A stretch of 64,000 nt of DNA from Caldinitratiruptor microaerophilus (GTDB taxonomy: Bacteria > Bacillota > Sulfobacillia > Symbiobacteriales > ZC4RG38): assembly GCF_025999835.1 (NCBI RefSeq), contig NZ_AP025628.1:744001-808000 (forward strand). Reading direction: 5' to 3'. The notes below the pieces were generated by a model. It did no database searches. It was given only the letters and a program-made list of their open reading frames with translations, and was not told the DNA's origin. How positions within the stretch are numbered: the stretch's first letter is position 1; each line of letters opens with the position of its first letter. This document shows, in pieces, positions 1 to 64,000 of this stretch. The position numbers and the translations under genes were made by a program.

Positions 1-595
1 CGTCCGGGGACGGCAGCCAGCGGGGCGGTGGACCGGCGGGGAGCTGCAGGGACCACCGGGTAGGTTCCGACTGCCACGCCAACCCGTCCCGGAGGGCGCG
101 CAGTCGCTCGAGCCGCGCGCCTGCCGGCACGGGAGGCAGGGGGGTCAACTCGACTTTGCGGGGCGCGTCGCCCGGGTTCATGAAGTAGTACAAGGGCTGG
201 TATCCGGGCGCCAGAAAGGCGAACATCCCGTACTCGGGCAGCGTCACCGGCAGCCGCAGCGGCGTCGTGCCCAGAAGCTCGCCTTCCAGGTACACCTCCG
301 CCCCCGGGGGGTCGGTTTCGACCAGCGCCCCGGTGGCGTTCCCCACTGCCGGTTCCGGCGATTCGCCGCCCGGCCCGGCGCCCGCTTCGGGTTTGCCGGG
401 GGTGGCCGGCGGCGCCCCGGCGAGGTCCCCTGCCGGGCCGGCGGGAGAGCCGGCGTCCGAGGCGGGGGAGCCCGCCCCCGGTCCCTCGGGCCGGGGGCCT
501 GGCGGCGTGCGGGCGGGCGTGCCCCCCGTACACGCGGTGGTGGCGGCGATGAGCGCGATCGACGCGAGCCACGCGGCCCGGCGCCTTGCTGTCAT
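1..595 (-). CDS. PEGA-domain lipoprotein (partial, 3' end outside window)
   Basis: Reverse-strand frame open from ATG at 595 to the left edge, about 198 codons, C-terminus missing. The start MTARRRAAWLASIALIAATT is followed by Cys at about residue 21: a lipoprotein signal with a weak lipobox (TTAC). A Pro/Gly/Ala-rich linker of roughly 65 residues follows, then a PEGA-type repeat (VETDPPGAEVYLEGELLGTT) and an aromatic stretch. PEGA domains are short beta modules of surface proteins; no catalytic function can be assigned. It is divergent from the PTS regulator at 766, and the space between holds a perfect palindrome. The partner or substrate is unknown. Confidence 0.75.
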   Translation of the reverse strand, partial: MTARRRAAWLASIALIAATTACTGGTPARTPPGPRPEGPGAGSPASDAGSPAGPAGDLAGAPPATPGKPEAGAGPGGESPEPAVGNATGALVETDPPGAEVYLEGELLGTTPLRLPVTLPEYGMFAFLAPGYQPLYYFMNPGDAPRKVELTPLPPVPAGARLERLRALRDGLAWQSEPTRWSLQLPAGPPPRWLPSPD

Positions 596-688
596 CGGTC
601 TGACCTCCGGCGGAAGCGTCTTCACAGCGTTTGACGTTGCGCACAGCCCCCGGGTTGCCGGCCCGAAGGCTCGGGCCGTGCAGCTTTT

Positions 689-702
689 CCGATTCGAATC
701 GG
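689..702. promoter_or_regulatory. Perfect 14-bp palindrome in a divergent promoter region
   Basis: CCGATTCGAATCGG equals its own reverse complement and lies between the lipoprotein start (595) and the PTS regulator start (766). Just downstream, TTGACA (723-728) and a second TGACAG (735-740) occur, but no -10 at normal spacing is convincing. The palindrome is a plausible operator for either gene; the binding protein is unknown. Confidence 0.4.
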
Positions 703-765
703 CAGAAAGTTTCACTTACGGCTTGACAGAGCCTGACAGTATCATGGCTTCGGGGGAATGATCCG

Positions 766-2730
766 GTGCTGAACGCGCGTCAGCGGACCATCCTCGCCAC
801 GCTGATCGAGCAGGCGGACTATGTGGCCATCGCCGATCTCTCCCGGCGCCTGGGCGTCACCCCCCGCACCGTGCGTCTCGACCTGGAGGCCATCGACGAG
901 TACCTGCGCGCCACCCCGTACCGCCTGGAGCGCCACAAGCATCGGGGCGCCCGCCTCGACATCCCACCCGAGGAGCGCGCCGAGTGGCTGGCCCGCCTCA
1001 GTCCCCTGATGGACCATGCCTACCGGCTCTCCCCCGAGGAACGCCGGCTGGCCATCCTTGCCGCCCTCTTGCGGCGGAACACCCCGATCAGCTTAGGACG
1101 GCTGGCCGACGAGCTCTTCGTCAGCCGTCGCACGGTGGTGGAGGACGTGAAGGCGGCCGAAGCCTGGCTGCGGGACCACGGGCTGGCGCTGCGCCGGCTT
1201 CCTTCCGGCGTTGCCGTGGCCGGGCCGGAGTCCGCATGGCGCCGGGCACTGGCGGAAGTGCTGGCCCCGCAGGGGGCGACCACCGGACGTACGCCAGGCT
1301 TTCCGCTGCAGCCGCTGCCCCCGGACGAGATGGAGCAGATCCGCCAGGCGGTAGCCGACGCCGCCCGGCACCTGCCGTTCGAGCTGGCCGACGTCGCCTT
1401 CGAGGGGCTTGTCTACCACCTGGCCGTCGCGGTCATGCGCCTGCGGTCCGGCCACGACATCGTGATGGATCCCACCCAGATGTCGGAGCTCGAGGGGCGA
1501 CCGGAGTGGGCGGTGGCCAGTGCTCTCACCAGGGATCTGCAACAGCGGTTTCATCTCCGGCTGCCCCGCGACGAGGTCGGCTACATCACCCTTCACCTGC
1601 TGAGCGCCAAGGCGATCGGTACACGCAGCTCCCACCCGGGTGATGAGGATCGGGACGCCCCCTTGGTCGCGGCCGTGGATGCTTTCATCCGGATCGCCGG
1701 TGCGCACCTCGGGACCGATCTGACCGGGGACGACGACCTGGTCCGCGGCCTGATCCTCCACCTGCGTCCGGCGGTGTACCGGCTGCGATACGGCCTGCGG
1801 CTCGTGAATCCGCTGAAGGACGAGATCCTGCGGGAGTTCCCGTTCCTCGTGGCAGCCGTGAGGGCGGCCGCGCCCGCGCTCGAAGAGCGACTCGGCGTGC
1901 GCGTCACGGTCGACGAGCTCACCTATCTGGCGATGCACGTGGGTGCGCACCTGGAGCGGCAGGCCCGGCAGCTGCCCCCGCGAGCGCTCCTGGTCTGCGG
2001 GAGTGGTATTGGCACCGCCCGCCTTCTGCAGAGCCGCATGCAGCGGGCGTTTCCCGAGGTGCAGATCGTGGGCGTGGTCCCCTCGGCCAGGTTCCCCGCC
2101 GACCCCTCCCTCCGGCAGGCGGACCTGGTCATCTCCACCGTGCCGCTGCCGCCGGGTCCGAAGCCGGTCGTCGTGGTTAACCCGTTCCTGACGCCGGAGG
2201 ACGTGCGGCAGATCCGGCAGGCCCTCCCGCAGGCGGGCACGGTCACTCCCACAGAAAGGATGCGAGGTCCGATGCTCGATGAAGTACTGAACGACGCGCT
2301 CGTGCGGCTGGACGTGCCGGCCGCCGACTGGGAAGAGGCCATCCGGCTGGCGGGTGGCCCCCTGGTGGAGGCCGGCCACGTCGAGCCGCGGTTCGTCGAC
2401 GCCATGGTGGAGACGGTTCGCCGGATCGGGCCTTACATCGTGGTGGACCGGGGGGTGGCACTGCCCCACGCGCGCCCCGAGGACGGGGTGATCTCGCTGG
2501 GCATCAGCTTCGTCCGACTCCGGGAGCCGGTCGCCTTCGGCCACGAAACGAACGACCCGGTGAAGCTCGTGTTCGCCATCGCCAGCCCGGACGCCGAGAT
2601 CCATCTGCGGGCCCTCCAGCAGCTGGCGGACCTCCTAGCGAAACCGGAAACGCGCGCGGTGTTCGAGCACGGAAGCGCGGCAGACATCCTGGGTATCGTG
2701 CGGAAGACGGGCACGGAAGAGAGGAGCTGA
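766..2730 (+). CDS. PRD-containing PTS regulator with EIIB- and EIIA-like domains
   Basis: A 654-residue BglG/MtlR-type activator. GTG start with a GGGGGA ribosome site 8 nt upstream. Domains in order: N-terminal HTH (about 5-55), second Mga-like HTH (about 85-145), two PTS regulation domains (about 195-290 and 305-400), a GatB-like EIIB domain with the phospho-cysteine motif VCGSGIGT (about 408-420), and a C-terminal EIIA-2 domain with ALPHARPE, whose His (about 568) is the phosphorylation site. Since the next genes encode only EIIB and EIIC, this protein probably also supplies EIIA, or senses its phosphorylation. Its gene ends 5 bp before the EIIB gene, so the PTS operon is likely self-regulated. 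The substrate cannot be read from the sequence. Confidence 0.9.
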   Translation: MLNARQRTILATLIEQADYVAIADLSRRLGVTPRTVRLDLEAIDEYLRATPYRLERHKHRGARLDIPPEERAEWLARLSPLMDHAYRLSPEERRLAILAALLRRNTPISLGRLADELFVSRRTVVEDVKAAEAWLRDHGLALRRLPSGVAVAGPESAWRRALAEVLAPQGATTGRTPGFPLQPLPPDEMEQIRQAVADAARHLPFELADVAFEGLVYHLAVAVMRLRSGHDIVMDPTQMSELEGRPEWAVASALTRDLQQRFHLRLPRDEVGYITLHLLSAKAIGTRSSHPGDEDRDAPLVAAVDAFIRIAGAHLGTDLTGDDDLVRGLILHLRPAVYRLRYGLRLVNPLKDEILREFPFLVAAVRAAAPALEERLGVRVTVDELTYLAMHVGAHLERQARQLPPRALLVCGSGIGTARLLQSRMQRAFPEVQIVGVVPSARFPADPSLRQADLVISTVPLPPGPKPVVVVNPFLTPEDVRQIRQALPQAGTVTPTERMRGPMLDEVLNDALVRLDVPAADWEEAIRLAGGPLVEAGHVEPRFVDAMVETVRRIGPYIVVDRGVALPHARPEDGVISLGISFVRLREPVAFGHETNDPVKLVFAIASPDAEIHLRALQQLADLLAKPETRAVFEHGSAADILGIVRKTGTEERS

Positions 2731-2735
2731 GCGCA

Positions 2736-2999
2736 GTGAAGATCCTGGCCGTGTGCGGGCTCGGACAGGGCACCAGCCTGATCCTGCGGATGAACATCGA
2801 GGACGTGCTCCGGGAGTTGGGGGTCGACGCGGAGGTGGACCACATGGACGTCAGCGCCGCGGCCGCGGAGAAGGCCGACATGATCGTCGCCAGCCCGCAG
2901 CTCGCCCCTCTCCTCGCCGGGCACAAGGCGAAGGTGGTGGTGGTGAACAGCTACCTCAACAAGGCGGAAATCAAGAAGGCCATCCAGGAGAACCTCTAG
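2736..2999 (+). CDS. PTS ascorbate-type EIIB component
   Basis: An 87-residue lactate/ascorbate-class EIIB (UlaB/SgaB family). The N-terminal MKILAVCGLGQGTS holds the phosphorylated Cys7 in the P-loop-like CGLGQGTS motif. GTG start; GAGGAG (2721-2726) lies at the end of the preceding gene. In the cytoplasm it passes phosphate from EIIA, probably the C-terminal domain of the regulator encoded just upstream, to sugar bound by the EIIC at 3048. Length is normal for the family. Confidence 0.92.
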   Translation: MKILAVCGLGQGTSLILRMNIEDVLRELGVDAEVDHMDVSAAAAEKADMIVASPQLAPLLAGHKAKVVVVNSYLNKAEIKKAIQENL

Positions 3000-3047
3000 G
3001 GCCCCGAACCGCTGGCGTCCGCAGTTCTCGTCGAGGAGGGATCGAGC

Positions 3048-4367
3048 GTGCTCGCCGTCGCTCAGTGGCTGGCCAACAACCTCTTCGGGCAGCCCGCCTT
3101 CCTGATCGGTCTCATCGTCCTGGTCGGCCTGCTGGTCCAGAAGAAGACCGCCAGCCAGGTGATCAGCGGTACCCTCAAGGCCGTGGTCGGGTTCCTCATC
3201 ATCGGCACCGGCGCCGGTGCGATCGTCAACTCGCTGCTGGTCTTCCAGCCCATGTGGGCCGAGGTCTTCGGCCTCCAGCAGCAGGCGCTCTCCAACTTCA
3301 TGGGCTTCGAGACGTTCAGTCAGAAGTACGGCGGCGCCGTCGCCCTCGTCATGACCTTCGGCTTCCTCATCAACGTCCTCCTGGCCCGCTTCACCCGGTT
3401 CAAGTACATCTACCTGACCGGCCACATGATGTTCTGGACGACAGCCATCTGGATGGGCGTCGTCCTCGACTCGCTCGGGTCCGGCACCACCGTCAACACG
3501 TGGGGCCTGATCGCCTTCTTCTCGGTGTTCATGGGTCTGTACTGGACGCTGCAGCCCGCTCTCACCCAGCCCTTCATGCGCAAGGTGACCGGCGGGGACG
3601 ACATCGCCTTGGGTCACACCTCCGCCTCGGTGGCGGTTCTGGGCGCCCTGGCGGGACAGATGTTCGGGAACAAGGAGCAGGACGCCGAGTCCTTGCAGCT
3701 GCCGAAGGGGCTCGACTTCCTGAAGGACTCCAACGTCGTCATCGCCCTGCTGATGGGCATCCTGTACGTGATCGGGGCCGCCATCGTGGGTGCGAGGTCG
3801 ACGCCGGCCGCCCTCGAACTGGTGAAGAAAGCGGGGCAGAACAGCTTCATCCTGTACTCGTTGCAGGAAGCCTTCAAGTTCGCCGGCGGCATCGCGGTGG
3901 TGCTGTTCGGGGTCCGGCTCCTGATCGGCGAGATCGTCCCTGCCTTCCGGGGTATCGCCACCAAGATCGTCCCTGACGCCAGACCGGCGCTGGACTGCCC
4001 CGTGGTCTACCCGTACGCGCCGACTGCCTCGATCGTCGGCTTCCTGGGCGCCTTCGTCGCCTCCCTGGTGTGGCTGGTGGTCCTGGGCAAGACCGTGGGT
4101 TACGTCTTCGTGCCGACCATGATCGTGCTCTTCTTCCACGCTGCGACCGCCGGCGTGTTCGGCAACGCCACAGGCGGCCTGCGGGGGGCTTTCCTGGGTG
4201 GGGTGATCACCGCCACCGTGGTGGCCTGGGGCCAGTGGCTCATGGTGACCCGGCTCCTGCCCACGACCATCCCGGACACTGCCATGTGGGCGGCAGACAG
4301 CGACATGTTCCTCTTGGGTCCTCTCGTGAAGCTCCTGGGCGGGGTCCTGAGGTTCCTCTTCGTCTAG
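3048..4367 (+). CDS. PTS ascorbate-type permease EIIC (UlaA/SgaT family)
   Basis: A 439-residue polytopic membrane protein with about ten hydrophobic segments. The start LAVAQWLANNLFGQPAFLIG and the repeats around GFLIIGTGAGAIV and LLIGEIVPAFRGIATKIVPDARPALDCP are typical of UlaA/SgaT permeases. GTG start, strong GAGGAGGG site at 3033-3040. It translocates and, with the EIIB, phosphorylates its substrate. The family is named for L-ascorbate, but the phosphotriesterase-like lactonase and creatininase-family genes downstream, and the absence of the usual UlaD/E/F genes, suggest another lactone or sugar acid. Confidence 0.9.
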   Translation: MLAVAQWLANNLFGQPAFLIGLIVLVGLLVQKKTASQVISGTLKAVVGFLIIGTGAGAIVNSLLVFQPMWAEVFGLQQQALSNFMGFETFSQKYGGAVALVMTFGFLINVLLARFTRFKYIYLTGHMMFWTTAIWMGVVLDSLGSGTTVNTWGLIAFFSVFMGLYWTLQPALTQPFMRKVTGGDDIALGHTSASVAVLGALAGQMFGNKEQDAESLQLPKGLDFLKDSNVVIALLMGILYVIGAAIVGARSTPAALELVKKAGQNSFILYSLQEAFKFAGGIAVVLFGVRLLIGEIVPAFRGIATKIVPDARPALDCPVVYPYAPTASIVGFLGAFVASLVWLVVLGKTVGYVFVPTMIVLFFHAATAGVFGNATGGLRGAFLGGVITATVVAWGQWLMVTRLLPTTIPDTAMWAADSDMFLLGPLVKLLGGVLRFLFV

Positions 4368-4378
4368 TCCCACAAGGC

Positions 4379-4419
4379 GCCGGAGGCCGCCCGCCCCGCC
4401 AGGGGCGGCGGCCTCCGGC
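4379..4419 (+). terminator. Strong hairpin after the PTS permease gene
   Basis: A 13-bp perfect stem (4379-4391 with 4407-4419) encloses an inner GCCCC/GGGGC stem. Only CTTCCTC follows, so there is no real U-tract. It may be an attenuator or an mRNA-stabilising structure separating the PTS genes from the hydrolase genes. Confidence 0.55.
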
Positions 4420-4445
4420 CTTCCTCAGACAAGGAGTGGTACGAC

Positions 4446-5423
4446 TTGCCGTTCGTCCGCACGCTCCTCGGTGACATTGATCCGGAAGAGATGGGCGTCA
4501 CCTACTCCCACGAGCACATCGTCTGCCGGCCCCCGTACTGGCAGGAGAAGGGCGAGGACGACCTGCTCCTCGATGATCCGGTGAAGTCCCTGGAAGACGT
4601 GAAACGCTTCGTCCAGGCGGGCGGGAAGACCATCGTCGACGCCACCTGCCACGATTACGGGAGGGACGTGCCCGCGGTCGCCGAGATCGCGCGGCAGGCG
4701 GGCATCCACGTCATCGGCACGGCCGGGCTCAACAAGGGCTTCCTGTGGTCGGCCCGGCGCCCCGGCAGCGACGAGACCTTCGCCGAATGGATCGAGCGCC
4801 TCACGCTGGAGGAGCTCACCCGGTTCGTCGCCGACGAGGTTGAGGTCGGCATGGAGGGGACGCCCTACCGGGCCGGACAGGTCAAGTTCGGCACCGGCTA
4901 CAACTCGATCTCCCCGCTGGAGGAGAAGGTCCTCCGGGCGGTGGCCCGGGCGCACCACGAGACCGGGGCGCCCGTCCACTCCCACACCGAGGCCGGGACC
5001 ATGGCTCTGGAGCAGATCGAGCTCCTGAAGGAAGAGGGGGTCGACCTCCGCCACGTCAGCTTCGGCCACATGGACCGGAACCCCGACACCTACTACCACC
5101 TGAAGATCGCCGAGACCGGGGCCTACCTGTGCTTCGACGGCATCGGCAAGGTCAAGTACTACCCGGAGTCGGTACGGATCGCCTGCATCCTCGAGCTGGT
5201 CCGGCACGGGCACGAGCAGCAGATCCTCGTGAGCGGCGACACCGCCCGCAAGTCGTACTACCGGTCCTACGGGAACGGGCTGGGGCTCGGCTACATCCTC
5301 GAGAAGTGGGTACCCCGGTTCATCGAGGAGGCCGAGAAGGCGGGGTTCGACGGGAAGCGGCTCGTGCACCTCTTCTTGGTCGAGAACCCCCGCCGCTGCT
5401 TTACCTTCAAGAAAGGGGCGTGA
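4446..5423 (+). CDS. Phosphotriesterase-family lactonase-like hydrolase
   Basis: A 325-residue TIM-barrel metal hydrolase. TTG start 9 nt after AAGGAG (4431-4436). Binuclear-centre residues visible: HxH in YSHEHIV (about 20-26), the Lys normally carboxylated in QVKFGTGYN (about 141), His in HSHTEAGT (about 180), His in FGHMDRN (about 209) and Asp in LVSGDTARKSYY (about 263). Characterised relatives encoded beside PTS genes (such as Lmo2620 and Bh0225) open phosphorylated sugar lactones. By context this enzyme probably hydrolyses the phosphorylated lactone made by the PTS. True phosphotriesterase activity is unlikely to be its role. Confidence 0.82.
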   Translation: MPFVRTLLGDIDPEEMGVTYSHEHIVCRPPYWQEKGEDDLLLDDPVKSLEDVKRFVQAGGKTIVDATCHDYGRDVPAVAEIARQAGIHVIGTAGLNKGFLWSARRPGSDETFAEWIERLTLEELTRFVADEVEVGMEGTPYRAGQVKFGTGYNSISPLEEKVLRAVARAHHETGAPVHSHTEAGTMALEQIELLKEEGVDLRHVSFGHMDRNPDTYYHLKIAETGAYLCFDGIGKVKYYPESVRIACILELVRHGHEQQILVSGDTARKSYYRSYGNGLGLGYILEKWVPRFIEEAEKAGFDGKRLVHLFLVENPRRCFTFKKGA

Positions 5424-5429
5424 CGCGCT

Positions 5430-6200
5430 GTGCCCTGCTGGGAGATGGAGGCGCTCTCCGGGGAAGAGGCTCAGCGGCGCCTCTTGGAGACGGGGATCGC
5501 GATCCTTCCCCTCGGTGCGGTGGAAACGCACGGTCCGCACCTGCCGCTCGGCACCGACAACTACCTGGCGGCCTACGTCGCCCGGCGGGTGGCCGAGGCC
5601 CTCGGAGCCGTGGTGCTGCCGGTCATGCCCTACGGCCAGGTCTGGTCGCTCTATGGCTTTCCCGGGACCCTGTCGGTTGACGACCGGGCGCTTGCCGGGA
5701 TCCTGACCGGGATCGGTCGGAGCCTGCGCGATCTCGGCGTCCCGATCTTCGCCATCGTCAACGCCCATCTCGGCAACGCGAACGCGATGAGGGAGGCGGC
5801 TCGGGCCCTCGAGGCGGAGGGCGGCCCGCTCACGTTCTACTTCTCTCACCCGGGTCTGAACGAGGCCGCGGAGCGGGTGCGGGAGTCCCCCCGGTTTCAC
5901 GGCAGCCTGTTCCACGCTTGCGAGCTCGAGACGTCGATGATGCGCTACGTGGCGCCGGAGCGGGTCGACATGGCGAAGGCGATCCGGGAAGACCCCCGGG
6001 TGCCGCCGGACTTCGAGTACCGGCCCACCCGATGGCGCGAGCTCACCCGCACCGGCGTCATGGGCGACGCGACCCTGGCCACGGCGGAGAAAGGCAAGGT
6101 CCTCGTGGAGCACACGATCGAGCGGATCGTCGCGGTGCTCGCCGGGGCGAGGGCACGGCTGCGCGGCCCCGGGGAGGCTCAGCCCAGCACCCGCCGGTAG
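5430..6200 (+). CDS. Creatininase-family amidohydrolase
   Basis: A 256-residue protein of the creatininase/mycofactocin-MftE-like family. Metal-site motifs: GAVETHGPHLPLGTDN near residues 29-45 (E, H and D ligands), NAHLGNANA (the usual NGHGGN position, altered) and LFHACELETS (usually HAGExETS). GTG start 6 nt after the upstream stop, so likely cotranscribed. The family hydrolyses cyclic amides or other C-N bonds; here it may act on a product of the PTS/lactonase pathway. Substrate unknown. Its 3' end overlaps the convergent glycosyltransferase gene by 22 bp. Confidence 0.78.
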   Translation: MPCWEMEALSGEEAQRRLLETGIAILPLGAVETHGPHLPLGTDNYLAAYVARRVAEALGAVVLPVMPYGQVWSLYGFPGTLSVDDRALAGILTGIGRSLRDLGVPIFAIVNAHLGNANAMREAARALEAEGGPLTFYFSHPGLNEAAERVRESPRFHGSLFHACELETSMMRYVAPERVDMAKAIREDPRVPPDFEYRPTRWRELTRTGVMGDATLATAEKGKVLVEHTIERIVAVLAGARARLRGPGEAQPSTRR

Positions 6201-7207
6201 ACCTCCAGGTACCCTTCCACCATGCGCTCGGCGCTGTAGTGCGCCTCCGCCCGCCGGCGGCAGGCGGCGCGGTCGATCTCGCCCAGCCGCCGGAGTGCCG
6301 TGACCGCCTCGTCCAGGTCCCGGACCACGAAGCCCGTCTCCCCGTGGGCCACGACCTCCGCGACCGAACCGAGGTCCATCCCGATCACCGGCGTCCCGCA
6401 GGCCTGGGCCTCGGCGAGCACGAGGCCGAAGGGCTCCGGCACCGTGCACAGGTGCACCAGCGCCCGGGCTCCGCCCAGGAGCCGGGCCCGCTCCTCCCCG
6501 CCGACCTCGCCCACGTACCGGATCCGGTCACCGTCCAGATGGGGCTCCACGCGGGTGCGGAAGAACTCCTGCTCGTCCGGCGGGACGTGCGCGGCGATGA
6601 GGAGGCGCCAGCCGGCACGGCGGGCCAGCTCGATGGCGAGGTGGAGGCCCTTCTTGGGGGATGCCCGTCCCAGGAACAGGAGGTAGGGGTCCGGGTCGGG
6701 TTCAGGCCGGAACGGGAACTCCCGCAGGTCGATGCCGTTCGGGACCAGGCCGGCGTAGTTCAGCTCGGGGACCGCCTCGATCTCCGCCCGGCTGATGGCC
6801 ACGTACGGCCGGTCCCGGAAGCGGAGGAAGGCCTGCCGGCTGAGGGGCTCCAGCATGGCGGCGCCGTGCAGGGTGGTGACGACGGGCGTCCGGACCAGCT
6901 CGGCGTAGGTGAGCGGGAGCCAGTTGAGGTGGTTGTGGATGAGGTCGAACTCCCCGGCGCGGCGAAAGGCGTTGGCGATGTGGAGGGGGAGGTAGAGGGC
7001 CGGGTCGAGCGAGGGGTCCTCGCCGGTGGGCCGGGGACAGACCGTCTCGAGGCGGGCCCGTGTCTCGGACGTGCCGGCGGCGAACAGCGTCACGTCGTGG
7101 CCCCTGGCCACGAGCCCCTCGGCCAGGAGGCCCGCCACGTGCTCCCACGGGCCGTACCGCCGGGGCGGGACGCGCCAGGTGATCGGCGCCAGGATGCCGA
7201 TGCGCAG
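6179..7207 (-). CDS. Glycosyltransferase family 4 (apparent CTG start)
   Basis: A 342-residue GT4 (GT-B fold) glycosyltransferase. The N-terminal domain starts RIGILAPITWRVPPRRYGPWE and the C-terminal nucleotide-sugar domain contains LLFLGRASPKKGLHLAIE and EPFGLVLAEAQACGTPVIG with the conserved Glu residues. The family normally begins Met-Arg-Ile; the codon in that place is CTG at 7207, 8 nt after a perfect GGAGGTGATC. GTG at 7216 lies inside the ribosome site and is a poor start. Donor and acceptor sugars are unknown. It is divergent from mtnA and probably cytoplasmic or membrane-associated. Confidence 0.8.
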   Translation of the reverse strand: MRIGILAPITWRVPPRRYGPWEHVAGLLAEGLVARGHDVTLFAAGTSETRARLETVCPRPTGEDPSLDPALYLPLHIANAFRRAGEFDLIHNHLNWLPLTYAELVRTPVVTTLHGAAMLEPLSRQAFLRFRDRPYVAISRAEIEAVPELNYAGLVPNGIDLREFPFRPEPDPDPYLLFLGRASPKKGLHLAIELARRAGWRLLIAAHVPPDEQEFFRTRVEPHLDGDRIRYVGEVGGEERARLLGGARALVHLCTVPEPFGLVLAEAQACGTPVIGMDLGSVAEVVAHGETGFVVRDLDEAVTALRRLGEIDRAACRRRAEAHYSAERMVEGYLEVYRRVLG

Positions 7208-7470
7208 GGGGATCACCTCCGGAGTGGGAAGCCGTCCGCCCCGTACTGTAGGGGGAGGCGGGCAGGGCCGCAACCGCGCCGGGTCCCCGTCAGGAGGGCT
7301 CCAGTGCGGCCACGGCCCCCGCGCGCCGCCGGGCGCGCCCTGGGCGATCCACATGGCTCGGACGGAGCGGGAACCCGCCATTCGAGCGTCGAAACGTCTC
7401 CGAAGACCGGTGAGTGCGGTGCGTTCCGGCGTGGAACGCTGCTGGTGCCGGATTTCCGGAGGTGATCCCC
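7208..7470. other. Divergent intergenic region with mirrored ribosome sites and small hairpins
   Basis: Both ends carry the same 13-mer GGAGGTGATCCCC (minus strand 7220-7208, plus strand 7458-7470) as ribosome sites for the glycosyltransferase and mtnA. Inside are hairpins TTCGA/TCGAA (7381-7393) and GCGTTCC/GGAACGC (7421-7439). I see no S-box (SAM riboswitch) consensus, although mtnA genes often have one. Confidence 0.4.
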
Positions 7471-8517
7471 TTGGCGGTGGCGCCCATCGAGTGGGCCGAC
7501 GGCCGGCTGCGGCTCCTGGACCAGACGCGCCTGCCGGGGGAGGTGCGTTACGTCGAGCCCGCCACGGCCGAAGCGGTCTGGGAGGCCATCCGGGCGCTGC
7601 GGGTCCGTGGCGCCCCGGCGATCGGCATCGCGGCGGCCTTCGGCCTGTACCTGGGGGTGCGCGGGTCGGAGGCGCGGACCCGCGAGGCCTTCCTGGCCGA
7701 CGTCCGCCGGGTCGCCGAGTACCTGGCCACCGCCCGGCCGACGGCGGTCAACCTCTCCTGGGCGCTGCGGCGCGTGCAGCGCCGGGTGGAGGTCCTGGAA
7801 GCACCGGTCGACACCCTCAAGGCGGAGGTCCTGGCCGGAGCGCTGGAGCTCCTGGAGGAGGACCGGCGGACGTGCCGGGACATCGGCCGGCGCGGCGCGC
7901 CGCTGCTGGCCGGCGCCCGCGCGGTGCTGACGCACTGCAACGCGGGCGGGCTGGCCACGGCGCAGTACGGCACCGCGCTGGCCCCCATCTACCACCTGCA
8001 CGAGCAGGGCCACACCCTGCGCGTCTACGTGGACGAGACGCGCCCCCTGCTCCAGGGGGCGCGCCTGACGGCCTGGGAGCTGCTCCAGGCGGGCATCCCG
8101 GTCACGCTCATCACCGACAGCATGGCGGCGGTGGTGCTGCGGCAGCGCCGGGTCGACGCGGTCATCGTCGGCGCGGACCGCGTCGCCAGCAACGGCGACA
8201 CCGCCAACAAGATCGGCACCTACGGGCTGGCGGTGCTGGCCCGCGAGCACGGGGTGCCGCTGTACGTCGCCCTGCCGACCTCCACCTTCGACTTCTCGCT
8301 TCCGGACGGGGACAGGATCCCCATCGAAGAGCGCTCCCCCGACGAGGTCACCCACCTGGCCGGCGTGCGCACGGCTCCCGAGGGCGTCGACGTGTTCAAC
8401 CCGGCGTTCGACGTGACCCCGGCTCACCTGATCACGGCCTTCATCACCGAGGTGGGGGTGATCCACCCGCCGTTCGGGCCGGCCCTCGCGCAGTTGCGGA
8501 AGGACCTCGGCCGGTGA
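7471..8517 (+). CDS. mtnA: Methylthioribose-1-phosphate isomerase
   Basis: 348 residues. Converts 5-methylthioribose-1-phosphate to 5-methylthioribulose-1-phosphate in methionine salvage. Family signatures: RGAPAIGIAAAFGLYLG (about 47-63), the catalytic-Cys motif THCNAGGLATAQYGTA (Cys about 156), GADRVASNGDTANKIGTY with the catalytic Asp (about 236) and PTSTFDFSLPDGD. TTG at 7471 was chosen because it lies 8 nt after GGAGGTGATC and gives the usual family N-terminus; an upstream in-frame extension to 7414 lacks similarity. No other mtn genes are in the window. Confidence 0.93.
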   Translation: MAVAPIEWADGRLRLLDQTRLPGEVRYVEPATAEAVWEAIRALRVRGAPAIGIAAAFGLYLGVRGSEARTREAFLADVRRVAEYLATARPTAVNLSWALRRVQRRVEVLEAPVDTLKAEVLAGALELLEEDRRTCRDIGRRGAPLLAGARAVLTHCNAGGLATAQYGTALAPIYHLHEQGHTLRVYVDETRPLLQGARLTAWELLQAGIPVTLITDSMAAVVLRQRRVDAVIVGADRVASNGDTANKIGTYGLAVLAREHGVPLYVALPTSTFDFSLPDGDRIPIEERSPDEVTHLAGVRTAPEGVDVFNPAFDVTPAHLITAFITEVGVIHPPFGPALAQLRKDLGR

Positions 8518-8550
8518 GCGCCCACCGCCCGAGGCCGCGCAAGGACCGGC

Positions 8551-8859
8551 CTACCGCCAGCCCAGCAGGCGGCGGCCCTCCTCGGTGATCCGGTCCGGCG
8601 ACCACGGCGGGTCCCAGACCAGTTCCACCTCGGCGTTCGTGACTCCGGGCACCCGGGCGAGCGCGTACTCGGCGACCCTCGGCAGCGACCCGCTCATCGG
8701 GCAGCCGGGGGTCGTCAGCGTCATCTTCACCCGGACCGAACCGTCCTCCTGGATGTCGATGTCGTAGACCAGGCCCAGGTCGATGACGCTCAGGCCCACT
8801 TCCGGATCGATCACGTTCCTGAGCGCCTGCCGGACGTCCTCGATGCGGACCAGCGGCAC
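8551..8859 (-). CDS. MIP18/DUF59-family iron-sulfur assembly factor (SufT-like)
   Basis: 102 residues of the DUF59/MIP18 family. VIDPEVGLSVIDLGLVYDID and the TTPGCPMSG loop with the conserved Cys are diagnostic, and the C-terminal DPPWSPDRITEEGRRLLGW is typical of the metal-sulfur cluster biosynthetic group. These proteins help load Fe-S clusters onto apo-enzymes in the cytoplasm. GTG at 8859 lies 8 nt after GGAGGAGG; the earlier GTG at 8868 overlaps that ribosome site. No suf genes are adjacent. Convergent with mtnA. Confidence 0.88.
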   Translation of the reverse strand: MPLVRIEDVRQALRNVIDPEVGLSVIDLGLVYDIDIQEDGSVRVKMTLTTPGCPMSGSLPRVAEYALARVPGVTNAEVELVWDPPWSPDRITEEGRRLLGWR

Positions 8860-8963
8860 GGCTTGCACCTCCTCCCGGTCGCGCGGGCCTGACCTCAGGG
8901 TACCCGGGCGCCAGCGGTCGCGGTGTGACCGGAATCACCGGCAGACCGCCCCGGAAACGAAAC

Positions 8964-8987
8964 GGGGCTGCACGTGCGTGCAGCCCC
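8964..8987 (-). terminator. Terminator after superoxide dismutase gene
   Basis: Perfect 10-bp stem GGGGCTGCAC/GTGCAGCCCC with a 4-nt loop. On the minus strand GTTTCGTTTCC follows, a moderate U-rich tail. Placed 21 bp beyond the sod stop codon. Confidence 0.75.
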
Positions 8988-9007
8988 TTCCGTACGCCTC
9001 CGAGCGG

Positions 9008-9622
9008 CTAGCCCTTCGCCGCCTGGTACCGCTTCGCCACCTCGTCCCAGTTGACGACGTTCCACCACGCCACCAGGTAGTCCGCCCGACGGTTCTGGTA
9101 CTTGAGGTAGTAGGCGTGCTCCCACACGTCGACGCCCAGGATGGGGGTGTCCCCGTCCATGTACGGGCTGTCCTGGTTGGCTGTGCTGTAGATGGCCAGG
9201 CTCTTGTCCGGCTTCATCACCAGCCAGGCCCAGCCGCTGCCGAACCGCCCCATCGCCGCCTTGGTCAGCTGGTCCTTGAAGGCGTCGAAGCTGCCGAAGG
9301 TCCTGTCGATGGCCGCGGCGAGGTCGCCCGTGGGCGACTTGCTGCCGCCCGGCTTCATGATCTCCCAGAACATGGTGTGGTTCGCGTGCCCGCCGCCGTT
9401 GTTCCGGACCGCCGTCCGGATATTCTCGGGCACGGTCTGGATCCGGCGCAGCAGATCCTCGACGGAGAGCGCAGCCAGGTCGGAGTGCCCTTCGAGGGCA
9501 GCGTTCAGGTTGCTCACGTACGCCCCGTGGTGCTTGTCGTGGTGGATCCGCATGGTCTGCTCGTCGATGTACGGTTCGAGTGCCGCGTAATCGTAGGGGA
9601 GCGGCGGGAGCTCGTGTGCCAC
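9008..9622 (-). CDS. sodA: Superoxide dismutase, Fe/Mn type
   Basis: 204 residues. Dismutates superoxide using one Mn or Fe ion. Metal ligands: His27 in [13 protein letters not shown], His in [11 protein letters not shown] (about 81), and Asp and His in [26 protein letters not shown] and [15 protein letters not shown] fit the Fe/Mn family; metal preference cannot be fixed by eye, though the overall pattern is Mn-like. GTG at 9622 follows AAGGAGGGG by 7 nt. A longer in-frame extension (to 9865) is not family-like. No signal peptide, so cytoplasmic. Confidence 0.95.
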
Positions 9623-9871
9623 GGAAGACCCCTCCTTGGTCTGGAATGAAGCGCGACCCCCGGTGACCGGCGAGAGCCGCCCGGGGCGGAGTATCCCCCT
9701 GGATGGCGGAGCCATTCGGGGGGCACGCGAGCGGGGTACCGGACGGAACCCCACTTCGGCAACTTGTTGTGAGTGCAAGTTACCGTACGACTCCGGACTG
9801 ATTCTACGCGGCCCCGGAACTTTCCTCCTCCGCGAAGAGGGCTTGCCGCCAGGGCTGGTGCGCACAGATCC

Positions 9872-10076
9872 GTGGGAGGTGACGCACGTGGGAGCCGATG
9901 GTGCGCACCCTGAAGGCGGCAGAGTCGCTGGCCGAGGGGCAAGACCTCGAGATCCTCAACGACCGCGTGCCCGTCTTCCTGCGGCCGGTGCTCAGAAGCG
10001 GGGGTTTGCCTGCAAGGTGCACGAACTCCCCGCCGGCGGGGCGCGCGTTCGGATCGGGCGTAGGCCGGTCGGATAG
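9872..10076 (+). pseudogene. DUF2249-family small protein, broken by two apparent 1-nt deletions
   Basis: Three consecutive reading frames together give a DUF2249-like protein of about 68 residues: GDARG in one frame (GTG 9872), then [20 protein letters not shown] and NDRVPVFLRPVL in a second (from 9892), then RGFACKVHELPAGGARVRIG in a third to the stop at 10074-10076. Adding one base at each of two spots (GGGAGCC near 9892 and CTCAGAAG near 9988) restores one frame. DUF2249 is a TusA-like fold linked to sulfur or nitrogen-oxide metabolism. Either a decayed gene or two homopolymer under-calls. The stretches 9623-9871 and 10077-10230 show nothing else I recognise. Confidence 0.6.
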
Positions 10077-10230
10077 CGAAACCTTTACCTTCCTTTGGTC
10101 TAGCTTGAATGCACCTTTCTCGGGGTGGCGAGTCTAACCGGCCCGCCGCTACGATCTTCCCGGAAACGGGACAGACCCGCCCCGGGTGCAGGCGAGGCCC
10201 CCGAGGCGGACGGGAAGGAGCGATGGCTCC

Positions 10231-10671
10231 ATGCGCAGGGTGCTTCTCGCCACGGATGGTTCGCAGGGTAGCCTGCGTGCCGCGCGGACCCTCGGGGCCA
10301 TGCTCGAGTGCATGCCCGAGGTCGAGGTGACGGTTCTCTACGTCGCCCACGTCCCGCGGGAGCTCTACATGACCGACGTCTACGGGAACAAGGTCGTCCC
10401 CGAGATCCCGCTCGACGTGATGATCCGCCGCTCGGCGGAACCGATCCTGAATTCCACCATCGAGGCCCTCGGCATCCCGAAGGAGCGGGTACGGGCCGAG
10501 GTCCAGGTGGGTGACCCGGCCGAGGAGATCACCGACCTGGCCCGCCTCGAGGAGTACGACCTCATCGTCGTGGGCAGCCGGGGTCTGGGGCCGGTCAAGG
10601 AGATCCTGCTGGGCAGCGTCTCCAACCGGGTCCTCCACACCGCCCCCTGCCCCGTCCTGGTGGTCCGCTGA
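10231..10671 (+). CDS. Universal stress protein, UspA family
   Basis: 146 residues. MRRVLLATDGSQGSLRAA at the N-terminus (beta1 and the nucleotide-pocket Asp) and the C-terminal ATP-binding signature VVGSRGLGPVKEILLGSVSNR (G-2x-G-9x-G-S/T) followed by CPVLVVR are those of ATP-binding Usp proteins. ATG at 10231 follows GAAGGAG by 10 nt; the in-frame region upstream to 10186 is not conserved-looking. Cytoplasmic stress-survival protein of unspecified mechanism. Monocistronic, with its own terminator. Confidence 0.92.
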   Translation: MRRVLLATDGSQGSLRAARTLGAMLECMPEVEVTVLYVAHVPRELYMTDVYGNKVVPEIPLDVMIRRSAEPILNSTIEALGIPKERVRAEVQVGDPAEEITDLARLEEYDLIVVGSRGLGPVKEILLGSVSNRVLHTAPCPVLVVR

Positions 10672-10692
10672 CAACCTCCCCTCCCTTTCCTT

Positions 10693-10724
10693 GGCCCCCG
10701 TGCGCACACGGGGGCGTTTTCTTC
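10693..10724 (+). terminator. Rho-independent terminator after uspA-family gene
   Basis: Stem CCCCCGTG/CACGGGGG (10695-10702 with 10707-10714), loop CGCA, then CGTTTTCTTC. A good intrinsic terminator. It faces the convergent LysR gene. Confidence 0.85.
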
Positions 10725-10797
10725 GTGCCGGCCTCCGTCATCCGCAAGACGAGAGGCGGCCGCCTTCGCGGCGGCCACCGGTACGGATGAGGGCGGA

Positions 10798-11724
10798 TCA
10801 GACCAGCTGGCGGCGGCGCCGGGCCGCCCGCCGGTGGTCCAGCAGGTCGGCCACCAGCGAGGTGAGCCGGACGGCCGCCGGGGGAAGCGGACGTGCGCTG
10901 CGGGAGAGGGCGAGGTACGGGAACTCGACCCGGAATCCGCGCACGTCGAGGAGCTGCAGCGTTCCGGCCTGCAGGCCGCGCCGGACGGCGCGCCGCGGCA
11001 GCCACGTGAGCCCGACCCCCGTCTCGACGAGGGTCTGGATCGCCTCCAGGCTGCTGAACTCCGCCCGGACCTGCAGGTGCTCGGGGGGCAGGCCGGCGCT
11101 CACCATCGCGGCGTGGAGGGCGCGGCGCAGGCCGCAGCCCGTGGGGAAGAGCACGTGGGGCTGCTCCAGCCACTCCTCCGGGGAGAGGGCGGGCCGGACG
11201 TTCCACACGTCGGCGGCCGACCCCACCAGGCGCAGCGTATCCCGCCCGATCGTCGTGACGCGCAGCCCCGGCCGGTCGAGCGGCCCTTCTGCGTACACGA
11301 TGTGCAGGGTGCCGTCTTCGAGGTCCCGGAGTAGCTCGTCCAGCACCCCGATCTGGAGGCTCGTCACGACCTCCGGCGCGACCGTCCGGAGGGCCAGCAG
11401 GGCCTGGGGGACCGCGTCGGCGGCCAGGACCGGCGTCGCTCCCACCCGGACCGTGACAGGCTGGGCCGGGTGAGGCCGTTCGACCTGACGAAGCAGCGCG
11501 ATGGCTCTCAGGGCGACCCGTAGGATCTCGTCGCCCGCCGGGGTGGGGACGACCCCACCCGGGCCGCGCGCCAGGAGCTGCACGCCGAGATCCTCTTCCA
11601 GCGCCTTGATCCGCTGGCTGGCGGCGGCCTGGGTGAGGCCGAGGCTGCGGGCTCCGCCGGAGATGCTTCCGGTGCGAACGGCGGCGCAGAAGGCTTCGAG
11701 CTGCTCGAGCCGCACAGGCGTCAC
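10798..11724 (-). CDS. LysR-family transcriptional regulator
   Basis: 308 residues. N-terminal winged HTH (about 4-62: LEQLEAFCAAVRTGSISGGA, then LGLTQAAASQRIKALEEDLG) and a C-terminal periplasmic-binding-like effector domain (about 90-295). No divergently transcribed metabolic target is obvious: the next gene upstream is an amidase on the other strand, 206 bp away, whose promoter this protein could affect. Effector unknown. The C-terminus is Arg-rich (HRRAARRRRQLV). Confidence 0.9.
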   Translation of the reverse strand: MTPVRLEQLEAFCAAVRTGSISGGARSLGLTQAAASQRIKALEEDLGVQLLARGPGGVVPTPAGDEILRVALRAIALLRQVERPHPAQPVTVRVGATPVLAADAVPQALLALRTVAPEVVTSLQIGVLDELLRDLEDGTLHIVYAEGPLDRPGLRVTTIGRDTLRLVGSAADVWNVRPALSPEEWLEQPHVLFPTGCGLRRALHAAMVSAGLPPEHLQVRAEFSSLEAIQTLVETGVGLTWLPRRAVRRGLQAGTLQLLDVRGFRVEFPYLALSRSARPLPPAAVRLTSLVADLLDHRRAARRRRQLV

Positions 11725-11930
11725 CCCCGCCGTCGATCTCCGTTCAGCGTACCGGACGCGGATTTAGACCTGGCATCCCCCGGAGGGCTCCCAGGCCCGC
11801 CCCGTTCGGGCTACCGGGCGCATAGACCGCTTCGGCGGATGGTCCGCGCCCGGCCGGGCCTCCGGCAGAGCCGGTGCATACCGATGGAACGCGAAGTCTC
11901 CGACGCACGACCGAGGAGGAGGACGACGCC

Positions 11931-12623
11931 GTGCCCAAGCCCCTGGTCTGCCTGGATCCCGGGCATGGCGGGGCGGACCCCGGCGCAGCGGGGAACTCCC
12001 TGGCCGAGAAGGATCTGGCCCTCGACCTGGCCCTGCGGATCCGGGAAGAGCTGCTGTCGGGCTACCACGTCGACGTGCTCATGACCCGGGAGACCGATAC
12101 GTTCGTTTCCCTCGCGGACCGCGCCCGCATGGCGAACGACGCCGGCGCGGACTACTTTCACTCGGTGCACCTCAACGCCTTCGAGCCTTCGGCGCGCGGC
12201 TACGAGGACTTCGTCCACACCAGCGTCCGGGACGACGGCCGGGCCGCCCGCATCCGCGCCGCCGTGCACGAGGCGGTCATGGAGCTGCTGACCCCCTACG
12301 GCGTGCCGGACCGGGGCTACAAGCGAGCCGATTTCTTCGTGCTCCGGGAAACGGCCATGCCCGCCGTGCTCACGGAGAACCTCTTCGTCACGAACGAGGC
12401 CGATGCCGGCCTGCTCCGCCAGGAGCTGTTCCGCCAGGCCCTGGCCAGGGCGCACGTGCGAGGGATCGCCCGGGGGCTGGGCCTGCAGCCCGTGGCCCGG
12501 CCGCCCGTGCTCTACAAGGTGCAGGTGGGCGCCTTCACGCAGCGCGAGAACGCGGAGCGCCTGGCTGCGGAGCTGCGCGACAAGGGTTACTCCGTCTACA
12601 TCGTGCGCACGTCGCCGGACTAG
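11931..12623 (+). CDS. N-acetylmuramoyl-L-alanine amidase with SPOR domain (Amidase_3)
   Basis: 230 residues. Amidase_3 zinc hydrolase: first zinc ligand His in LDPGHGGADPGA, Glu in SLAEKDLALDLA, second His in DYFHSVHLNAF, catalytic Glu in AVLTENLFVTNEAD. C-terminal SPOR-type domain (about 193-227: YKVQVGAFTQRENAERLAAE), which binds denuded glycan strands. It resembles CwlC/CwlV-type sporulation or cell-separation amidases. No signal peptide is visible, as in mother-cell CwlC. GTG at 11931 was chosen for its GAGGAGGAGG site 7-8 nt upstream; an ATG at 11874 would add an unrelated leader. Confidence 0.9.
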   Translation: MPKPLVCLDPGHGGADPGAAGNSLAEKDLALDLALRIREELLSGYHVDVLMTRETDTFVSLADRARMANDAGADYFHSVHLNAFEPSARGYEDFVHTSVRDDGRAARIRAAVHEAVMELLTPYGVPDRGYKRADFFVLRETAMPAVLTENLFVTNEADAGLLRQELFRQALARAHVRGIARGLGLQPVARPPVLYKVQVGAFTQRENAERLAAELRDKGYSVYIVRTSPD

Positions 12624-12809
12624 CGCCATCCGGGCGAGGCGCATACGATGGAGCGGAAACCCCCGGGAGCCCGGGCGGACCCTCCTTTCGCATCCACCGC
12701 GGGCTTGACGCAGTTGCGGCTCCCGGGGCGTTTCCGCGCCCACCAGGGAAAGGGCGGGTCGGACTCGAACCATCAGGGGGAATCCTGAGGGATCGAGAGG
12801 AGACCGTGC

Positions 12810-13151
12810 ATGGAGGACCTGTGGCCCCTGGTACGCGCGCACGCCCTGGGAGCGGGTGCGTTCGGCGCGCTCGTGGCCGTGCTCTATTTCTTCCTGCCCG
12901 GGATGAACTGGGTCTTCCTGGCGCTGGCCCTGGCCTACATCGTCGTCCTGAACCGCTACGTCGCCCGCCTGGTGCCCCGGCCGCCCTTCGCCCGGCCGCG
13001 CAAGGGGAGCCACAAGCCGCCCAAGAACGCCGGCTGGCAGATCACCGGGTGGGTCCTCCGCACGACCGCGGTCGGCATGCTGGCGCAGATCAGCGGGTTC
13101 GGCGTCGCGTTCGTGCTCGTGTACGAGGTCTTGCGGGCGCTCCTGCGCTAG
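12810..13151 (+). CDS. Small two-to-three-helix membrane protein, unknown function
   Basis: 113 residues, ATG after AGGAGA. Hydrophobic segments at about 15-32, 34-51 and 83-108 flank a basic loop (VPRPPFARPRKGSHKPPK). I do not recognise the family. It stands alone between the amidase gene and the convergent GGDEF gene (7 bp between stops). The 186-bp gap upstream contains TCAGG/CCTGA and GC-rich inverted repeats but no convincing regulatory RNA. Confidence 0.65.
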   Translation: MEDLWPLVRAHALGAGAFGALVAVLYFFLPGMNWVFLALALAYIVVLNRYVARLVPRPPFARPRKGSHKPPKNAGWQITGWVLRTTAVGMLAQISGFGVAFVLVYEVLRALLR

Positions 13152-13157
13152 GCCCGG

Positions 13158-15314
13158 CTACAGCTGGGTCCGGGTGCCGCGCCCCGTGACGATCCGCAGG
13201 AAGGCTGCGGCGATGACGGGGTCGAACTGGCTACCGGCGCAGCGCCGCACCTCATCGGCGGCCTCGTCCGCGGAGAGGGCCGGCGCGTAGGGGCGCTGGG
13301 ATGTCATGGCCTCGTAGGCGGTCACCACGGCCAGGATCCGCGCCCCCCGCGGGATCTGAGCCCCTTGCAGTCCGTCCGGGTACCCCGGGAATCGCCCGCT
13401 GGTGGCCCCGTCCCAGCGCTCCCGGTGGTGGCGGAGCAGGGGGGCGACGGGCGCCAGGGGCCCAAAGGCAGCGGCCAGGTTGGCGCCGTACTCGGGGTAA
13501 CGCCGCACCTCCGCCCACTCGTGCGGCTCGAGGGGCCCCGGGCGGTGCAAGATCGCGGGGGGCACGGGCAGCTTGCCCACCTCCACGAGGAGGGCCGCGA
13601 CGCCCACCGCGCTGATCTCTTCCGGGGGCAGACCGAGCTCCCGCGCCGTCGCCACGGCGAACCGGCGACGGCGCTCCCCGCGGCTGCGCGCGCCCGGGTC
13701 GACCCGCTCGAAGAACTCCGCCAGGGCGGCCGCCGCCTCGAAGGCCTGCCGCTCCCAACGGTGCGCCGGCGCCTCGAGGAGGCTCCAGAGGCGGCGCCGA
13801 TCCGACCGGCGCTTCGAATCGTACATCTCGGCGTCCGCCCGGGTGAGGATGGTCTGGAGCTCGGACGGGGGGGCCGAGTCCACCCCGATGTTCAGAAGAA
13901 GCGGCGGCTCGCCCGGCTTGCGGGAGCGGTTGAACTGGGCCACGGCCTCCTCGACCCGGCGCTTGACCGCCTCGGCCTCCGCCCGGCCCGCCCCCGGCAT
14001 GAGGACGACGAACTCGTCGCCGCCGTAACGGATCACCGTGTCCCCGGAACGGACGCTGCGCCGCAGGAGGTCCGCCGTCTCCCGCAGGAGGGTGTCGCCC
14101 GCCGGGTGCCCCCACGTGTCGTTCACGCGCTTGAAGTCGTAGAGGTCGACCATCAGGACACCGATCTGCTCCGGCGGGTCGTGCCCGGGCTGCGGGGCCA
14201 GGTGGGGCACGGCGTCCAGGTAGCGGCGGTTGTACGCCCCGGTGAGCGGGTCGGTGACGGACAGGCTGCGGGCCTCGTCGTACAGGCGGGCGTGGTCGAT
14301 GGCGATGGCGGCGTGCCCGGCCAGCACCTGGAGGAGCTGGAGGTCCTGGACGTCGAACTGGTTGAGCCCGCGGCGGCTCGCCCGGATCACGCCCAGGAGC
14401 CTGTCGCCGGCGGTCATCGGCACGATGCAGACGGACTCGTCGTCCACCGGGGTGCCGGGCAGGTGCGCCGCCCGGGGGTCGCGCTCGGCGTCGCCGGAGA
14501 GGATGGGCTGGCGGTGCTTCGCCACCCAGCCCGTCAGGCCTTCTCCGACCTTCACGGTGATCCGCTGCCACGCTTCCAGCTCCTGGGGATCGTGAGCGTG
14601 GGGAGCGAACCGGATGACCCGGGGCCGCAACACCTGGACCTGGGGGTCGAGGAGGAAGATCACGCACACGTCCGCCCCGGTCGACTCGATGACCTGGGTG
14701 GCGGTGATCTCCAGCGTCTCGGTCAGGTCGAGGCCGCAGAGGATGGCGGTAGAGGCAACGACGGCCCGCAGGTACTGCCTCTGATGCTCGTTCTGGAGGT
14801 GGAGGTTGACCGCCCGGGTGGCTGCCCCGAAGATCGTCCACAGCACCACGATGGCGACCAGCCCGGGGAAGAGATGCCGCCCGGGGTAGAGCACGAAGCC
14901 CGCGAGCGCGTGCGCGGTGCCCGCGCCGGCGCCCAGGGCCCCCACCCGGGTCCCGTAGGTGAAGGCCAGGTACCAGGTCAGCGAGGCATAGCTCATCGCC
15001 AGGATGAGGTCGTTGTGGCCGGCGAGTTCCGTGGCCGTGGCCGCGGACACCGCCATCGAGGCGCTCAGCAGGTGGGTGAAGACGGGGCGGGATCGCCGGT
15101 CGGGCAGTTCGAGCAGGCCCACCGTCGCCACGGCGACGGCGACGAGCAGCACGACGGCCAGGGGCGCGCGGGCTCCCGCCGAGCTCGACGCCGCCAGCCC
15201 GGCCGCCGCGACGGCGGAGACGAGCCCGAGCAGGCCGGCCAGCCGCCGCTCCCCCGGGGCCCACGACTGCTGGCCCCTCTCCAGCCCGATCCGTTCCCAA
15301 CCCGACCGCACCAT
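13158..15314 (-). CDS. Membrane GAF-GGDEF protein with degenerate HD-GYP domain
   Basis: 718 residues. About five N-terminal membrane segments (25-170), a GAF sensor (about 190-345), a GGDEF diguanylate cyclase domain (about 355-520) with an intact RYGGDEF active site and an RSGD inhibitory site, then an HD-GYP-like domain (about 530-710). In the last, the HD dyad position reads AALLVEVGKL instead of AALLHDIGKI and HPxxG reads YPEYG; HHRERWDG and GYPDGL remain, separated by an extra ATSGRF. So synthesis of cyclic di-GMP is likely and its hydrolysis unlikely. ATG at 15314 has only a weak ribosome site. Signal and output unknown. Confidence 0.88.
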   Translation of the reverse strand: MVRSGWERIGLERGQQSWAPGERRLAGLLGLVSAVAAAGLAASSSAGARAPLAVVLLVAVAVATVGLLELPDRRSRPVFTHLLSASMAVSAATATELAGHNDLILAMSYASLTWYLAFTYGTRVGALGAGAGTAHALAGFVLYPGRHLFPGLVAIVVLWTIFGAATRAVNLHLQNEHQRQYLRAVVASTAILCGLDLTETLEITATQVIESTGADVCVIFLLDPQVQVLRPRVIRFAPHAHDPQELEAWQRITVKVGEGLTGWVAKHRQPILSGDAERDPRAAHLPGTPVDDESVCIVPMTAGDRLLGVIRASRRGLNQFDVQDLQLLQVLAGHAAIAIDHARLYDEARSLSVTDPLTGAYNRRYLDAVPHLAPQPGHDPPEQIGVLMVDLYDFKRVNDTWGHPAGDTLLRETADLLRRSVRSGDTVIRYGGDEFVVLMPGAGRAEAEAVKRRVEEAVAQFNRSRKPGEPPLLLNIGVDSAPPSELQTILTRADAEMYDSKRRSDRRRLWSLLEAPAHRWERQAFEAAAALAEFFERVDPGARSRGERRRRFAVATARELGLPPEEISAVGVAALLVEVGKLPVPPAILHRPGPLEPHEWAEVRRYPEYGANLAAAFGPLAPVAPLLRHHRERWDGATSGRFPGYPDGLQGAQIPRGARILAVVTAYEAMTSQRPYAPALSADEAADEVRRCAGSQFDPVIAAAFLRIVTGRGTRTQL

Positions 15315-15491
15315 CGGCTGGTTTCACCATCCATTGCATTTCCACAGTATGGCACTCGATTCCTGCCAACCCCAGGCGGCGGGCCTGTCCGGCCGGGATC
15401 TGCGCGGCGGGGGCGGAAGAAGGGCCAGGGGGACGGGCGGCGAATCCTGTGGACGAGACGGGGAAGCACCATCGGCGGAGGAGGGGCCGGG

Positions 15492-16520
15492 ATGCGTGCG
15501 GTCGTGTTCGATGCTCACGGAGGTCCGGAGGTGCTGCGCCTGGCGGAGATGCCCGATCCCGAGCCCGGTCCGGGCGAGGCGGTCGTCCGGGTGGGGGCGT
15601 GCGGGGTCAACTGGCTCGACGTCATCCTGCGGCGGGGGGAGACCCCCGGCAAGCCGGCGCTGCCCCACATACCGGGGTCGGAGGTGGCCGGGGAGGTCGT
15701 CGCCCTGGGCGCGGGCGTCAGCGGGGTTCAGGTGGGGGACCGGGTGGCCGTGGCCCCGTACCTCTTCTGCGGCACCTGCGAGTACTGCCTGCGGGGGCAG
15801 GAGAGCCTCTGCCTGCGCGGGGACATCCTCGGCCTGATGAGCCAGGGCGGGTACGCCGAGTACGTGCGCGTGCCGGCCCGGAGCGTGGTACCCCTGCCCT
15901 CGAACCTGAGCTTCGAGGATGGGGCCGCGCTGGGCCTCAGCGCCCTGACCGCCTACCACATGCTCATCACGCGGGCGCGCCTCTCCCCCGGCGAGACGGT
16001 GCTGGTCCTGGCCGCCGGCAGCGGGGTGGGCAGCGCCGCGATCCAGATCGCCCGCCTCGCCGGTGCCCGGGTGATCGCCACGGCCGGGAGCCCCGAGAAG
16101 CTCGCGAGGGCGCGCGAGCTGGGTGCCGAGGCGGTCATCGACCACCGGCAGCAGGACATCGCCCAGGAGGTGCGGCGCCTGACCGGCAAGCGCGGGGTCG
16201 ACGTCGTCTTCGAGCACGTGGGGCAGGCCACCTGGGACCAGTCCGTCGCGGCACTGGCACGGGGCGGGCGGCTCGTCACCTGCGGGTCGCTCACCGGCCC
16301 GGACGGGCGGGTGAACATCTGGACCCTCTTCGCGAAGGAACTGAGCCTCATCGGCTCGTATGGCGGCAGCCGGGGCGAGCTGCGCACCGTCCTCGAGCTC
16401 GCCTCCCGTGGGGCGCTGCGGCCGGTCATCCACGCCGTCCATCCCCTCGAGGAAGCCGCGGCCGCCCACCGGACGGTGGAGGCCCGGGAGCAGTTCGGCA
16501 AGCTGGTGCTCCGCCCGTGA
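15492..16520 (+). CDS. Zinc-type medium-chain dehydrogenase/quinone reductase
   Basis: 342 residues of the MDR superfamily. Catalytic-domain start MRAVVFDAHGGPEVLRLAEM; active-site Cys in GACGVNWLDV; HIPGSEVAGEVVALG; structural-zinc cysteines in CGTCEYCLRGQESLC; Rossmann motif AAGSGVGSAAIQIARLAGA. This mix (zinc lobe plus a quinone-reductase-like N-terminus) is common in NAD(P)H:quinone oxidoreductase or alcohol dehydrogenase-like enzymes. Substrate unknown. ATG at 15492 lies 5 nt after a GGGG-type site. Transcribed toward the BusR-like gene 93 bp away. Confidence 0.88.
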   Translation: MRAVVFDAHGGPEVLRLAEMPDPEPGPGEAVVRVGACGVNWLDVILRRGETPGKPALPHIPGSEVAGEVVALGAGVSGVQVGDRVAVAPYLFCGTCEYCLRGQESLCLRGDILGLMSQGGYAEYVRVPARSVVPLPSNLSFEDGAALGLSALTAYHMLITRARLSPGETVLVLAAGSGVGSAAIQIARLAGARVIATAGSPEKLARARELGAEAVIDHRQQDIAQEVRRLTGKRGVDVVFEHVGQATWDQSVAALARGGRLVTCGSLTGPDGRVNIWTLFAKELSLIGSYGGSRGELRTVLELASRGALRPVIHAVHPLEEAAAAHRTVEAREQFGKLVLRP

Positions 16521-16532
16521 AGCCGGGCTCCC

Positions 16533-16587
16533 TTGCCTGCCCGCAGCCCATGGGGTAGGATACACGGTGGATCAGGATGGATCAGGA
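16533..16587 (+). promoter_or_regulatory. Promoter and tandem decamer operator candidate for the BusR-like gene
   Basis: TTGCCT (16533-16538), 17-bp spacer, TAGGAT (16556-16561). TGGATCAGGA is repeated twice in direct tandem at 16568-16577 and 16578-16587, starting about where transcription should begin. One helical turn per unit suits a regulator binding as an oligomer, possibly the gene's own product. Confidence 0.5.
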
Positions 16588-16613
16588 AGCGGGAGCCGAG
16601 GGAGCAGCCGCCG

Positions 16614-17285
16614 ATGTCCAAGAGAGAACGGCCCGTTCCGCCCCGTTACGAGGAAATCGCCGTGGACCTGGCCCGCCGGATCGTGGACTACGAGTACCGG
16701 GAGGGCGAGCGCGTGCTGGGCCGGTCGCACCTGGCCGGTACCTACAAGGTGTCCCCGGAGACGGTGCGGCGGGCCATCGCCATCCTCCACGACCGGGGGG
16801 TCGTCCGCGCGGTCCCGGGGAGCGGCATCCGGATCGTGTCGCGGCAGGCGGCGGTCGAGTACCTCGAGAGCCTCAGGACCCGCAGCGCCATCGTCGAGCT
16901 CCAGGAGCAGGTGGCCGATCTCCTGGCCCAGCGGCGGGAGATCGACGAGAAGCTGGAGGACGCCTGCACCCGGCTGGCCGCACTCGCCGGGCGGGCGCTG
17001 GCCGCGGCGCGCCGCGTCGAGGAGGTCACCATCCCGGCCGGGTCGTGGCTCGCCGGCCGCACGCTCGGGGAGTCGCGCCTGCGCAACATCTCGGGGGCGA
17101 CCGTGATCGCCGTCGTCCGGGGGACCGAGGAGTACTACTCGCCCTCGCCCGACTTCACGTTCGCGGCAGGCGACCTCCTGCTCATCGTGGGACCGGAGAC
17201 CGCCCGGGAACGGCTGGAAAAGGCGCTCGCCCTGCCGGAGCCGCCGCCGGGGGCGGTCAGCACGGACGGCGCCCCGGTGCCGTGA
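16614..17285 (+). CDS. BusR-like GntR-HTH/RCK_C transcriptional regulator
   Basis: 223 residues. N-terminal GntR winged HTH (about 10-75: YEEIAVDLARRIVDYEYREG, then KVSPETVRRAIAILHDRGVV), a coiled coil (about 83-125, VELQEQVADLLAQRREIDEK), and a C-terminal RCK_C/TrkA_C domain (about 135-210: EVTIPAGSWLAGRTLGESRL to AAGDLLLIVGPE). This architecture is that of BusR, the cyclic di-AMP-responsive repressor of osmolyte uptake in streptococci and lactococci. No bus, ktr or opu genes are adjacent, so the target is unknown. ATG at 16614; the 5' region carries a promoter with a tandem repeat. Confidence 0.85.
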   Translation: MSKRERPVPPRYEEIAVDLARRIVDYEYREGERVLGRSHLAGTYKVSPETVRRAIAILHDRGVVRAVPGSGIRIVSRQAAVEYLESLRTRSAIVELQEQVADLLAQRREIDEKLEDACTRLAALAGRALAAARRVEEVTIPAGSWLAGRTLGESRLRNISGATVIAVVRGTEEYYSPSPDFTFAAGDLLLIVGPETARERLEKALALPEPPPGAVSTDGAPVP

Positions 17286-17311
17286 CGGTGGGATCGTCCG
17301 CAGGCAGAGAA

Positions 17312-17351
17312 GCCCGGGGGCCGGCCTCCGAACCGAGGCCGGCCCCCGGGC
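17312..17351. terminator. 17-bp perfect hairpin between convergent genes
   Basis: Arms 17312-17328 and 17335-17351 pair perfectly (GCCCGGGGGCCGGCCTC), loop of 6. Sits between the BusR-like gene and the small minus-strand ORF, so probably bidirectional. No U-tract on either side. Confidence 0.6.
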
Positions 17352-17359
17352 ATGTCCCT

Positions 17360-17584
17360 TCAGCCGCGGTTCGCCCGGTCGCCGGGGCGGGGCTGCTTGG
17401 CCCCGTGGGTGACGTTCGGCGCTGTCGGGAACGTCTCCAGGCCACCCACGTGGAACCCGCCGCCCGGTTTCTCCGGCGGACGGGCGGCCTGCTCGAACGT
17501 GCCCGGTGCGGGCGTGGCGGCCCCGATCGGTCGCAGCGGACGCCGCGGCGAGTCCTGCCGCTCCGGGTCCTTGGGCTCCAGCAC
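17360..17584 (-). CDS. Small proline-rich hydrophilic protein (uncertain)
   Basis: 74 residues, GTG start with AGGGGG upstream, 63 bp downstream of mntR on the same strand. Sequence begins MLEPKDPERQDSPRRPLRPI and is rich in Pro, Gly and Arg, without membrane segment or cysteine. I do not recognise it. Support for being real: gene-like spacing after mntR and a strong hairpin just past its stop. Composition bias in GC-rich DNA could also produce such an ORF. Confidence 0.4.
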   Translation of the reverse strand: MLEPKDPERQDSPRRPLRPIGAATPAPGTFEQAARPPEKPGGGFHVGGLETFPTAPNVTHGAKQPRPGDRANRG

Positions 17585-17647
17585 GGTCGTCGCCCCCTGC
17601 CCATGCGACGTCGCACCCGTTCCTAGGCTGTCCGCGGCAGGAGGCGC

Positions 17648-18301
17648 CTACGCGTCGGCGACGTAGACGGCGGCCGCGACGGCCCGGCCGACGACGTGCT
17701 CGCGGTTGCCCACCCGGATCCGGTACGTGTCGCCCACCCGGTCCCGGGCCAGGACCTGCACCTCGGTGCGCGGGAAGAGCCCGAGGTCGCCGAGGTGGGC
17801 GAGGAGCTGCGGGTCGTGCTCGGCCACCCGGGCCACGACCGCGGTCTCACCCGGACGCAGTTCGGTCAGCGGCCTCACCGCGATCTCGTCCACGTTGCCC
17901 GACCGGTCCGGGATCGGGTATCCGTGCGGACAGGTGCGGGGGTGGCCCAGGACGTCGTCGATCCGGTCCACCACCACGTCCGGCAGGGCGTGCTCCATCT
18001 GGTCGGTGATGGCGTCCACCTGATCCCACGGGATGCCCAGGATGTCGACGAGAAACCGCTCGGTGAGCCGGTGGCGGCGGATGTACCCGGCCGCCGCCCG
18101 CTCTCCGGCCGGCGTCAGCGTGGCGCCGGCGTACTCCTTGTGGTCGACCAGCCCGGCCTCGGCCAGCTTGCGAAACATGTAGGACGTGGAGGCCGGGCTC
18201 ACCCCCAGGCGCCGTGCCACCGCGCCGGTGGAGGCGGTGCCCCCGTGCAGCGTGAGCCGCCAGATGGCCGCGATGTAGTCCTCCATGGCCCGACTCACCA
18301 C
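17648..18301 (-). CDS. mntR: DtxR/MntR-family metal-dependent repressor
   Basis: About 217 residues. N-terminal winged HTH (AMEDYIAAIWRLTLHGGTAS, then SPASTSYMFRKLAEAGLVDH), a metal-binding dimerisation domain (RRHRLTERFLVDILGIPWDQ and MEHALPDVVVDRIDDVLGHP, with His, Asp and Glu ligands), and a C-terminal FeoA/SH3-like domain (about 155-217). Three domains as in IdeR/DtxR and unlike short B. subtilis MntR, so iron or manganese is possible. GTG at 18301 chosen: GAGG lies 8 nt upstream and an operator-like sequence overlaps the longer ATG alternative at 18352. Probably autoregulated. Confidence 0.88.
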   Translation of the reverse strand: MVSRAMEDYIAAIWRLTLHGGTASTGAVARRLGVSPASTSYMFRKLAEAGLVDHKEYAGATLTPAGERAAAGYIRRHRLTERFLVDILGIPWDQVDAITDQMEHALPDVVVDRIDDVLGHPRTCPHGYPIPDRSGNVDEIAVRPLTELRPGETAVVARVAEHDPQLLAHLGDLGLFPRTEVQVLARDRVGDTYRIRVGNREHVVGRAVAAAVYVADA

Positions 18302-18341
18302 AGGCACCACCTCGCTCCGGCAAGCAGGTTCATCAGCGCCT

Positions 18342-18357
18342 TTTAGACGCATTTAAA
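18342..18357. promoter_or_regulatory. Candidate DtxR/MntR operator
   Basis: TTTAGACGCATTTAAA, an imperfect 16-bp palindrome (12 of 16 positions symmetrical), AT-rich in a GC-rich region, 40 bp upstream of the mntR start. Confidence 0.45.
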
Positions 18358-18463
18358 GCCCGCTACCAGTATCGCGACCGGCCCGGCGGGCTGTCAACGG
18401 GCCTCGGGGCGAGCCCCGCGGGCGGGGCAACGCCGGGAGCGGCGGCCGCCCTGAGCCCCAAAG

Positions 18464-18500
18464 CGGGCGACGGTACGGGGGATACCCGTACCGTCGCCCG
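18464..18500 (-). terminator. Hairpin downstream of the original tRNA-Ser 3' end
   Basis: A 16-bp perfect stem CGGGCGACGGTACGGG with 5-nt loop, 11 bp beyond the tRNA fragment's CCA on the minus strand; CTTTGG follows. Probably the terminator of tRNA-Ser before integration, now cut off from the intact tRNA by the element. Confidence 0.65.
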
Positions 18501-18511
18501 GATCGGCATGC

Positions 18512-18577
18512 CTGGCGGATGGGGTGGGATTTGAACCCACGAGCCAGGTTTAGGCCCGGCTACACGCTCTCCAGGCG
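18512..18577 (-). repeat. Left attachment repeat (tRNA-Ser 3' fragment)
   Basis: 66 bp identical to 33251-33316. It holds the CCA, acceptor 3' strand, T arm, variable arm and the anticodon-arm 3' side of tRNA-Ser; beyond 18577 the tRNA sequence is lost. This is the element's distal attachment site. Confidence 0.92.
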
Positions 18578-18678
18578 GGCGACGCACCAGGATTTAGTAT
18601 ATCACGTCCTCTCCAGACCGCTCTACCATGCGGTTTTCCATATGTTTCCTCGCTGAAAATCGCAGGTTCTATCGTCCG

Positions 18679-18699
18679 GTTCCAGTCGCCGTTCCAGTC
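18679..18699 (+). repeat. Candidate integrase arm-type sites, left end
   Basis: GTTCCAGTC twice, at 18679-18687 and 18691-18699, 12 bp apart and 102 bp inside the left attachment core. The same 9-mer occurs three times inside the right end (33166-33203), in the same orientation. Confidence 0.6.
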
Positions 18700-19564
18700 A
18701 GGCTGTCTCCTCTCCGCCGGCCCGAGCTCGCGCTCGCTGCCGGCGCTTCTTCTCGCGCTGGCGGCAGGTCTCGGAGCAGAATCGCTCCCGGGGCGGCAGG
18801 ACGGGGTTAGGGCATCCTTCTGCTTCGCATTTGGTGACGTTCACCGGGGCCATTTCCTGGAAGAACCACTGCAGGAAGGCCGCCTGGAGGGCGCCCTTGG
18901 CGATGAAGGAAAAGGTTACGGCCGGAGACCCGGCGCGACCATCCTGCGTGCGAGGGACGATGACGACCTTTTGCATGTACCCACGCACGGCATCGACGGC
19001 CGCCCGCCATGCTGCGATGTATAGTTCATCATCCGTGGAGGGGTGGAACCAGTAAACCTGCCGGCGCCGCACGAAGGGCCAGGGGACGAAGTAGATACCG
19101 GGCACGTGGTAAACCCCCGCCGATGGGCCGGGGAATAGGGTGACAGAAGCCGGTTCTTGGTCCGTTCGGCGTGGCGCAGACCGGAAGAGGTCCCACAGCG
19201 GCCCCGCCTTCTGCTGTTTCACCCATTCGATGATGAGGGTCAAGACCCGGAACCAGTCAAGGGCGGTTGCGACCGTATCCCATCGCTCGGTTCTCTCTGA
19301 CCTGTCCGCCGGGAAGCCGAAGGCCCCGTATCGCTGGTAGAACTCCCTGACGGCGCCCTGGTCCCCGTCCCGGAACCGGAAGGCCATGCTGCGAACTGCG
19401 CGCCAGAAGCCCGGTTCCCTATCGGCTGGGTTCCATAGTTCCTCCGGCCGCAAGTACCGCGGGCGCACCAGTCGGATGATGCCGTCCTCGAATGCGACTT
19501 CTTCCCAGGGCGTCGGGACGTAGCCTATCGCCCCGTACAGCGTGAAGAGGCGCTCCGTGTACAC
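18698..19564 (-). CDS. Element protein with C-terminal CGNR-like zinc finger
   Basis: 288 residues, GTG start after AGGGGGG. Mostly alpha/beta sequence of unknown family, rich in Trp and Tyr (LWNPADREPGFWRAVRSMAF, VYHVPGIYFVPWPFVRRRQV), ending in a basic zinc-finger-like motif: CEAEGCPNPVLPPRERFCSE plus TCRQREKKRRQRARA, spacing C-x4-C-x11-C-x3-C. CGNR-type fingers bind nucleic acid. It lies at the end of the element, divergent from xis, where immunity or cargo genes often sit. Function unknown. Confidence 0.7.
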   Translation of the reverse strand: MYTERLFTLYGAIGYVPTPWEEVAFEDGIIRLVRPRYLRPEELWNPADREPGFWRAVRSMAFRFRDGDQGAVREFYQRYGAFGFPADRSERTERWDTVATALDWFRVLTLIIEWVKQQKAGPLWDLFRSAPRRTDQEPASVTLFPGPSAGVYHVPGIYFVPWPFVRRRQVYWFHPSTDDELYIAAWRAAVDAVRGYMQKVVIVPRTQDGRAGSPAVTFSFIAKGALQAAFLQWFFQEMAPVNVTKCEAEGCPNPVLPPRERFCSETCRQREKKRRQRARARAGGEETA

Positions 19565-19634
19565 TGCCGCGTCCCCCCTCTGTCCCCCCTCATGATAGCG
19601 TAGAGGCCAGGACAAAACCAGGGGGTGGCAGAGA

Positions 19635-19823
19635 GTGCAGGCCACGGAACGGCGATTGGTGCGCGTGCCAGAGGGAGCCCGAATCACGGGGCTGTCTGTC
19701 GCGACCATGTACCGGCTGATTGCCAGCGGCAAGCTGCCGGTCGTCCGAATTGGCCGCGCGGCCCGCATCGATATCCGGGATCTCGAAGCGTTCATCGCCG
19801 CGAACAAGACCGGGGCCGCCTGA
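19635..19823 (+). CDS. Excisionase / MerR-like HTH protein
   Basis: 62 residues: LVRVPEGARITGLSVATMYR, then LIASGKLPVVRIGRAARIDI and RDLEAFIAAN, the Xis/HTH_17 winged-helix pattern. GTG start. By position at the far end of an integrase-bearing element it is the probable recombination directionality factor; relatives also act as repressors. Confidence 0.8.
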   Translation: MQATERRLVRVPEGARITGLSVATMYRLIASGKLPVVRIGRAARIDIRDLEAFIAANKTGAA

Positions 19824-19968
19824 TCGGAGCCCCGGTTCTCGCCGCGCCCACGCGGGACAGTGGGTTAGAAGAAGAGCGCCCGCCGGAGCCGCTCGGCCGG
19901 GGGAGGAGCCCGGTCTTACGGGGCGACGGCGGGGCCGTGGCGCAGGAGGCGAAAGGAGGCCACTTTCG

Positions 19969-19998
19969 TTGACAATACTAGCACACCATCGGTATAGT
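19969..19998 (+). promoter_or_regulatory. SigA-type promoter for replication genes
   Basis: TTGACA (19969-19974), 18-bp spacer, TATAGT (19993-19998): a near-consensus promoter. It overlaps the possible TTG start of the primase gene. If it is the main promoter, translation would begin downstream, at GTG 20023 or 20035. Confidence 0.6.
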
Positions 19999-20340
19999 GT
20001 CCACCCGCCCCCGAGTGAGCGCGTGCGGGGACAGGTGAAAGACTGGCTCCCCATCTTCGCGGCCCTGGGCGTCACCCTTCGTGGCCGTGGGCCGTGGCTT
20101 TCAGGCCGGTGCCCGTTCCACGACGACCACTCACCCAGTTTCTCTGCCAACCGAACGACGGGCTCATGGCGGTGCTGGAGCGGCTGCGGCTCCGGCTCCG
20201 TGTTCGACCTCGCCGCCCGGCTAAGGGGAATCCCCTTCGGTGAGGCCGTCCGACTGGTGGCCGACATCGCGGGCGTCCCCATGAACCCGCCGCCTCGGCG
20301 CCGCTCCGGCCCCCCAAGGATGTGGGGGACGTGGCGATGA
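19969..20340 (+). CDS. CHC2 zinc-finger primase fragment
   Basis: About 123 residues with a DnaG-type CHC2 zinc finger: CPFHDDHSPSFSAN then WRCWSGCGSGSVFDLAARL. Missing here are the RNA-polymerase core and TOPRIM; TOPRIM is at the start of the next gene, overlapping by ATGA, so the two chains may form one split primase. TTG 19969 has AAAGGAGG 8 nt upstream; GTG 20023 is the alternative if the overlapping promoter is used. Probably initiates replication of the excised element. Confidence 0.8.
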   Translation: MTILAHHRYSVHPPPSERVRGQVKDWLPIFAALGVTLRGRGPWLSGRCPFHDDHSPSFSANRTTGSWRCWSGCGSGSVFDLAARLRGIPFGEAVRLVADIAGVPMNPPPRRRSGPPRMWGTWR

Positions 20341-22493
20341 AGGCGCCCGGGGCGGGATTCACCCTGGCCGCCTACGCCGAGGCGAAGGGAATTCCCGTCG
20401 AACACCTGCGCCGGAACGGCGTCATCGACATCACGTATCGAGGTCGGTCCGCGGTTGGGTTCCGTACGCAGTTGCTGGACGGCTCCGCCGGACGGACACA
20501 CGTCCGCCTGCGCCTTGAACCTGGCGACGGTCCGCGGTTCGTGTGGGCGGACGAGGACCGCCCGCAGGCCCCCTGGGGGCTGTGGCACCGGAAGCAGGCC
20601 CTGGCACGGGGCCGCGTGTGGCTGGCCGAAGGCGAAACCGATGGCTTAGTCCTGTCCCTCGTCGGTGAGCCCGCCTACGCCCTGCCTGGGAAAGACCGGG
20701 CGGACCTGCTGGAGCTCGCGCACGTCGAGGGGTTGCGCGAGCTGTATGTCACCCAAGACCGGGACCAGGCCGGTGAGGAATTCGTCCGGCTGGTGCGCGA
20801 CCGCTTGAACCGGCTGGGCTGGAACGGGACCCTGTATGTGGTCCGGCCCCCGGCTGAGGTGGGCGGGCACCCCGTCAAGGACTGGGGGGACGTGTGGCTT
20901 GCTGTGGGGCGCGACCGGGAGCGGTTCCTTCGGGTCCTGTCGGAACTGGCTGAAGGAGAACGTTACTCACTCCCGGAGGCCGTGGCACAGGCCCACGAGG
21001 TGGAGGAGGCGGCTCCCGTCGCACCCCCTGATCCACCCCCCGCCATCGAGCACGGCCCGGTCGAGCGCCAGGACGTACCGTATCCCCTGGATCGGCTGCC
21101 CGACTGGCTGCAGGACTATGTGCGGATTGTCCGGCCCGTGGCCGCCAGTCCTACACCGTTCTTGGTTACGGCCCTGCTGCCATTCCTGAGCGCCGCCATC
21201 GGGACTAGGGCGTGGGTGCAACACGGCTCCCGGCCCCTCTACCCGTCCCTGTGGACCGCGATTCTCGGGCCGTCCACCATCGCCGCGAAGTCTACGGCGC
21301 TGGACCTCGCGGAGAGCGCGACCGTCCGGCCGATCCAGCAGGAGTTTGACCGGCGCTATCGCGAGGCCGAAGCCGCATGGCGCGAGGCGAAGCGGCAGGC
21401 CCGTCACAGCGACGATGTGGAGGTTCCCGACCGCCCCGCGGAGCGCCGCCTGCTGTACCCATCCGACGTAACCTGGGAGCGGCTGATCCGCCTTATGGGG
21501 CTCAACGCCGAGGAGGCCCCGGACGGGACCACCCGAACGCCCTACGCCATGGTGTCCTTCCCCGAGATTGCGGCGTTCCTCAACAGCCTGAAGCGTAAGT
21601 ACGCGGCGGGCGTTAAGGAGAACCTGACCGCCATGTACGACTGCGCCCGGGTGGACTACGGGCGGGTCGGACAGGGCGACGAGTCGCCCCGCGTGGTGAT
21701 CGACGTAGGGTTCCTTTCCATCTCGGGAGCGAGTACGCCCGAGTGGTTCACGGACGCCGTAGAGGCCGGGGACGTGGAAGGCGGCTTCCTGCCCCGGTTC
21801 CTCTACGCGAAAGTTGAGCGGATCGACGGGCGCCGGGCCGCCTTCCCGAAGCGGCTGGAGCCAGACGCCCTGGACGGTTTCCGCCAGCTCTACCGGCGCG
21901 TGTTTGAGATGCCCGAGCGCCTGCGCGGCGAGTGGGGTATCGACGCAGAGGCCAGGAACTTGTACGAGACCTGGTTCAACGGCGTAGAGGACGCCCTGCA
22001 CGGGCTGCACCAGGATGGGCGCGCCAAGCTCATCCCGTTCTGGGCGCGCGCCCAGGAGGCCGCCCTGAAGTTGGCCCTGGTGTTCGCGGTGTTCGACGCC
22101 GCGGCCGGGAACGGACGGGCCGGCGTGATTGGCGCGGCCGCCATGCGCGCCGCCGTTGCCCAGGCGGATTATCACCGGCAGGTTGCTGAGCGGGTGCTGC
22201 AGGCCGACGTAGCAGAGACCCGGCAGGAGCGGCTTGAGAAGATCATCGTCCGCGCGCTGGAACGGCACGGGTCTCTCACGCCGCGGGACCTGCACCGCTA
22301 CGCGCACCTGCACCGGCACGTCCGCGACACGTACGAGCGAGACGCCCTCCTGTGGAGCATGGCCGAAGCTGGCGTGCTCACCGTGCGGACGGATGAGCGC
22401 GGCAACATCGTCCTCGTGGGGTTGCCCGTGCATGGTGGAGAACGTGGCGACATGGCGACGCGGGACCGGAGCACCGCTCCTGGGGCGGCTTAG
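20337..22493 (+). CDS. TOPRIM-DUF3987 replication protein
   Basis: 718 residues; ATG overlaps the previous stop (ATGA). N-terminal TOPRIM (about 95-190: VWLAEGETDGLVLSLVGEPA and LYVTQDRDQAGEEF, supplying the Glu and Asp-x-Asp), an acidic linker (about 225-260), then a DUF3987 ATPase-like domain (about 265-640) with P-loop-like ILGPSTIAAKSTALDLAES and a second conserved block VIDVGFLSISGASTPEWF. C-terminal winged-helix-like region. DUF3987 proteins are helicase-like replication proteins of mobile elements. The iteron-like array overlaps its 3' end and continues downstream, as with Rep-origin pairs. Confidence 0.82.
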   Translation: MKAPGAGFTLAAYAEAKGIPVEHLRRNGVIDITYRGRSAVGFRTQLLDGSAGRTHVRLRLEPGDGPRFVWADEDRPQAPWGLWHRKQALARGRVWLAEGETDGLVLSLVGEPAYALPGKDRADLLELAHVEGLRELYVTQDRDQAGEEFVRLVRDRLNRLGWNGTLYVVRPPAEVGGHPVKDWGDVWLAVGRDRERFLRVLSELAEGERYSLPEAVAQAHEVEEAAPVAPPDPPPAIEHGPVERQDVPYPLDRLPDWLQDYVRIVRPVAASPTPFLVTALLPFLSAAIGTRAWVQHGSRPLYPSLWTAILGPSTIAAKSTALDLAESATVRPIQQEFDRRYREAEAAWREAKRQARHSDDVEVPDRPAERRLLYPSDVTWERLIRLMGLNAEEAPDGTTRTPYAMVSFPEIAAFLNSLKRKYAAGVKENLTAMYDCARVDYGRVGQGDESPRVVIDVGFLSISGASTPEWFTDAVEAGDVEGGFLPRFLYAKVERIDGRRAAFPKRLEPDALDGFRQLYRRVFEMPERLRGEWGIDAEARNLYETWFNGVEDALHGLHQDGRAKLIPFWARAQEAALKLALVFAVFDAAAGNGRAGVIGAAAMRAAVAQADYHRQVAERVLQADVAETRQERLEKIIVRALERHGSLTPRDLHRYAHLHRHVRDTYERDALLWSMAEAGVLTVRTDERGNIVLVGLPVHGGERGDMATRDRSTAPGAA

Positions 22494-22645
22494 CAGGTGT
22501 CGCCGCGTAATGGCGACGCATGGCGACAGGTGGCGACACCGCGCACCGTGAACGGTCGCCAGTGTCGCCACCTGTCGCCACGGCATGGCGACGGTCCCAG
22601 CCTTAGAGCCATGCCCATTAGACGCACCCGTCGCCATTGTCGCCA
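22445..22645. repeat. Iteron-like TGGCGAC array, candidate replication origin
   Basis: Eleven exact TGGCGAC heptamers in 201 bp: direct at 22445, 22453, 22511, 22521, 22531 and 22586; inverted (GTCGCCA) at 22555, 22564, 22574, 22630 and 22639. Three direct copies are exactly 10 bp apart. A perfect 19-bp inverted repeat (22521-22539 with 22562-22580) sits at the centre. Placement right after the replication gene suggests an origin or a replication-protein-binding region. Confidence 0.65.
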
Positions 22646-22683
22646 TTTCACCCACCCGACTGCATGAAAGGAGCGTGGCCGAC

Positions 22684-22897
22684 GTGACTGGGCTCATCCG
22701 GCAAAGGCGGCTGCACCGACTCTTACCCGACCTTTGCCCGACCTGCCGCCGATTTCCGGCCGCCTTCCCCGTGAGGGTTTCGGAAGGTAACGGGGGTCCT
22801 GAAGGCGACTTACATCTGCGGCCGGTGCGGCCGGGTGTGGAACTGCTGGTGGAACGCGCAGGTGGTCCGCGAATGGGCCGCCGGAAAGGAGGCGTGA
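22684..22897 (+). pseudogene. Small zinc-ribbon gene split by an apparent +1 base in a G run
   Basis: GTG 22684, 10 nt after AAAGGAG. The first frame gives MTGLIRQRRLHRLLPDLCPT then CRRFPAAFPVRVSEGNGG; the next frame continues LKATYICGRCGRVWNCWWNA and QVVREWAAGKEA to the stop at 22895-22897. Together they form a two-CxxC zinc ribbon (CPTC, CGRC). The switch falls at the GGGGG run 22792-22796, where one surplus G explains it. Frameshift mutation, sequencing error or programmed shift cannot be told apart. Confidence 0.45.
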
Positions 22898-22900
22898 CCC

Positions 22901-23104
22901 GTGCTCATGGAGGTCGCCAGAATCTGCCACGGCTGCGGCTACGTCGTGCGGCTCGAACTGGTGTCTGACCCGCGCTACGCGGAGCGCCGTGCCAACACTC
23001 TGCGTGCCAGGGCGCAGGAGCGCCGCGGCCAGTGCCCCCGGTGCCGGAGCCGTGACGGGGAGATCGTGGCCCGGCCGGTTCCCAAGGGAGGCGGCGCCGC
23101 ATGA
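22901..23104 (+). CDS. Small zinc-ribbon protein
   Basis: 67 residues, GTG 9 nt after GGAAAGGAGG. Two CxxC pairs, ICHGCGYVVR and QCPRCRSRDGE, 34 residues apart: a zinc ribbon. Overlaps the next start by ATGA. One of a run of tiny zinc-binding proteins in the element's early region; function unknown, perhaps nucleic-acid binding. Confidence 0.65.
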   Translation: MLMEVARICHGCGYVVRLELVSDPRYAERRANTLRARAQERRGQCPRCRSRDGEIVARPVPKGGGAA

Positions 23105-23430
23105 GCCCCCGCCGGCTGAACGCCCGACCCGATGAGGTGCCGCTATACACCCGGGCCCAACGCCTGGAGGGCGCCGCCATGTTCATCGACCTGGCCTGCG
23201 AGGAGCTGGAGCGAGGCGGGGAGCACATCCTGATGAACTCCGCGTACGGCCTCCGAAACGAGGTGCTGGCCTGGCGGTTCCGGCTCCTGGATGAGGCGAA
23301 GGCGCGGGGCGAGGTGAGGCAGTGCGACGCCTGCGGCGGCTCAGGCAAGGCGCCGAACGGCTGGGCCTGCAAGGCGTGCGCCGGGGTTGGCCTCGTGAGC
23401 CGGGACGGCCTGCGGCTGCCGGGCGAGTGA
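23101..23430 (+). CDS. Small protein with DnaJ-like CxxCxGxG pair
   Basis: 109 residues. N-terminal helical region (VPLYTRAQRLEGAAMFIDLA, EELERGGEHILMNSAYGLRN), C-terminal CDACGGSGKAPNGWACKACAGVG: two CxxC motifs of the DnaJ zinc-centre type. Translationally coupled to the gene before it. Such proteins occur in phage early regions; role unknown. Confidence 0.65.
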   Translation: MSPRRLNARPDEVPLYTRAQRLEGAAMFIDLACEELERGGEHILMNSAYGLRNEVLAWRFRLLDEAKARGEVRQCDACGGSGKAPNGWACKACAGVGLVSRDGLRLPGE

Positions 23431-23434
23431 AGCC

Positions 23435-23806
23435 ATGGCGGCACCGATGAAGTCACCCTACTGCCCGACCTGCGGCGGCCCGCTCCGGCGGCGGGCTCCG
23501 GGGTGGTGGGCCTGCCCGCAGGGCCACGGCGAGTGGCTCGGGGCGGAAGGCGAGGTGGGAGACGACGTGACGGAACTCATGGCCGTGGGCTCGCTGCGGC
23601 CCGACCCGCCGGACCCGCCGGCGGACCCGCTCCATGCCCTGATACCCTGGTTGCCCCGGAAGGCGGCGCGTGCGGCCGAGCCGGTGAGCCGGGCAGAAGT
23701 GGGGACGAGGCGCAAGGGAGGAGGCAGGCGAGGCCGCGGGAAGAGCCCGCAGCAGCAGAAGATGGACGCCTGGCAGCGGCGGCGGAAAGGGGGCGGTGCG
23801 GCGTGA
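23435..23806 (+). CDS. Zinc-ribbon protein with basic C-terminus
   Basis: 123 residues. YCPTCGGPLRRRAPGWWACPQGHGEW is a C2-CH zinc ribbon; an acidic, Pro-rich middle (DPPDPPADP) is followed by a strongly basic Gly/Arg/Lys tail (RRKGGGRRGRGKSPQQQKMD). Probably nucleic-acid binding. The stop overlaps the next GTG start. Confidence 0.6.
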   Translation: MAAPMKSPYCPTCGGPLRRRAPGWWACPQGHGEWLGAEGEVGDDVTELMAVGSLRPDPPDPPADPLHALIPWLPRKAARAAEPVSRAEVGTRRKGGGRRGRGKSPQQQKMDAWQRRRKGGGAA

Positions 23807-23934
23807 ACGACATCCTCGAAGCCCTGCTGGCGGCCGCCCTGGCCGCAGCGGTGCTGCAAAGCCTGGCGGGCTGGGCGTGGGCGGTCACGACGGCGGTCCG
23901 CTGGGTGCGGCGACGGCTGGAGAGGAGGGCCTGA
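23803..23934 (+). CDS. 43-residue single-pass membrane peptide
   Basis: GTG overlapping the preceding stop (GTGA). Sequence MNDILEALLAAALAAAVLQS, then LAGWAWAVTTAVRWVRRRLE. One hydrophobic helix (about 5-30) ending in a basic cluster. Possibly a membrane anchor or a holin-like peptide; no family recognised. Confidence 0.5.
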   Translation: MNDILEALLAAALAAAVLQSLAGWAWAVTTAVRWVRRRLERRA

Positions 23935-23937
23935 GCC

Positions 23938-24150
23938 ATGGGGCCGCTGCGGTCAACGCTGCGGTGCGGGGAGTGCGGCCAGGCGGTGGACGTGCTCACG
24001 AAGGCCCACATCAGGCTGAGTTACGGCATGACCAAGCGGGAGTACCTGCGGTTGCACCCCGAGCACGCGGACCCGGTGTACTGGGGAACCGTGCCGGCCG
24101 TGGCACAGCGGATGAAGCAGCATGGCAAGGGCGGGACGGATGCGGCGTAG
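23938..24150 (+). CDS. MucR/Ros-like single zinc-finger protein
   Basis: 70 residues, ATG. LRCGECGQAVDVLTKAHIRL followed by SYGMTKREYLRLHPEHADP resembles the Ros/MucR finger, in which a CxxC pair is followed by Hx4H before a GMTxxEYR motif; here the His spacing is looser. Probably a DNA-binding regulator in the element. Confidence 0.6.
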   Translation: MGPLRSTLRCGECGQAVDVLTKAHIRLSYGMTKREYLRLHPEHADPVYWGTVPAVAQRMKQHGKGGTDAA

Positions 24151-24190
24151 GGAGGCGTGAAGCACGCCCCGTGGTCGCTTGGTGCTAGTG

Positions 24191-24433
24191 TCAATCGCAA
24201 CGCCCTATGATGCTCAAGGCCGTGACGATGAGCTGGATGACGCCCACGACTGCCAACACCCATGTCGCCCGTATCATCGCTTTCGACTGCTTTTCTGCGG
24301 CGGTCATCTGGTCGTACGCGACCTTGACCTGCAGTTGATGCTCAAACGTGCGTGCGTTGATGCCGTGATGATACGGGCCTTCAGCGATTCTCTTGAACAG
24401 TTCCTCGTACGACTCGGGTACCGGGTTTTCCAC
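24191..24433 (-). CDS. Antisense-oriented 80-residue membrane protein
   Basis: GTG start with GGGGAGGA upstream. An amphipathic N-terminus (ENPVPESYEELFKRIAEGPY), a basic/coiled middle and one C-terminal membrane helix (about 54-76: TWVLAVVGVIQLIVTALSII) ending GRCD. The only minus-strand gene in the 19.6-30.3 kb stretch. No family recognised. A superinfection-exclusion or holin-like role is possible but unsupported. Confidence 0.6.
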   Translation of the reverse strand: MENPVPESYEELFKRIAEGPYHHGINARTFEHQLQVKVAYDQMTAAEKQSKAMIRATWVLAVVGVIQLIVTALSIIGRCD

Positions 24434-24607
24434 GTGTACGATTCCTCCCCAAGCGGTATTGGAGGGGGACTTCGGCGAGGTGTTTCCTGCTCCTTCCTGA
24501 GAAGGGGTAGGGGGGTGTAAATTTCTGGTACATGTCAGCCAGAGACCGGGCGGGCGGCTTTCTTCGTGCGAAACCCGGTCAGGCATAATTGAAACGGGTG
24601 GTGAAAA

Positions 24608-24928
24608 ATGGCAGCTAAGGCACCGGCGCACCTGAGCGCAGAAGCCAAAAAGTGGTGGAATCGGGTGGTCAAGGAGTTCGAGGTCGACGACACGGCCGGC
24701 CTGATGGTGCTGCAGCAGGCGCTGGAGGCATTCGACCGCATGCGGCAGGCGCAGGAGATCCTCGCGGCGGAGGGGCTGGTGATCCGCAACGAGGCGACGG
24801 GCATGGTCCGGGCGCACCCGGCGGCGAAGATCGAGCACGACGCCCGCATGGCGCTGTTGCGGTACTGGAAGGCCCTCGGCCTCGACATCGAGCCGCCCGG
24901 CCCCGTTGGCCGGCCGCCGGGGAGGTGA
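24608..24928 (+). CDS. Phage terminase small subunit, P27 family
   Basis: 106 residues: APAHLSAEAKKWWNRVVKEF, then DDTAGLMVLQQALEAFDRMR and LRYWKALGLDIEPP, the P27/TerS_4 pattern. Small terminases recognise pac or cos DNA and guide the large-subunit motor. No large terminase follows, so this subunit would have to redirect a helper's motor, as in phage satellites, or is a leftover. Confidence 0.85.
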   Translation: MAAKAPAHLSAEAKKWWNRVVKEFEVDDTAGLMVLQQALEAFDRMRQAQEILAAEGLVIRNEATGMVRAHPAAKIEHDARMALLRYWKALGLDIEPPGPVGRPPGR

Positions 24929-24934
24929 GGTGCG

Positions 24935-25537
24935 GTGTGTGCGGTCAAGCGGCGCCGGCGGGGACGCCGGGTTTCGGACGACGCTCTCACCGACGCCCAG
25001 TGGTGGGAACTGACGCTTGGCCCCAGCGCTTCCGACGCCAGGGCCTTCAACCCGAACGCTGGCCCGCACGAGCGTTCGGCCTTCAAGTCCCCGTGGCACC
25101 GGCGGTCGGCGTGGCTCCGGCACCGTGAGGCGATCATGGCAGAATGGCTGGAGGACCACCCGGGGCAGCGCCCGTGGGCCTTCTGGCACTACGACCACCC
25201 AGACGCCCGGGAGGTCATCGGCGAGGCGGAGGCCACCGACCCGACTGGCCGCCGGACGTACACCTGGACCGTGCGGGAGGACGACGACATGGCCCTGGTG
25301 CGGCTGGGCTTTGCGACCGAAGCCGACCTCGCGGAGTTCATCCGAAACACCGAGGTGAATTGGGCGGCCCGGGAGTACCGCTGCAAACACCGGACGGATC
25401 CCGATTGGTGGTGCGAGAAGTGGCGGCGCCGCAAGGAGCTGTACCGGAAGGTGACCGGGAGGGAGGCGCCGTTCGGCGCCGGTGACGTTGAAGCTGAAGG
25501 GGAGGATGCTCCCGATGGGGATGAACTGGGCGAGTGA
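24935..25537 (+). CDS. Conserved phage-type hypothetical near terminase
   Basis: 200 residues, GTG start. Trp-rich and hydrophilic: QWWELTLGPSASDARAFNPN, WLEDHPGQRPWAFWHYDHPD, REYRCKHRTDPDWWCEKWRR. Similar Trp-rich proteins sit beside terminase genes in other prophages (from memory, function unknown). Acidic C-terminal tail. It overlaps the next gene's start. Confidence 0.65.
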   Translation: MCAVKRRRRGRRVSDDALTDAQWWELTLGPSASDARAFNPNAGPHERSAFKSPWHRRSAWLRHREAIMAEWLEDHPGQRPWAFWHYDHPDAREVIGEAEATDPTGRRTYTWTVREDDDMALVRLGFATEADLAEFIRNTEVNWAAREYRCKHRTDPDWWCEKWRRRKELYRKVTGREAPFGAGDVEAEGEDAPDGDELGE

Positions 25538-25739
25538 CACCGCCGAGCTGAAGGCCGAGATGGACGAGCTGCGCCGCCGGCGCGACGAGTTGAAGCGCCG
25601 CTTCCACGTGGCCCCGGCAGGAGGGAGCACCGCGCTGCCGGACGAGGGCGCGGAGGGGCCCCCGGCGCCGGCCGAAGCGGGTGATGAGGCCGAGGAGGGC
25701 GAGGATGACGACGCCGCGGAGTGGACCGCTGAGGTCTGA
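25515..25739 (+). CDS. Small coiled-coil protein with acidic tail
   Basis: 74 residues. ATG 25515 chosen, 9 nt after GGGGAGG. Heptad-like AELKAEMDELRRRRDELKRR then an Ala/Glu/Asp-rich tail (EAEEGEDDDAAEWTAEV). Basic coil plus acidic tail could be scaffold-like, but no family is recognised. Confidence 0.5.
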   Translation: MGMNWASDTAELKAEMDELRRRRDELKRRFHVAPAGGSTALPDEGAEGPPAPAEAGDEAEEGEDDDAAEWTAEV

Positions 25740-25944
25740 CACCACACCGCCGCTTCTGCGGGCGTACCACCTTCTCCTGGGCCACGTGACCCAGCAGGGG
25801 CGGCCCATGACCGGCGAGGAGCGGGAGGCGCTGCGGGCGATCCTGGACGCCCACGCGAAGCTCGAGCGTGACGCCCTGAAGCGGCGGGAGCGCGAGCTGC
25901 GCCGGAAGGCGAAGCGGCGGGCCGCCGGCGGGGGCTGGGCTTGA
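25705..25944 (+). CDS. Small basic helical protein
   Basis: 79 residues; ATG 25705 inside the previous gene, after GAGGAGGG. Mostly helical with a very basic C-terminal half (AKLERDALKRRERELRRKAK). Function unknown. The space after it (25945-26121) holds no gene; large terminase, portal and protease would normally lie about here in a complete prophage. Confidence 0.5.
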   Translation: MTTPRSGPLRSDTTPPLLRAYHLLLGHVTQQGRPMTGEEREALRAILDAHAKLERDALKRRERELRRKAKRRAAGGGWA

Positions 25945-26046
25945 AGGCGGCAATGGAACGTGGTACCATTGAACCAAAAGACGTGCCCGGCCGAGAGCGC
26001 CGTTGGAGGCGCTGACGCCGGGGCCGAAATCCTGGAGCGCGTTGGA

Positions 26047-26096
26047 GCGCCCGGGAGACGTGGCAGGACTGCGCCCCTGCCATGTTTCCCGGGCGC
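26047..26096 (+). ncRNA. Long RNA hairpin in a non-coding gap before the capsid block
   Basis: Arms 26047-26067 and 26076-26096 pair over 21 positions (two G-U), loop of 8. TTCGCGTTGAG follows, so it is not a classic terminator. GGCGCTG and GGAGCGC repeats (26010-26050) just upstream may add structure. Candidate structured RNA or packaging-related signal; unproven. Confidence 0.45.
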
Positions 26097-26121
26097 TTCG
26101 CGTTGAGAGGGGGTGTAGAGC

Positions 26122-26346
26122 ATGCGAAACGTGCAGGGCATCGAGTTCGCGGCCCATCCGTTGGCGTACCGCTACGGCGGGATGACCGCCCTGGCCGGTG
26201 CCGCGCTAGCGGCACAGATTCGGGCGCTCGGCTTCGTGGTGGAGGAGCTGGTCCGGCGGGTTGAGGCGAACGACGGGCGACGGCGGCAGGTGCATGCGAG
26301 CCTTCAGGCGCGGCGCCTGCGGCTCATGAACATGACGGAGGTGTGA
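26122..26346 (+). CDS. Small unknown protein before the capsid gene
   Basis: 74 residues, ATG after GAGGGGG. MRNVQGIEFAAHPLAYRYGG, then an Ala-rich helix and a basic C-terminus. Ends at the capsid gene's ribosome site. Not recognised. Confidence 0.5.
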   Translation: MRNVQGIEFAAHPLAYRYGGMTALAGAALAAQIRALGFVVEELVRRVEANDGRRRQVHASLQARRLRLMNMTEV

Positions 26347-26348
26347 GC

Positions 26349-27503
26349 GTGCTTTCGGCAGTGGAACAGCGGGCACAGGTCCTGGCCCAGGCCCGCGCCA
26401 TCATCGAAACGGCCGAACGGGAAGGGCGAGGCCTCACCGAGAGCGAGCAGAGGCGATGGGACGGGCTCATGGCAGAGGCGGAGCGGCTGCGGGCCGTCGC
26501 CCGAGGAGACGATGCTCCACGGCCCCGGGTGCAGTTCCGGGAGAAGCGGCTCCTGAACCTGGGGCCGGAGTACAGGGCCGCCTTCGCACGGTACCTGGTC
26601 CAGGGGAACGAGCTGCTCGGCCAGTCCGACCAGCGCGCCCTGGCGGCCGGCGAGTTCCCCCGGGGCGGATACCTGATCCCCCCGACCATGCTGGCCGAGG
26701 CCCAGGTGATCATGGCCGGCGTCAGCCCGCTACGGAACCTTGTCCGGACGTGGCCCCTTGAGCACGAGTACAGTCTGGGCGTCCCGACGGTCGATGTCGG
26801 CGACGATGCGGTGTGGTCCCCCGAAACCAGCATCGGGGCCGAGGACACCAGCGTGATGTTCGGCAAGCGGGAACTCCGCCCCCACGATCTGACGGCGTTC
26901 TTCAAGGTCTCGAACAAGCTCCTCCAGACCAGCCTAGCGGCCGAAGACGTGGTGCTGGCCGTGCTGGCGGAGAAGCTCGCCATGGCCCTGGAGAGGGCTT
27001 ATCTCACTGGCGACGGGGTGCAGAAGCCCTTGGGCGTGTTCGTCGCGTCCTCGCAGGGCATCTCCACCGCCAGAGACGTGAGCGTGGGCGCGGGGGCCAT
27101 CACCTATGACGGCCTCGTGGCCATGAAGTACGCTCTCAAGGCGACGTACTGGCCCCGGGCCCGCTGGGTGATGCACCGGGATGTGGCGAAGGCCATCGCC
27201 CAGATCAAGGACACGGCCGGGCAGCCGATCTGGAAGGAGTCCACCCGGGCAGGTGAACCAGACCGGCTCCTGGGCCTCCCCGTGATCCTGAGCGAGTACG
27301 CGCCGAACACGATCGCCACAGGGAACTACGTGGTGGTCCTCGGCGACTGGTACTGGTACTGGACCGCGGAGCGCCCGACAGTCTCCGTCCAGGTCCTGAG
27401 CCAGCTCTGGGCCGATCAGAACCTGACCGGCTACCTGACCCGCGGCGAGTTCGACGGTGGCCCGGCCCTGGAGGAAGCGTTCGTCCGGGGGAAGGTGTCG
27501 TGA
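26349..27503 (+). CDS. HK97-fold major capsid protein
   Basis: 384 residues. An N-terminal helical region (about 1-95, EQRAQVLAQARAIIETAERE) resembles the delta/scaffold domain, followed by the HK97 shell: EFPRGGYLIPPTMLAEAQVI, SPLRNLVRTWPLEHEYSLGV, YLTGDGVQKPLGVF and GLPVILSEYAPN. GTG 26349 lies 7 nt after GGAGG (26337-26341). The delta domain is normally removed by a prohead protease, which is not encoded nearby. It would form the icosahedral shell if expressed. Confidence 0.88.
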   Translation: MLSAVEQRAQVLAQARAIIETAEREGRGLTESEQRRWDGLMAEAERLRAVARGDDAPRPRVQFREKRLLNLGPEYRAAFARYLVQGNELLGQSDQRALAAGEFPRGGYLIPPTMLAEAQVIMAGVSPLRNLVRTWPLEHEYSLGVPTVDVGDDAVWSPETSIGAEDTSVMFGKRELRPHDLTAFFKVSNKLLQTSLAAEDVVLAVLAEKLAMALERAYLTGDGVQKPLGVFVASSQGISTARDVSVGAGAITYDGLVAMKYALKATYWPRARWVMHRDVAKAIAQIKDTAGQPIWKESTRAGEPDRLLGLPVILSEYAPNTIATGNYVVVLGDWYWYWTAERPTVSVQVLSQLWADQNLTGYLTRGEFDGGPALEEAFVRGKVS

Positions 27504-27560
27504 TTCGAGAGGCGGGGCGTCTCCGTGGCGCCCCGCCCATGCTATTGGGGGTAGAAGGCC

Positions 27561-27824
27561 ATGACGCTGACGAAACGCGGCAAAGCAGCCGTCAAGGCCC
27601 TTCTCCGTGGCGAGGGCGTGTCGATGAACGGCTGGCCCCGGGATGAGGTGCTGGCCGTGCTTGACGCTGCACTCACGGAGTTGGAGCGGATGCGAGAGCG
27701 GGGCCTGCGCTCTATCGCAAAGATGGAGGCGCTGATTACCGAACTGCAGGGGCATGTCCGGGACTTCGAGGCGGACATCGCCAGGGTGAGGGAACTGCGC
27801 GCGCAGGTGGTGGGTGGCCAGTGA
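27561..27824 (+). CDS. Small coiled-coil protein after the capsid gene
   Basis: 87 residues, ATG. MTLTKRGKAAVKALLRGEGV, then heptad-like MEALITELQGHVRDFEADIA. Translationally coupled (GTGA) to the gp10 gene. In position it replaces the usual head-tail connector genes, but no similarity is evident. Confidence 0.5.
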   Translation: MTLTKRGKAAVKALLRGEGVSMNGWPRDEVLAVLDAALTELERMRERGLRSIAKMEALITELQGHVRDFEADIARVRELRAQVVGGQ

Positions 27825-28246
27825 AGGCCGAGATCAAGGGCGCCAGGGAACTGATTCGCGCCTTCGACCGGCTCTCGGACGAGCTCAAGGGCCAGGTGCT
27901 GGCCGAGGCGGCCAAGGCGGGCGCCGAGGTGATCCGGGCCGAGGCCAGCAGACGGGCGCCGCGCAAGACCGGCGATCTGGCGCGGAGCATCGTGGCCGAG
28001 GTGCTTGAGCAAGCCCCGGGCAAGGTCACGGTCGGGGTGGGGCCGGACAAGGACCGTTTCTACGGCCGCTTCGTGGAGTTCGGCCACGCCCTCGTCCGGG
28101 GCGCCCGCAAGGCCGAGAAGAAGGTCGTCGGTCACGTCCCCCCGCATCCGTTTCTCCGCCCGGCCCTGGACGAGGGCGCGGAGCGGGCCAAGCAGGCCAT
28201 CGCTGACGAGTTGAAGGCGGCCATCGAACGGGCCGCAAAGGGGTGA
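27821..28246 (+). CDS. HK97 gp10-like head-tail/tail completion protein
   Basis: 141 residues. IKGARELIRAFDRLSDELKG, RRAPRKTGDLARSIVAEV, FYGRFVEFGHALVRG, HVPPHPFLRPALDEG: the HK97-gp10_like pattern of siphophage tail completion/connector proteins. GTG start overlapping the upstream stop. Its presence with a tape measure implies an ancestral siphovirus module. Confidence 0.85.
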   Translation: MKAEIKGARELIRAFDRLSDELKGQVLAEAAKAGAEVIRAEASRRAPRKTGDLARSIVAEVLEQAPGKVTVGVGPDKDRFYGRFVEFGHALVRGARKAEKKVVGHVPPHPFLRPALDEGAERAKQAIADELKAAIERAAKG

Positions 28247-28250
28247 GATC

Positions 28251-30278
28251 GTGGCGAACATCGGTAGCCTCACCGTGGCCGTGGTGGCGGAGACGAACGC
28301 CTTCACGGCGGCGATGAAGCAGATGCAGGACCAGGTGGCCGGGGTCGCCAAGGCCGCCCAGTCGCACATGGGCACCATGCAGGCCGCCATCGAGAAGGCC
28401 GCCGGGCCGTCCACGGCCCTGGCCGGGTGGCTCGGGAAGATCGGCGCCCTTGGCGGGGCGGCTCTGGCGGGCGTCGGCGTTGCAGCCGTAAAGATGGCGG
28501 CTGACATGGAGCAGAGTCGGATGGCGTTCACCACCCTGCTGGGGAGCGCAGAGGCGGCACAGTCCTTCCTGAAGCAGCTTTCCGACTTCGCGGCCAAGAC
28601 GCCCTTCGAACTGCCGGGGCTCATGGACGCTAGCCGGAAGCTCCTGGCCTTCGGGTTCGACGCTCAGAGCATCATCCCCATGATGACGGCCATCGGCGAT
28701 TCCGTGGCGGCCCTGGGCGGCGGGGCGGCGGAGATCGAGCGGGTGACGACGGCCCTGGGCCAGATGCAGGCGAAGGGCAAGGTCTCCGCCGAGGAGATGA
28801 TGCAGATCGCCGAACTGGGCATCCCGGCCTGGGAGATGCTGGCGCAGAAGATCGGGGTGTCGATCCCCGAGGCCATGAAGATGGCCCAGAATGGCGCCAT
28901 CAGCGCCAGCACGGGGATTCAGGCCATCCTCCAGGGGGTGAACCAGGCTTTCGGCGGCGCCATGCAGCAGCAGTCGCAGACGCTCCTGGGCCAGTGGTCC
29001 ACCGCCAAGGATAACGTGAGTTCGATCCTCCGCACCGTGGGCGACGAGATCATCAAGGCTTTCGACCTGGGTGGGGTGCTGACGAAGCTGAACGAGCAAC
29101 TGGGGGCGCTGGCCGACACCATCAGCACCAAGGGGCTGCGGGGAGCCCTGGCGGAGATCGTCCCCGCCTGGCTGCCCGAGACCATCACCCTGGTGGGCGG
29201 CGCCATCGCCGGCGCCCTCGTGCCCGGGCTGGTGAAGATGGCCGTCACCCTGTTCACCCAGACCATCCCGGCGCTGTGGGCGGCCTATGCGCCGCTCTTG
29301 CCCTGGGTCCTGGCGGGGACGGCCGTCGCCGGCGTGGCGCTCCTGATCTACAAGAACTGGGGCACCATCTCAGAGTTCTTCTCGAACGTATGGACGGCTG
29401 TCGCCACCAAGGTGACGGACGTGACCGGCCGGCTGAATGACTGGCTCTCCGACACGTGGGAGAAGATCCGGACGACCGTATCGAATGTCTGGCAGGGGAT
29501 CAAGGACTTCTTCGCCAAGTGGTGGGACGAGCTGCTGGTGATCTTCACCGGCCCCATCGGGCTCCTGATCGCCATGATCGTGAAGAACTGGGACCTGATC
29601 ACGGCCAAGACGAAGGAGATTTGGGACGGCATCAAGTCCTGGCTCGGCGGCATCTGGGACGGTATCAAGGCCACGGCCTCCAGCCTGTGGAACGCGATCC
29701 ACGACACGATCGCCGAGCCGGTGCGCCGGGCGAAGGAAAGCATCACCAACGCCTTCACGGCCGCCCTCAACTGGCTCAAGGACCAGGTGAAGCCCTGGCT
29801 GGACGCCGGGAAGAACCTCATCAAGGCCCTGATCGACGGCATCGCCGGCGTGCGCATCCCGCTGCCCACGTTCGAGATCAAGTGGGCGGTCGGGCCGTTG
29901 GGAATCCAGATCCCCAAGCTGGACTTCGGCATTTCGTGGCGCTCCCTGCGCGACTTCATCCCGTTCCTGGCCGAAGGCGGCATCGTCACTGCGCCCACCC
30001 TGGCGATGATCGGGGAGCGAGGCCCAGAGGCCGTGCTCCCGCTCACGGGGGCGGCCGGCGGCGGGTTCATCGCGGCCATCGAGGAGGCCGTGGCGCGGGG
30101 TACGTTCGAGGGCAACCGGCTGGCCGGGCAGATGAACCGCATCGGCGAGCGAGGCCAGCAGCAGGAGATCGTGATCAAGATCGACAGCATCGTGCTGGCG
30201 CGGGCGCTGATTCCGGCCCTGATGAGTGAGGGCCAACGGAGAGGCGTGCGGATCTTGCTGAGCCCTCGGGAGGAGTAG
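28251..30278 (+). CDS. Tail tape measure protein
   Basis: 675 residues, GTG start. N-terminal tape-measure domain (about 80-225: DMEQSRMAFTTLLGSAEAAQ, FELPGLMDASRKLLAFGFDA, GKVSAEEMMQIAELGIPAWE), then membrane-like stretches (about 310-370) and amphipathic repeats (WDGIKSWLGGIWDGIKATAS), ending with a conserved EGGIVTAPTLAMIGERGPEA. It sets siphophage tail length. Short for the family, implying a short tail. No tail tube or baseplate genes flank it: a terminator follows immediately, so the tail module stops here. Confidence 0.88.
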   Translation: MANIGSLTVAVVAETNAFTAAMKQMQDQVAGVAKAAQSHMGTMQAAIEKAAGPSTALAGWLGKIGALGGAALAGVGVAAVKMAADMEQSRMAFTTLLGSAEAAQSFLKQLSDFAAKTPFELPGLMDASRKLLAFGFDAQSIIPMMTAIGDSVAALGGGAAEIERVTTALGQMQAKGKVSAEEMMQIAELGIPAWEMLAQKIGVSIPEAMKMAQNGAISASTGIQAILQGVNQAFGGAMQQQSQTLLGQWSTAKDNVSSILRTVGDEIIKAFDLGGVLTKLNEQLGALADTISTKGLRGALAEIVPAWLPETITLVGGAIAGALVPGLVKMAVTLFTQTIPALWAAYAPLLPWVLAGTAVAGVALLIYKNWGTISEFFSNVWTAVATKVTDVTGRLNDWLSDTWEKIRTTVSNVWQGIKDFFAKWWDELLVIFTGPIGLLIAMIVKNWDLITAKTKEIWDGIKSWLGGIWDGIKATASSLWNAIHDTIAEPVRRAKESITNAFTAALNWLKDQVKPWLDAGKNLIKALIDGIAGVRIPLPTFEIKWAVGPLGIQIPKLDFGISWRSLRDFIPFLAEGGIVTAPTLAMIGERGPEAVLPLTGAAGGGFIAAIEEAVARGTFEGNRLAGQMNRIGERGQQQEIVIKIDSIVLARALIPALMSEGQRRGVRILLSPREE

Positions 30279-30297
30279 GCGGCCGGCGCCGACACGC

Positions 30298-30333
30298 ACG
30301 AAAGCCCCCGGTCGAAAGGCCGGGGGCTTTTCG
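30298..30333. terminator. Bidirectional intrinsic terminator after tape measure
   Basis: AAAGCCCCCGG (30301-30311) pairs with CCGGGGGCTTT (30320-30330), loop TCGAAAGG, then TTCG. It ends the structural operon. Confidence 0.88.
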
Positions 30334-30524
30334 CGTCCGGTTCCGCGAAGTGGTTCCCGACACCGGTTCCCGAGCGCGCCCACATATAGGGGGTACGGGG
30401 GAGGCGCGCGGACACGCTCCGCGGAAACGGCAGGACTGCCGCGGGGGCAAGCGGGGCTGTCGCGGCGCGGGGGGTAAGCCGAATTTAAGCCCTCCTGTGG
30501 GTGAACGGCTCGTTGATCCATGCC

Positions 30525-30551
30525 AAGGGGGTGCTTACTGAGCACCCCCTT
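30525..30551. terminator. Second hairpin in the switch region
   Basis: AAGGGGGTGCT/AGCACCCCCTT, 11-bp perfect stem with loop TACTG. Could terminate in either direction. Confidence 0.65.
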
Positions 30552-30750
30552 CGTGCGGCCGATGGTGTCGGTAATCCCGACGTCCCTGTTGTTATCGGCA
30601 ACAGGGGGGCTGTGTTCAGCACAGGCCCTTATTCCACGTGTAATACCGCGCCGCGCCAGGTGGCCAATTTGACCACCTGCTTCCACATCCTGCCGTGGCT
30701 TCCATTCCTACCGGCCCGTCTGAGGCCCGGATCGTGGCGGGGGGGCCAGA
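30552..30750. other. Gene-free stretch with a run of hairpins
   Basis: No credible ORF. Perfect small stems: CCCTGTTG/CAACAGGG (30584-30606) and CAGGTGG/CCACCTG (30657-30679). It lies downstream of the RHH gene on its strand, so it may be a transcribed 3' region or an unrecognised small RNA. Confidence 0.35.
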
Positions 30751-30810
30751 GGCATTGCCCCTGCCCGAAGCGGGCGCAGAAGGGCCGCCGCAGGGGCAAG
30801 GGGCAATGCC
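30751..30810 (-). terminator. Hairpin directly after the RHH repressor gene
   Basis: GGCATTGCCCC (30751-30761) pairs with GGGGCAATGCC (30800-30810), touching the stop codon at 30811-30813. Long GC-rich loop with inner pairing; no U-tract. Confidence 0.5.
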
Positions 30811-30978
30811 CTAGCGTGGCGGCTCGTCCTTCGGCAGGCGGCCGGCCTCGTGGAGGCGGCGGAGGATGTACCGCTCCAGGTCGTCCTGAATCGTGATGCC
30901 CTCCTCGGCGCAGAGGGCCTTGTAGCGCCGGTGCAGTTCCTCGTCGATACGGACCACGATTCCCCTGCGCTTCTCCAA
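30811..30978 (-). CDS. Ribbon-helix-helix repressor (55 residues)
   Basis: TTG at 30978, preceded by AGGTGAT. Sequence MEKRRGIVVRIDEELHRRYK, then ALCAEEGITIQDDLERYILR and RLHEAGRLPKDEPPR. The beta-strand RGIVVRI followed by two helices is the Arc/CopG/ParG RHH fold: a dimeric DNA-binding protein. It is divergent from the small genes leading to the integrase; both facing promoters carry the same repeat, so it most likely represses itself and the integrase-side operon. Confidence 0.75.
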   Translation of the reverse strand: MEKRRGIVVRIDEELHRRYKALCAEEGITIQDDLERYILRRLHEAGRLPKDEPPR

Positions 30979-30997
30979 CGTGCATCACCTGTGCCAG

Positions 30998-31073
30998 ATC
31001 ATACCAGTCAGCAAGCTAAATCGCAACCGAATTTGCGTTCCCTCTTGATAGCAAGCTAGCAAATCACTAGACT
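30998..31073. promoter_or_regulatory. Symmetrical divergent promoters with repeated operator
   Basis: Minus strand: TTGCGA (31026-31021), 17 bp, TATGAT (31003-30998), toward the RHH gene. Plus strand: TTGATA (31045-31050), 17 bp, TAGACT (31068-31073), toward 31095. AGCAAGCTA occurs at 31010-31018 and 31050-31058, exactly 40 bp apart, within or at the edge of each spacer. Outer inverted repeats ACCAGTC (31003-31009) and GACTGGT (31070-31076) overlap the -10 boxes. A compact two-way switch. Confidence 0.7.
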
Positions 31074-31094
31074 GGTGCCCAGGAGGTGTTGTCC

Positions 31095-31364
31095 GTGGGC
31101 ACTCACATCGGCGAGACGGTCGAGCAGAGGGCCAAGGCGGCAGCAGCGGCGGGCTCGGAGTGGATGGACCCCGAGGTGGCCGCCTATGTGGTGGGCTTCC
31201 AGGACGGCGCCAGGGCGGTTCTTGATGATCTGGCGTGGCGAGTCAAGGACATGTACGTGGACCTGGACGCCTCGCGCTTCAGCCCGATGATGGAGGCGAT
31301 CTTCAAGCAGATGCAGGCGAAGCGTCCGAGGCTCGACCACATCTCCATGGTGCGTGGGGGGTAA
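31095..31364 (+). CDS. Small helical protein, first gene after the switch
   Basis: 89 residues; GTG 31095 chosen, 8 nt after AGGAGG. MGTHIGETVEQRAKAAAAAG, EVAAYVVGFQDGARAVLDDL, DASRFSPMMEAIFKQMQAKR. Acidic, helical, soluble. No family recognised. Under the plus-strand promoter of the switch, thus a candidate induction-phase protein. Confidence 0.6.
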   Translation: MGTHIGETVEQRAKAAAAAGSEWMDPEVAAYVVGFQDGARAVLDDLAWRVKDMYVDLDASRFSPMMEAIFKQMQAKRPRLDHISMVRGG

Positions 31365-31410
31365 GGGGGGCTTGCCCGATGGCGTTCGCCTCGACGAACG
31401 GGGGTTGGTC

Positions 31411-31683
31411 ATGATCACGGAGTGGGTAGAGCTGGAACATAGGCACGTGCAGGTGCTGGTGAAGGCAGCCTGGGCGTGCCACAAGTCGTACCTGGAGACC
31501 GGCGCCCCCGACGCAAAGAAGGCGCGGGACTGGTGCATGAAAGGTGCCAGGCTACTGAAGCGGGAGCTTGAATCCGGACGTCAGGTGTGGCTGGCGCCAG
31601 GGGGCGGACTCTTGGTCGCCGAGGGAGACGATGTAGGCCAAGGCCAAGGGGCGGAGGACGCCGGCGCCACGGCGGCGAAGTGA
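31411..31683 (+). CDS. Small helical protein, unknown
   Basis: 90 residues from ATG 31411 (GGGGG upstream); a longer GTG start at 31354 overlapping the previous gene is possible. MITEWVELEHRHVQVLVKAA, then WACHKSYLETGAPDAKKARD. Helical with two cysteines and an Ala/Gly-rich tail. Not recognised. Confidence 0.55.
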   Translation: MITEWVELEHRHVQVLVKAAWACHKSYLETGAPDAKKARDWCMKGARLLKRELESGRQVWLAPGGGLLVAEGDDVGQGQGAEDAGATAAK

Positions 31684-31708
31684 GCGAAAGGGTGTCAGCA
31701 CTGCTTAC

Positions 31709-31734
31709 GCCCCCTGGGTCGCTGGCCAGGGGGC
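31709..31734 (+). terminator. Weak hairpin before integrase region
   Basis: GCCCCCTGG/CCAGGGGGC with an 8-nt loop, followed by TTCGC. May attenuate read-through from the switch promoter toward the integrase. Confidence 0.5.
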
Positions 31735-31755
31735 TTCGCATCAGGGGGTGGCGGC

Positions 31756-31899
31756 ATGAGCCTGCGCGGGTTCCTGTACGCCCTGGCCCGACTGCTGGGC
31801 GACGTGAACGCCGTCCGGCGGGGCACCGTGGGGAAGCGGATCGTGCGCCGGGCGGTGGGAAGGGCGGTAGGGCGGTCGCTGTGGCGGTGGCTCAGGTAG
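31756..31899 (+). CDS. 47-residue basic peptide upstream of integrase
   Basis: ATG after AGGGGGTGG. MSLRGFLYALARLLGDVNAV, then RRGTVGKRIVRRAVGRAVGR and SLWRWLR. Very basic and amphipathic; similar short phage ORFs are often annotated as hypothetical. Could be DNA- or membrane-binding. Confidence 0.45.
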   Translation: MSLRGFLYALARLLGDVNAVRRGTVGKRIVRRAVGRAVGRSLWRWLR

Positions 31900-31939
31900 G
31901 CGAGGTCCCGGGCCCGTGGGGCCTGGAGGGAGGATGCAC

Positions 31940-33106
31940 ATGGCGAAGAAGAAGGGCGCGAAGGCCAACGGCGAGGGCAACATCGTCAAGCGGAAGGACG
32001 GCCGATGGATGGGGCAGGTGATGCTCGGATACCGGCCGGACGGGACCCGGGACCGCCGCACCGTCTACGGCAAGACCCGGCAGGAGGTGGCAAACAAGCT
32101 CGCAGAGCTGAAGGTGAAGGCCGCCCGGGGTGAACTGCCGGCGCCGTCGAAGGACACCCTGGGAGCTTACCTGCGGGAGTGGCTTGAGGCGCACCGGCGC
32201 TTCGGGGGAAGCGGCGGCCAGGGGCTGCGGCTGAACACGTACCGGGCATACGAGAGCACGATCCGGCTGCACATCGCCCCCATGCTCGGGGACCGGCCGC
32301 TGCAGAAGGTGACGGCTACCGACCTGGAGCGGCTCTATCAGGCCATGCTCGACAAGGGCCTGGGGATGCGGATGGCGGAGATGGCGCACAACATCCTGCA
32401 CCTGGCCTTCACCGCCGCCGTCAAGAAGGGGCTCCTCGCCCGGAATCCATGCGACCAGGTGCCGAGCCCGCCCCGGACCAGATACCGGGCGGAGGACCGC
32501 CCCCGGCTGGCCTGGGAGGACGTGCCCCGGGTTCTGGAGGAGGCGCGCAAGACCCGCTACTACCTGCCCATCCTCGTGGCGATGGGGACCGGGCTCCGGC
32601 GGGGCGAGGTCCTGGGGCTGACGTGGCGCCGGATCGACTTTGAGGCCGGGGTGATCCAGGTCCGGGAACAGCTCCAGTACGACGCCGACAACAAGTTGCG
32701 GCTGGTCCCGCTCAAGACCCGCTCCTCCGTTCGGGACGTGCCCATGCCCGCCGACGTGGCGGCGGCGCTGCGGCGGCACCGGGCGGCCCAGAAGGTGGTG
32801 AACCTGGAGGGATTCGTGTTCACGAACCGGAACGGCGGTCCCATCCGGCCCAAGGACCTCGACTACGCCTGGATCCACATCCGCCGTAGCCTTGGGCTGG
32901 ACGAGCGCCTGCACCTGCACGACCTGCGGGGTAGTTACACAACCTGGCTTGCGGAACGGGGCGTGAACCCGAAGGCAGCGGCGAAGATCCTCGGGCATTC
33001 GGACCTCAAGACTACCCTGGCGCTATACCAGAGCGTGACGAAGGGCATGATGGAAGAAGCCGCCCGGGCGCTTGACGGCTTCGCCCGGACGGCCGAAGAG
33101 AAGTAA
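31940..33106 (+). CDS. int: Tyrosine site-specific integrase
   Basis: 388 residues. N-terminal arm-binding AP2-like domain (about 10-60: GEGNIVKRKDGRWMGQVML), SAM-like core-binding domain (about 70-170), catalytic domain (about 185-370). Active-site residues: Arg in GTGLRRGEVLGL, Lys in LVPLKTRSSVRD, HxxR in LHLHDLRGSYTTW, His in KILGHSDLKTT, Tyr in LALYQSVTKG. ATG 31940 follows GGAGGGAGG by 6 nt. It recombines tRNA-Ser with the element; the adjacent 66-bp core and repeated GTTCCAGTC are its likely core and arm sites. Confidence 0.93.
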   Translation: MAKKKGAKANGEGNIVKRKDGRWMGQVMLGYRPDGTRDRRTVYGKTRQEVANKLAELKVKAARGELPAPSKDTLGAYLREWLEAHRRFGGSGGQGLRLNTYRAYESTIRLHIAPMLGDRPLQKVTATDLERLYQAMLDKGLGMRMAEMAHNILHLAFTAAVKKGLLARNPCDQVPSPPRTRYRAEDRPRLAWEDVPRVLEEARKTRYYLPILVAMGTGLRRGEVLGLTWRRIDFEAGVIQVREQLQYDADNKLRLVPLKTRSSVRDVPMPADVAAALRRHRAAQKVVNLEGFVFTNRNGGPIRPKDLDYAWIHIRRSLGLDERLHLHDLRGSYTTWLAERGVNPKAAAKILGHSDLKTTLALYQSVTKGMMEEAARALDGFARTAEEK

Positions 33107-33120
33107 GATGGCTATCACCT

Positions 33121-33151
33121 GCGCCCGGTGCTGCCACATCGGGCGCTTTTT
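33121..33151 (+). terminator. Integrase terminator
   Basis: GCGCCCG (33121-33127) pairs with CGGGCGC (33140-33146), followed by TTTTT. Good intrinsic terminator. Confidence 0.85.
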
Positions 33152-33165
33152 ACTTCGCGGTTCCG

Positions 33166-33203
33166 GTTCCAGTCGGGTTCCAGTCAAGCCGGCCGTTCCA
33201 GTC
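33166..33203 (+). repeat. Candidate integrase arm-type sites, right end
   Basis: GTTCCAGTC at 33166-33174, 33177-33185 and 33195-33203, 48-85 bp from the attachment core, same orientation as the two copies inside the left end. Confidence 0.6.
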
Positions 33204-33250
33204 CGACAGGAACCGTGGACCTGAACCCGGAAACACGCTCCTGAAGCCTG

Positions 33251-33345
<95 letters not shown>

Positions 33346-33406
33346 GTGCCCCAAGGCGGCGCGGACCGCCGGCACCGCTTCATTGTAGGTGCCGCCGGTG
33401 CCGGTG

Positions 33407-33691
33407 TCAACCTCGGCCGCCGCCGACGGGTGGGAAGAGCGCGAGCTCGTCGTCCTCGCCCACCGGGGTGTCGAGCCCCTGCAGCTCGCGGATCGAGCGG
33501 CCGCTGAGGAACACGAGCACGTGGGGGAGGAGGCCGGAGCCGTCCGGCGACAGGACCAGGGGCCGCAGGGCGGGGTGCCGGGCGAAGACCCGGCCCAGCA
33601 CCTCGCCCACGGTCTCACCCGGTTTCGCCGGGACGGTTACCACCCGCGTGCCCGCGACGTCGCGAAGACTCGCGTACAGCCGGACTTCCAT
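33407..33691 (-). CDS. moaD: MoaD/ThiS-family sulfur carrier next to AOR
   Basis: 94 residues with a ubiquitin-like fold: MEVRLYASLRDVAGTRVVTV, GETVGEVLGRVFARHPALR, ELALFPPVGGG. The terminal Gly-Gly that would be adenylated is followed here by RG, so it ends GGGRG rather than GG; trimming or a nonstandard tail is possible. One base separates it from the AOR stop, so the two are coupled. MoaD-like proteins donate sulfur to molybdopterin; with AOR this one probably serves the tungsten-bis-pterin cofactor. Confidence 0.85.
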   Translation of the reverse strand: MEVRLYASLRDVAGTRVVTVPAKPGETVGEVLGRVFARHPALRPLVLSPDGSGLLPHVLVFLSGRSIRELQGLDTPVGEDDELALFPPVGGGRG

Positions 33692-33692
33692 C

Positions 33693-35495
33693 TCAGACGA
33701 TCTCCAGTTCCCTCAGCTTCTTCTCCGGCACGACGCCGTTCTCCCAGCCCCTGGCCTCGTAGTACTCCCGGAGCATGACGTCCAGCTCCGTCACCTGACC
33801 GGCGCTCGCGCCCGTTGCCGGCTCGCTCAGGAGGCGCTTCGGCAGGGTGTCGTCCTTGCCGTCGAAGCCGTTCAGGTTGTTGTAGTACCGCTCCAGGTTG
33901 TAGATGCGCTCGCCGGTGCGCAGCACGTCCTCGGCGGTCATCGGGATGCCGGTCATGGCGTGATACAGCGCCGCGTACTGGGCCGGGGTCAGGGAGAACG
34001 AGGAGAACTTGCAGATGTCGAGGCTGTCGGTGAAGGCGAACAGGTCCTGGAAGAACTTCGCCAGCTTCCCCTTCCCCTCCACCGCCAGGCGGTCGACCGG
34101 CTCGGGGATCCCCAGGACCTCGGCGGCCACGGTGTAGCCCCTGAGGTGGCAGGCGCCCCGGTTGGAGGTGGCATACGACACGCCCATGCCCTTGACGCCG
34201 CGGGGATCGTAGGCCGGGATGCCCTGACCTTTCACCGACATCGCCATGTCCGGGTCGCCCAGCCGCTTCGCCGCGCCCGCCGCGCCCTCCGCCAGGGCGT
34301 CGCCGAGCCCGCGCCGGTAGGCGGTCGCCTGGATGAGCTCGACCATCTTCTCGGCGTCGCCCCATTCGACCTTCTCGGCCAGGAGCCCTTTCTGGTGCGC
34401 CTCCATGGCCACGGCGAGGGCGTTGCCCATCTCGATCGTGTCGAGGCCCAGGTCGTTGCAGCGGTCGATCATGTAGGCCAGGGCTTCCCGGTTCGCGTTG
34501 CCGACCTGCGCGCCGAGCGCCCACGCGCTCTCGTACTCGAAGCTCTCCACCCGGACCTTCCACCGGCCCTCCCGGACCTCGACCTCCTTCTTGCAGGCCA
34601 CCGGGCAGGCGTGGCAGGTGGGGTCGCTCACGAGGATGTGCTCCTTCACGGCCTCGCCGCTGATGGCCTCGGCGCCCTCGAAGTGGGTGCTCTGGGCGTT
34701 GCGGGTGGGGAAGGCGCCCAGCTGGTTCAGCACGTTCGTGAGAACGTTGGTGCCGTACACGGACAGTCCGCCCTTGTGCGGGCCGGTCACTGCCCCTTCC
34801 AGGATGGCGTGGAGGGCGTCCTTGCGGGCAGAACGGAACACGCCGTCGGCCACGGCGGGCTTCGGCGCGTTGTTCTTGTCCCCGACGATCACGATGGCCT
34901 TCAGGTTCTTGGACCCCATGACGGCGCCGGTGCCGCCGCGGCCCGAGGCCCGGTTGTCCTCGTTGAGGATGGCGGCGAAGCGCACCCCGTTCTCGCCGGC
35001 CGGGCCGATGGCCATCACCGAGGCGTCGTCCCCGTACAGCTCCCGCAGCCCGGCGATGGTCTCGTACACGCCGTGGCCCCAGAAGTCGCCGGCAGCGTGC
35101 AGGGACACCATCCCGTCCTTGACGAGCACGTAGGTGGGTCTCGCCGCCTTCCCGCGGAACACCAGGCCGTCGAAGCCTGCCCAGCGGAGCTTGGCGGCGG
35201 TGTAACCGCCCATGTGGGAGTCCGTCACGGTGCCGGTCAACGGGGAACGGGTGACCACGGCGAGCCGGCCGGACATGTTGACCGGGGTTCCGGTCAGCGG
35301 TCCGGTCATGACACAGAGGATGTTGCGGGGGGACAGGGGTTCGACCCCGGGGCCGTTGTCGTAGACGTACTTGACGCCCAGGCCCCGGCCGCCGATGTAC
35401 TTGCGGGCGTCCTCCTCACGGATCCCTTCGTACCGGATGGTGCCCGTGTCCAGGTCAACCCACGCCACCTTGTTGTGGTACCCGCCGATGTTCAC
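33693..35495 (-). CDS. aor: Tungsten-containing aldehyde:ferredoxin oxidoreductase
   Basis: 600 residues. N-terminal pterin-binding domain (YHNKVAWVDLDTGTIRYEGI, KYIGGRGLGVKYVYDNGPGV, MGGYTAAKLRWAGFDGLV). [4Fe-4S] ligands CxxCxxxC in DPTCHACPVACKK plus a distal Cys in DSLDICKFSSF. Also GRGGTGAVMGSKNLKA. Oxidises aldehydes to acids with ferredoxin (or runs in reverse), using a W-bis-pterin; cytoplasmic. ATG with GGAGGTG upstream. A MoaD gene follows. Confidence 0.93.
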   Translation of the reverse strand: MNIGGYHNKVAWVDLDTGTIRYEGIREEDARKYIGGRGLGVKYVYDNGPGVEPLSPRNILCVMTGPLTGTPVNMSGRLAVVTRSPLTGTVTDSHMGGYTAAKLRWAGFDGLVFRGKAARPTYVLVKDGMVSLHAAGDFWGHGVYETIAGLRELYGDDASVMAIGPAGENGVRFAAILNEDNRASGRGGTGAVMGSKNLKAIVIVGDKNNAPKPAVADGVFRSARKDALHAILEGAVTGPHKGGLSVYGTNVLTNVLNQLGAFPTRNAQSTHFEGAEAISGEAVKEHILVSDPTCHACPVACKKEVEVREGRWKVRVESFEYESAWALGAQVGNANREALAYMIDRCNDLGLDTIEMGNALAVAMEAHQKGLLAEKVEWGDAEKMVELIQATAYRRGLGDALAEGAAGAAKRLGDPDMAMSVKGQGIPAYDPRGVKGMGVSYATSNRGACHLRGYTVAAEVLGIPEPVDRLAVEGKGKLAKFFQDLFAFTDSLDICKFSSFSLTPAQYAALYHAMTGIPMTAEDVLRTGERIYNLERYYNNLNGFDGKDDTLPKRLLSEPATGASAGQVTELDVMLREYYEARGWENGVVPEKKLRELEIV

Positions 35496-35874
35496 CGGTC
35501 AGCACCTCCCTGCTTGCTGCCCTGCGCGGTCCGGCAACAGGAACTTCTGAACATAACCTATCACACGCCAGGATTAGACCTGATGGTCTAGAAGCGCTAT
35601 TCTGTACAGCCGACACAGCCGGTCGGCGATCCGGCGCGCGACCGACCCCCGCGTGCGGATCCGGCGCCCGCCCGGGTCGGGGCGCGGGTGGACGATGCCG
35701 CCGACGCAGGCTCCCTTGCGTCGGACGGGCGGTCGGTAGTATGCTCGACCTGGAAGCACCGCCGAGCGGAACAGCGTTACGCTACGCGGGACCGAAACGC
35801 CGAGCGGCGCTGTAATGAGTCCAGACCCTTCGACGACAGCCCGTCGGGCGTCAAGAGGAACTCGCGACTCCCGA

Positions 35875-35902
35875 CTCACAACTCACAACTCACAACTCAT
35901 AA
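35875..35902 (+). repeat. Tandem 7-bp repeat in the aconitase 5' region
   Basis: CTCACAA three times then CTCATAA, ending just before the AGAAGGGG ribosome site of acnA. GACTC units precede it. The rest of the 420-bp gap (35496-35915) has an inverted repeat TAGACC/GGTCTA (35575-35590), and a possible weak promoter TTGCGT-18-TATGCT (35716-35745). Confidence 0.6.
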
Positions 35903-35915
35903 CTAGAAGGGGCCG

Positions 35916-38615
<2,700 letters not shown>

Positions 38616-38621
38616 AGCGGT

Positions 38622-38651
38622 GGGGAGGCGGGCTCCGGCCCGCCTCTCCCC
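38622..38651 (+). terminator. Hairpin after acnA
   Basis: GAGGCGGGC/GCCCGCCTC (38625-38633 with 38638-38646), loop TCCG, extended by GGG/CCCC. No U-tract. Confidence 0.55.
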
Positions 38652-39011
38652 GTCCTGGCTCCGTCGCCGCCGGCCCCCGCTGCCTCCGTGTGGGCCGGGC
38701 CCGGAGCGGGCGGCCGGTGTGTTCCGCCAGGGGGGCTGCCGTTCCGCCGAGTGGTACGTATGGCAGTCCGTGCGCTACAAGCCCGGCGTTGTGTGTCACG
38801 ATTTGCCCTACAGCCCCGTCGAGCGGGCCGGAGCGCCGGGCGATCGGCAACCGGGTCTACGGTAATGTGACGTTATGTCGAGCCAGAGACGGCCAGAGAC
38901 CCCGGCGGAGGGGTCGACGGGAGCTCGTCAGGCAATCGGTGACACGCTACGGCTTTCGTCGACTGTCGCTTCTTGCCTGTTGGAGGGTTGGCCAGCCATA
39001 ACTGTCAGTAT

Positions 39012-39356
39012 ATGGAATCTATCACGCCGACAGAAGGGTGCCGGGCCGCCACGGGGTACTTCGCGGGGAGACTCAATTTGGGACAATGTGAGGCTCGTGT
39101 AAACGAGGGGCTCAGCCTGGCCCGGCGCACAGCCCTGCACGCTCGTGTTGCCGCCGCGATCGAGGGATTCGGCCGCGCGGGGATGGCCGGCCACCCCGAG
39201 GAGCTGGAGCACCACTGGCCCGAGGCCCTGGACGCGGCGGGCCGGGAAAGCCTCGAACAGGACCTGCTCGGGGTCATGGACCGGTTCCACCGCTCGGGCG
39301 ACGACACGATGGTGGTACCGGCCGAGTACCTGGAGGTGGTCGCGGTCAAACGCTGA
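39012..39356 (+). pseudogene. Possible degraded gene, methyltransferase-like C-terminus
   Basis: Open frame of 114 codons without a good ribosome site. The last third (HHWPEALDAAGRESLEQDLL, RFHRSGDDTMVVPAEYLEVV, AVKR) looks like the C-terminal beta strands of a SAM methyltransferase; the first part looks random. Probably a remnant; weak call. The stretch before it (38652-39011) shows nothing I can support. Confidence 0.3.
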
Positions 39357-39415
39357 TGTGGCGGGGCCTGCGTTCCTGTGCCCCGTTCCAGGAGGTCACC
39401 CCGTCCCGGCGGGGC

Positions 39416-39444
39416 TTGACGCCGGCTGCCACGCGTGGTAGGCT
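39416..39444 (+). promoter_or_regulatory. Promoter of the thiamine-salvage operon
   Basis: TTGACG (39416-39421), 17-bp spacer, TAGGCT (39439-39444), about 20 bp upstream of the TPP riboswitch. Confidence 0.6.
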
Positions 39445-39463
39445 CAAGCCGACAATGGCAAAG

Positions 39464-39562
39464 AGTCTCGTGCGGGAGCTCGGGTGAGCCGGGCTGAGAG
39501 GGTGACCTGCACCGTCACCGACCGCTGAACCTGATCCGGGTAATGCCGGCGTAGGGAAGGCG
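39464..39562 (+). promoter_or_regulatory. TPP riboswitch (THI element)
   Basis: Conserved blocks CGGGTG, GGGCTGAGAGGGTGACC, CCGCTGAACCTGATC, CGGGTAATGCCGGCGTAGGGA match the THI-box consensus for pyrimidine and pyrophosphate recognition. Outer edges are approximate. Followed by a terminator hairpin (39581-39609), so control is probably premature termination when thiamine pyrophosphate is bound. Confidence 0.95.
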
Positions 39563-39580
39563 CATTCGGTCGCCGTGTGC

Positions 39581-39609
39581 ACACCGCCTCTCGGGGCGGT
39601 GTTCGTTTT
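39581..39609 (+). terminator. Riboswitch expression-platform terminator
   Basis: ACACCGCC/GGCGGTGT (39581-39588 with 39595-39602), loop TCTCGG, then TCGTTTTC. Confidence 0.85.
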
Positions 39610-39706
39610 CGAGGCCACAGGCCCCGGGCACTCCCGCCGAGGTAGGTCCCGGGGCTTCTGCGCGTCGGCGTCGGACAACCGGTCCCGGAGTAGGGGGGCG
39701 GACGGC

Positions 39707-40477
39707 GTGCTGCAGGCACCGGAGGTGGCCGGACCGGTCCTGTCGGTGGAGGGGGTCTCCTTCTCGTTCCGTCAGGGCCGGCAGGTGGTCCAGGTACTGA
39801 AGGACGTGAGCCTGCGGGTCGAGGCCGGGGAGTTCGTCACCCTGATCGGCCCCAGCGGCGCGGGCAAGTCCACCCTGTTCCGCATCGTCGCCGGGCTCCT
39901 GGAGCCGTCGGCCGGCCGGATCCGGCTGCGGGGCGGGCGCGGCGGCGTCGCCTACATGCCCCAGAGGGACTGCCTCATGCCCTGGCGGACCGTGCTCGGC
40001 AACGCCGCCCTGCTGCTCGAGCTTCGAGGCGTCAGCCGGCGGGAGGCGCGGGAGCGGGCCATGGCGCTCCTGCCCGAATTCGGCCTGGACGGCACCGCCG
40101 ATCGCTTCCCGCACCAGCTCTCCGGGGGCATGCGCCAGCGGGTGGCCTTCCTCCGGACCGTCCTGGGCAGCCAGGAGCTGCTCCTCCTGGACGAGCCCTT
40201 CGGTGCCCTCGACGCCCTCACCCGCACGGCCATGCAGGACTGGCTCCTGGGCCTGTGGGAGCGCCTTCACAAGGCCGTGCTCTTCATCACCCACGACGTG
40301 GAGGAAGCGGTGCTCCTCAGCGACCGGGTCTACGTCCTGGGTGGCCGGCCTGCGACCGTGGTGGGCGAGGTGCGGATCGACCTGCCGCGCCCCCGCTCCT
40401 CCCATCTGGTGACGGATCCCGGGTTCGTGGCCTACCGCCGGCGGCTGCTCGGGCTGCTCCGGGGGGCGATCGGGTGA
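39707..40477 (+). CDS. thiZ: ABC transporter ATPase for thiamine-pyrimidine uptake
   Basis: 256 residues. Walker A GPSGAGKST, Q-loop YMPQRDCLMPWRTVLGN, signature LSGGMRQRVAF, Walker B LLLLDEPFGALDALTR, H-loop ITHDVEEAV: a nitrate/taurine/HMP-class ATPase. GTG 39707 follows AGGGGGG; the in-frame extension upstream covers the riboswitch platform. Energises ThiX. Controlled by the TPP riboswitch. Stop overlaps the permease start (GTGA). Confidence 0.92.
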   Translation: MLQAPEVAGPVLSVEGVSFSFRQGRQVVQVLKDVSLRVEAGEFVTLIGPSGAGKSTLFRIVAGLLEPSAGRIRLRGGRGGVAYMPQRDCLMPWRTVLGNAALLLELRGVSRREARERAMALLPEFGLDGTADRFPHQLSGGMRQRVAFLRTVLGSQELLLLDEPFGALDALTRTAMQDWLLGLWERLHKAVLFITHDVEEAVLLSDRVYVLGGRPATVVGEVRIDLPRPRSSHLVTDPGFVAYRRRLLGLLRGAIG

Positions 40478-41259
40478 CTGGTGGGGGCCTCGCGCGGCAG
40501 TGGGCGCCCCCCGCGCTCCTGATGGCCGGCCTCCTGGCCGCCTGGGAGGCGGGATGCCGGCTCCTGCGGGTGCCGGCCTTCATCCTGCCGCCGCCGTCGG
40601 CGGTGGCGGCGGCGCTCTGGGAGATGCGGGAGCCGCTCTTCCGGGTCCACCTGCCGGTCACGGCGCTGGAGGTCGCCGTCGGGTTCGTGGCGTCGGGCGT
40701 GGTGGGGGTGGCCCTGGCGGCGGCGATGCGGCTCAGCCCGCACCTGGCCCGCGCGCTCTACCCCCTGGTCGTGGCCTCGCAGACCATCCCGGTCATCGCC
40801 ATCTCGCCGGTCTTCCTGCTCTGGTTCGGCTACACCCTGACCCAGAAAGTGGCCGTAACCGTCCTCATCAGCTTCTTCACGGTGACGGTCAACACCTACG
40901 ACGGGCTGCGCTCGGCCGACCCGGACCTGGTCGACCTGCTCCGGGCCGCCGGCGCCACCCGGTGGCAGATCTTCACGCGGGCGGAGGTCCCGTCCGCGCT
41001 GCCGCTCTTCTTCTCCGGGCTCAAGGTCGCGGCGGCGGTGAGCGTGATCGGCGCCACGATCGGCGAGTGGCTCGGGGGCGAGGCCGGCCTGGGGGTGTTC
41101 GGGCGGCGGATGGTGTCGAGCCTGCGTGCCGCCCCGCTGTTCGCGTCCGTCTTCCTGCTCTCCCTCCTGGGGATCGGCTTCTTCCTGCTGATCGCCTGGG
41201 TGGAGCGGTGGGCGATTCCGTGGCATTTCCGAGAGGTGCAGGGGAGGCGATCCGCTTGA
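40474..41259 (+). CDS. thiX: ABC transporter permease for thiamine-pyrimidine uptake
   Basis: 261 residues with about six membrane helices and the inner-membrane EAA loop (DLLRAAGATRWQIFTRAEVP, SALPLFFSGLKVA) of the SsuC/TauC/ThiX class. GTG start inside the ATPase stop. Partner of ThiZ and ThiY. Confidence 0.92.
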   Translation: MTGGGLARQWAPPALLMAGLLAAWEAGCRLLRVPAFILPPPSAVAAALWEMREPLFRVHLPVTALEVAVGFVASGVVGVALAAAMRLSPHLARALYPLVVASQTIPVIAISPVFLLWFGYTLTQKVAVTVLISFFTVTVNTYDGLRSADPDLVDLLRAAGATRWQIFTRAEVPSALPLFFSGLKVAAAVSVIGATIGEWLGGEAGLGVFGRRMVSSLRAAPLFASVFLLSLLGIGFFLLIAWVERWAIPWHFREVQGRRSA

Positions 41260-42356
41260 GAATCCGTGCAGTCATGGCTCTCTTGGCGCTCGGTGCCTTC
41301 GCCCTCACGGCCTGCGGGAAGGCGGCAGGCCCGGCGCCGTCGGCGCCGGCGGCGGGCGCGGCGACCTCCGGCCAGGCGGCCGGTCCGGCTGCGTCCGGGC
41401 AGGTCCCGGCGCAGTCGGGGGCGCAGGCCGGGGCGCAGCGGCCGGTGCGGGACGTGAGCGTGGTCCTCGACTGGTACCCGAACGCCGTGCACTCCTTCCT
41501 CTACCTGGCGCAGGAGAACGGGTACTTCGAGCAGGAGGGCCTGAAGGTCACCTTCAAGATGCCCGCGGAGAACCCCACCGACGGCATCAAGCTCGTCGGC
41601 GCCGGGCGGGAGACGTTTGCGCTCTACTACCAGCCCGACGTCCTGGTGGCGAGGGCGAACGAGCAGATCCCGATCGTCTCGCTGGGCGCCGTGGTGCGGC
41701 ACCCCCTCAACGCCGTGATGGCCCGGCAGTCCAAGGGGTTCAAGTCGCCCCGTGACCTGGAGGGCAAGACCGTCGGCTACCCGTCGATCCCCCTCAACCT
41801 CGCCATCGTACGCACCATGGTGAAGTCGGCCGGAGGCGACCCGGACAAGGTGACGATGAAGGACATCGCCTGGGACCTCATCCCGGCCGTCGCCACCGAC
41901 AAGGTCGACGCCATCTCCGGCGGCTACATCAACCACGAGCGGGTGCTGCTCGAGAAGCAGGGGATCCCCCTGACCGTCTTCCGCCCCACCGACTTCGGCG
42001 TTCCCGATTACTACGAGCTGGTCGTGATCACCGGTGAGAAGACCGCCCGGGAGGACCGCGCGCTCGTGGAGGCGTTCTGGCGCGCCGCGGCCCGGGGGTT
42101 CGCCGACATGAAGAAGGATCCCCGGCACGCCCTGGACGTCCTGCAGAAGCACCAGGCCAAGGAGTTCCCGCTCGACCGGGAGGTGGAGGAGAAGAGCATC
42201 CAGATCCTCCTGCCCCTCATGGACCCCGGCGACGGGCGCGCCTTCGGCGTCCAGGACGCGGCCACCTGGCGCCAGGTGGCGGAGTGGATGAAGGGCCAGG
42301 GGCTCCTCAAGGGTGACGTGAAGCCCGATGAGGCCTTCATCACGGCGGGCGGCTAG
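41256..42356 (+). CDS. thiY: ABC substrate-binding lipoprotein, NMT1/THI5-like
   Basis: 366 residues. TTG 41256 overlaps the permease stop and lies 8 nt after GGGGAGG. Lipoprotein signal MRIRAVMALLALGAFALTAC (lipobox LTAC), an Ala/Gly/Pro/Ser-rich linker to about residue 65, then an NMT1-type binding domain: VSVVLDWYPNAVHSFLYLAQ, ENGYFEQEGLKV, GYPSIPLNLAIVRTMV. ThiY binds formylaminopyrimidine, a thiamine breakdown product; the downstream deformylase-like gene and tenA fit this substrate. Confidence 0.92.
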   Translation: MRIRAVMALLALGAFALTACGKAAGPAPSAPAAGAATSGQAAGPAASGQVPAQSGAQAGAQRPVRDVSVVLDWYPNAVHSFLYLAQENGYFEQEGLKVTFKMPAENPTDGIKLVGAGRETFALYYQPDVLVARANEQIPIVSLGAVVRHPLNAVMARQSKGFKSPRDLEGKTVGYPSIPLNLAIVRTMVKSAGGDPDKVTMKDIAWDLIPAVATDKVDAISGGYINHERVLLEKQGIPLTVFRPTDFGVPDYYELVVITGEKTAREDRALVEAFWRAAARGFADMKKDPRHALDVLQKHQAKEFPLDREVEEKSIQILLPLMDPGDGRAFGVQDAATWRQVAEWMKGQGLLKGDVKPDEAFITAGG

Positions 42357-42375
42357 CTGGCGGGGAGGATCGGCG

Positions 42376-43647
42376 ATGGAGGACCGGCTGCAAGCGGCGG
42401 AGCGGTACATCGACGAGCACCGAGGGGCGCTCCTCGCCCTCCTGCAGGACCTGGTCGCCTTCCGGACCGAGGCCCCTCCCGCCCGCAACGCGGCCGGGGC
42501 GCAGGCCTACGTGGCGCGCTACCTGCAGGAGCTGGGTCTCGTCACCGACGTGTGGGACGTCTTTCCGGGCGATCCCAACGTCGTGGGCGTGCGCCGGGGC
42601 GACCCCCGGAAGCACTCGCTCCTGATCAACGGCCACATCGACGTGGCCGAGGTGGGGGAGGGCCACGGGTGGACCCGGGACCCCTTCACCTGCGTCCTCG
42701 AAAGCGGCCGGGTCTACGGCCGCGGGACGGCGGACATGAAAGGCGGTCTGGCGGCGGCCCTGTTCGCCCTGCGGGCGCTGGCGGACGCCGGCGTGCCCAC
42801 CGGTGGCGACGTCATCTTCGAGTCCGTGGTGGGGGAAGAACAGGGCGAGGCGGGGACCCGGTCGTGCAACGAGCGGGGCTACCGTGCCGACTTCGGCCTT
42901 GTACCGGACACGTCGGGCCTGGCCATCCAGGGCCAGGGCGGGGTGATCACGGGTTGGATCACGATCCAAAGCCCCCGCACCTTCCACGACGGCATGCGCT
43001 CCCGGCTCATCCACGCCGGCGGCGGGGTGCGGGGCTTCAGCGCCATCGAGAAGATGGCGAAGGTCATCCAGGCCCTGGGCGACCTCGAGCGGTACTGGGC
43101 CGTGACGCGCGCCTACCCCGGCATCCCGCCGGGCTCGAACACCATCAACCCCGCTGTCATCGAGGGCGGCCGGCACCCGGCCTTCGTCGCCGACCGCTGC
43201 GCGCTCTGGATTACCGTCCACTTCCACCCCGACCAGACGTACCAGGAGGTGACCCGGGAGATCGAGGAGCACGTCCTGGCGGCTGCCCAGGCCGACCCCT
43301 GGCTCCGGGAGCACCCGCCCACCTTCCGCTGGGGCGGCCGGTCGATGATCGAAGACCGGGGCGAGATCTTCCCCGCGCTGCCGCTTCCGGCCGACCACCC
43401 CGCCACCCGTCTGCTGGTGGCGGCGCACGAGCAGGTGGTGGGTCGGCCGCCGGAGCTGGGGATGTCCCGGACGGTGACCGACGCCGGGTGGCTGGGGGAC
43501 GCTGGCATCCCGGCGGTCATCTACGGCCCGGGCGAACTGGATCATGCCCACGCGGTGGACGAGTCGTGCGACTTCGAACAGATCGTCCAGGCGGCGAAGG
43601 TATACGCCCGGTTCATCGCGACCTGGACGAATACGGATCGCCCTTGA
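42376..43647 (+). CDS. M20-family amidohydrolase, YlmB-like formylaminopyrimidine deformylase
   Basis: 423 residues of the ArgE/DapE/M20 family. Metal-site motifs: His-x-Asp in LLINGHIDVAEVG, Asp in GRGTADMKGG, Glu-Glu in VVGEEQGEAGT, and His in PGELDHAHAVDE. A lid/dimerisation insert lies at about 195-305. In Bacillus, YlmB removes the formyl group of N-formyl-aminomethyl-pyrimidine between ThiXYZ import and TenA. The operon position here makes that the best assignment. ATG after GGGGAGGATC. Confidence 0.85.
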   Translation: MEDRLQAAERYIDEHRGALLALLQDLVAFRTEAPPARNAAGAQAYVARYLQELGLVTDVWDVFPGDPNVVGVRRGDPRKHSLLINGHIDVAEVGEGHGWTRDPFTCVLESGRVYGRGTADMKGGLAAALFALRALADAGVPTGGDVIFESVVGEEQGEAGTRSCNERGYRADFGLVPDTSGLAIQGQGGVITGWITIQSPRTFHDGMRSRLIHAGGGVRGFSAIEKMAKVIQALGDLERYWAVTRAYPGIPPGSNTINPAVIEGGRHPAFVADRCALWITVHFHPDQTYQEVTREIEEHVLAAAQADPWLREHPPTFRWGGRSMIEDRGEIFPALPLPADHPATRLLVAAHEQVVGRPPELGMSRTVTDAGWLGDAGIPAVIYGPGELDHAHAVDESCDFEQIVQAAKVYARFIATWTNTDRP

Positions 43648-43684
43648 CGCCGCGCCCGGCCGCATCGAGAGGAGCGGATCACCG

Positions 43685-44353
43685 ATGCGCTTCACCGACC
43701 TGCTCCGCCAGGAGGCGGGGCCCATCTGGGAGGCGGAGAAGCAGCACCCGTTCGTGCGGGGCATCGGCGACGGGTCACTGCCACTGGATCGGTTCCGGTT
43801 CTATCTCCTCCAGGACTACCTCTTCCTGATCGAGTTCAGCCGCATCTTCGCCCTGGGCGCCGCCCGGGCGGGCGACCTCGCCACCATGCAGCACTTCGCC
43901 TCGCTCCTCCACGAGACCCTCCACACGGAGATGGCCCTGCACAAGCGGTACGGCGAGCGCTTCGGCATCTCGCCGGCGCAGATGGAGGCGGCCGAGCCCG
44001 CCCCGACCACGATCGCCTACACCCGCTACATGCTGGAGGCCGCCTGGCGGGGCACGACCGCCGACCTCGCCGCCGCGGTGCTCCCGTGCCAGTGGGGGTA
44101 CGCGGAGATCGGCCGCCACCTGAAGGAGACCGGCGACACGTCGGAGGCGAACCCGTACCGGGACTGGATCCTCCTTTACAGCTCGGAGGAGTTCAAGGCG
44201 ACCGGCGACTGGCTGCGCGAGCACCTCGACCGCGCCGCGACAGAGTCCGGTACCGGGGACCGGGAGCGGTGGCGGGCGCTGTTCCTCACCGGCAGCCGGT
44301 ACGAGTACCTCTTCTGGGAGATGTCCTGGCGGCAGGAGCGCTGGCCCGTGTAG
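43685..44353 (+). CDS. tenA: Aminopyrimidine aminohydrolase / thiaminase II
   Basis: 222 residues, all-helical TenA. Catalytic residues visible: Asp44 in YLLQDYLF, Cys in VLPCQWGYAEIG (about 136), Glu in YEYLFWEMSW near the C-terminus. Hydrolyses aminomethyl-pyrimidine to HMP for thiamine synthesis. Last gene of the riboswitch-controlled operon, 37 bp after the M20 gene. Convergent with the acyl-CoA synthetase gene. Confidence 0.94.
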   Translation: MRFTDLLRQEAGPIWEAEKQHPFVRGIGDGSLPLDRFRFYLLQDYLFLIEFSRIFALGAARAGDLATMQHFASLLHETLHTEMALHKRYGERFGISPAQMEAAEPAPTTIAYTRYMLEAAWRGTTADLAAAVLPCQWGYAEIGRHLKETGDTSEANPYRDWILLYSSEEFKATGDWLREHLDRAATESGTGDRERWRALFLTGSRYEYLFWEMSWRQERWPV

Positions 44354-44383
44354 AAGTCCCGCGGCACAGGAGGGGGCGCCCGG

Positions 44384-46027
44384 TCACCGGGCGCCCTGCT
44401 TCTTCTTCCACTCCCGCTCCCGCAGCTCCACCCGGCGGATCTTGCCGCTGATGGTCTTCGGGAGCGAATCGACGAACTCGATCTCCCGGGGGTATTTGTA
44501 CGGGGCCGTCACCCGCTTGACGTGCTCCTGCAACTCCGTGACCAGTTCCGGCGACGGGCTGTAGCCCGGCGCCAGTACCACGAAGGCCTTGACGATCTCG
44601 CCCCGCACCGGGTCGGGGCTGGAGACGACCGCCGACTCGGCCACCGCGTCGTGCTCCAGGAGGGCGCTCTCGACCTCGAAGGGGCCGATCCGGTACCCGG
44701 AGCTCAGGATCACGTCGTCGGCGCGGCCGACGAACCAGAAGTAGCCGTCCTCGTCCATGTAGCCCCGGTCGCCCGTGATGTACCACGGGCCGATCCGGGT
44801 CGAGCGCGTGGCTTCCTCGTTCTGCCAGTAACCCACGAACATGCCGATCGGGCGCTCCGGTTCCACCTTGACGGCGATGTTCCCTTCCTGTCCGGGTGGC
44901 AGCACGTTGCCCTGGTCGTCGACGATGGCCACCTCGAACCCGGGCGAGGGCTTGCCCATCGAGCCGGGCCGGACCTCGATGGTGGGGAAGTTGGCCACGA
45001 GGCACACCGTCTCCGTCTGTCCGTAGCCGTCCCGGATCGTGAGGCCGGTGGCTTCCCGCCAGGTGTGGATGACCTCCGGATTGAGCGGCTCGCCGGCGCC
45101 CACGCAGTGGCGGAGGGTGGGGAACTTCCACCGGGACAGGTCCTCCAGGACGAGCGACCGGTAGATCGTGGGTGCCCCGCAGAGGGTCGTGATGGGGTAG
45201 GTCGACAGGATGTCCAGCGTCCGGCGGGCGTCGAAGCCGCCCTTCGGCTGGTGGACGAACACCGCCGCGCCGGCGTTCCACGGCCCGCACAGGCTCGACC
45301 ACGCCGCCTTCGCCCAGCCGGTGTCGGAGATGTTCCAGTGCAGGTCGGTCGGCTTCAGGTCGATCCACAGCTCGCCGGTCACGCGGTGGCCCACCGGATA
45401 GCTCTGCGTGTGCAGGACCATCTTCGGGTAACCGGTGGTACCGGAGGTGAAGTACAGGAGAGCGGGGTCGTCCCGATGGGTGTCGGCGTATGGGGCGGGC
45501 TCCGCCGCGGCGAGCGCGTCCTCGTAGGCCGTCCACCCCTCGCGGGCCGGGCCGGTGGTGAGGAAGGCCTTGATCCCCGGGAACTGTTCCCGCACCTCGT
45601 CGACCTTGCGGGCACCTGCCTCGTCGGTGATCACCGCCGCCGGGCCCGCCAGCTCGAAGCGGTACCGCAGGTCCCTCGGCGTCAGGAGCACCGTGCCCGG
45701 CGCCGCCACCGCCCCGATGCGGAAACAGGCCAGCATGGTCTCCCACCACTCGGGGACGCGGCCCAGGAAGACGATCACCCGGTCCCCGGGACGCACCCCG
45801 GCCTTCTGCAGGGCACCCCCGAGGCGCGCCGAGCGGTCGACGAAGTGCCGGAAGGTCAGCTTCTTCTCGTTACCATGGTCGTCGATCCACCACATGGCCA
45901 GCTTGTGGGGGTCCTGCGCCCACCGCTCCACGACGTCCCGTGCCCAGTTGAACCGCTCCGGCACCTCGAGCCGGAACTGCCGGCGCGCCACCTCGTAGTC
46001 CCCGATGTTCCAGCCGCCATTCTCCAC
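44384..46027 (-). CDS. Acyl-CoA synthetase (AMP-forming, medium-chain/ACSM-like)
   Basis: 547 residues, ANL superfamily. P-loop LLYFTSGTTGYPKMVLH, YGQTET, TGDRGYMDEDGYFWFVGRAD, and the C-terminal catalytic Lys in LPKTISGKIRR. N-terminal NWARDVVERWAQDPHKLAMW is typical of the ACSM/benzoate-CoA ligase-like group. Activates a carboxylic acid with ATP and CoA; substrate unknown. GTG 46027 follows AAAGGGG; the longer ORF to 46237 runs into the promoter region. Confidence 0.9.
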   Translation of the reverse strand: MENGGWNIGDYEVARRQFRLEVPERFNWARDVVERWAQDPHKLAMWWIDDHGNEKKLTFRHFVDRSARLGGALQKAGVRPGDRVIVFLGRVPEWWETMLACFRIGAVAAPGTVLLTPRDLRYRFELAGPAAVITDEAGARKVDEVREQFPGIKAFLTTGPAREGWTAYEDALAAAEPAPYADTHRDDPALLYFTSGTTGYPKMVLHTQSYPVGHRVTGELWIDLKPTDLHWNISDTGWAKAAWSSLCGPWNAGAAVFVHQPKGGFDARRTLDILSTYPITTLCGAPTIYRSLVLEDLSRWKFPTLRHCVGAGEPLNPEVIHTWREATGLTIRDGYGQTETVCLVANFPTIEVRPGSMGKPSPGFEVAIVDDQGNVLPPGQEGNIAVKVEPERPIGMFVGYWQNEEATRSTRIGPWYITGDRGYMDEDGYFWFVGRADDVILSSGYRIGPFEVESALLEHDAVAESAVVSSPDPVRGEIVKAFVVLAPGYSPSPELVTELQEHVKRVTAPYKYPREIEFVDSLPKTISGKIRRVELREREWKKKQGAR

Positions 46028-46180
46028 GACGATGACCCCTTTCCGCGCGGCAAAGATGCGGTTGCGAAAGCTCCGTGGGGATCTCGAGTGGAGAATTCTG
46101 CGGCAATCCGGAGCTTCCTGCCGACCGTTTGGTTGGGTATGACCGCCAGACGCAAACGTTGCGCGGCACGCCCGGCCTTT

Positions 46181-46361
46181 GCCTGTCAATCTGTGCGTTT
46201 TGGCACGGCTAGGACCTGGTCCAGGTCGACATAACACCAGGATTACGTTACACTACGCCTTCGGAGTCCGCCGAACCCCCGTCCTCCGGCCCCACCACCG
46301 GCTGCAAGACGCAGAACTTGACAGGCGAGGCGCCCGTTTGCCTGTCAGTTCGTGCGTTTTG
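46181..46361. repeat. Three-copy 22-bp motif upstream of the acyl-CoA synthetase gene
   Basis: GCCTGTCA-N5-TGCGTYTTG at 46181-46202 (+), 46305-46326 (-) and 46340-46361 (+). The last two face each other and form an inverted repeat. No gene is convincing between 46028 and 46503; this stretch is more AT-rich than its surroundings. Confidence 0.55.
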
Positions 46362-46503
46362 TTCCGCCGGTCGCAACGGCACTCTACCTGTCGGAACAGG
46401 GCGATCGGGTGGGCGGCCGCGGCCAGGCCCGCCTCCCTCGAGAGGTGGCTGGAGCGGGAGCTCGCCGCCCTCGGTGCCGCCCTGCGGGAACTCGAGAGCG
46501 AGG

Positions 46504-47802
46504 TCACGGTGCTCGATCCCCGTCCCCCGCACCGGGCGGGAGGGGCGTCCCGGCGCCTCGCCCACCTTCTGGGCGCGGCGTGGGGCGGCCTCGAGGGGCA
46601 CGGGCCCGCCACCACGCCAGGAGAGCGAGGATCGACACGAGGCTGAGCCCGCCGCCGGCCAGGAACCCGGTGGCGACGCCGAACGCCTCGGTGATCGAGC
46701 CGGCGAAGAGGGCGCCGATGGGCGTCACCCCGGCGAAGACGAGCGCATACAGGCTCATCACACGGCCCCGGAGTTCGTCCGGGGCCGTCACCTGTAGCGT
46801 GGTGTTGCAGCTGGCCGTGAACAGGATCTGCGAGTACCCCATGACGAACAGCACCGCGGCCGCCAGCCCGAACTGGCGCACGGCGGCCATGCCGGCCGCC
46901 GCCGCCGACAGGAGGAGGGCCGGCGCCACCACCGCGGCCAGGGGTGGCCTGGAGCGGCCCAGCGCGGCCAGGGTGAGGGCGCCGGCCAGCGCTCCGCTCC
47001 CCAGCGCGGCCATGAGCAGGCCGAAGCCTTCCGCCTCCTGGCCCAGGACGTCGCGGGCGAACACGGGGACGGTGACGTTGTAGTTGATCACGAACACGCT
47101 GACGACCAGGAGCAGGCTGAGCACCAGGCCCACGAGCGGCGTGCGGAGGGCGTAGCGAAGCCCGGCGCCGATCTCCTCGAGGATCGACTCGCTCCGGCGC
47201 GGGCCCGGGAGCCCCTCGGCCCGGATGGCCCGCAGGGCGGCGATCACCGCCAGGAAGCTCAGTCCGTTGAGGAAGAAGGCCGGGGCCACGCCGTACCGGG
47301 CCACCAGCAGGCCGGCCACCGCGGGTCCCACGATGCGCGCGCCGTTGAACATCGCCGAGTTCAGGGCGATGGCGTTCATCAGGTCCTCCTTGCCCACCAT
47401 GTCCACGATGAACGCTTGCCGGGCGGGCATGTCGACGGTGTTGACCACCCCCAGCAGGGTGGCGAGGACGGCCACGTGCCAGTACTGCACGCGGCCGGAC
47501 CACACCAGGGCCGAGAGGACGAAGGCCAGCACCATGAGCGCCGTCTGCGTGCGGAGGATCAGCCGGCGCTTGGGCAGCCGGTCAGTGATGGCGCCGGCGA
47601 AGAGAGAGAAGAGAAGCATCGGGGTGAACTGCAAGGTGCCGATGAGCCCGAGCTTGAGGGGCGACCCCGTGAGCTCGAGCACGAGCCACGACTGCCCCAC
47701 CGACTGCATCCAGGTCCCCACGAGCGAAACCAGCTGGCCGGTCCAGAACAGCCGGAAGTCGCGGTGGCGAAGGGCCCGCAGACCTGCCGGAAACCGCATC
47801 AT
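46504..47802 (-). CDS. MFS exporter (MFS_3/enterobactin-exporter-like)
   Basis: 432 residues, about 12 membrane helices. FRLFWTGQLVSLVGTWMQSV at the N-terminus, AGAITDRLPKRRLILRTQTA (motif A-like loop), AFIVDMVGKEDLMNAIALNS, and SCNTTLQVTAPDELRGRVMS. Typical of the MFS_3 group of drug/siderophore exporters. ATG overlaps the ABC permease stop (ATGA), so the two are coupled in the PadR-controlled operon. Pro/Gly-rich C-terminal tail. Confidence 0.88.
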   Translation of the reverse strand: MMRFPAGLRALRHRDFRLFWTGQLVSLVGTWMQSVGQSWLVLELTGSPLKLGLIGTLQFTPMLLFSLFAGAITDRLPKRRLILRTQTALMVLAFVLSALVWSGRVQYWHVAVLATLLGVVNTVDMPARQAFIVDMVGKEDLMNAIALNSAMFNGARIVGPAVAGLLVARYGVAPAFFLNGLSFLAVIAALRAIRAEGLPGPRRSESILEEIGAGLRYALRTPLVGLVLSLLLVVSVFVINYNVTVPVFARDVLGQEAEGFGLLMAALGSGALAGALTLAALGRSRPPLAAVVAPALLLSAAAAGMAAVRQFGLAAAVLFVMGYSQILFTASCNTTLQVTAPDELRGRVMSLYALVFAGVTPIGALFAGSITEAFGVATGFLAGGGLSLVSILALLAWWRARAPRGRPTPRPEGGRGAGTPLPPGAGDGDRAP

Positions 47803-48557
47803 TCCTGCAGCGCCGACCGGAACCCGGCCGCGCCCGCCCACAGGCCCAGCAGGCAGAAGCCGGCCACCACGGCCGTCGCCAGGGGAAGGCTGACGTCGGC
47901 GGGCACGCCGAAGACGAGCTGCCGGAAGGCGGCGACCAGGTACGTGACGGGGTTGAGCCGGGCGATCCAGGCGAGCCAGGTCGGCAGCAGCCCGAGGGGC
48001 ACCAGGCCGTTCGAGGCGAAGAGGACCGGCAGGTTGAGGAGGAAGATCACGCCGTGGTACGCGCCGGTGGAGGGGGACTTGCTGGCGGCCGCCGCGGCGA
48101 TCCCCGCGGCCCCCAGCCCGAAGAGGGTCAGGAGAGCCAGCGCGCCGAACCAGCCAAGCGGGGAGCCCTGGAGGCGCGCACCCATCAGAAGCCCCACGAC
48201 GAGGATCAGGGCCGACTGGATGAGGGCCTTGGTCGTGCTGGCCGCAATGTTGCCGACCAGGATGGCCGGCCGCGGGATCGGCGCGACGGCGTATTCCTTG
48301 ACGATGCCGCGCAGGCGCTCGTCCAGCAGGGCCGCCCCGCCGGTGACGGCGCCGGCGAGCGCCGTGAGCGCCGCGATGCCCGGGGTGACGAACGGGATGT
48401 ACCCGCCTGGCCCCGTGAGCTCACCGACCATGCCCCGCATCGCCGCGCTGAACAGCACCATCCAGAGGATCGGCTGCAGGAGCGTTCCCCCGAGTTCCAT
48501 CGGGCTGCGGAAGAACTTCGTCATCTGGCGCGACCAGATGGTCACCGCTGCGTTCAC
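47799..48557 (-). CDS. ABC-2 type permease (DrrB-like)
   Basis: 252 residues with six membrane helices: TIWSRQMTKFFRSPMELGGT, LLDERLRGIVKEYAVAPIPR, FASNGLVPLGLLPTWLAWIA, NPVTYLVAAFRQLVFG. ABC-2/DrrB family exporter subunit. GTG overlaps the ATPase stop (GTGA). Works with the DrrA-like ATPase; substrate unknown, drug or lipid-like molecule probable. Confidence 0.9.
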   Translation of the reverse strand: MNAAVTIWSRQMTKFFRSPMELGGTLLQPILWMVLFSAAMRGMVGELTGPGGYIPFVTPGIAALTALAGAVTGGAALLDERLRGIVKEYAVAPIPRPAILVGNIAASTTKALIQSALILVVGLLMGARLQGSPLGWFGALALLTLFGLGAAGIAAAAASKSPSTGAYHGVIFLLNLPVLFASNGLVPLGLLPTWLAWIARLNPVTYLVAAFRQLVFGVPADVSLPLATAVVAGFCLLGLWAGAAGFRSALQE

Positions 48558-49531
48558 TCGTCCCTGAGCCTCCTCCCGGTTACCCGCAGGAACACGTCTC
48601 CGAGGCTGGGCCGGTGCACGGCGAGCTCCTCGAGGCTGCAGCCGGCCTCCGCCGCCAGGGCGGCGATGCGCGGCAGGCGCCGGCCGCCGTGGTCGACCCC
48701 GATCTGCACCTGCCCGTCCGTCACCTGCACGTCCTGGACGAAGTCCTCCGCCCGCAGCCGTTCGGCCAGCTGGTGGAGGTCGCCGCGGCCCGTCGCGGTC
48801 ACGAGGTCGGCGCCCAGGCCCTCCACCAGGCCGGCCGGGGTCCCCTCGGCGACCACGCGCCCGTGGTCGATGATGGCGACCCGGTCGGCCAGCCGCTCCG
48901 CTTCTTCCATGTAGTGGGTCGACAGCAGGACCGTCGTCCCGAAACGCCGGGGCAGTTCCCGCAGGTGGTCCCACAGGTACGCCCGGTTCTGCGGGTCGAG
49001 GCCCTGCGTGGGCTCGTCGAGGATCAGGACCTCGGGGTGGGTGAGGAGCCCCCGCGCCAGTTCGAGCCGGCGCTTCATGCCGCCCGAGTACGTGCGCGTC
49101 GGGCGTCCGGCGGCCTCCTGGAGCGCGACGAGCTGCACCAGCTCGTCGATGCGCCGGCGCAGCTCGGCGCCCCGCAGGCCGTACAGGCGCCCGTGGTAGT
49201 AGAGCACCTCCCGGCCGGTGAGCTCGGGGTCCAGGACGATCTCCTGGAAGGTGACCCCGATGCGCCGCCGCACCTCGTCGGGCCGGGTCGCGACGTCGAT
49301 CCCCAGCACTCGGGCCGTGCCGCTGGTCGGCCGCAGCAGGGTGGTGAGGATCGACAGGAAGGTGGTCTTCCCGGCGCCGTTCGGGCCGAGCAGGGCGAAG
49401 ATCCGCCCCCGGGGCACCTCGAGGTCGACCCCCCGCAGGGCCTCGACGTCCCCGTACCGTTTCGTGAGTCCCCGGGCCACGACGGCCGGGGTGTCGCCTC
49501 CGGACTGGACGGCACGCCCGTTCCGAACCAA
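48554..49531 (-). CDS. ABC-2 transporter ATPase (DrrA-like)
   Basis: 325 residues. Walker A LLGPNGAGKTT, Q-loop GVTFQEIVLDPELTG, signature YSGGMKRRLELARGL, Walker B LILDEPTQGLDPQNR, H-loop LLSTHYMEEAERL, and a C-terminal extension (about 225-320) as in DrrA. TTG 49531 follows a GGGGG site by 6 nt; the in-frame region upstream reaches into the promoter. First gene of the efflux operon after padR. Confidence 0.92.
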   Translation of the reverse strand: MVRNGRAVQSGGDTPAVVARGLTKRYGDVEALRGVDLEVPRGRIFALLGPNGAGKTTFLSILTTLLRPTSGTARVLGIDVATRPDEVRRRIGVTFQEIVLDPELTGREVLYYHGRLYGLRGAELRRRIDELVQLVALQEAAGRPTRTYSGGMKRRLELARGLLTHPEVLILDEPTQGLDPQNRAYLWDHLRELPRRFGTTVLLSTHYMEEAERLADRVAIIDHGRVVAEGTPAGLVEGLGADLVTATGRGDLHQLAERLRAEDFVQDVQVTDGQVQIGVDHGGRRLPRIAALAAEAGCSLEELAVHRPSLGDVFLRVTGRRLRDE

Positions 49532-49550
49532 GCGATCGCCCCCTGGTGTC

Positions 49551-49562
49551 GGTAGCGATAAC
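49551..49562. promoter_or_regulatory. PadR-operator candidate upstream of the ABC operon
   Basis: GGTAGCGATAAC, sharing TAGCGATA with the padR promoter (50048-50055). Confidence 0.5.
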
Positions 49563-49611
49563 AGGTACGCGGCGATTGCAACCGCGCCCGGCGCCCCGGG
49601 GTCCGCCCCGC

Positions 49612-50043
49612 CTAATCGGGGAAACGGGCCAGGTGGGTCTGGAGCAGATGGATCGTCTCCTCCAGCATGGGCCGGATCTGATGGCGGAGTTCCGCCAGCA
49701 CCTCTTCCCCGGCCGGTGTGAGGCGGTAGAGGCGCGTGGGCCGGCCGCCGGCCGGGGGGCCGCCCTGCTCCTCGACGACCCCGGCCCGGACGAGCCTCCG
49801 CAGCAGCGGGTACAGGGTGCCGGGGGACGGCTTCCACTTCCCCCGCGTCTCCCGCTCGATGCAGCCGGCGATCTGGTTGCCGTACTTCGGCCCGTCCTGG
49901 AGCAGGGTCATCACGTAATACGGAAGGAGGCCGCGCAGGAGGAGGCGGCCACTCAGCTTCGACAGGTCCAGGACCCGCCGCACGTCCGCCGGCAACCCGG
50001 CCTCCCTCCCCGGCTGTTGTCGTCCTTTCTTGCCCCTCGGCAC
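49612..50043 (-). CDS. PadR-family transcriptional regulator
   Basis: 143 residues. Winged HTH of the PadR family (about 35-115): LLRGLLPYYVMTLLQDGPKY, GKWKPSPGTLYPLLRRLVRA, GRPTRLYRLTPAGEEVLAEL, then a dimerisation helix. PadR proteins commonly repress adjacent efflux genes and release them on binding substrate drugs. Its own promoter and that of the ABC operon share a motif. ATG start. Confidence 0.9.
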   Translation of the reverse strand: MPRGKKGRQQPGREAGLPADVRRVLDLSKLSGRLLLRGLLPYYVMTLLQDGPKYGNQIAGCIERETRGKWKPSPGTLYPLLRRLVRAGVVEEQGGPPAGGRPTRLYRLTPAGEEVLAELRHQIRPMLEETIHLLQTHLARFPD

Positions 50044-50047
50044 TCGT

Positions 50048-50081
50048 TAGCGATAGTAAACCCCTGGGATGCGCCTGTCAA
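50048..50081 (-). promoter_or_regulatory. padR promoter with overlapping operator
   Basis: Minus strand: TTGACA (50081-50076), 17-bp spacer, TACTAT (50058-50053). TAGCGATA (50048-50055) overlaps the -10, consistent with autorepression. Confidence 0.7.
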
Positions 50082-50118
50082 GGACGATCAACGCCGGACG
50101 CTCGCTGCCCGGGGGACC

Positions 50119-50823
50119 CTACGCCACCCGCAGGGGGGTGAACTGGAGGGCGTCGCAGGCCACGAGGCGGTACTCCACGCCGTCAAGCATCCCCTGGAAG
50201 GCGCGCTCGTGCGCCGGCGCACCGTGGAGGTGGCCGTACACGCAGAGGCGCACCCCGGGCGTGGCGGAGAGCACCTCGCTGAACGGCGTGTGCTCGCCCG
50301 GGCGGCTCACCGGCGGGTAGTGCATCATGACCAGGATGTCCCCGGCTCCGGCCTTCCGGGCGCTTTCGAGGGAGAGCTTCAGGCGGCCGACTTCCCGGGC
50401 GAGGATCTTCTCGTTGTGCGCGGGGTCGTCGGCCCAGGCGCGGTCGTCCGGCAGCAGCCAGCCCCGCGTGCCGCAGACGAAGGTGTCTCCCCACCGGAAG
50501 TGGTCGTTCTGGATGAAGTGCACCGTGCGAAGCGGCAGCCGGCGGAGCCGGGAGATCGATTGCCACCAGTAGTCGTGGTTGCCCTGGATGAGCACCTTCG
50601 TCCCGGGCAGCGCGTCGATCGCCTGCAGGTCCACGGTCGCGCCGTCCAGGTCCATGGCCCAGGAGATGTCTCCGGGGACCAGGACCAGGTCGCCGTCGGC
50701 GACGACCTCCCGCCAGTTGCGGAAGAGCCGCCCGGCGTGGTCCTCCCAGGCCGGGCCGAAGATGTCCATGGGTTTCGGGTCGGCCCCCGAGAGGTGAGGG
50801 TCCCCGATCGCGTAGATGGCCAA
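50119..50823 (-). CDS. Calcineurin-like metallophosphoesterase
   Basis: 234 residues. Metal ligands in order: Asp and His in MAIYAIGDPHLSG, Asp in LVLVPGDISWAMD, Asn-His in LIQGNHDYWW, His in MMHYPPVS, and His-x-His in VYGHLHGAP. TTG start after AGGAGGATTTC. Substrate unknown; close relatives are annotated only as phosphohydrolases. Cytoplasmic, monocistronic. Confidence 0.88.
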   Translation of the reverse strand: MAIYAIGDPHLSGADPKPMDIFGPAWEDHAGRLFRNWREVVADGDLVLVPGDISWAMDLDGATVDLQAIDALPGTKVLIQGNHDYWWQSISRLRRLPLRTVHFIQNDHFRWGDTFVCGTRGWLLPDDRAWADDPAHNEKILAREVGRLKLSLESARKAGAGDILVMMHYPPVSRPGEHTPFSEVLSATPGVRLCVYGHLHGAPAHERAFQGMLDGVEYRLVACDALQFTPLRVA

Positions 50824-51011
50824 GAAATCCTCCTCCGGGCGCGTCCGGCGCCGGGCCGGCGGCAGGGTTGCCGCAGGGCGGGAAGATCGCCCCGAATGGT
50901 ACTACTTCCTGCGAACGGGCGTCAAGGAGCCGCCGGCGTGCGGCAGCAGCAGGAATTCGGCCGGTAGAGAGAGTATAGCGAACCATCACAACTGATAAGG
51001 GAGGGATTCTC

Positions 51012-52502
51012 TTGGCAGCTCCGTCTCCGAGGGTGGAAACCGTTCAGGCCGGCCGGCTCCCCCCCTGGAAGGTGGTGCCCGAGCTCCCGGCGCCGCCCCC
51101 GTACAACTTCCGGAACGCGATCAAGCTCATCGGGCCGGGCGCCATCGCCCTCGGCATCTCGATCGGTTCCGGCGAGTGGCTCCTGGGCCCCACGGTGACC
51201 GTCAAGTACGGGGCCGGCCTCCTGTGGATCGCGACCCTGTCCATCCTCATCCAGGTCGTCTACAACATGGAGGCCGTCCGGTACACGCTGTACACCGGCG
51301 AGCCGATCTTCACGGGGTTCATGCGCACGGCCCCGGGCCCCACCTTCTGGGGGTGGGTGTACTCGATCCTCGCTGCCCTGCAGATCGGATGGCCGGGGTG
51401 GGCCCTGACGGCGGCGACGGCGATCTCGGCCGGCATCCTGGGGCGGCTCCCCGACGCCGCCGGCGCGGACCGGGGGATGGTCCTCTTCTGGGGCTACATG
51501 ACGTTCATCGCCGCCATCGTGATCATCGCGCTCGGGGACAAGGTCGAGCGCACCATGGAGTACGTGCAGTGGTTCTTCGTCGGCTGGATCATCCTGTACC
51601 TCTTGATCATCGGCATCTTCTTCGCCCCCGGCAGTTCCTGGGCCATGGTGATCAAGGGCTTCCTCGGGATGGGGGACCGCCTGCTTCCCAACCGAGGCGA
51701 CTGGGTCTTCATGGGGGCGTTCGCCGCCTATGCAGGCATGGGCGGCCTGGTGAACGGCACCCTCTCCAACTGGGTCCGTGACAAGGGCTGGGGCATGGGC
51801 GGCGTGGTTGGCTACATCCCCGCCGTCGTGGGCGGCCACAAGGTCAACCTCTCGCAGACCGGGAGTGTCTTCCAGCTCACGCCGGAGAACCTCCGCCGCT
51901 TCAACGAGTGGTGGAAGTACGTCCGCGCCGACCAGGTCTACGTCTGGATGCTCGGGTGCTTCATCGGGATGGCGCTGCCGGCCATCATGACGGTCACCTT
52001 CATCCAGCCCGGCACCAACCCGAACCAGTGGGGCATCGCCGCCATGCAGGCGGAGGCGATCGCCAAGGTGTGGGGGCCCGCCTTCTGGTTCCTCACGCTC
52101 CTCAACGGCTTCTGGATCCTGTTCAGCACCCAGCTCGGCCAGACGGAGAGCTTCGTCCGCACCGTCACCGACATCCTCTGGGTCGGCAGCGAGCGGGTCC
52201 GCAACTGGTCCGGCGGCGACGTGCGGAAGATCTATTACACCATCCTGGTCCTGTTCGCCGGCCTCGGCATGGTGCTCATCAACTTCGCACCGCCGCTCAC
52301 CCTGATCGTCATCGGCGCCTTCATCTCCGGCGTGAACTTCGTGGTGCTCGCCGCGCACACCCTGTACGTCAATCGCAACTTCCTGCCGGAAGGCGTGCGG
52401 CCGCCACTGTGGCGCCAGGCCGTGCTGGTGCTCATGATGATCTTCTTCGGGTTCTTCGCCACCCTGGGCATCCTGAACTCGGTGTTCAAGATCCGGGTGT
52501 AG
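51012..52502 (+). CDS. Nramp-superfamily transporter lacking canonical metal motifs
   Basis: 496 residues, about 11-12 membrane helices. TTG start after GGGAGGGATTCTC. The first helix reads KLIGPGAIALGISIGSGEWL where metal Nramps have DPGN, and the sixth-helix region reads AFAAYAGMGGLVNGTLSNWV rather than the MPH motif. Both metal-coordinating signatures are thus missing, so Mn/Fe transport is doubtful. The IGSGEWLLGP group is widespread in bacteria with unknown substrates. A hairpin terminator follows. No partner gene suggests the substrate. Confidence 0.85.
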   Translation: MAAPSPRVETVQAGRLPPWKVVPELPAPPPYNFRNAIKLIGPGAIALGISIGSGEWLLGPTVTVKYGAGLLWIATLSILIQVVYNMEAVRYTLYTGEPIFTGFMRTAPGPTFWGWVYSILAALQIGWPGWALTAATAISAGILGRLPDAAGADRGMVLFWGYMTFIAAIVIIALGDKVERTMEYVQWFFVGWIILYLLIIGIFFAPGSSWAMVIKGFLGMGDRLLPNRGDWVFMGAFAAYAGMGGLVNGTLSNWVRDKGWGMGGVVGYIPAVVGGHKVNLSQTGSVFQLTPENLRRFNEWWKYVRADQVYVWMLGCFIGMALPAIMTVTFIQPGTNPNQWGIAAMQAEAIAKVWGPAFWFLTLLNGFWILFSTQLGQTESFVRTVTDILWVGSERVRNWSGGDVRKIYYTILVLFAGLGMVLINFAPPLTLIVIGAFISGVNFVVLAAHTLYVNRNFLPEGVRPPLWRQAVLVLMMIFFGFFATLGILNSVFKIRV

Positions 52503-52536
52503 GACCTCTCCGCGGCTTGCAGCCGGCCCGACGAAC

Positions 52537-52572
52537 GGGGCCGGGAGGACGATCGGCAGTCCTCCCGGCCCC
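52537..52572 (+). terminator. Hairpin after the Nramp-like gene
   Basis: 14-bp perfect stem GGGGCCGGGAGGAC/GTCCTCCCGGCCCC, 8-nt loop; no U-tract. Confidence 0.6.
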
Positions 52573-52807
52573 CGGTGTGTATGGGCCTCTTCTTGGACGC
52601 CATCGCCGACGTGTGGGGGTCGGGAATCTGCCTGCGCACCGCGGGGTCGCGGCGGCGGGCCGGCAACGGTCCGCCGTCGGTCCGGAGCGTGAGCTGCTGT
52701 TGTTCCGATCCGGAAACGTACCGCCCCCAGGTGGTCGAGTGGTGAGCGTCACGAGGGGAGGGGGTGACGGGGTCAGTCAGTGTCTGCGTTCCCGTCAGAA
52801 GGGTGTA

Positions 52808-52879
52808 CGTCATCACATCCCGCAGTTTTACCTCGCGGGCTTCCCAGATACGGGGACCCGTGACGGGCGATTGTCATGA
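52808..52879 (+). pseudogene. Remnant of a DUF4238-like gene N-terminus
   Basis: In frame: RHHIPQFYLAGFPDTGTRDG then RLS and stop. RHHxPQFYLxGF is the diagnostic start of DUF4238 proteins (often about 300 residues, possibly nucleases). Everything downstream of the signature is lost. Between 52573 and 52921 nothing else is recognisable. Confidence 0.5.
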
Positions 52880-52921
52880 GGCTGGAGGCCACATGGCCGC
52901 AGGCCGCAGGGGGGCCTGGAC

Positions 52922-52950
52922 TTGACACGCCACCGGCCCGCCGCTAGACT
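52922..52950 (+). promoter_or_regulatory. alaS promoter
   Basis: TTGACA (52922-52927), 17-bp spacer, TAGACT (52945-52950). Confidence 0.75.
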
Positions 52951-52956
52951 GAGGAA

Positions 52957-53280
52957 AGCAAACGATACCGGAAACTCCCGATGCGGGGAAGAATGGCCCG
53001 CGTGAGCGGCTGATCCCAGAGAGGAAGCCCTTGCGGTGAAAGGCTTCCCGGCTGCGGGGCCAGCGCCACCCCCAAGGGCCCGCCGAGGGCCGGTTTCCGA
53101 CCGGGGGCCGGGTCCGGAGGCGGAGCGGGTGAGCCCGTTATCGCTCGGAAAGCGACCTGACCGGGGGCCGGCGCCGGGAACGGAGCCGGCCGGGGCCTGG
53201 GGGCACCGGGCGGGTAAGCAGGGTGGTACCGCGGGTGATGCCCGTCCCTGGAGCGGAGCTCCAGGGACGGGCTTTCCGTT
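52957..53280 (+). promoter_or_regulatory. T-box leader of alaS with terminator
   Basis: Contains AGAGAGGAAGCC and GGTGAAAGGCTTCC (stem II/III-type elements), the invariant T-box TGGTACCGCG (53224-53233), and a terminator of 15 perfect pairs (53240-53254 with 53258-53272, loop GGA) followed by TTTCCGTT. Uncharged tRNA-Ala should stabilise the antiterminator. I could not place the specifier codon with certainty. From 53281 to 53602 I see no further structured element or gene. Confidence 0.92.
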
Positions 53281-53602
53281 GGGGGCCGTGGAACAGGCCG
53301 GCGGGTCCGGGCGGTCCGTCCCCGCGCTTCGCCCGGAGCCGGTGGCGGCGCAGGGGTGCAGAATCTGCAACTTGGCCCCGGGTGCCCGGGTCTTCAGGCG
53401 CTTCGCGGGGCTCAAAACGCAGTTGTTGCCCCCCGCGTGGGGTGCAGGAAGTGCAGGCTGTCCTGTTCAGTGACGACCCGCGCCGCTGGGTGGAACCCCA
53501 CCGGCCGCACGCAGGCGACGCGGACGGGGGCACCGTGTCCCCCGCACCGGAGCCCACCTCGATGGAGCGAAGCCTCTGGTTTGTACGAGGAGGAACCAGG
53601 AG

Positions 53603-56275
53603 ATGAAGACCGGTGCCGAGATCCGGCAGATGTTCATCGACTTCTTCAAGGAGAAGGGACACACCCACGTGCCCTCGTCGTCGCTGGTGCCCGCTGGCGA
53701 TCCCACGCTGCTCTTCACGAACGCCGGGATGAACCAGTTCAAGGACGTCTTCCTGGGTCTGGAGAAGCGGCCGTACACCCGGGCCGTGACGGCCCAGAAG
53801 TGCGTGCGGGCCGGCGGCAAGCACAACGACCTCGACGCCGTGGGCCGCACCGCCCGCCATCACACCTTCTTCGAGATGCTGGGCAACTTCAGCTTCGGCG
53901 ACTACTTCAAGAAGGAGGCCCTCGAGTGGGCCTGGGAGCTGGTCACCTCGCCCCGCTGGTTCGGGTTGCCCAAGGAGAAGCTGTGGGTGACCATCTACAA
54001 GGACGACGAGGAGGCCCACGACATCTGGCGGGCCATCGGCCTGCCCGAAGAACGGATCGTCCGCATGGGCGAGAAGGACAACTTCTGGGCGATGGGCGAC
54101 ACCGGCCCGTGCGGGCCCTGCTCCGAGATCTTCATCGACATGGGCGAGGAGCACCGCTGCGACGCCGAGGTATGTTCGATCGCCACCTGCGGCTGCGACC
54201 GGTGGCGGGAGTTCTGGAACAACGTGTTCATGCAGTACAACCGCCAGCCGGACGGTACCCTCGTGCCCCTCGAGCGGCCCGGCGTCGACACGGGCCTCGG
54301 CCTGGAACGGATGGCCACGATCCTCCAGGGCGTGTGGTCGAACTACGACACCGACCTGCTGCGCGACGTGATCCGGGCCGTCGAGGACCTGTCCGGCGTG
54401 CGCTACGACCCCGGCGAAGGCGGCCTGGCCCACCGGGTGATCGCCGACCACGTCCGGGCCTGCACGTTCCTCATCGCTGACGGCGTGCGCTTCTCCAACG
54501 AGGGCCGGGGCTACGTGATGCGGCGCATCCTTCGCCGGGCGGTGCGCTTCGGGCGGACGATCGGCTTCAAGGAGCCGTTCATGTGGAAGGTGTCCCGGGC
54601 GGTGGTCGACCTCATGGGCGACGCCTACCCCGAGCTCCGGCAGAACCAGGAGGTCATCGAGCGGGAGCTGAGGCGGGACGAGGAGCGGTTCTTCGCCACC
54701 CTCGACCGGGGGATGGAGCGGCTGGAGGAGATCATCGCCCACATGCGCCGCGACGGGAAGACCGTGATCGACGGCGAGGATGCCTTCGTGCTGTACGACA
54801 CCTACGGCTTCCCGCTCGACATCGTCCAGGACGTGGCGAGGGAGCACGGCTTCAAGGTCGACGAAGAGGGCTACCGCCGGGCCATGGAGGCGCAGCGGGA
54901 ACGGGCCCGGGCGGCCCGGGACGTCACCTACACGGGCGAGCGGCTCCGGGGCCTGGCCGAGAGCCTGCAGGACACGCCGCCCACCGAGTTCACCGGCTAC
55001 ACCGAGCTCGCCCACGAGGCCACGGTCGTGGCGGTCCTGAGCCCGGAGGGCGAGCCCACGGGCGCCGGGGCAGGGGACCGCTGCATCGTGGTGCTCGACC
55101 GCACCCCCTTCTACGCCGAGGGGGGCGGTCAGGTGGGCGACCAGGGCGTCATGACCGCGCCCGGCCTGCGCCTGCGGGTGGAAGACACGAAGAAGCTGCC
55201 CGCCGGCCACCACCTGCACTTCGTCACGGTGGAGGAGGGGTTCCTCGAGAAGGGCCAGCGCCTGACCGCCCGGGTGGACGCCCAGCGGCGCCTGCACACC
55301 ATCAAGAACCACACGGCCACGCACCTCCTGCACAAGGCGCTGCGGGAGGTGCTCGGGACCCACGTGCACCAGGCCGGCTCGCTGGTGGCCCCGGACCGGC
55401 TGCGCTTCGACTTCACCCACGAGGGGCCGCTCACGCCCGAGCAGGTGCGGGCCGTGGAGGACCGGGTGAACCGGGTGATCGAGGAGGGCCTGCCGGTCGA
55501 GTGGACCTACATGCGCCTGGAGGAGGCCAGGGCGTCCGGGGCGATGGCCCTCTTCGGCGAGAAGTACGGGGACATCGTCCGGGTCGTGTCCGTCGGCGAC
55601 TACAGCCGGGAGCTGTGCGGCGGCACGCACTGCCGCAACTCGAGCCAGATCGGGCTGTTCAAGATCGTCAGCGAGTCCGGCGTGGCGGCCGGCGTGCGGC
55701 GGATCGAGGCGGTGACCGGCCGGAGGGCGTACGAGTACGTCCTCGACCTGGAGGACCGCCTCGGCCAGGCCGCCCTGGCGCTGAAGGCCCCGACGCTGGA
55801 GGAGGTCCCGTCCCGGCTGGAGTCGACCCTGGCGCTCCTGCGGGCGCTGGAGCGTGAGGTGGAGGAACTGCGGGGGCGCCTAGCCCGCGACGAGGCGCTG
55901 CGCCTCCTCGAGGACGTCCGGGAGGTCGACGGCGTCCGGTTCGTGGCCGGCGTGGTGGCGATCGCCGGGATGGAGGACCTCAGGCAGATGACCGACTTCC
56001 TGCGGCAGAAGCTCGGCTCGGGTGTGGTGGTGCTCGGCGCCCGCAGCGGGGACCGGGCGAACCTGGTCGCCGCCGCCACCGCGGACCTGGCCGGCAAGAA
56101 GGTCCACTGCGGGAACCTGGTGCGGGAGGTCGCCCGCCTCGTGGACGGCTCCGGCGGCGGCCGGCCGGACATGGCCCAGGCGGGCGGCAAGAGCCCGGAG
56201 AAGCTCCGGGAGGCGATGGACCGGGTGCCGGAGATCCTGCGGCTGCAGCTCCGGCCGGCCGGGGTCCAGGGGTAG
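53603..56275 (+). CDS. alaS: Alanyl-tRNA synthetase
   Basis: 890 residues, full length. Class II core (about 1-240: [43 protein letters not shown]-type motif 3 region [13 protein letters not shown]), tRNA-binding helical domain, editing domain with zinc ligands [11 protein letters not shown] and [13 protein letters not shown], and a C-terminal DHHA1 domain ([10 protein letters not shown]). ATG after GGAGGAACCAGGAG. Controlled by the T-box upstream; first gene of a Firmicutes-type cluster. Confidence 0.97.
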
Positions 56276-56432
56276 GACGGGTCCGGGGCCCGGACGGGTC
56301 CGGGGTGAAGACGGCAGGGTTTGCCTGGGTGGCCGCCGAATACACCCTGGCAACGATATGGGTTGGCGGGCCCCGGGACCGTGGTCCGTCGGGCGGTCCT
56401 GCTTGCGGCGGCGTTCGGAAGGCGGTGAGTCC

Positions 56433-56699
56433 GTGGCTGACAACCTGGAACGGACCCTCATGTGGCGCGGCAGGCCGGAGGACCGGGACCCCGGAGACAT
56501 CCTGCGCCGGGTGTACGACGCCTTGAAGGAGAAGGGGTACAACCCCGTCGACCAGATCGTCGGGTACCTCCTCTCCGGGGACCCCACGTACATCACGAGC
56601 CACAACGGCGCCCGGAACCTGATCCGGCGCGTCGAGCGGGACGTGCTGCTGGAGGAGCTGGTGCGGGCGTACCTGGAGCGGACGCCGGTCGCCCGGTAG
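56433..56699 (+). CDS. IreB-family regulatory phosphoprotein (YrzL/UPF0297)
   Basis: 88 residues: [77 protein letters not shown]0297/IreB pattern; in Enterococcus IreB is phosphorylated near its N-terminus by the Ser/Thr kinase IreK and affects cephalosporin resistance. A Thr is present at residue 8. GTG 56433. Conserved position right after alaS. No kinase is in the window. Confidence 0.93.
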
Positions 56700-56779
56700 G
56701 GCCGGGAGCGGGGCGGGCACACTAACGCGGCGAGCAGCCCGGGTGGGCGGCTCAGTTCGGTACCCGGGAGGCCGGCTGC

Positions 56780-57454
56780 GTGCTGCCGCTGCGCGACTCG
56801 GTCCGCACCCGCCGCCGCGCGTGGATGAACTGGCTCCTGGTGGCCGTGACCACCGCCGTGTTCCTGGTCCAGGATTCCGGCGCGGTCGAGCGGGCCGACC
56901 TGTTCCGGACCCTGGCGGTCATCCCCGTGCGCATCTTCGACCTGGGGCTCCTCGCCGGGCTCGGGTACTGGCCGCTGTTGACGCTTCTGACCGCGACGTT
57001 CCTGCACGGCGGCTGGATCCACCTGCTCGGCAACATGCTGTACCTCTGGGTCTTCGGGGACAACGTGGAGGACCGGCTGGGCCACCTCCGCTACCTCGCC
57101 TTCTACCTGGCCGGCGGCTTCGTGGCCAACCTGGCGCACGTGCTGGCCAACCCGTTCTCGAGCATCCCGACGATCGGGGCGAGCGGGGCGGTGGCCGCCG
57201 TGCTCGGCGCCTACGCGGTCACCTTTCCGCAGGCCCGTGTGCTGGCGCTGGTGCCCGTCGGGGCGATCGTCCCGGTCCTGCGCGTGCCCGCCTGGGCCCT
57301 CCTCGGCCTGTGGTTCCTGCTGCAGCTCTGGGGAGGCATCGCCGGCCCCGGGGCCCAGCCCGTGGCCTGGTGGGCGCATATCGGAGGTTTCCTGGCGGGG
57401 ATGGGGCTCGTCCGGCTCCTGGCACCCGCGCGGGAGCCGCAGCGAGTCGGGTGA
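56780..57454 (+). CDS. Rhomboid-family intramembrane serine protease
   Basis: 224 residues, six or seven membrane helices. Catalytic Ser in TIGASGAVAAVLGAY and His in WWAHIGGFLAGM; HGGWIHLLGNMLYLWVFGDN carries the conserved HxxxxHxxxN loop. GTG start after GGAGG. Inserted between the ireB-type and ruvX genes, where many Firmicutes have none. Substrate unknown. Confidence 0.93.
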   Translation: MLPLRDSVRTRRRAWMNWLLVAVTTAVFLVQDSGAVERADLFRTLAVIPVRIFDLGLLAGLGYWPLLTLLTATFLHGGWIHLLGNMLYLWVFGDNVEDRLGHLRYLAFYLAGGFVANLAHVLANPFSSIPTIGASGAVAAVLGAYAVTFPQARVLALVPVGAIVPVLRVPAWALLGLWFLLQLWGGIAGPGAQPVAWWAHIGGFLAGMGLVRLLAPAREPQRVG

Positions 57455-57464
57455 GGCGAGGTCC

Positions 57465-57926
57465 GTGCGGGTGGCGGGGCTGGACGTGGGCGAGAAGACG
57501 ATCGGCGTGGCCGTGAGCGACCCCCTGGGCTGGACGGCCCAGGGGGTCGAGGTGGTGCGGCGGACCACCCTGGAGGCGGACCTCGAGCGGCTGCGGACCC
57601 TGTTCGCCGGGTACGAGGTCGGCGAGGTCGTCGTGGGGCTGCCCCGGGACATGTCCGGCGGGGAGGGAGCGCAGGCCCGCCTCGTGCGCGAGTTCGCCGA
57701 CGCCCTCGCCCGGGCCCTGGGGCTGCCCGTCACGCTCTGGGACGAGCGTCTCACCACCGCCCAGGCCACGCGGGCCCTCCTGGAGGGCGACGTCTCCCGG
57801 CGCCGCCGGCGGCAGGTGGTGGACAGGCTGGCGGCGCAGCTGATCCTGCAGGCGTTCCTGGACCGGCGGCGCGCGGCCGGCGGGGCGCGACCCGGGCGGT
57901 CCGGAGGCGCCGGTGGGGAAAGATAG
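57465..57926 (+). CDS. ruvX: Putative pre-16S rRNA nuclease (RuvX/YqgF)
   Basis: 153 residues, RNase H-like fold. Acidic catalytic positions in VAGLDVGEKTIGVAVSDPLG, VVVGLPRDMSG, LWDERLTTAQA and VVDRLAAQLILQAFL. Family role: 5' processing of 16S rRNA. GTG 57465 after GAGGCGAGG. A promoter for the next gene overlaps its stop. Confidence 0.93.
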   Translation: MRVAGLDVGEKTIGVAVSDPLGWTAQGVEVVRRTTLEADLERLRTLFAGYEVGEVVVGLPRDMSGGEGAQARLVREFADALARALGLPVTLWDERLTTAQATRALLEGDVSRRRRRQVVDRLAAQLILQAFLDRRRAAGGARPGRSGGAGGER

Positions 57927-57955
57927 TGACAGGAGACTACCAGTGGCGGTATCAT
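57926..57955 (+). promoter_or_regulatory. Promoter within the end of ruvX
   Basis: GTGACA (57926-57931), 18-bp spacer, TATCAT (57950-57955), ahead of the DUF1292 gene; gives the downstream genes independent transcription. Confidence 0.55.
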
Positions 57956-57991
57956 GAACCTATCTTAGCGAGCGAGTCGAGGTGGTACCGG

Positions 57992-58333
57992 GTGGCGGAG
58001 CACGTGGAGCACGAGCACGACCACGACGCCGACGACGAGATCATCGTGCTCACCGACGAGGACGGGAAAGAGCACGAGTTCACGCTCATTCAGGTCCTGA
58101 AGGTCGATGAGAAGGACTACGCGATCCTCCTCCCCAACGACGTCGAGGACGAGGAAGAGGAGGCCGCCGTCATCCTTCGCATCGACCAGGACGAGAACGG
58201 TGAGGAAGTGCTCGTCGAGATCGAGGACGAGGACGAGTTCGACCGGGTGGCCGAGGCCTGGGAAGAGATGCTGGACGAGGAAGAGTGGGAAGAGGCCGGG
58301 GAGACCGATGACGACGAGGATGAGAAGTCCTGA
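57992..58333 (+). CDS. DUF1292 family acidic protein (YrzB-like)
   Basis: 113 residues, extremely acidic: EHVEHEHDHDADDEIIVLTD, EDGKEHEFTLIQVLKVDEKD, YAILLPND, with a Glu/Asp-rich tail. GTG 57992 chosen, 9 nt after GAGG; a longer frame to 57926 overlaps ruvX and the promoter. DUF1292/YrzB has a conserved place between ruvX and mltG in Firmicutes; function unknown. Confidence 0.88.
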   Translation: MAEHVEHEHDHDADDEIIVLTDEDGKEHEFTLIQVLKVDEKDYAILLPNDVEDEEEEAAVILRIDQDENGEEVLVEIEDEDEFDRVAEAWEEMLDEEEWEEAGETDDDEDEKS

Positions 58334-58355
58334 CTCCGCCCTCGCCAGGCTCTTC

Positions 58356-58385
58356 GGGGGAGCCCTCTGCGGGGGCTCCCCTTCC
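58356..58385 (+). terminator. Terminator after DUF1292 gene
   Basis: GGGGAGCCC/GGGCTCCCC (58357-58365 with 58373-58381), loop TCTGCGG, then TTCCTG. Confidence 0.65.
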
Positions 58386-58444
58386 TGTGCGGGTGGCGGT
58401 TCGGCCCCGGATGGCCGCGCGGACGGCCCCGTTCCCTGGCGACC

Positions 58445-59482
58445 ATGAACGTGCGACGCCTGGCGTGGGCCCTGGCGGGGCTTGGCCTCGTGCTCGCCGC
58501 GGGCGGCGCCGCTGCTGCCGGCTGGGCGTACCGGGCCCTGGCGCCCGTCGACCCCGCCGACGCCGCCGCCGTGACCGTGGTGATCCCGGAGGCGGCGACC
58601 GCCGGCGACGTGGCCCGGGTGCTCCGGGAGGCGGGGCTCGTCCGCGACGCCCGGGTGGTGCGGCTCTTCGCCCGCTTCCTGCGCCTCGACCAGAGCCTCA
58701 AGCCCGGCGAGTACAGCCTGAGCCGCTCCCTGTCCGTCCGGGCGATCCTCGAGAAGCTGGCCCGTGGCGAGGTGGTGGTGCACCGGGTCACCATTCCGGA
58801 GGGGTTGACGGTCGAGGAGATCGCCTCCCTCCTCGAGGTCCGGGGCGTGGTCCGCCGGGACGACTTCCTGGCCGCCGCCCGCCGCCGCGAGTACGTCCGG
58901 GACTGGCTACCCGACGGGGCTGCTGTGCGCGAGCCGCTGGAGGGCTACCTCTTCCCGGCCACCTACGAGTACCGCCGCGGGGTGACCGCCGAGGATCTGG
59001 TGGAGCTGATGGTCGGCCGCCTGCGGCAGGTCTTCACCCCCGAACTGCAGGCGCGGGCGAAAGCGCTCGGCCTGAGCGTCCACGAGGTGCTCACCCTGGC
59101 TTCCATCGTGGAGGAGGAGGCCCGGGTGCCGTCGGAGATGCCCCGGATCGCGGGCGTGTACCGGAACCGCCTCAAACGCGGGTGGCGCCTCGAGGCCGAT
59201 CCCACCGTCCGCTACGCCGTCCGCAAGCCCGCCGGAGCCGACCTCACCTACGCCGACCTCGACTCCCCCGACCCGTACAACACCTACCGCGTGCCCGGGC
59301 TGCCGCCCGGCCCGATCTCCAGCCCCGGCGAGGCGGCCATCCGGGCGGTCCTGTGGCCGGAGGAGCACCGCTACCTCTTCTTCGTGGCGCGCCAGGACGG
59401 CAGCGGCGAGCATATCTTCTCGGAGACCTTCGCCGAGCACCGGGCCGCCATGGCCCGCGTGCGGGCGGCCCGCCGGCCCTGA
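58445..59482 (+). CDS. mltG: Endolytic murein transglycosylase MltG
   Basis: 345 residues. One N-terminal membrane helix (about 7-28), LysM-like subdomain (about 40-105), YceG/MltG catalytic domain with Glu in ASIVEEEARVPSEMPRIAGV and EGYLFPATYEY, ADPTVRYAV, DSPYNTYR-type motif (DSPDPYNTYRVPGLPPGPIS). Cleaves nascent peptidoglycan, limiting strand length; membrane-anchored, outside the cell. ATG 58445. Confidence 0.95.
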   Translation: MNVRRLAWALAGLGLVLAAGGAAAAGWAYRALAPVDPADAAAVTVVIPEAATAGDVARVLREAGLVRDARVVRLFARFLRLDQSLKPGEYSLSRSLSVRAILEKLARGEVVVHRVTIPEGLTVEEIASLLEVRGVVRRDDFLAAARRREYVRDWLPDGAAVREPLEGYLFPATYEYRRGVTAEDLVELMVGRLRQVFTPELQARAKALGLSVHEVLTLASIVEEEARVPSEMPRIAGVYRNRLKRGWRLEADPTVRYAVRKPAGADLTYADLDSPDPYNTYRVPGLPPGPISSPGEAAIRAVLWPEEHRYLFFVARQDGSGEHIFSETFAEHRAAMARVRAARRP

Positions 59483-59515
59483 GGCCGCCGGGCTATCCGA
59501 CAAGGAGGGACAGGC

Positions 59516-59869
59516 GTGGAAGCATGGGCAGTGCGGCCCATCCGCCGCCCGGAGGACGTCGACGAGCTCCTCGCCCCGGAGCGGCCGCGGCCGGTCCTGA
59601 TCTTCAAGCACTCGACGACCTGACCCGTCAGCGCCCGCGCGCACCTGCAGTTGCAGGACTACCTGAAGGCCCCCGTGGCGGGGGTCGACGTCGCCCTGGT
59701 GCGGGTGCGGGAGGAGCGCCCGCTGTCGCAGGCCCTGGCCGAGCGCCTGAAGGTCCGGCACGAGTCGCCCCAGGCGATCCTCGTGCAGCGGGGGCGGGCC
59801 GTCTGGCACGCCTCGCACGGGGCGATCACGGCCAGGGCCCTTCGCGAGGCGATCTCCGCCCTGCGCTGA
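59516..59869 (+). CDS. Candidate selenoprotein: bacilliredoxin BrxC/YtxJ-like with in-frame TGA at active site
   Basis: 117 residues if TGA 59621-59623 is read through. GTG 59516 lies 7 nt after GGAGG. Before the TGA: RPVLIFKHSTT; after: PVSARAHLQLQDYLKAPVAG, VDVALVRVREERPLSQALAE, HESPQAILVQRGRAVWHASH. The BrxC/YtxJ family has KHSTxCPxS with its redox Cys exactly where the TGA stands (codon 36). The frame stays open and family-like for 81 more codons to a normal stop, and a SECIS-like hairpin begins 20 nt after the TGA. Reading as selenocysteine is the simplest explanation; a nonsense mutation of TGC/TGT is the alternative. Thioredoxin fold, probably reducing bacillithiol-protein disulfides or peroxides. 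Confidence 0.72.
59621..59657 (+). promoter_or_regulatory. In-frame TGA and SECIS-like hairpin
   Basis: TGA at 59621-59623; stem CCTGC/GCAGG (59644-59648 with 59653-59657), apical loop AGTT. The second loop base is G and the loop starts about 26 nt after the TGA, within the bacterial SECIS rule (small apical loop, G among its first two bases, 16-37 nt from the UGA). The stem is short (5 bp). Confidence 0.5.
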
Positions 59870-59882
59870 CTCCCCGAGCGGT

Positions 59883-59906
59883 ATGCCCCGGGTGCGCCCG
59901 GGGCAT
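59883..59906 (+). terminator. Hairpin between bacilliredoxin and PBP genes
   Basis: ATGCCCCGGG/CCCGGGGCAT, 10-bp perfect stem, TGCG tetraloop. It encloses the ATG at 59905, making that a poor start for the next gene. Confidence 0.6.
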
Positions 59907-59928
59907 GATCGCGCGCGGGGGTGTTGCC

Positions 59929-61626
59929 GTGCGCCGGCGGATCTGGCTCCTCGCCGCCGCCTTCACGGCCCTGTGGCTGGTGCAGGTGGCGCAGCTCTGG
60001 CGCTGGCAGGTCCGGGAGGCGCCGGTCCTCGCCCGGCGGGCCGCCGCCCAGCGCATGCGGGCCCTCCAGCTCGCCCCCCGCGGGCTCGTGCTGGACCGGC
60101 TCGGCCGGCCCCTCACCGATCCGCAGCCCCGGTGGGACGTGGCCGTGTTCCCCGCCCTGGCGGGGTCACCGGACGAGGTGGCCCGGGCGCTCGCCCGCGC
60201 CACGGGGGAACCGGCCCCCGTGTGGGCCGGGCGGCTGCGGGCCCATGCGGGGGCAGGGCCCTACTGGGCCGGGGCGGAGCTGACCGCGGGCCCGGCGCGG
60301 GCCGTGGCCGCCGCTGAGATCCCCGGCGTCGCCGCTGTGCCCCGGCCCGTGCGGTACGGCCCGGGGGCGCTGGCGCGGCACGTGATCGGCTACGTGAACC
60401 AGGCCGGCGGGCAGCTGGGGCTGGAGGCCGCGTTCGACGCGGAGCTGCGCGGCGACGCCGGACCCCACGTGGCGGCGTTCGTGGACGGCAGCGGCCGGCC
60501 TCTCGAAGGGCTCGGGGTCCGAGCCGTCGACGTGCCGGCCGGCAAGCCGCCCCTCTCGATCCGGCTGACCCTGGACGGGCGGGCGCAGGCGGCGGTCGAG
60601 CGGATCCTCGACGGGTGGAGCCCGCCCGGTCCCGGCGCCCCGCTGCGGGCGGCCGTGGTGGTCCTGGACCCCCGCAGCGGGGACATCCTGGCGATGGCGA
60701 GCCGGCCCCAGTTCGACCCGCTTCGCCCGCCCGTGGGGCCCGGCGCTCCCGGGGCGGCCTGGGCGCCCCTGGTCAACCGGGCCGTGGCCCCCTATCCGCC
60801 GGGGTCGGTGTTCAAGCCGGTGGTGGCGGCGGCCGCGCTGGAGACGGGGGCGGTGGCGCCCGGCGAGCCTTTCGAGTGCAGCGGGAGTTACACCATCGGC
60901 GGGCAGACGTTCACCGACCCCCGCCCCGGCGGGCACGGGCGCATCACCCTGGCCGGTGCCCTGGCGCAGTCCTGCAACATCACCTTCATCCGGATCGGGT
61001 ACGAGCGGCTGGGCACCGACCGGATGCTGGCGACGGCCCGCCGCTTCGGGTTCGGGGCGCCGGTGGGGATCGGGCTGCGCGAGGAGGCGGGGGGCTTCCT
61101 GCCGGCTCCCCGTTACGGCGGCGAGGTGGCGCAGCTCGCCTTCGGGCAGGGCCTCCTGGTGACGCCGCTGCAGGTCGCCCGCGCCTACGCGGCCCTGGTC
61201 CGGGACGGGCTCCTCCCGCCCGTGGGGCTGGTCGACGCCGTGCTGGGTCCGGACGGTACCCCACTCCGGCGGGGCCCCCGTGCCCCGGCCGTCCCGGCGC
61301 TCGCGCCGGAGGTCGCGCGGCAGATCGCCCGGGATCTCGAGGGGGTGACGGATCCGAACGGGACCGGCACCGGGCGGAACGCCTGGGTGCCGGGGTGGGG
61401 AAGCGCGGGCAAGACCGGCTCGGCAGAGGTGGTGACCCCCGACGGGCTCGTGGTCCACTCCTGGTTCGCCGGCTGGACGCCGCTCCGGGACCCGCGTCTG
61501 GTCATCGCCGTCCTGATCGAGGAAGGCGGAGCCGGCGGCCAGGGGGCCGCCCGCCTCTCCCGCGAGGTCGCGCGGGCACTCCTGGACGCCGGCGGACCCC
61601 GCCCGGCCCGCGGGCGGGCGCCCTAG
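59929..61626 (+). CDS. Penicillin-binding protein 2-type transpeptidase
   Basis: 565 residues. N-terminal membrane helix (about 4-24), dimerisation region (about 45-190), transpeptidase domain (about 210-560) with SxxK in YPPGSVFKPVV, SxN in LAQSCNITF and KTG in GSAGKTGSAEV. Class B PBP crosslinking peptidoglycan (PbpA/MrdA/SpoVD group not resolved). GTG 59929 chosen over ATG 59905, which lies in a hairpin; GGGGGTG is 6 nt upstream. Convergent with the SDR gene. Confidence 0.9.
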   Translation: MRRRIWLLAAAFTALWLVQVAQLWRWQVREAPVLARRAAAQRMRALQLAPRGLVLDRLGRPLTDPQPRWDVAVFPALAGSPDEVARALARATGEPAPVWAGRLRAHAGAGPYWAGAELTAGPARAVAAAEIPGVAAVPRPVRYGPGALARHVIGYVNQAGGQLGLEAAFDAELRGDAGPHVAAFVDGSGRPLEGLGVRAVDVPAGKPPLSIRLTLDGRAQAAVERILDGWSPPGPGAPLRAAVVVLDPRSGDILAMASRPQFDPLRPPVGPGAPGAAWAPLVNRAVAPYPPGSVFKPVVAAAALETGAVAPGEPFECSGSYTIGGQTFTDPRPGGHGRITLAGALAQSCNITFIRIGYERLGTDRMLATARRFGFGAPVGIGLREEAGGFLPAPRYGGEVAQLAFGQGLLVTPLQVARAYAALVRDGLLPPVGLVDAVLGPDGTPLRRGPRAPAVPALAPEVARQIARDLEGVTDPNGTGTGRNAWVPGWGSAGKTGSAEVVTPDGLVVHSWFAGWTPLRDPRLVIAVLIEEGGAGGQGAARLSREVARALLDAGGPRPARGRAP

Positions 61627-61638
61627 GGCCGCGTCCGC

Positions 61639-62430
61639 TCAGAGCAGGGTGTTGATGTGGCCGCCGTCGACCACGACGGTGCTGCCGGTGATGTAGCTGG
61701 CCGCCTCCGAGCACAGGAATGCCGCCACCCGGCCGAACTCGTTCACGTGGCCGTACCGGCCGAGCGGAATGGCGGCTTCCAGCGCGGCCCGCACCTCGGC
61801 CGGCGTCCGGCCCGTGCGGGCAGCGGTGTTCTCGTCAAGGCTGCGCACGCGCTCGGTGTCGATCCGCCCCGGCGCCAGGCAGTTCACCGTGATGCCGTGG
61901 CGTCCCACCTCGCCGGCCAGCGTCTTGGCCATGCCGGTCACCGCGGCGCGGATGCTGTTGGAGAGGATGAGGTTCTGGATCGGCTGCTTGACCGAGCCGG
62001 ACGTGATGAAGAGGATGCGGCCCCAGCCCCGCTCCTGCATGCCGGGGAGCACCCCGCGCGCCAGCCGGACGGCGCTCATGAGGAGGAGGTCGACGGCCTT
62101 CCGCCAGGCCTCGTCATCCAGCTCGAGGAAACGGCCGGGCGGCGGTCCGCCGCTGTTGCTGACCAGGATGTCGATCCGCCCGTACTCGCCCTGCACGGCG
62201 GCGATCAGGGCGTCGATGTCCTCCTTGCGGCTGACGTCCGCCACCCGGGCCAGCACCCGGACGCCGGTCGCCTCCCGGATCTCCTCGGCGGCCTCGCGGA
62301 TCTGGCCCTCGTCCCGGCTGCAGATGGCGACGTCGGCCCCCTCCTGCGCCAGCGCCAGCGCCACCGCCCGGCCAAGCCCCTTGCTGGCCGCGGTCACCAG
62401 TGCTACCCTGCCACTGAGCCCAAGGTCCAT
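61639..62430 (-). CDS. Atypical short-chain dehydrogenase (no YxxxK)
   Basis: 263 residues. Rossmann start LSGRVALVTAASKGLGRAVA (TGxxxGxG-like), NSGG motif LVSNSGGPPPG, and C-terminal GRYGHVNEFGRVAAFLCSEA, ASYITGSTVVVDGGH. The catalytic region reads ITSGSVKQPIQNLILSNSIR: the normal Tyr-xxx-Lys is Asn and Arg. This matches a FabG-like subgroup known to lack the active Tyr, so classic SDR chemistry is doubtful. ATG 62430 after AAGGAGG. Divergent from the GntR gene. Confidence 0.87.
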   Translation of the reverse strand: MDLGLSGRVALVTAASKGLGRAVALALAQEGADVAICSRDEGQIREAAEEIREATGVRVLARVADVSRKEDIDALIAAVQGEYGRIDILVSNSGGPPPGRFLELDDEAWRKAVDLLLMSAVRLARGVLPGMQERGWGRILFITSGSVKQPIQNLILSNSIRAAVTGMAKTLAGEVGRHGITVNCLAPGRIDTERVRSLDENTAARTGRTPAEVRAALEAAIPLGRYGHVNEFGRVAAFLCSEAASYITGSTVVVDGGHINTLL

Positions 62431-62615
62431 GCCACACCACGCCTCCTTGCGTGGTGGACAGTATTCGATCCTCCAGGTTCGCTTCCTTCCGGGGCGGGAC
62501 GCTCGGGCGGAGGCCGTCGGCGAGGGGGACGGGCCGAACTCGCCCAGGCCATCCTGGACGCCGCGCGCTGAGCAGGAGAACCCGGGGGAAACAGCGAACC
62601 GTCCCCGTGGGACAA

Positions 62616-62643
62616 GTGGTCTAGACCACATTGGTATATACCA
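62616..62643. promoter_or_regulatory. Two GntR/DasR-type palindromic operators
   Basis: GTGGTCTAGACCAC (62616-62629) and TGGTATATACCA (62632-62643), both perfect palindromes of the TGGTnTAnACCA type bound by HutC-subfamily GntR proteins such as DasR and NagR, with centres 15 bp apart. They lie 39 bp upstream of a GntR-UTRA gene and between it and the divergent SDR gene. Confidence 0.75.
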
Positions 62644-62681
62644 TGTGTCGTTGCCATGCCATGTCAGGGTAGGTGTTGGGG

Positions 62682-63443
62682 TTGCCCGGCGCCCCGCGCA
62701 CGGCGCTCTACTACCGGCTGATCCAGATCCTGCGCGAGCAGATCGAGGCCGGCGGGCTGCAGCCGGGTGACCGGCTGCCCTCCGAGCGCGAACTGAGCGC
62801 GCGGTACGGCGTGAGCCGCATGACGGCCCGGCACGCCCTGGAGATCCTCGCGAACGAGGGACTGGTGGAGCGGCGGCAGGGCAGCGGCAGCTTCGTCGCC
62901 CGGCCCAAGATCCACCAACAGGGCGAGACGCTCCGCAGCTTCACGGAGGACATGCGCCAGCTGGGCCTGGAGCCGGGAGCCAAGGTCCTGTCCGCCGGGA
63001 TCCGGGAGGCGAGCGCGCATGTGGCGCGAGCGCTCGGGCTCGGCGCCGACCGGCGGGTCGTCCGGCTCGAGCGCCTGCGCACGGCGAGCGGCGAGCCGGT
63101 GGCGCTGGAGGTCTCGCACCTGCCGGCCCGGTTTGCCGGCGTCCTCGAGGAGGACCTCACCGGCTCGCTGTACGCGATCCTGGCGCGGCGGTTCGGGCAG
63201 AGCCTGGCCTACGCAGACCAGTACCTGGCCGCCTCGACCGCCGGCGAGCACGAGGCGCAGCTGCTCGGGGTCCGGCCCGGCAGCCCGGTCCTGCGGATCG
63301 AGCGGGTCACCTACGGTCCGGACCACGTGCCGGTGGAGTTCGTGTCCTCCATGTACCGGGGTGACCGGTACCGGTTCCACGTCCGCCTGGTTCGCAACGG
63401 CCCTGTTCCGGGAGGCGGAGCGGACACGGGTTCGGGGGGATAG
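62682..63443 (+). CDS. GntR-family regulator, HutC/UTRA type
   Basis: 253 residues. Winged HTH (about 8-75: YYRLIQILREQIEAGGLQPG, DRLPSERELSARYGVSRMTA, GLVERRQGSGSFVA) and UTRA ligand domain (about 90-240). TTG 62682 lies 8 nt after AGG; GTG 62673 overlaps that site. Relatives sense sugar phosphates such as GlcN6P. The two palindromes upstream are its probable operators. The HAD hydrolase gene follows 3 bp later, suggesting sugar-phosphate metabolism. Confidence 0.9.
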   Translation: MPGAPRTALYYRLIQILREQIEAGGLQPGDRLPSERELSARYGVSRMTARHALEILANEGLVERRQGSGSFVARPKIHQQGETLRSFTEDMRQLGLEPGAKVLSAGIREASAHVARALGLGADRRVVRLERLRTASGEPVALEVSHLPARFAGVLEEDLTGSLYAILARRFGQSLAYADQYLAASTAGEHEAQLLGVRPGSPVLRIERVTYGPDHVPVEFVSSMYRGDRYRFHVRLVRNGPVPGGGADTGSGG

Positions 63444-63446
63444 CGG

Positions 63447-64000
63447 GTGTACCGGCTGCTGGTCTTCGACATCGACGGCACGCTGCTGAGCGACGACCGG
63501 AGCCTGCCGCAGGCGGTCGCCCACGCCCTGGCGGCTGCCAGGAGTCACGGCTTCGGGGTGACCCTGGCCACGGGGCGCGAGCTGAGCGAGGCAGAACCGG
63601 TCATCCGCCAGGTCCGGCCGAACGCACCGGTGGTGGGCTGTAACGGCGCGCTCGTTTACGATCCGAATACCCGCCGGATTCTCTGGGAAGCCCCTATCTC
63701 CAGGGGCACGGCCCTCCGTCTCGCCGGACGGCTCGACGAGCTGGGCTGGCACTACGGCGTCTGCGGCCGGGACCGCATCGTGGTGGGCCGGCGTCATGCC
63801 TGGCGGCTCCGGCTCGGCCCCTGGCGACGGCTGCGGAACTGGACCGGTCTGGTGTACTACGTCCGGTGGCTGTGGGAGTGGCGCCGGTATGTCAACCTGG
63901 AGGTCGTCCCCGACGTCTCCCGGTTCCTCGATACGTGGGACGAACCGGTGATGAACTTCTTCGTCTGGGAACCGGCGGAGAGCGTGGTGCGCCACCTGGG
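63447..64000 (+). CDS. HAD-superfamily hydrolase, Cof type (partial, runs off right edge)
   Basis: About 184 codons seen. GTG 63447 after GGGGGATAG. Motif I DIDGTLLSDD (residues about 8-17; nucleophile and acid Asp), motif II LATGREL (Thr), then CNGALVYD: HAD subfamily IIB (Cof/YkrA). Motifs III and IV are beyond the edge. Dephosphorylates small molecules such as sugar phosphates. Cotranscribed with the GntR regulator. Confidence 0.88.
   Translation, partial: MYRLLVFDIDGTLLSDDRSLPQAVAHALAAARSHGFGVTLATGRELSEAEPVIRQVRPNAPVVGCNGALVYDPNTRRILWEAPISRGTALRLAGRLDELGWHYGVCGRDRIVVGRRHAWRLRLGPWRRLRNWTGLVYYVRWLWEWRRYVNLEVVPDVSRFLDTWDEPVMNFFVWEPAESVVRHL

Follow-up and report, generated by a model that had tools for sequence, protein, structure and literature searches.

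The gene at positions 59516–59869 (plus strand) of the window, the whole 64,000-nucleotide stretch of Caldinitratiruptor microaerophilus DNA analysed here, very probably encodes a selenocysteine-containing monothiol bacilliredoxin (Sec-BrxC), in which a UGA codon is read through at the position of the family's catalytic cysteine. This selenoprotein assignment was made from nucleotide sequence, without any protein or selenium measurement. The recoded frame, the selenocysteine machinery, a conserved UGA with its hairpin, selection downstream of the codon and the bshA and bdr genes could all be read from the DNA, and they support an earlier sequence-only reading that had inferred a selenocysteine bacilliredoxin; that Sec is physically part of the protein, and that it acts in catalysis, is inferred. 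The enzyme family, small repair enzymes within the bacillithiol antioxidant system, is a known one, and its Sec form, which at least twelve other bacterial genomes also appear to encode, seems to be undescribed so far.

Judged by its translation and profile matches, the segment holds a single BrxC/YtxJ-family gene, running from a GTG start at 59516 to a TGA stop at 59867–59869, with a strong Shine-Dalgarno sequence (AAGGAGG, 59502–59508, plus strand) located 7 nt upstream of the GTG. The in-frame TGA at 59621–59623 (plus strand) lies in the translated context VLIFKHSTT-U-PVSARAHLQ, where translation and homologue codons place the catalytic Cys, and is followed by 81 intact codons with no further stop or frameshift. 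With this codon read through, the product has 117 residues, including Sec as U36 and no Cys in the remainder; the T-U-P-V-S motif (59618–59632) holds the lone catalytic residue of a TCPIS-type motif, with U replacing C. The read-through protein matched PF11009 (E = 1.1e-30, 106 bits against a cut-off of 24.2, model positions 2–102 of 102) and TIGR04019 (YtxJ; E = 1.3e-30, 105.5 bits against a cut-off of 77.25), and a sequence match to the solved-structure homologue 3iv4 was also obtained (E = 1e-14). The translation and the two profiles bear out the frame FKHSTT-TGA-PVS that had been proposed earlier, with TGA at the family's catalytic Cys and 81 codons beyond it. When the whole C. microaerophilus genome (G000) was searched with PF11009, this gene, with its one internal TGA, was the only copy found.

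The same brxC codon was examined in other genomes. TGA was found at exactly this position in 13 genomes of two classes, five of them in the class of C. microaerophilus and the other eight within Bacilli, in the Ferroacidibacillus family, and the aligned codon in 27 further genes of the family was TGC or TGT. Searching 154 genomes from the C. microaerophilus class with PF11009 yielded 26 genes, of which 5 carried TGA, 20 TGC or TGT, and 1 CCT. The five TGA carriers (G000, G126, G127, G066, and G067) are spread over three families; a relative from the same order as C. microaerophilus, G130, has TGC. A family-level search around Ferroacidibacillus organovorans covered 18 genomes and recovered 15 genes from 14 of them (8 TGA and 7 Cys), giving a comparison set of 13 TGA genes (5 + 8) and 27 Cys genes (20 + 7). 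A degenerate, TGA-requiring pattern was also run against one genome per species of a GTDB collection. Eleven stretches were returned and eight were BrxC genes, four of them already known from the class search; the four additional carriers, all with SelB, comprised one named strain, F. organovorans SLC66, and three MAGs from Bacillota. The other three matches (L067, L068, and L072) were set aside as chance, with no BrxC around them. The pattern scan found no instance in viral contigs, and plasmid records held just distant relatives (<60% identity) annotated as ordinary ytxJ. The CCT gene, a PF11009 relative in genome G069 (L024:1501–1764), has Pro in place of the catalytic residue, and its flanks are poorly conserved; this copy is possibly decayed or repurposed.

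A bacterial SECIS hairpin is predicted at 59644–59657 (plus strand) on the basis of folding, cross-species comparison, and a published rule. Its strands, CCUGC (59644–59648) and GCAGG (59653–59657), enclose the loop AGUU (59649–59652), and the element is present in both the minimum free-energy and centroid structures. The rule specifies a stem of at least 4 bp and a 3–9-nt loop with G in the first two positions, 16–37 nt after the UGA (PMC13188914); here, the apical loop starts 25 nt after the UGA and has G at its second position, followed by U. The limit of −7.5 kcal/mol used for SECIS free energy is met by the extended form (−9.8 kcal/mol) and not by the core alone (−6.8 kcal/mol). The fold z-score was −0.3, and an equally stable hairpin was present in 5% of synonymous recodings. 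Taken alone, the hairpin is not remarkable in one GC-rich sequence and is weak evidence in any single gene. Because stability in a single gene is too weak to decide the matter, its significance comes from comparison across species.

For this comparison, a helix of at least 5 bp was required, with a 3–6-nt loop that has G followed by G or U in its first positions and starts 21–25 nt after the codon, a spacing taken from the data and not set beforehand. All 13 TGA genes met the criterion, and none of the 27 Cys genes did so at this spacing; hairpins at other spacings in Cys genes were limited to two with a 5-bp helix at 34 nt and an unstable one at 29 nt. The single CCT gene has a hairpin at spacing 25. 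The stems covary across lineages (CUACC/GGUAG versus UCACC/GGUGA and UCGAUC/GAUCGA versus UCGGUC/GACCGA). A Fisher test of 13/13 against 0/25 gave 1.8e-10, a value that ignores kinship, related genes not being independent. The association of Sec with the hairpin holds in three of three supported independent Sec/Cys contrasts, for which the sign test (p = 0.25) is not significant because only three such contrasts are well supported. The AGTT-loop hairpin noted in the sequence-only reading as fitting the published rule was thus confirmed as a prediction, with the rule met in every TGA gene. The Rfam model RF00031 (SECIS_1) gave no match in the C. microaerophilus genome, nor in any control, and is uninformative here because the same model failed in all of the controls.

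On the tree, the Sec label requires at least five changes, of which supported branches force at least three, and the AU test rejected a single Sec clade (p about 1e-36). The direction of each change, Sec to Cys or Cys to Sec, is unresolved. In genome bin G164, two loci (L109 and L118, 87% identical over 3.2 kb) carry one Cys (TGC) and one Sec (TGA) brxC. The two genes have 16 differences over 375 compared positions (96% identical), and differ at the codon and in the apical loop (AUGU versus AGGU, respectively) with the stem retained. The pairing of such loci in one bin suggests that two strains were binned together, and G164 may be a mixture of two related strains. This near-identical pair offers a natural system for the study of Cys/Sec switching and of the benefit that Sec brings to an enzyme with one catalytic residue.

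The C. microaerophilus genome, a single contig of 3.6 Mb (C1), encodes the components needed for Sec insertion: a tRNA-Sec with anticodon TCA (C1:2027628–2027722), SelA (C1:2014515–2015888, 595 bits), SelB (C1:251794–253665, 376 bits), and two selD genes, both above cut-off and each with an in-frame TGA at the known Sec position (C1:2013538–2014461, minus strand, and C1:1648211–1649131, plus strand). Absence of selA, selB, selC, or selD, which would have refuted the selenoprotein inference, was therefore not the outcome. Each selD gene also has a hairpin of its own, and the apical loops there, GUU or GUC, belong to the same type as AGUU in brxC. SelA was present in five of five TGA-brxC carriers of the class, and SelB was above cut-off in four of four Bacilli genomes tested. 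Counting against the assignment, SelB passed its cut-off in just 18 of 22 genomes. In G126, the brxC codon is TGA and tRNA-Sec and SelA are present, yet a full SelB match is missing, possibly through incomplete assembly.

Components of the bacillithiol pathway were also sought. BshA was above cut-off in 10 of 10 genomes tested, including C. microaerophilus, and Bdr in C. microaerophilus, G126, G127, and the Cys relative G132. In G066, G067, and the Bacilli tested, Bdr did not reach the cut-off, suggesting that the last electron-transfer step may differ there. BrxA and BrxB were not detected in C. microaerophilus, leaving brxC as its sole recognisable bacilliredoxin. For this organism, the pathway evidence consists of the bshA and bdr genes, with no data on bacillithiol itself. 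About 6 kb separate the bdr gene from that for tRNA-Sec (C1:2027628–2034949), and in G126 the two are about 27 kb apart on contig C88; both arrangements may be due to chance.

In B. subtilis, BrxC acts as a monothiol bacilliredoxin, stripping bacillithiol from proteins, and in the mechanism of such bacilliredoxins, bacillithiol resolves the adduct and Bdr reduces the resulting BSSB (PMC8301015). By homology to the Cys enzymes, de-bacillithiolation is probably the main activity of Sec-BrxC. In the mechanism proposed, SelB with Sec-tRNA(Sec) would bind the hairpin just 3′ of the UGA and insert Sec at residue 36. On a bacillithiolated protein, the selenolate would then attack the mixed disulfide, freeing the protein thiol and forming a Brx-Se-S-bacillithiol adduct; Sec would thereby make the attack that Cys makes in relatives, which is inferred. 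A second bacillithiol would resolve the adduct to give BSSB, for reduction by Bdr (YpdA) with NADPH.

Two explanations without selenocysteine were weighed, and both were judged to be highly improbable. TGA is one base from TGC and TGT, and a broken gene or sequencing error could in principle have turned one of these into TGA through mutation or misreading. Such an error would not recur as TGA at one codon in 13 genomes, where the surrounding codons differ, and on this ground (raw reads were not part of the evidence) the TGA is taken to be genuine, as had been supposed. SECIS-type hairpins track the TGA, and no other stop or frameshift follows it. Downstream of the codon, dN/dS was below 1 in six of six pairs compared and GC3 remains at 0.99. 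The codons 3′ of the UGA evolve under purifying selection, and the random decay in relatives that would have spoken for a broken gene was not seen. Nothing was found in favour of a general code change, under which UGA would specify Cys or some other amino acid. TGA also terminates brxC and its upstream neighbour, TGG encodes Trp in brxC itself, and the genome holds a TCA-anticodon tRNA-Sec with the full Sec machinery, all of which stand against a reassigned code.

The main functional rival to de-bacillithiolation by Sec-BrxC accepts a selenoprotein and differs in its activity, which would chiefly be that of a bacillithiol-dependent peroxidase (glutathione-peroxidase-like). Sec generally favours peroxidase chemistry. 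A bacillithiol-dependent peroxidase activity is in fact known for AbxC of Deinococcus radiodurans, an atypical relative within the bacillithiol system, but this protein has Cys, a differing TCHKT motif, and an extra C-terminal domain (PMC8301015). The window protein matches the AbxC family (NF053651) weakly, at 40.5 bits where the cut-off is 340. The BrxC proteins examined here retain the canonical TxPxS motif of BrxC, in which either U or C is catalytic. A mainly peroxidatic enzyme is considered unlikely, and de-bacillithiolation by Sec-BrxC remains the preferred reading. A wider proposal, possible though doubtful, is that of a new selenoprotein family in which Sec/Cys and the SECIS loop have been swapped repeatedly and recently in two bacillithiol-making classes, joining the selenium and bacillithiol systems, and in which a peroxidase role absent from the Cys form may have been gained by the Sec form.

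Compared with BrxC/YtxJ of B. subtilis (PF11009, formerly DUF2847; TIGR04019), the window gene is alike in its full-length profile match, HSTxCPxS-type motif, lack of a second active-site Cys, and the bacillithiol pathway genes of its genome; it differs in its UGA catalytic codon and the SECIS-type hairpin that follows. Thioredoxin-fold selenoproteins of the UxxC/UxxT/UxxS types (Sec glutaredoxin, Sec thioredoxin, and UxxS peroxiredoxin-like proteins) likewise have Sec in place of a redox-active Cys, but belong to protein families other than PF11009/TIGR04019. PF11009, TIGR04019, YtxJ, and bacilliredoxin are all missing from a 2026 catalogue that covers 119 prokaryotic selenoprotein families (PMC13188914), and BrxC is not among the 12 selenoproteins of the selenoprotein-rich Symbiobacterium thermophilum (PMC1794560). 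No published description of a Sec-BrxC was found in a literature search that was not exhaustive and covered some sources only by title or the opening of the abstract. With Sec-BrxC, the prokaryotic selenoproteome gains a well-supported family, and the bacillithiol de-thiolation pathway would have its first known selenoprotein. Gene callers that read UGA only as a stop miss or truncate such genes.

Elsewhere in the window, a TPP riboswitch was identified at 39462–39574 (plus strand, 63.7 bits). A tRNA-Ile was called by ARAGORN at 28844–28932 (minus strand), with the Rfam tRNA model below cut-off, and a tRNA-Ser at 33252–33345 was found by both ARAGORN and Rfam.
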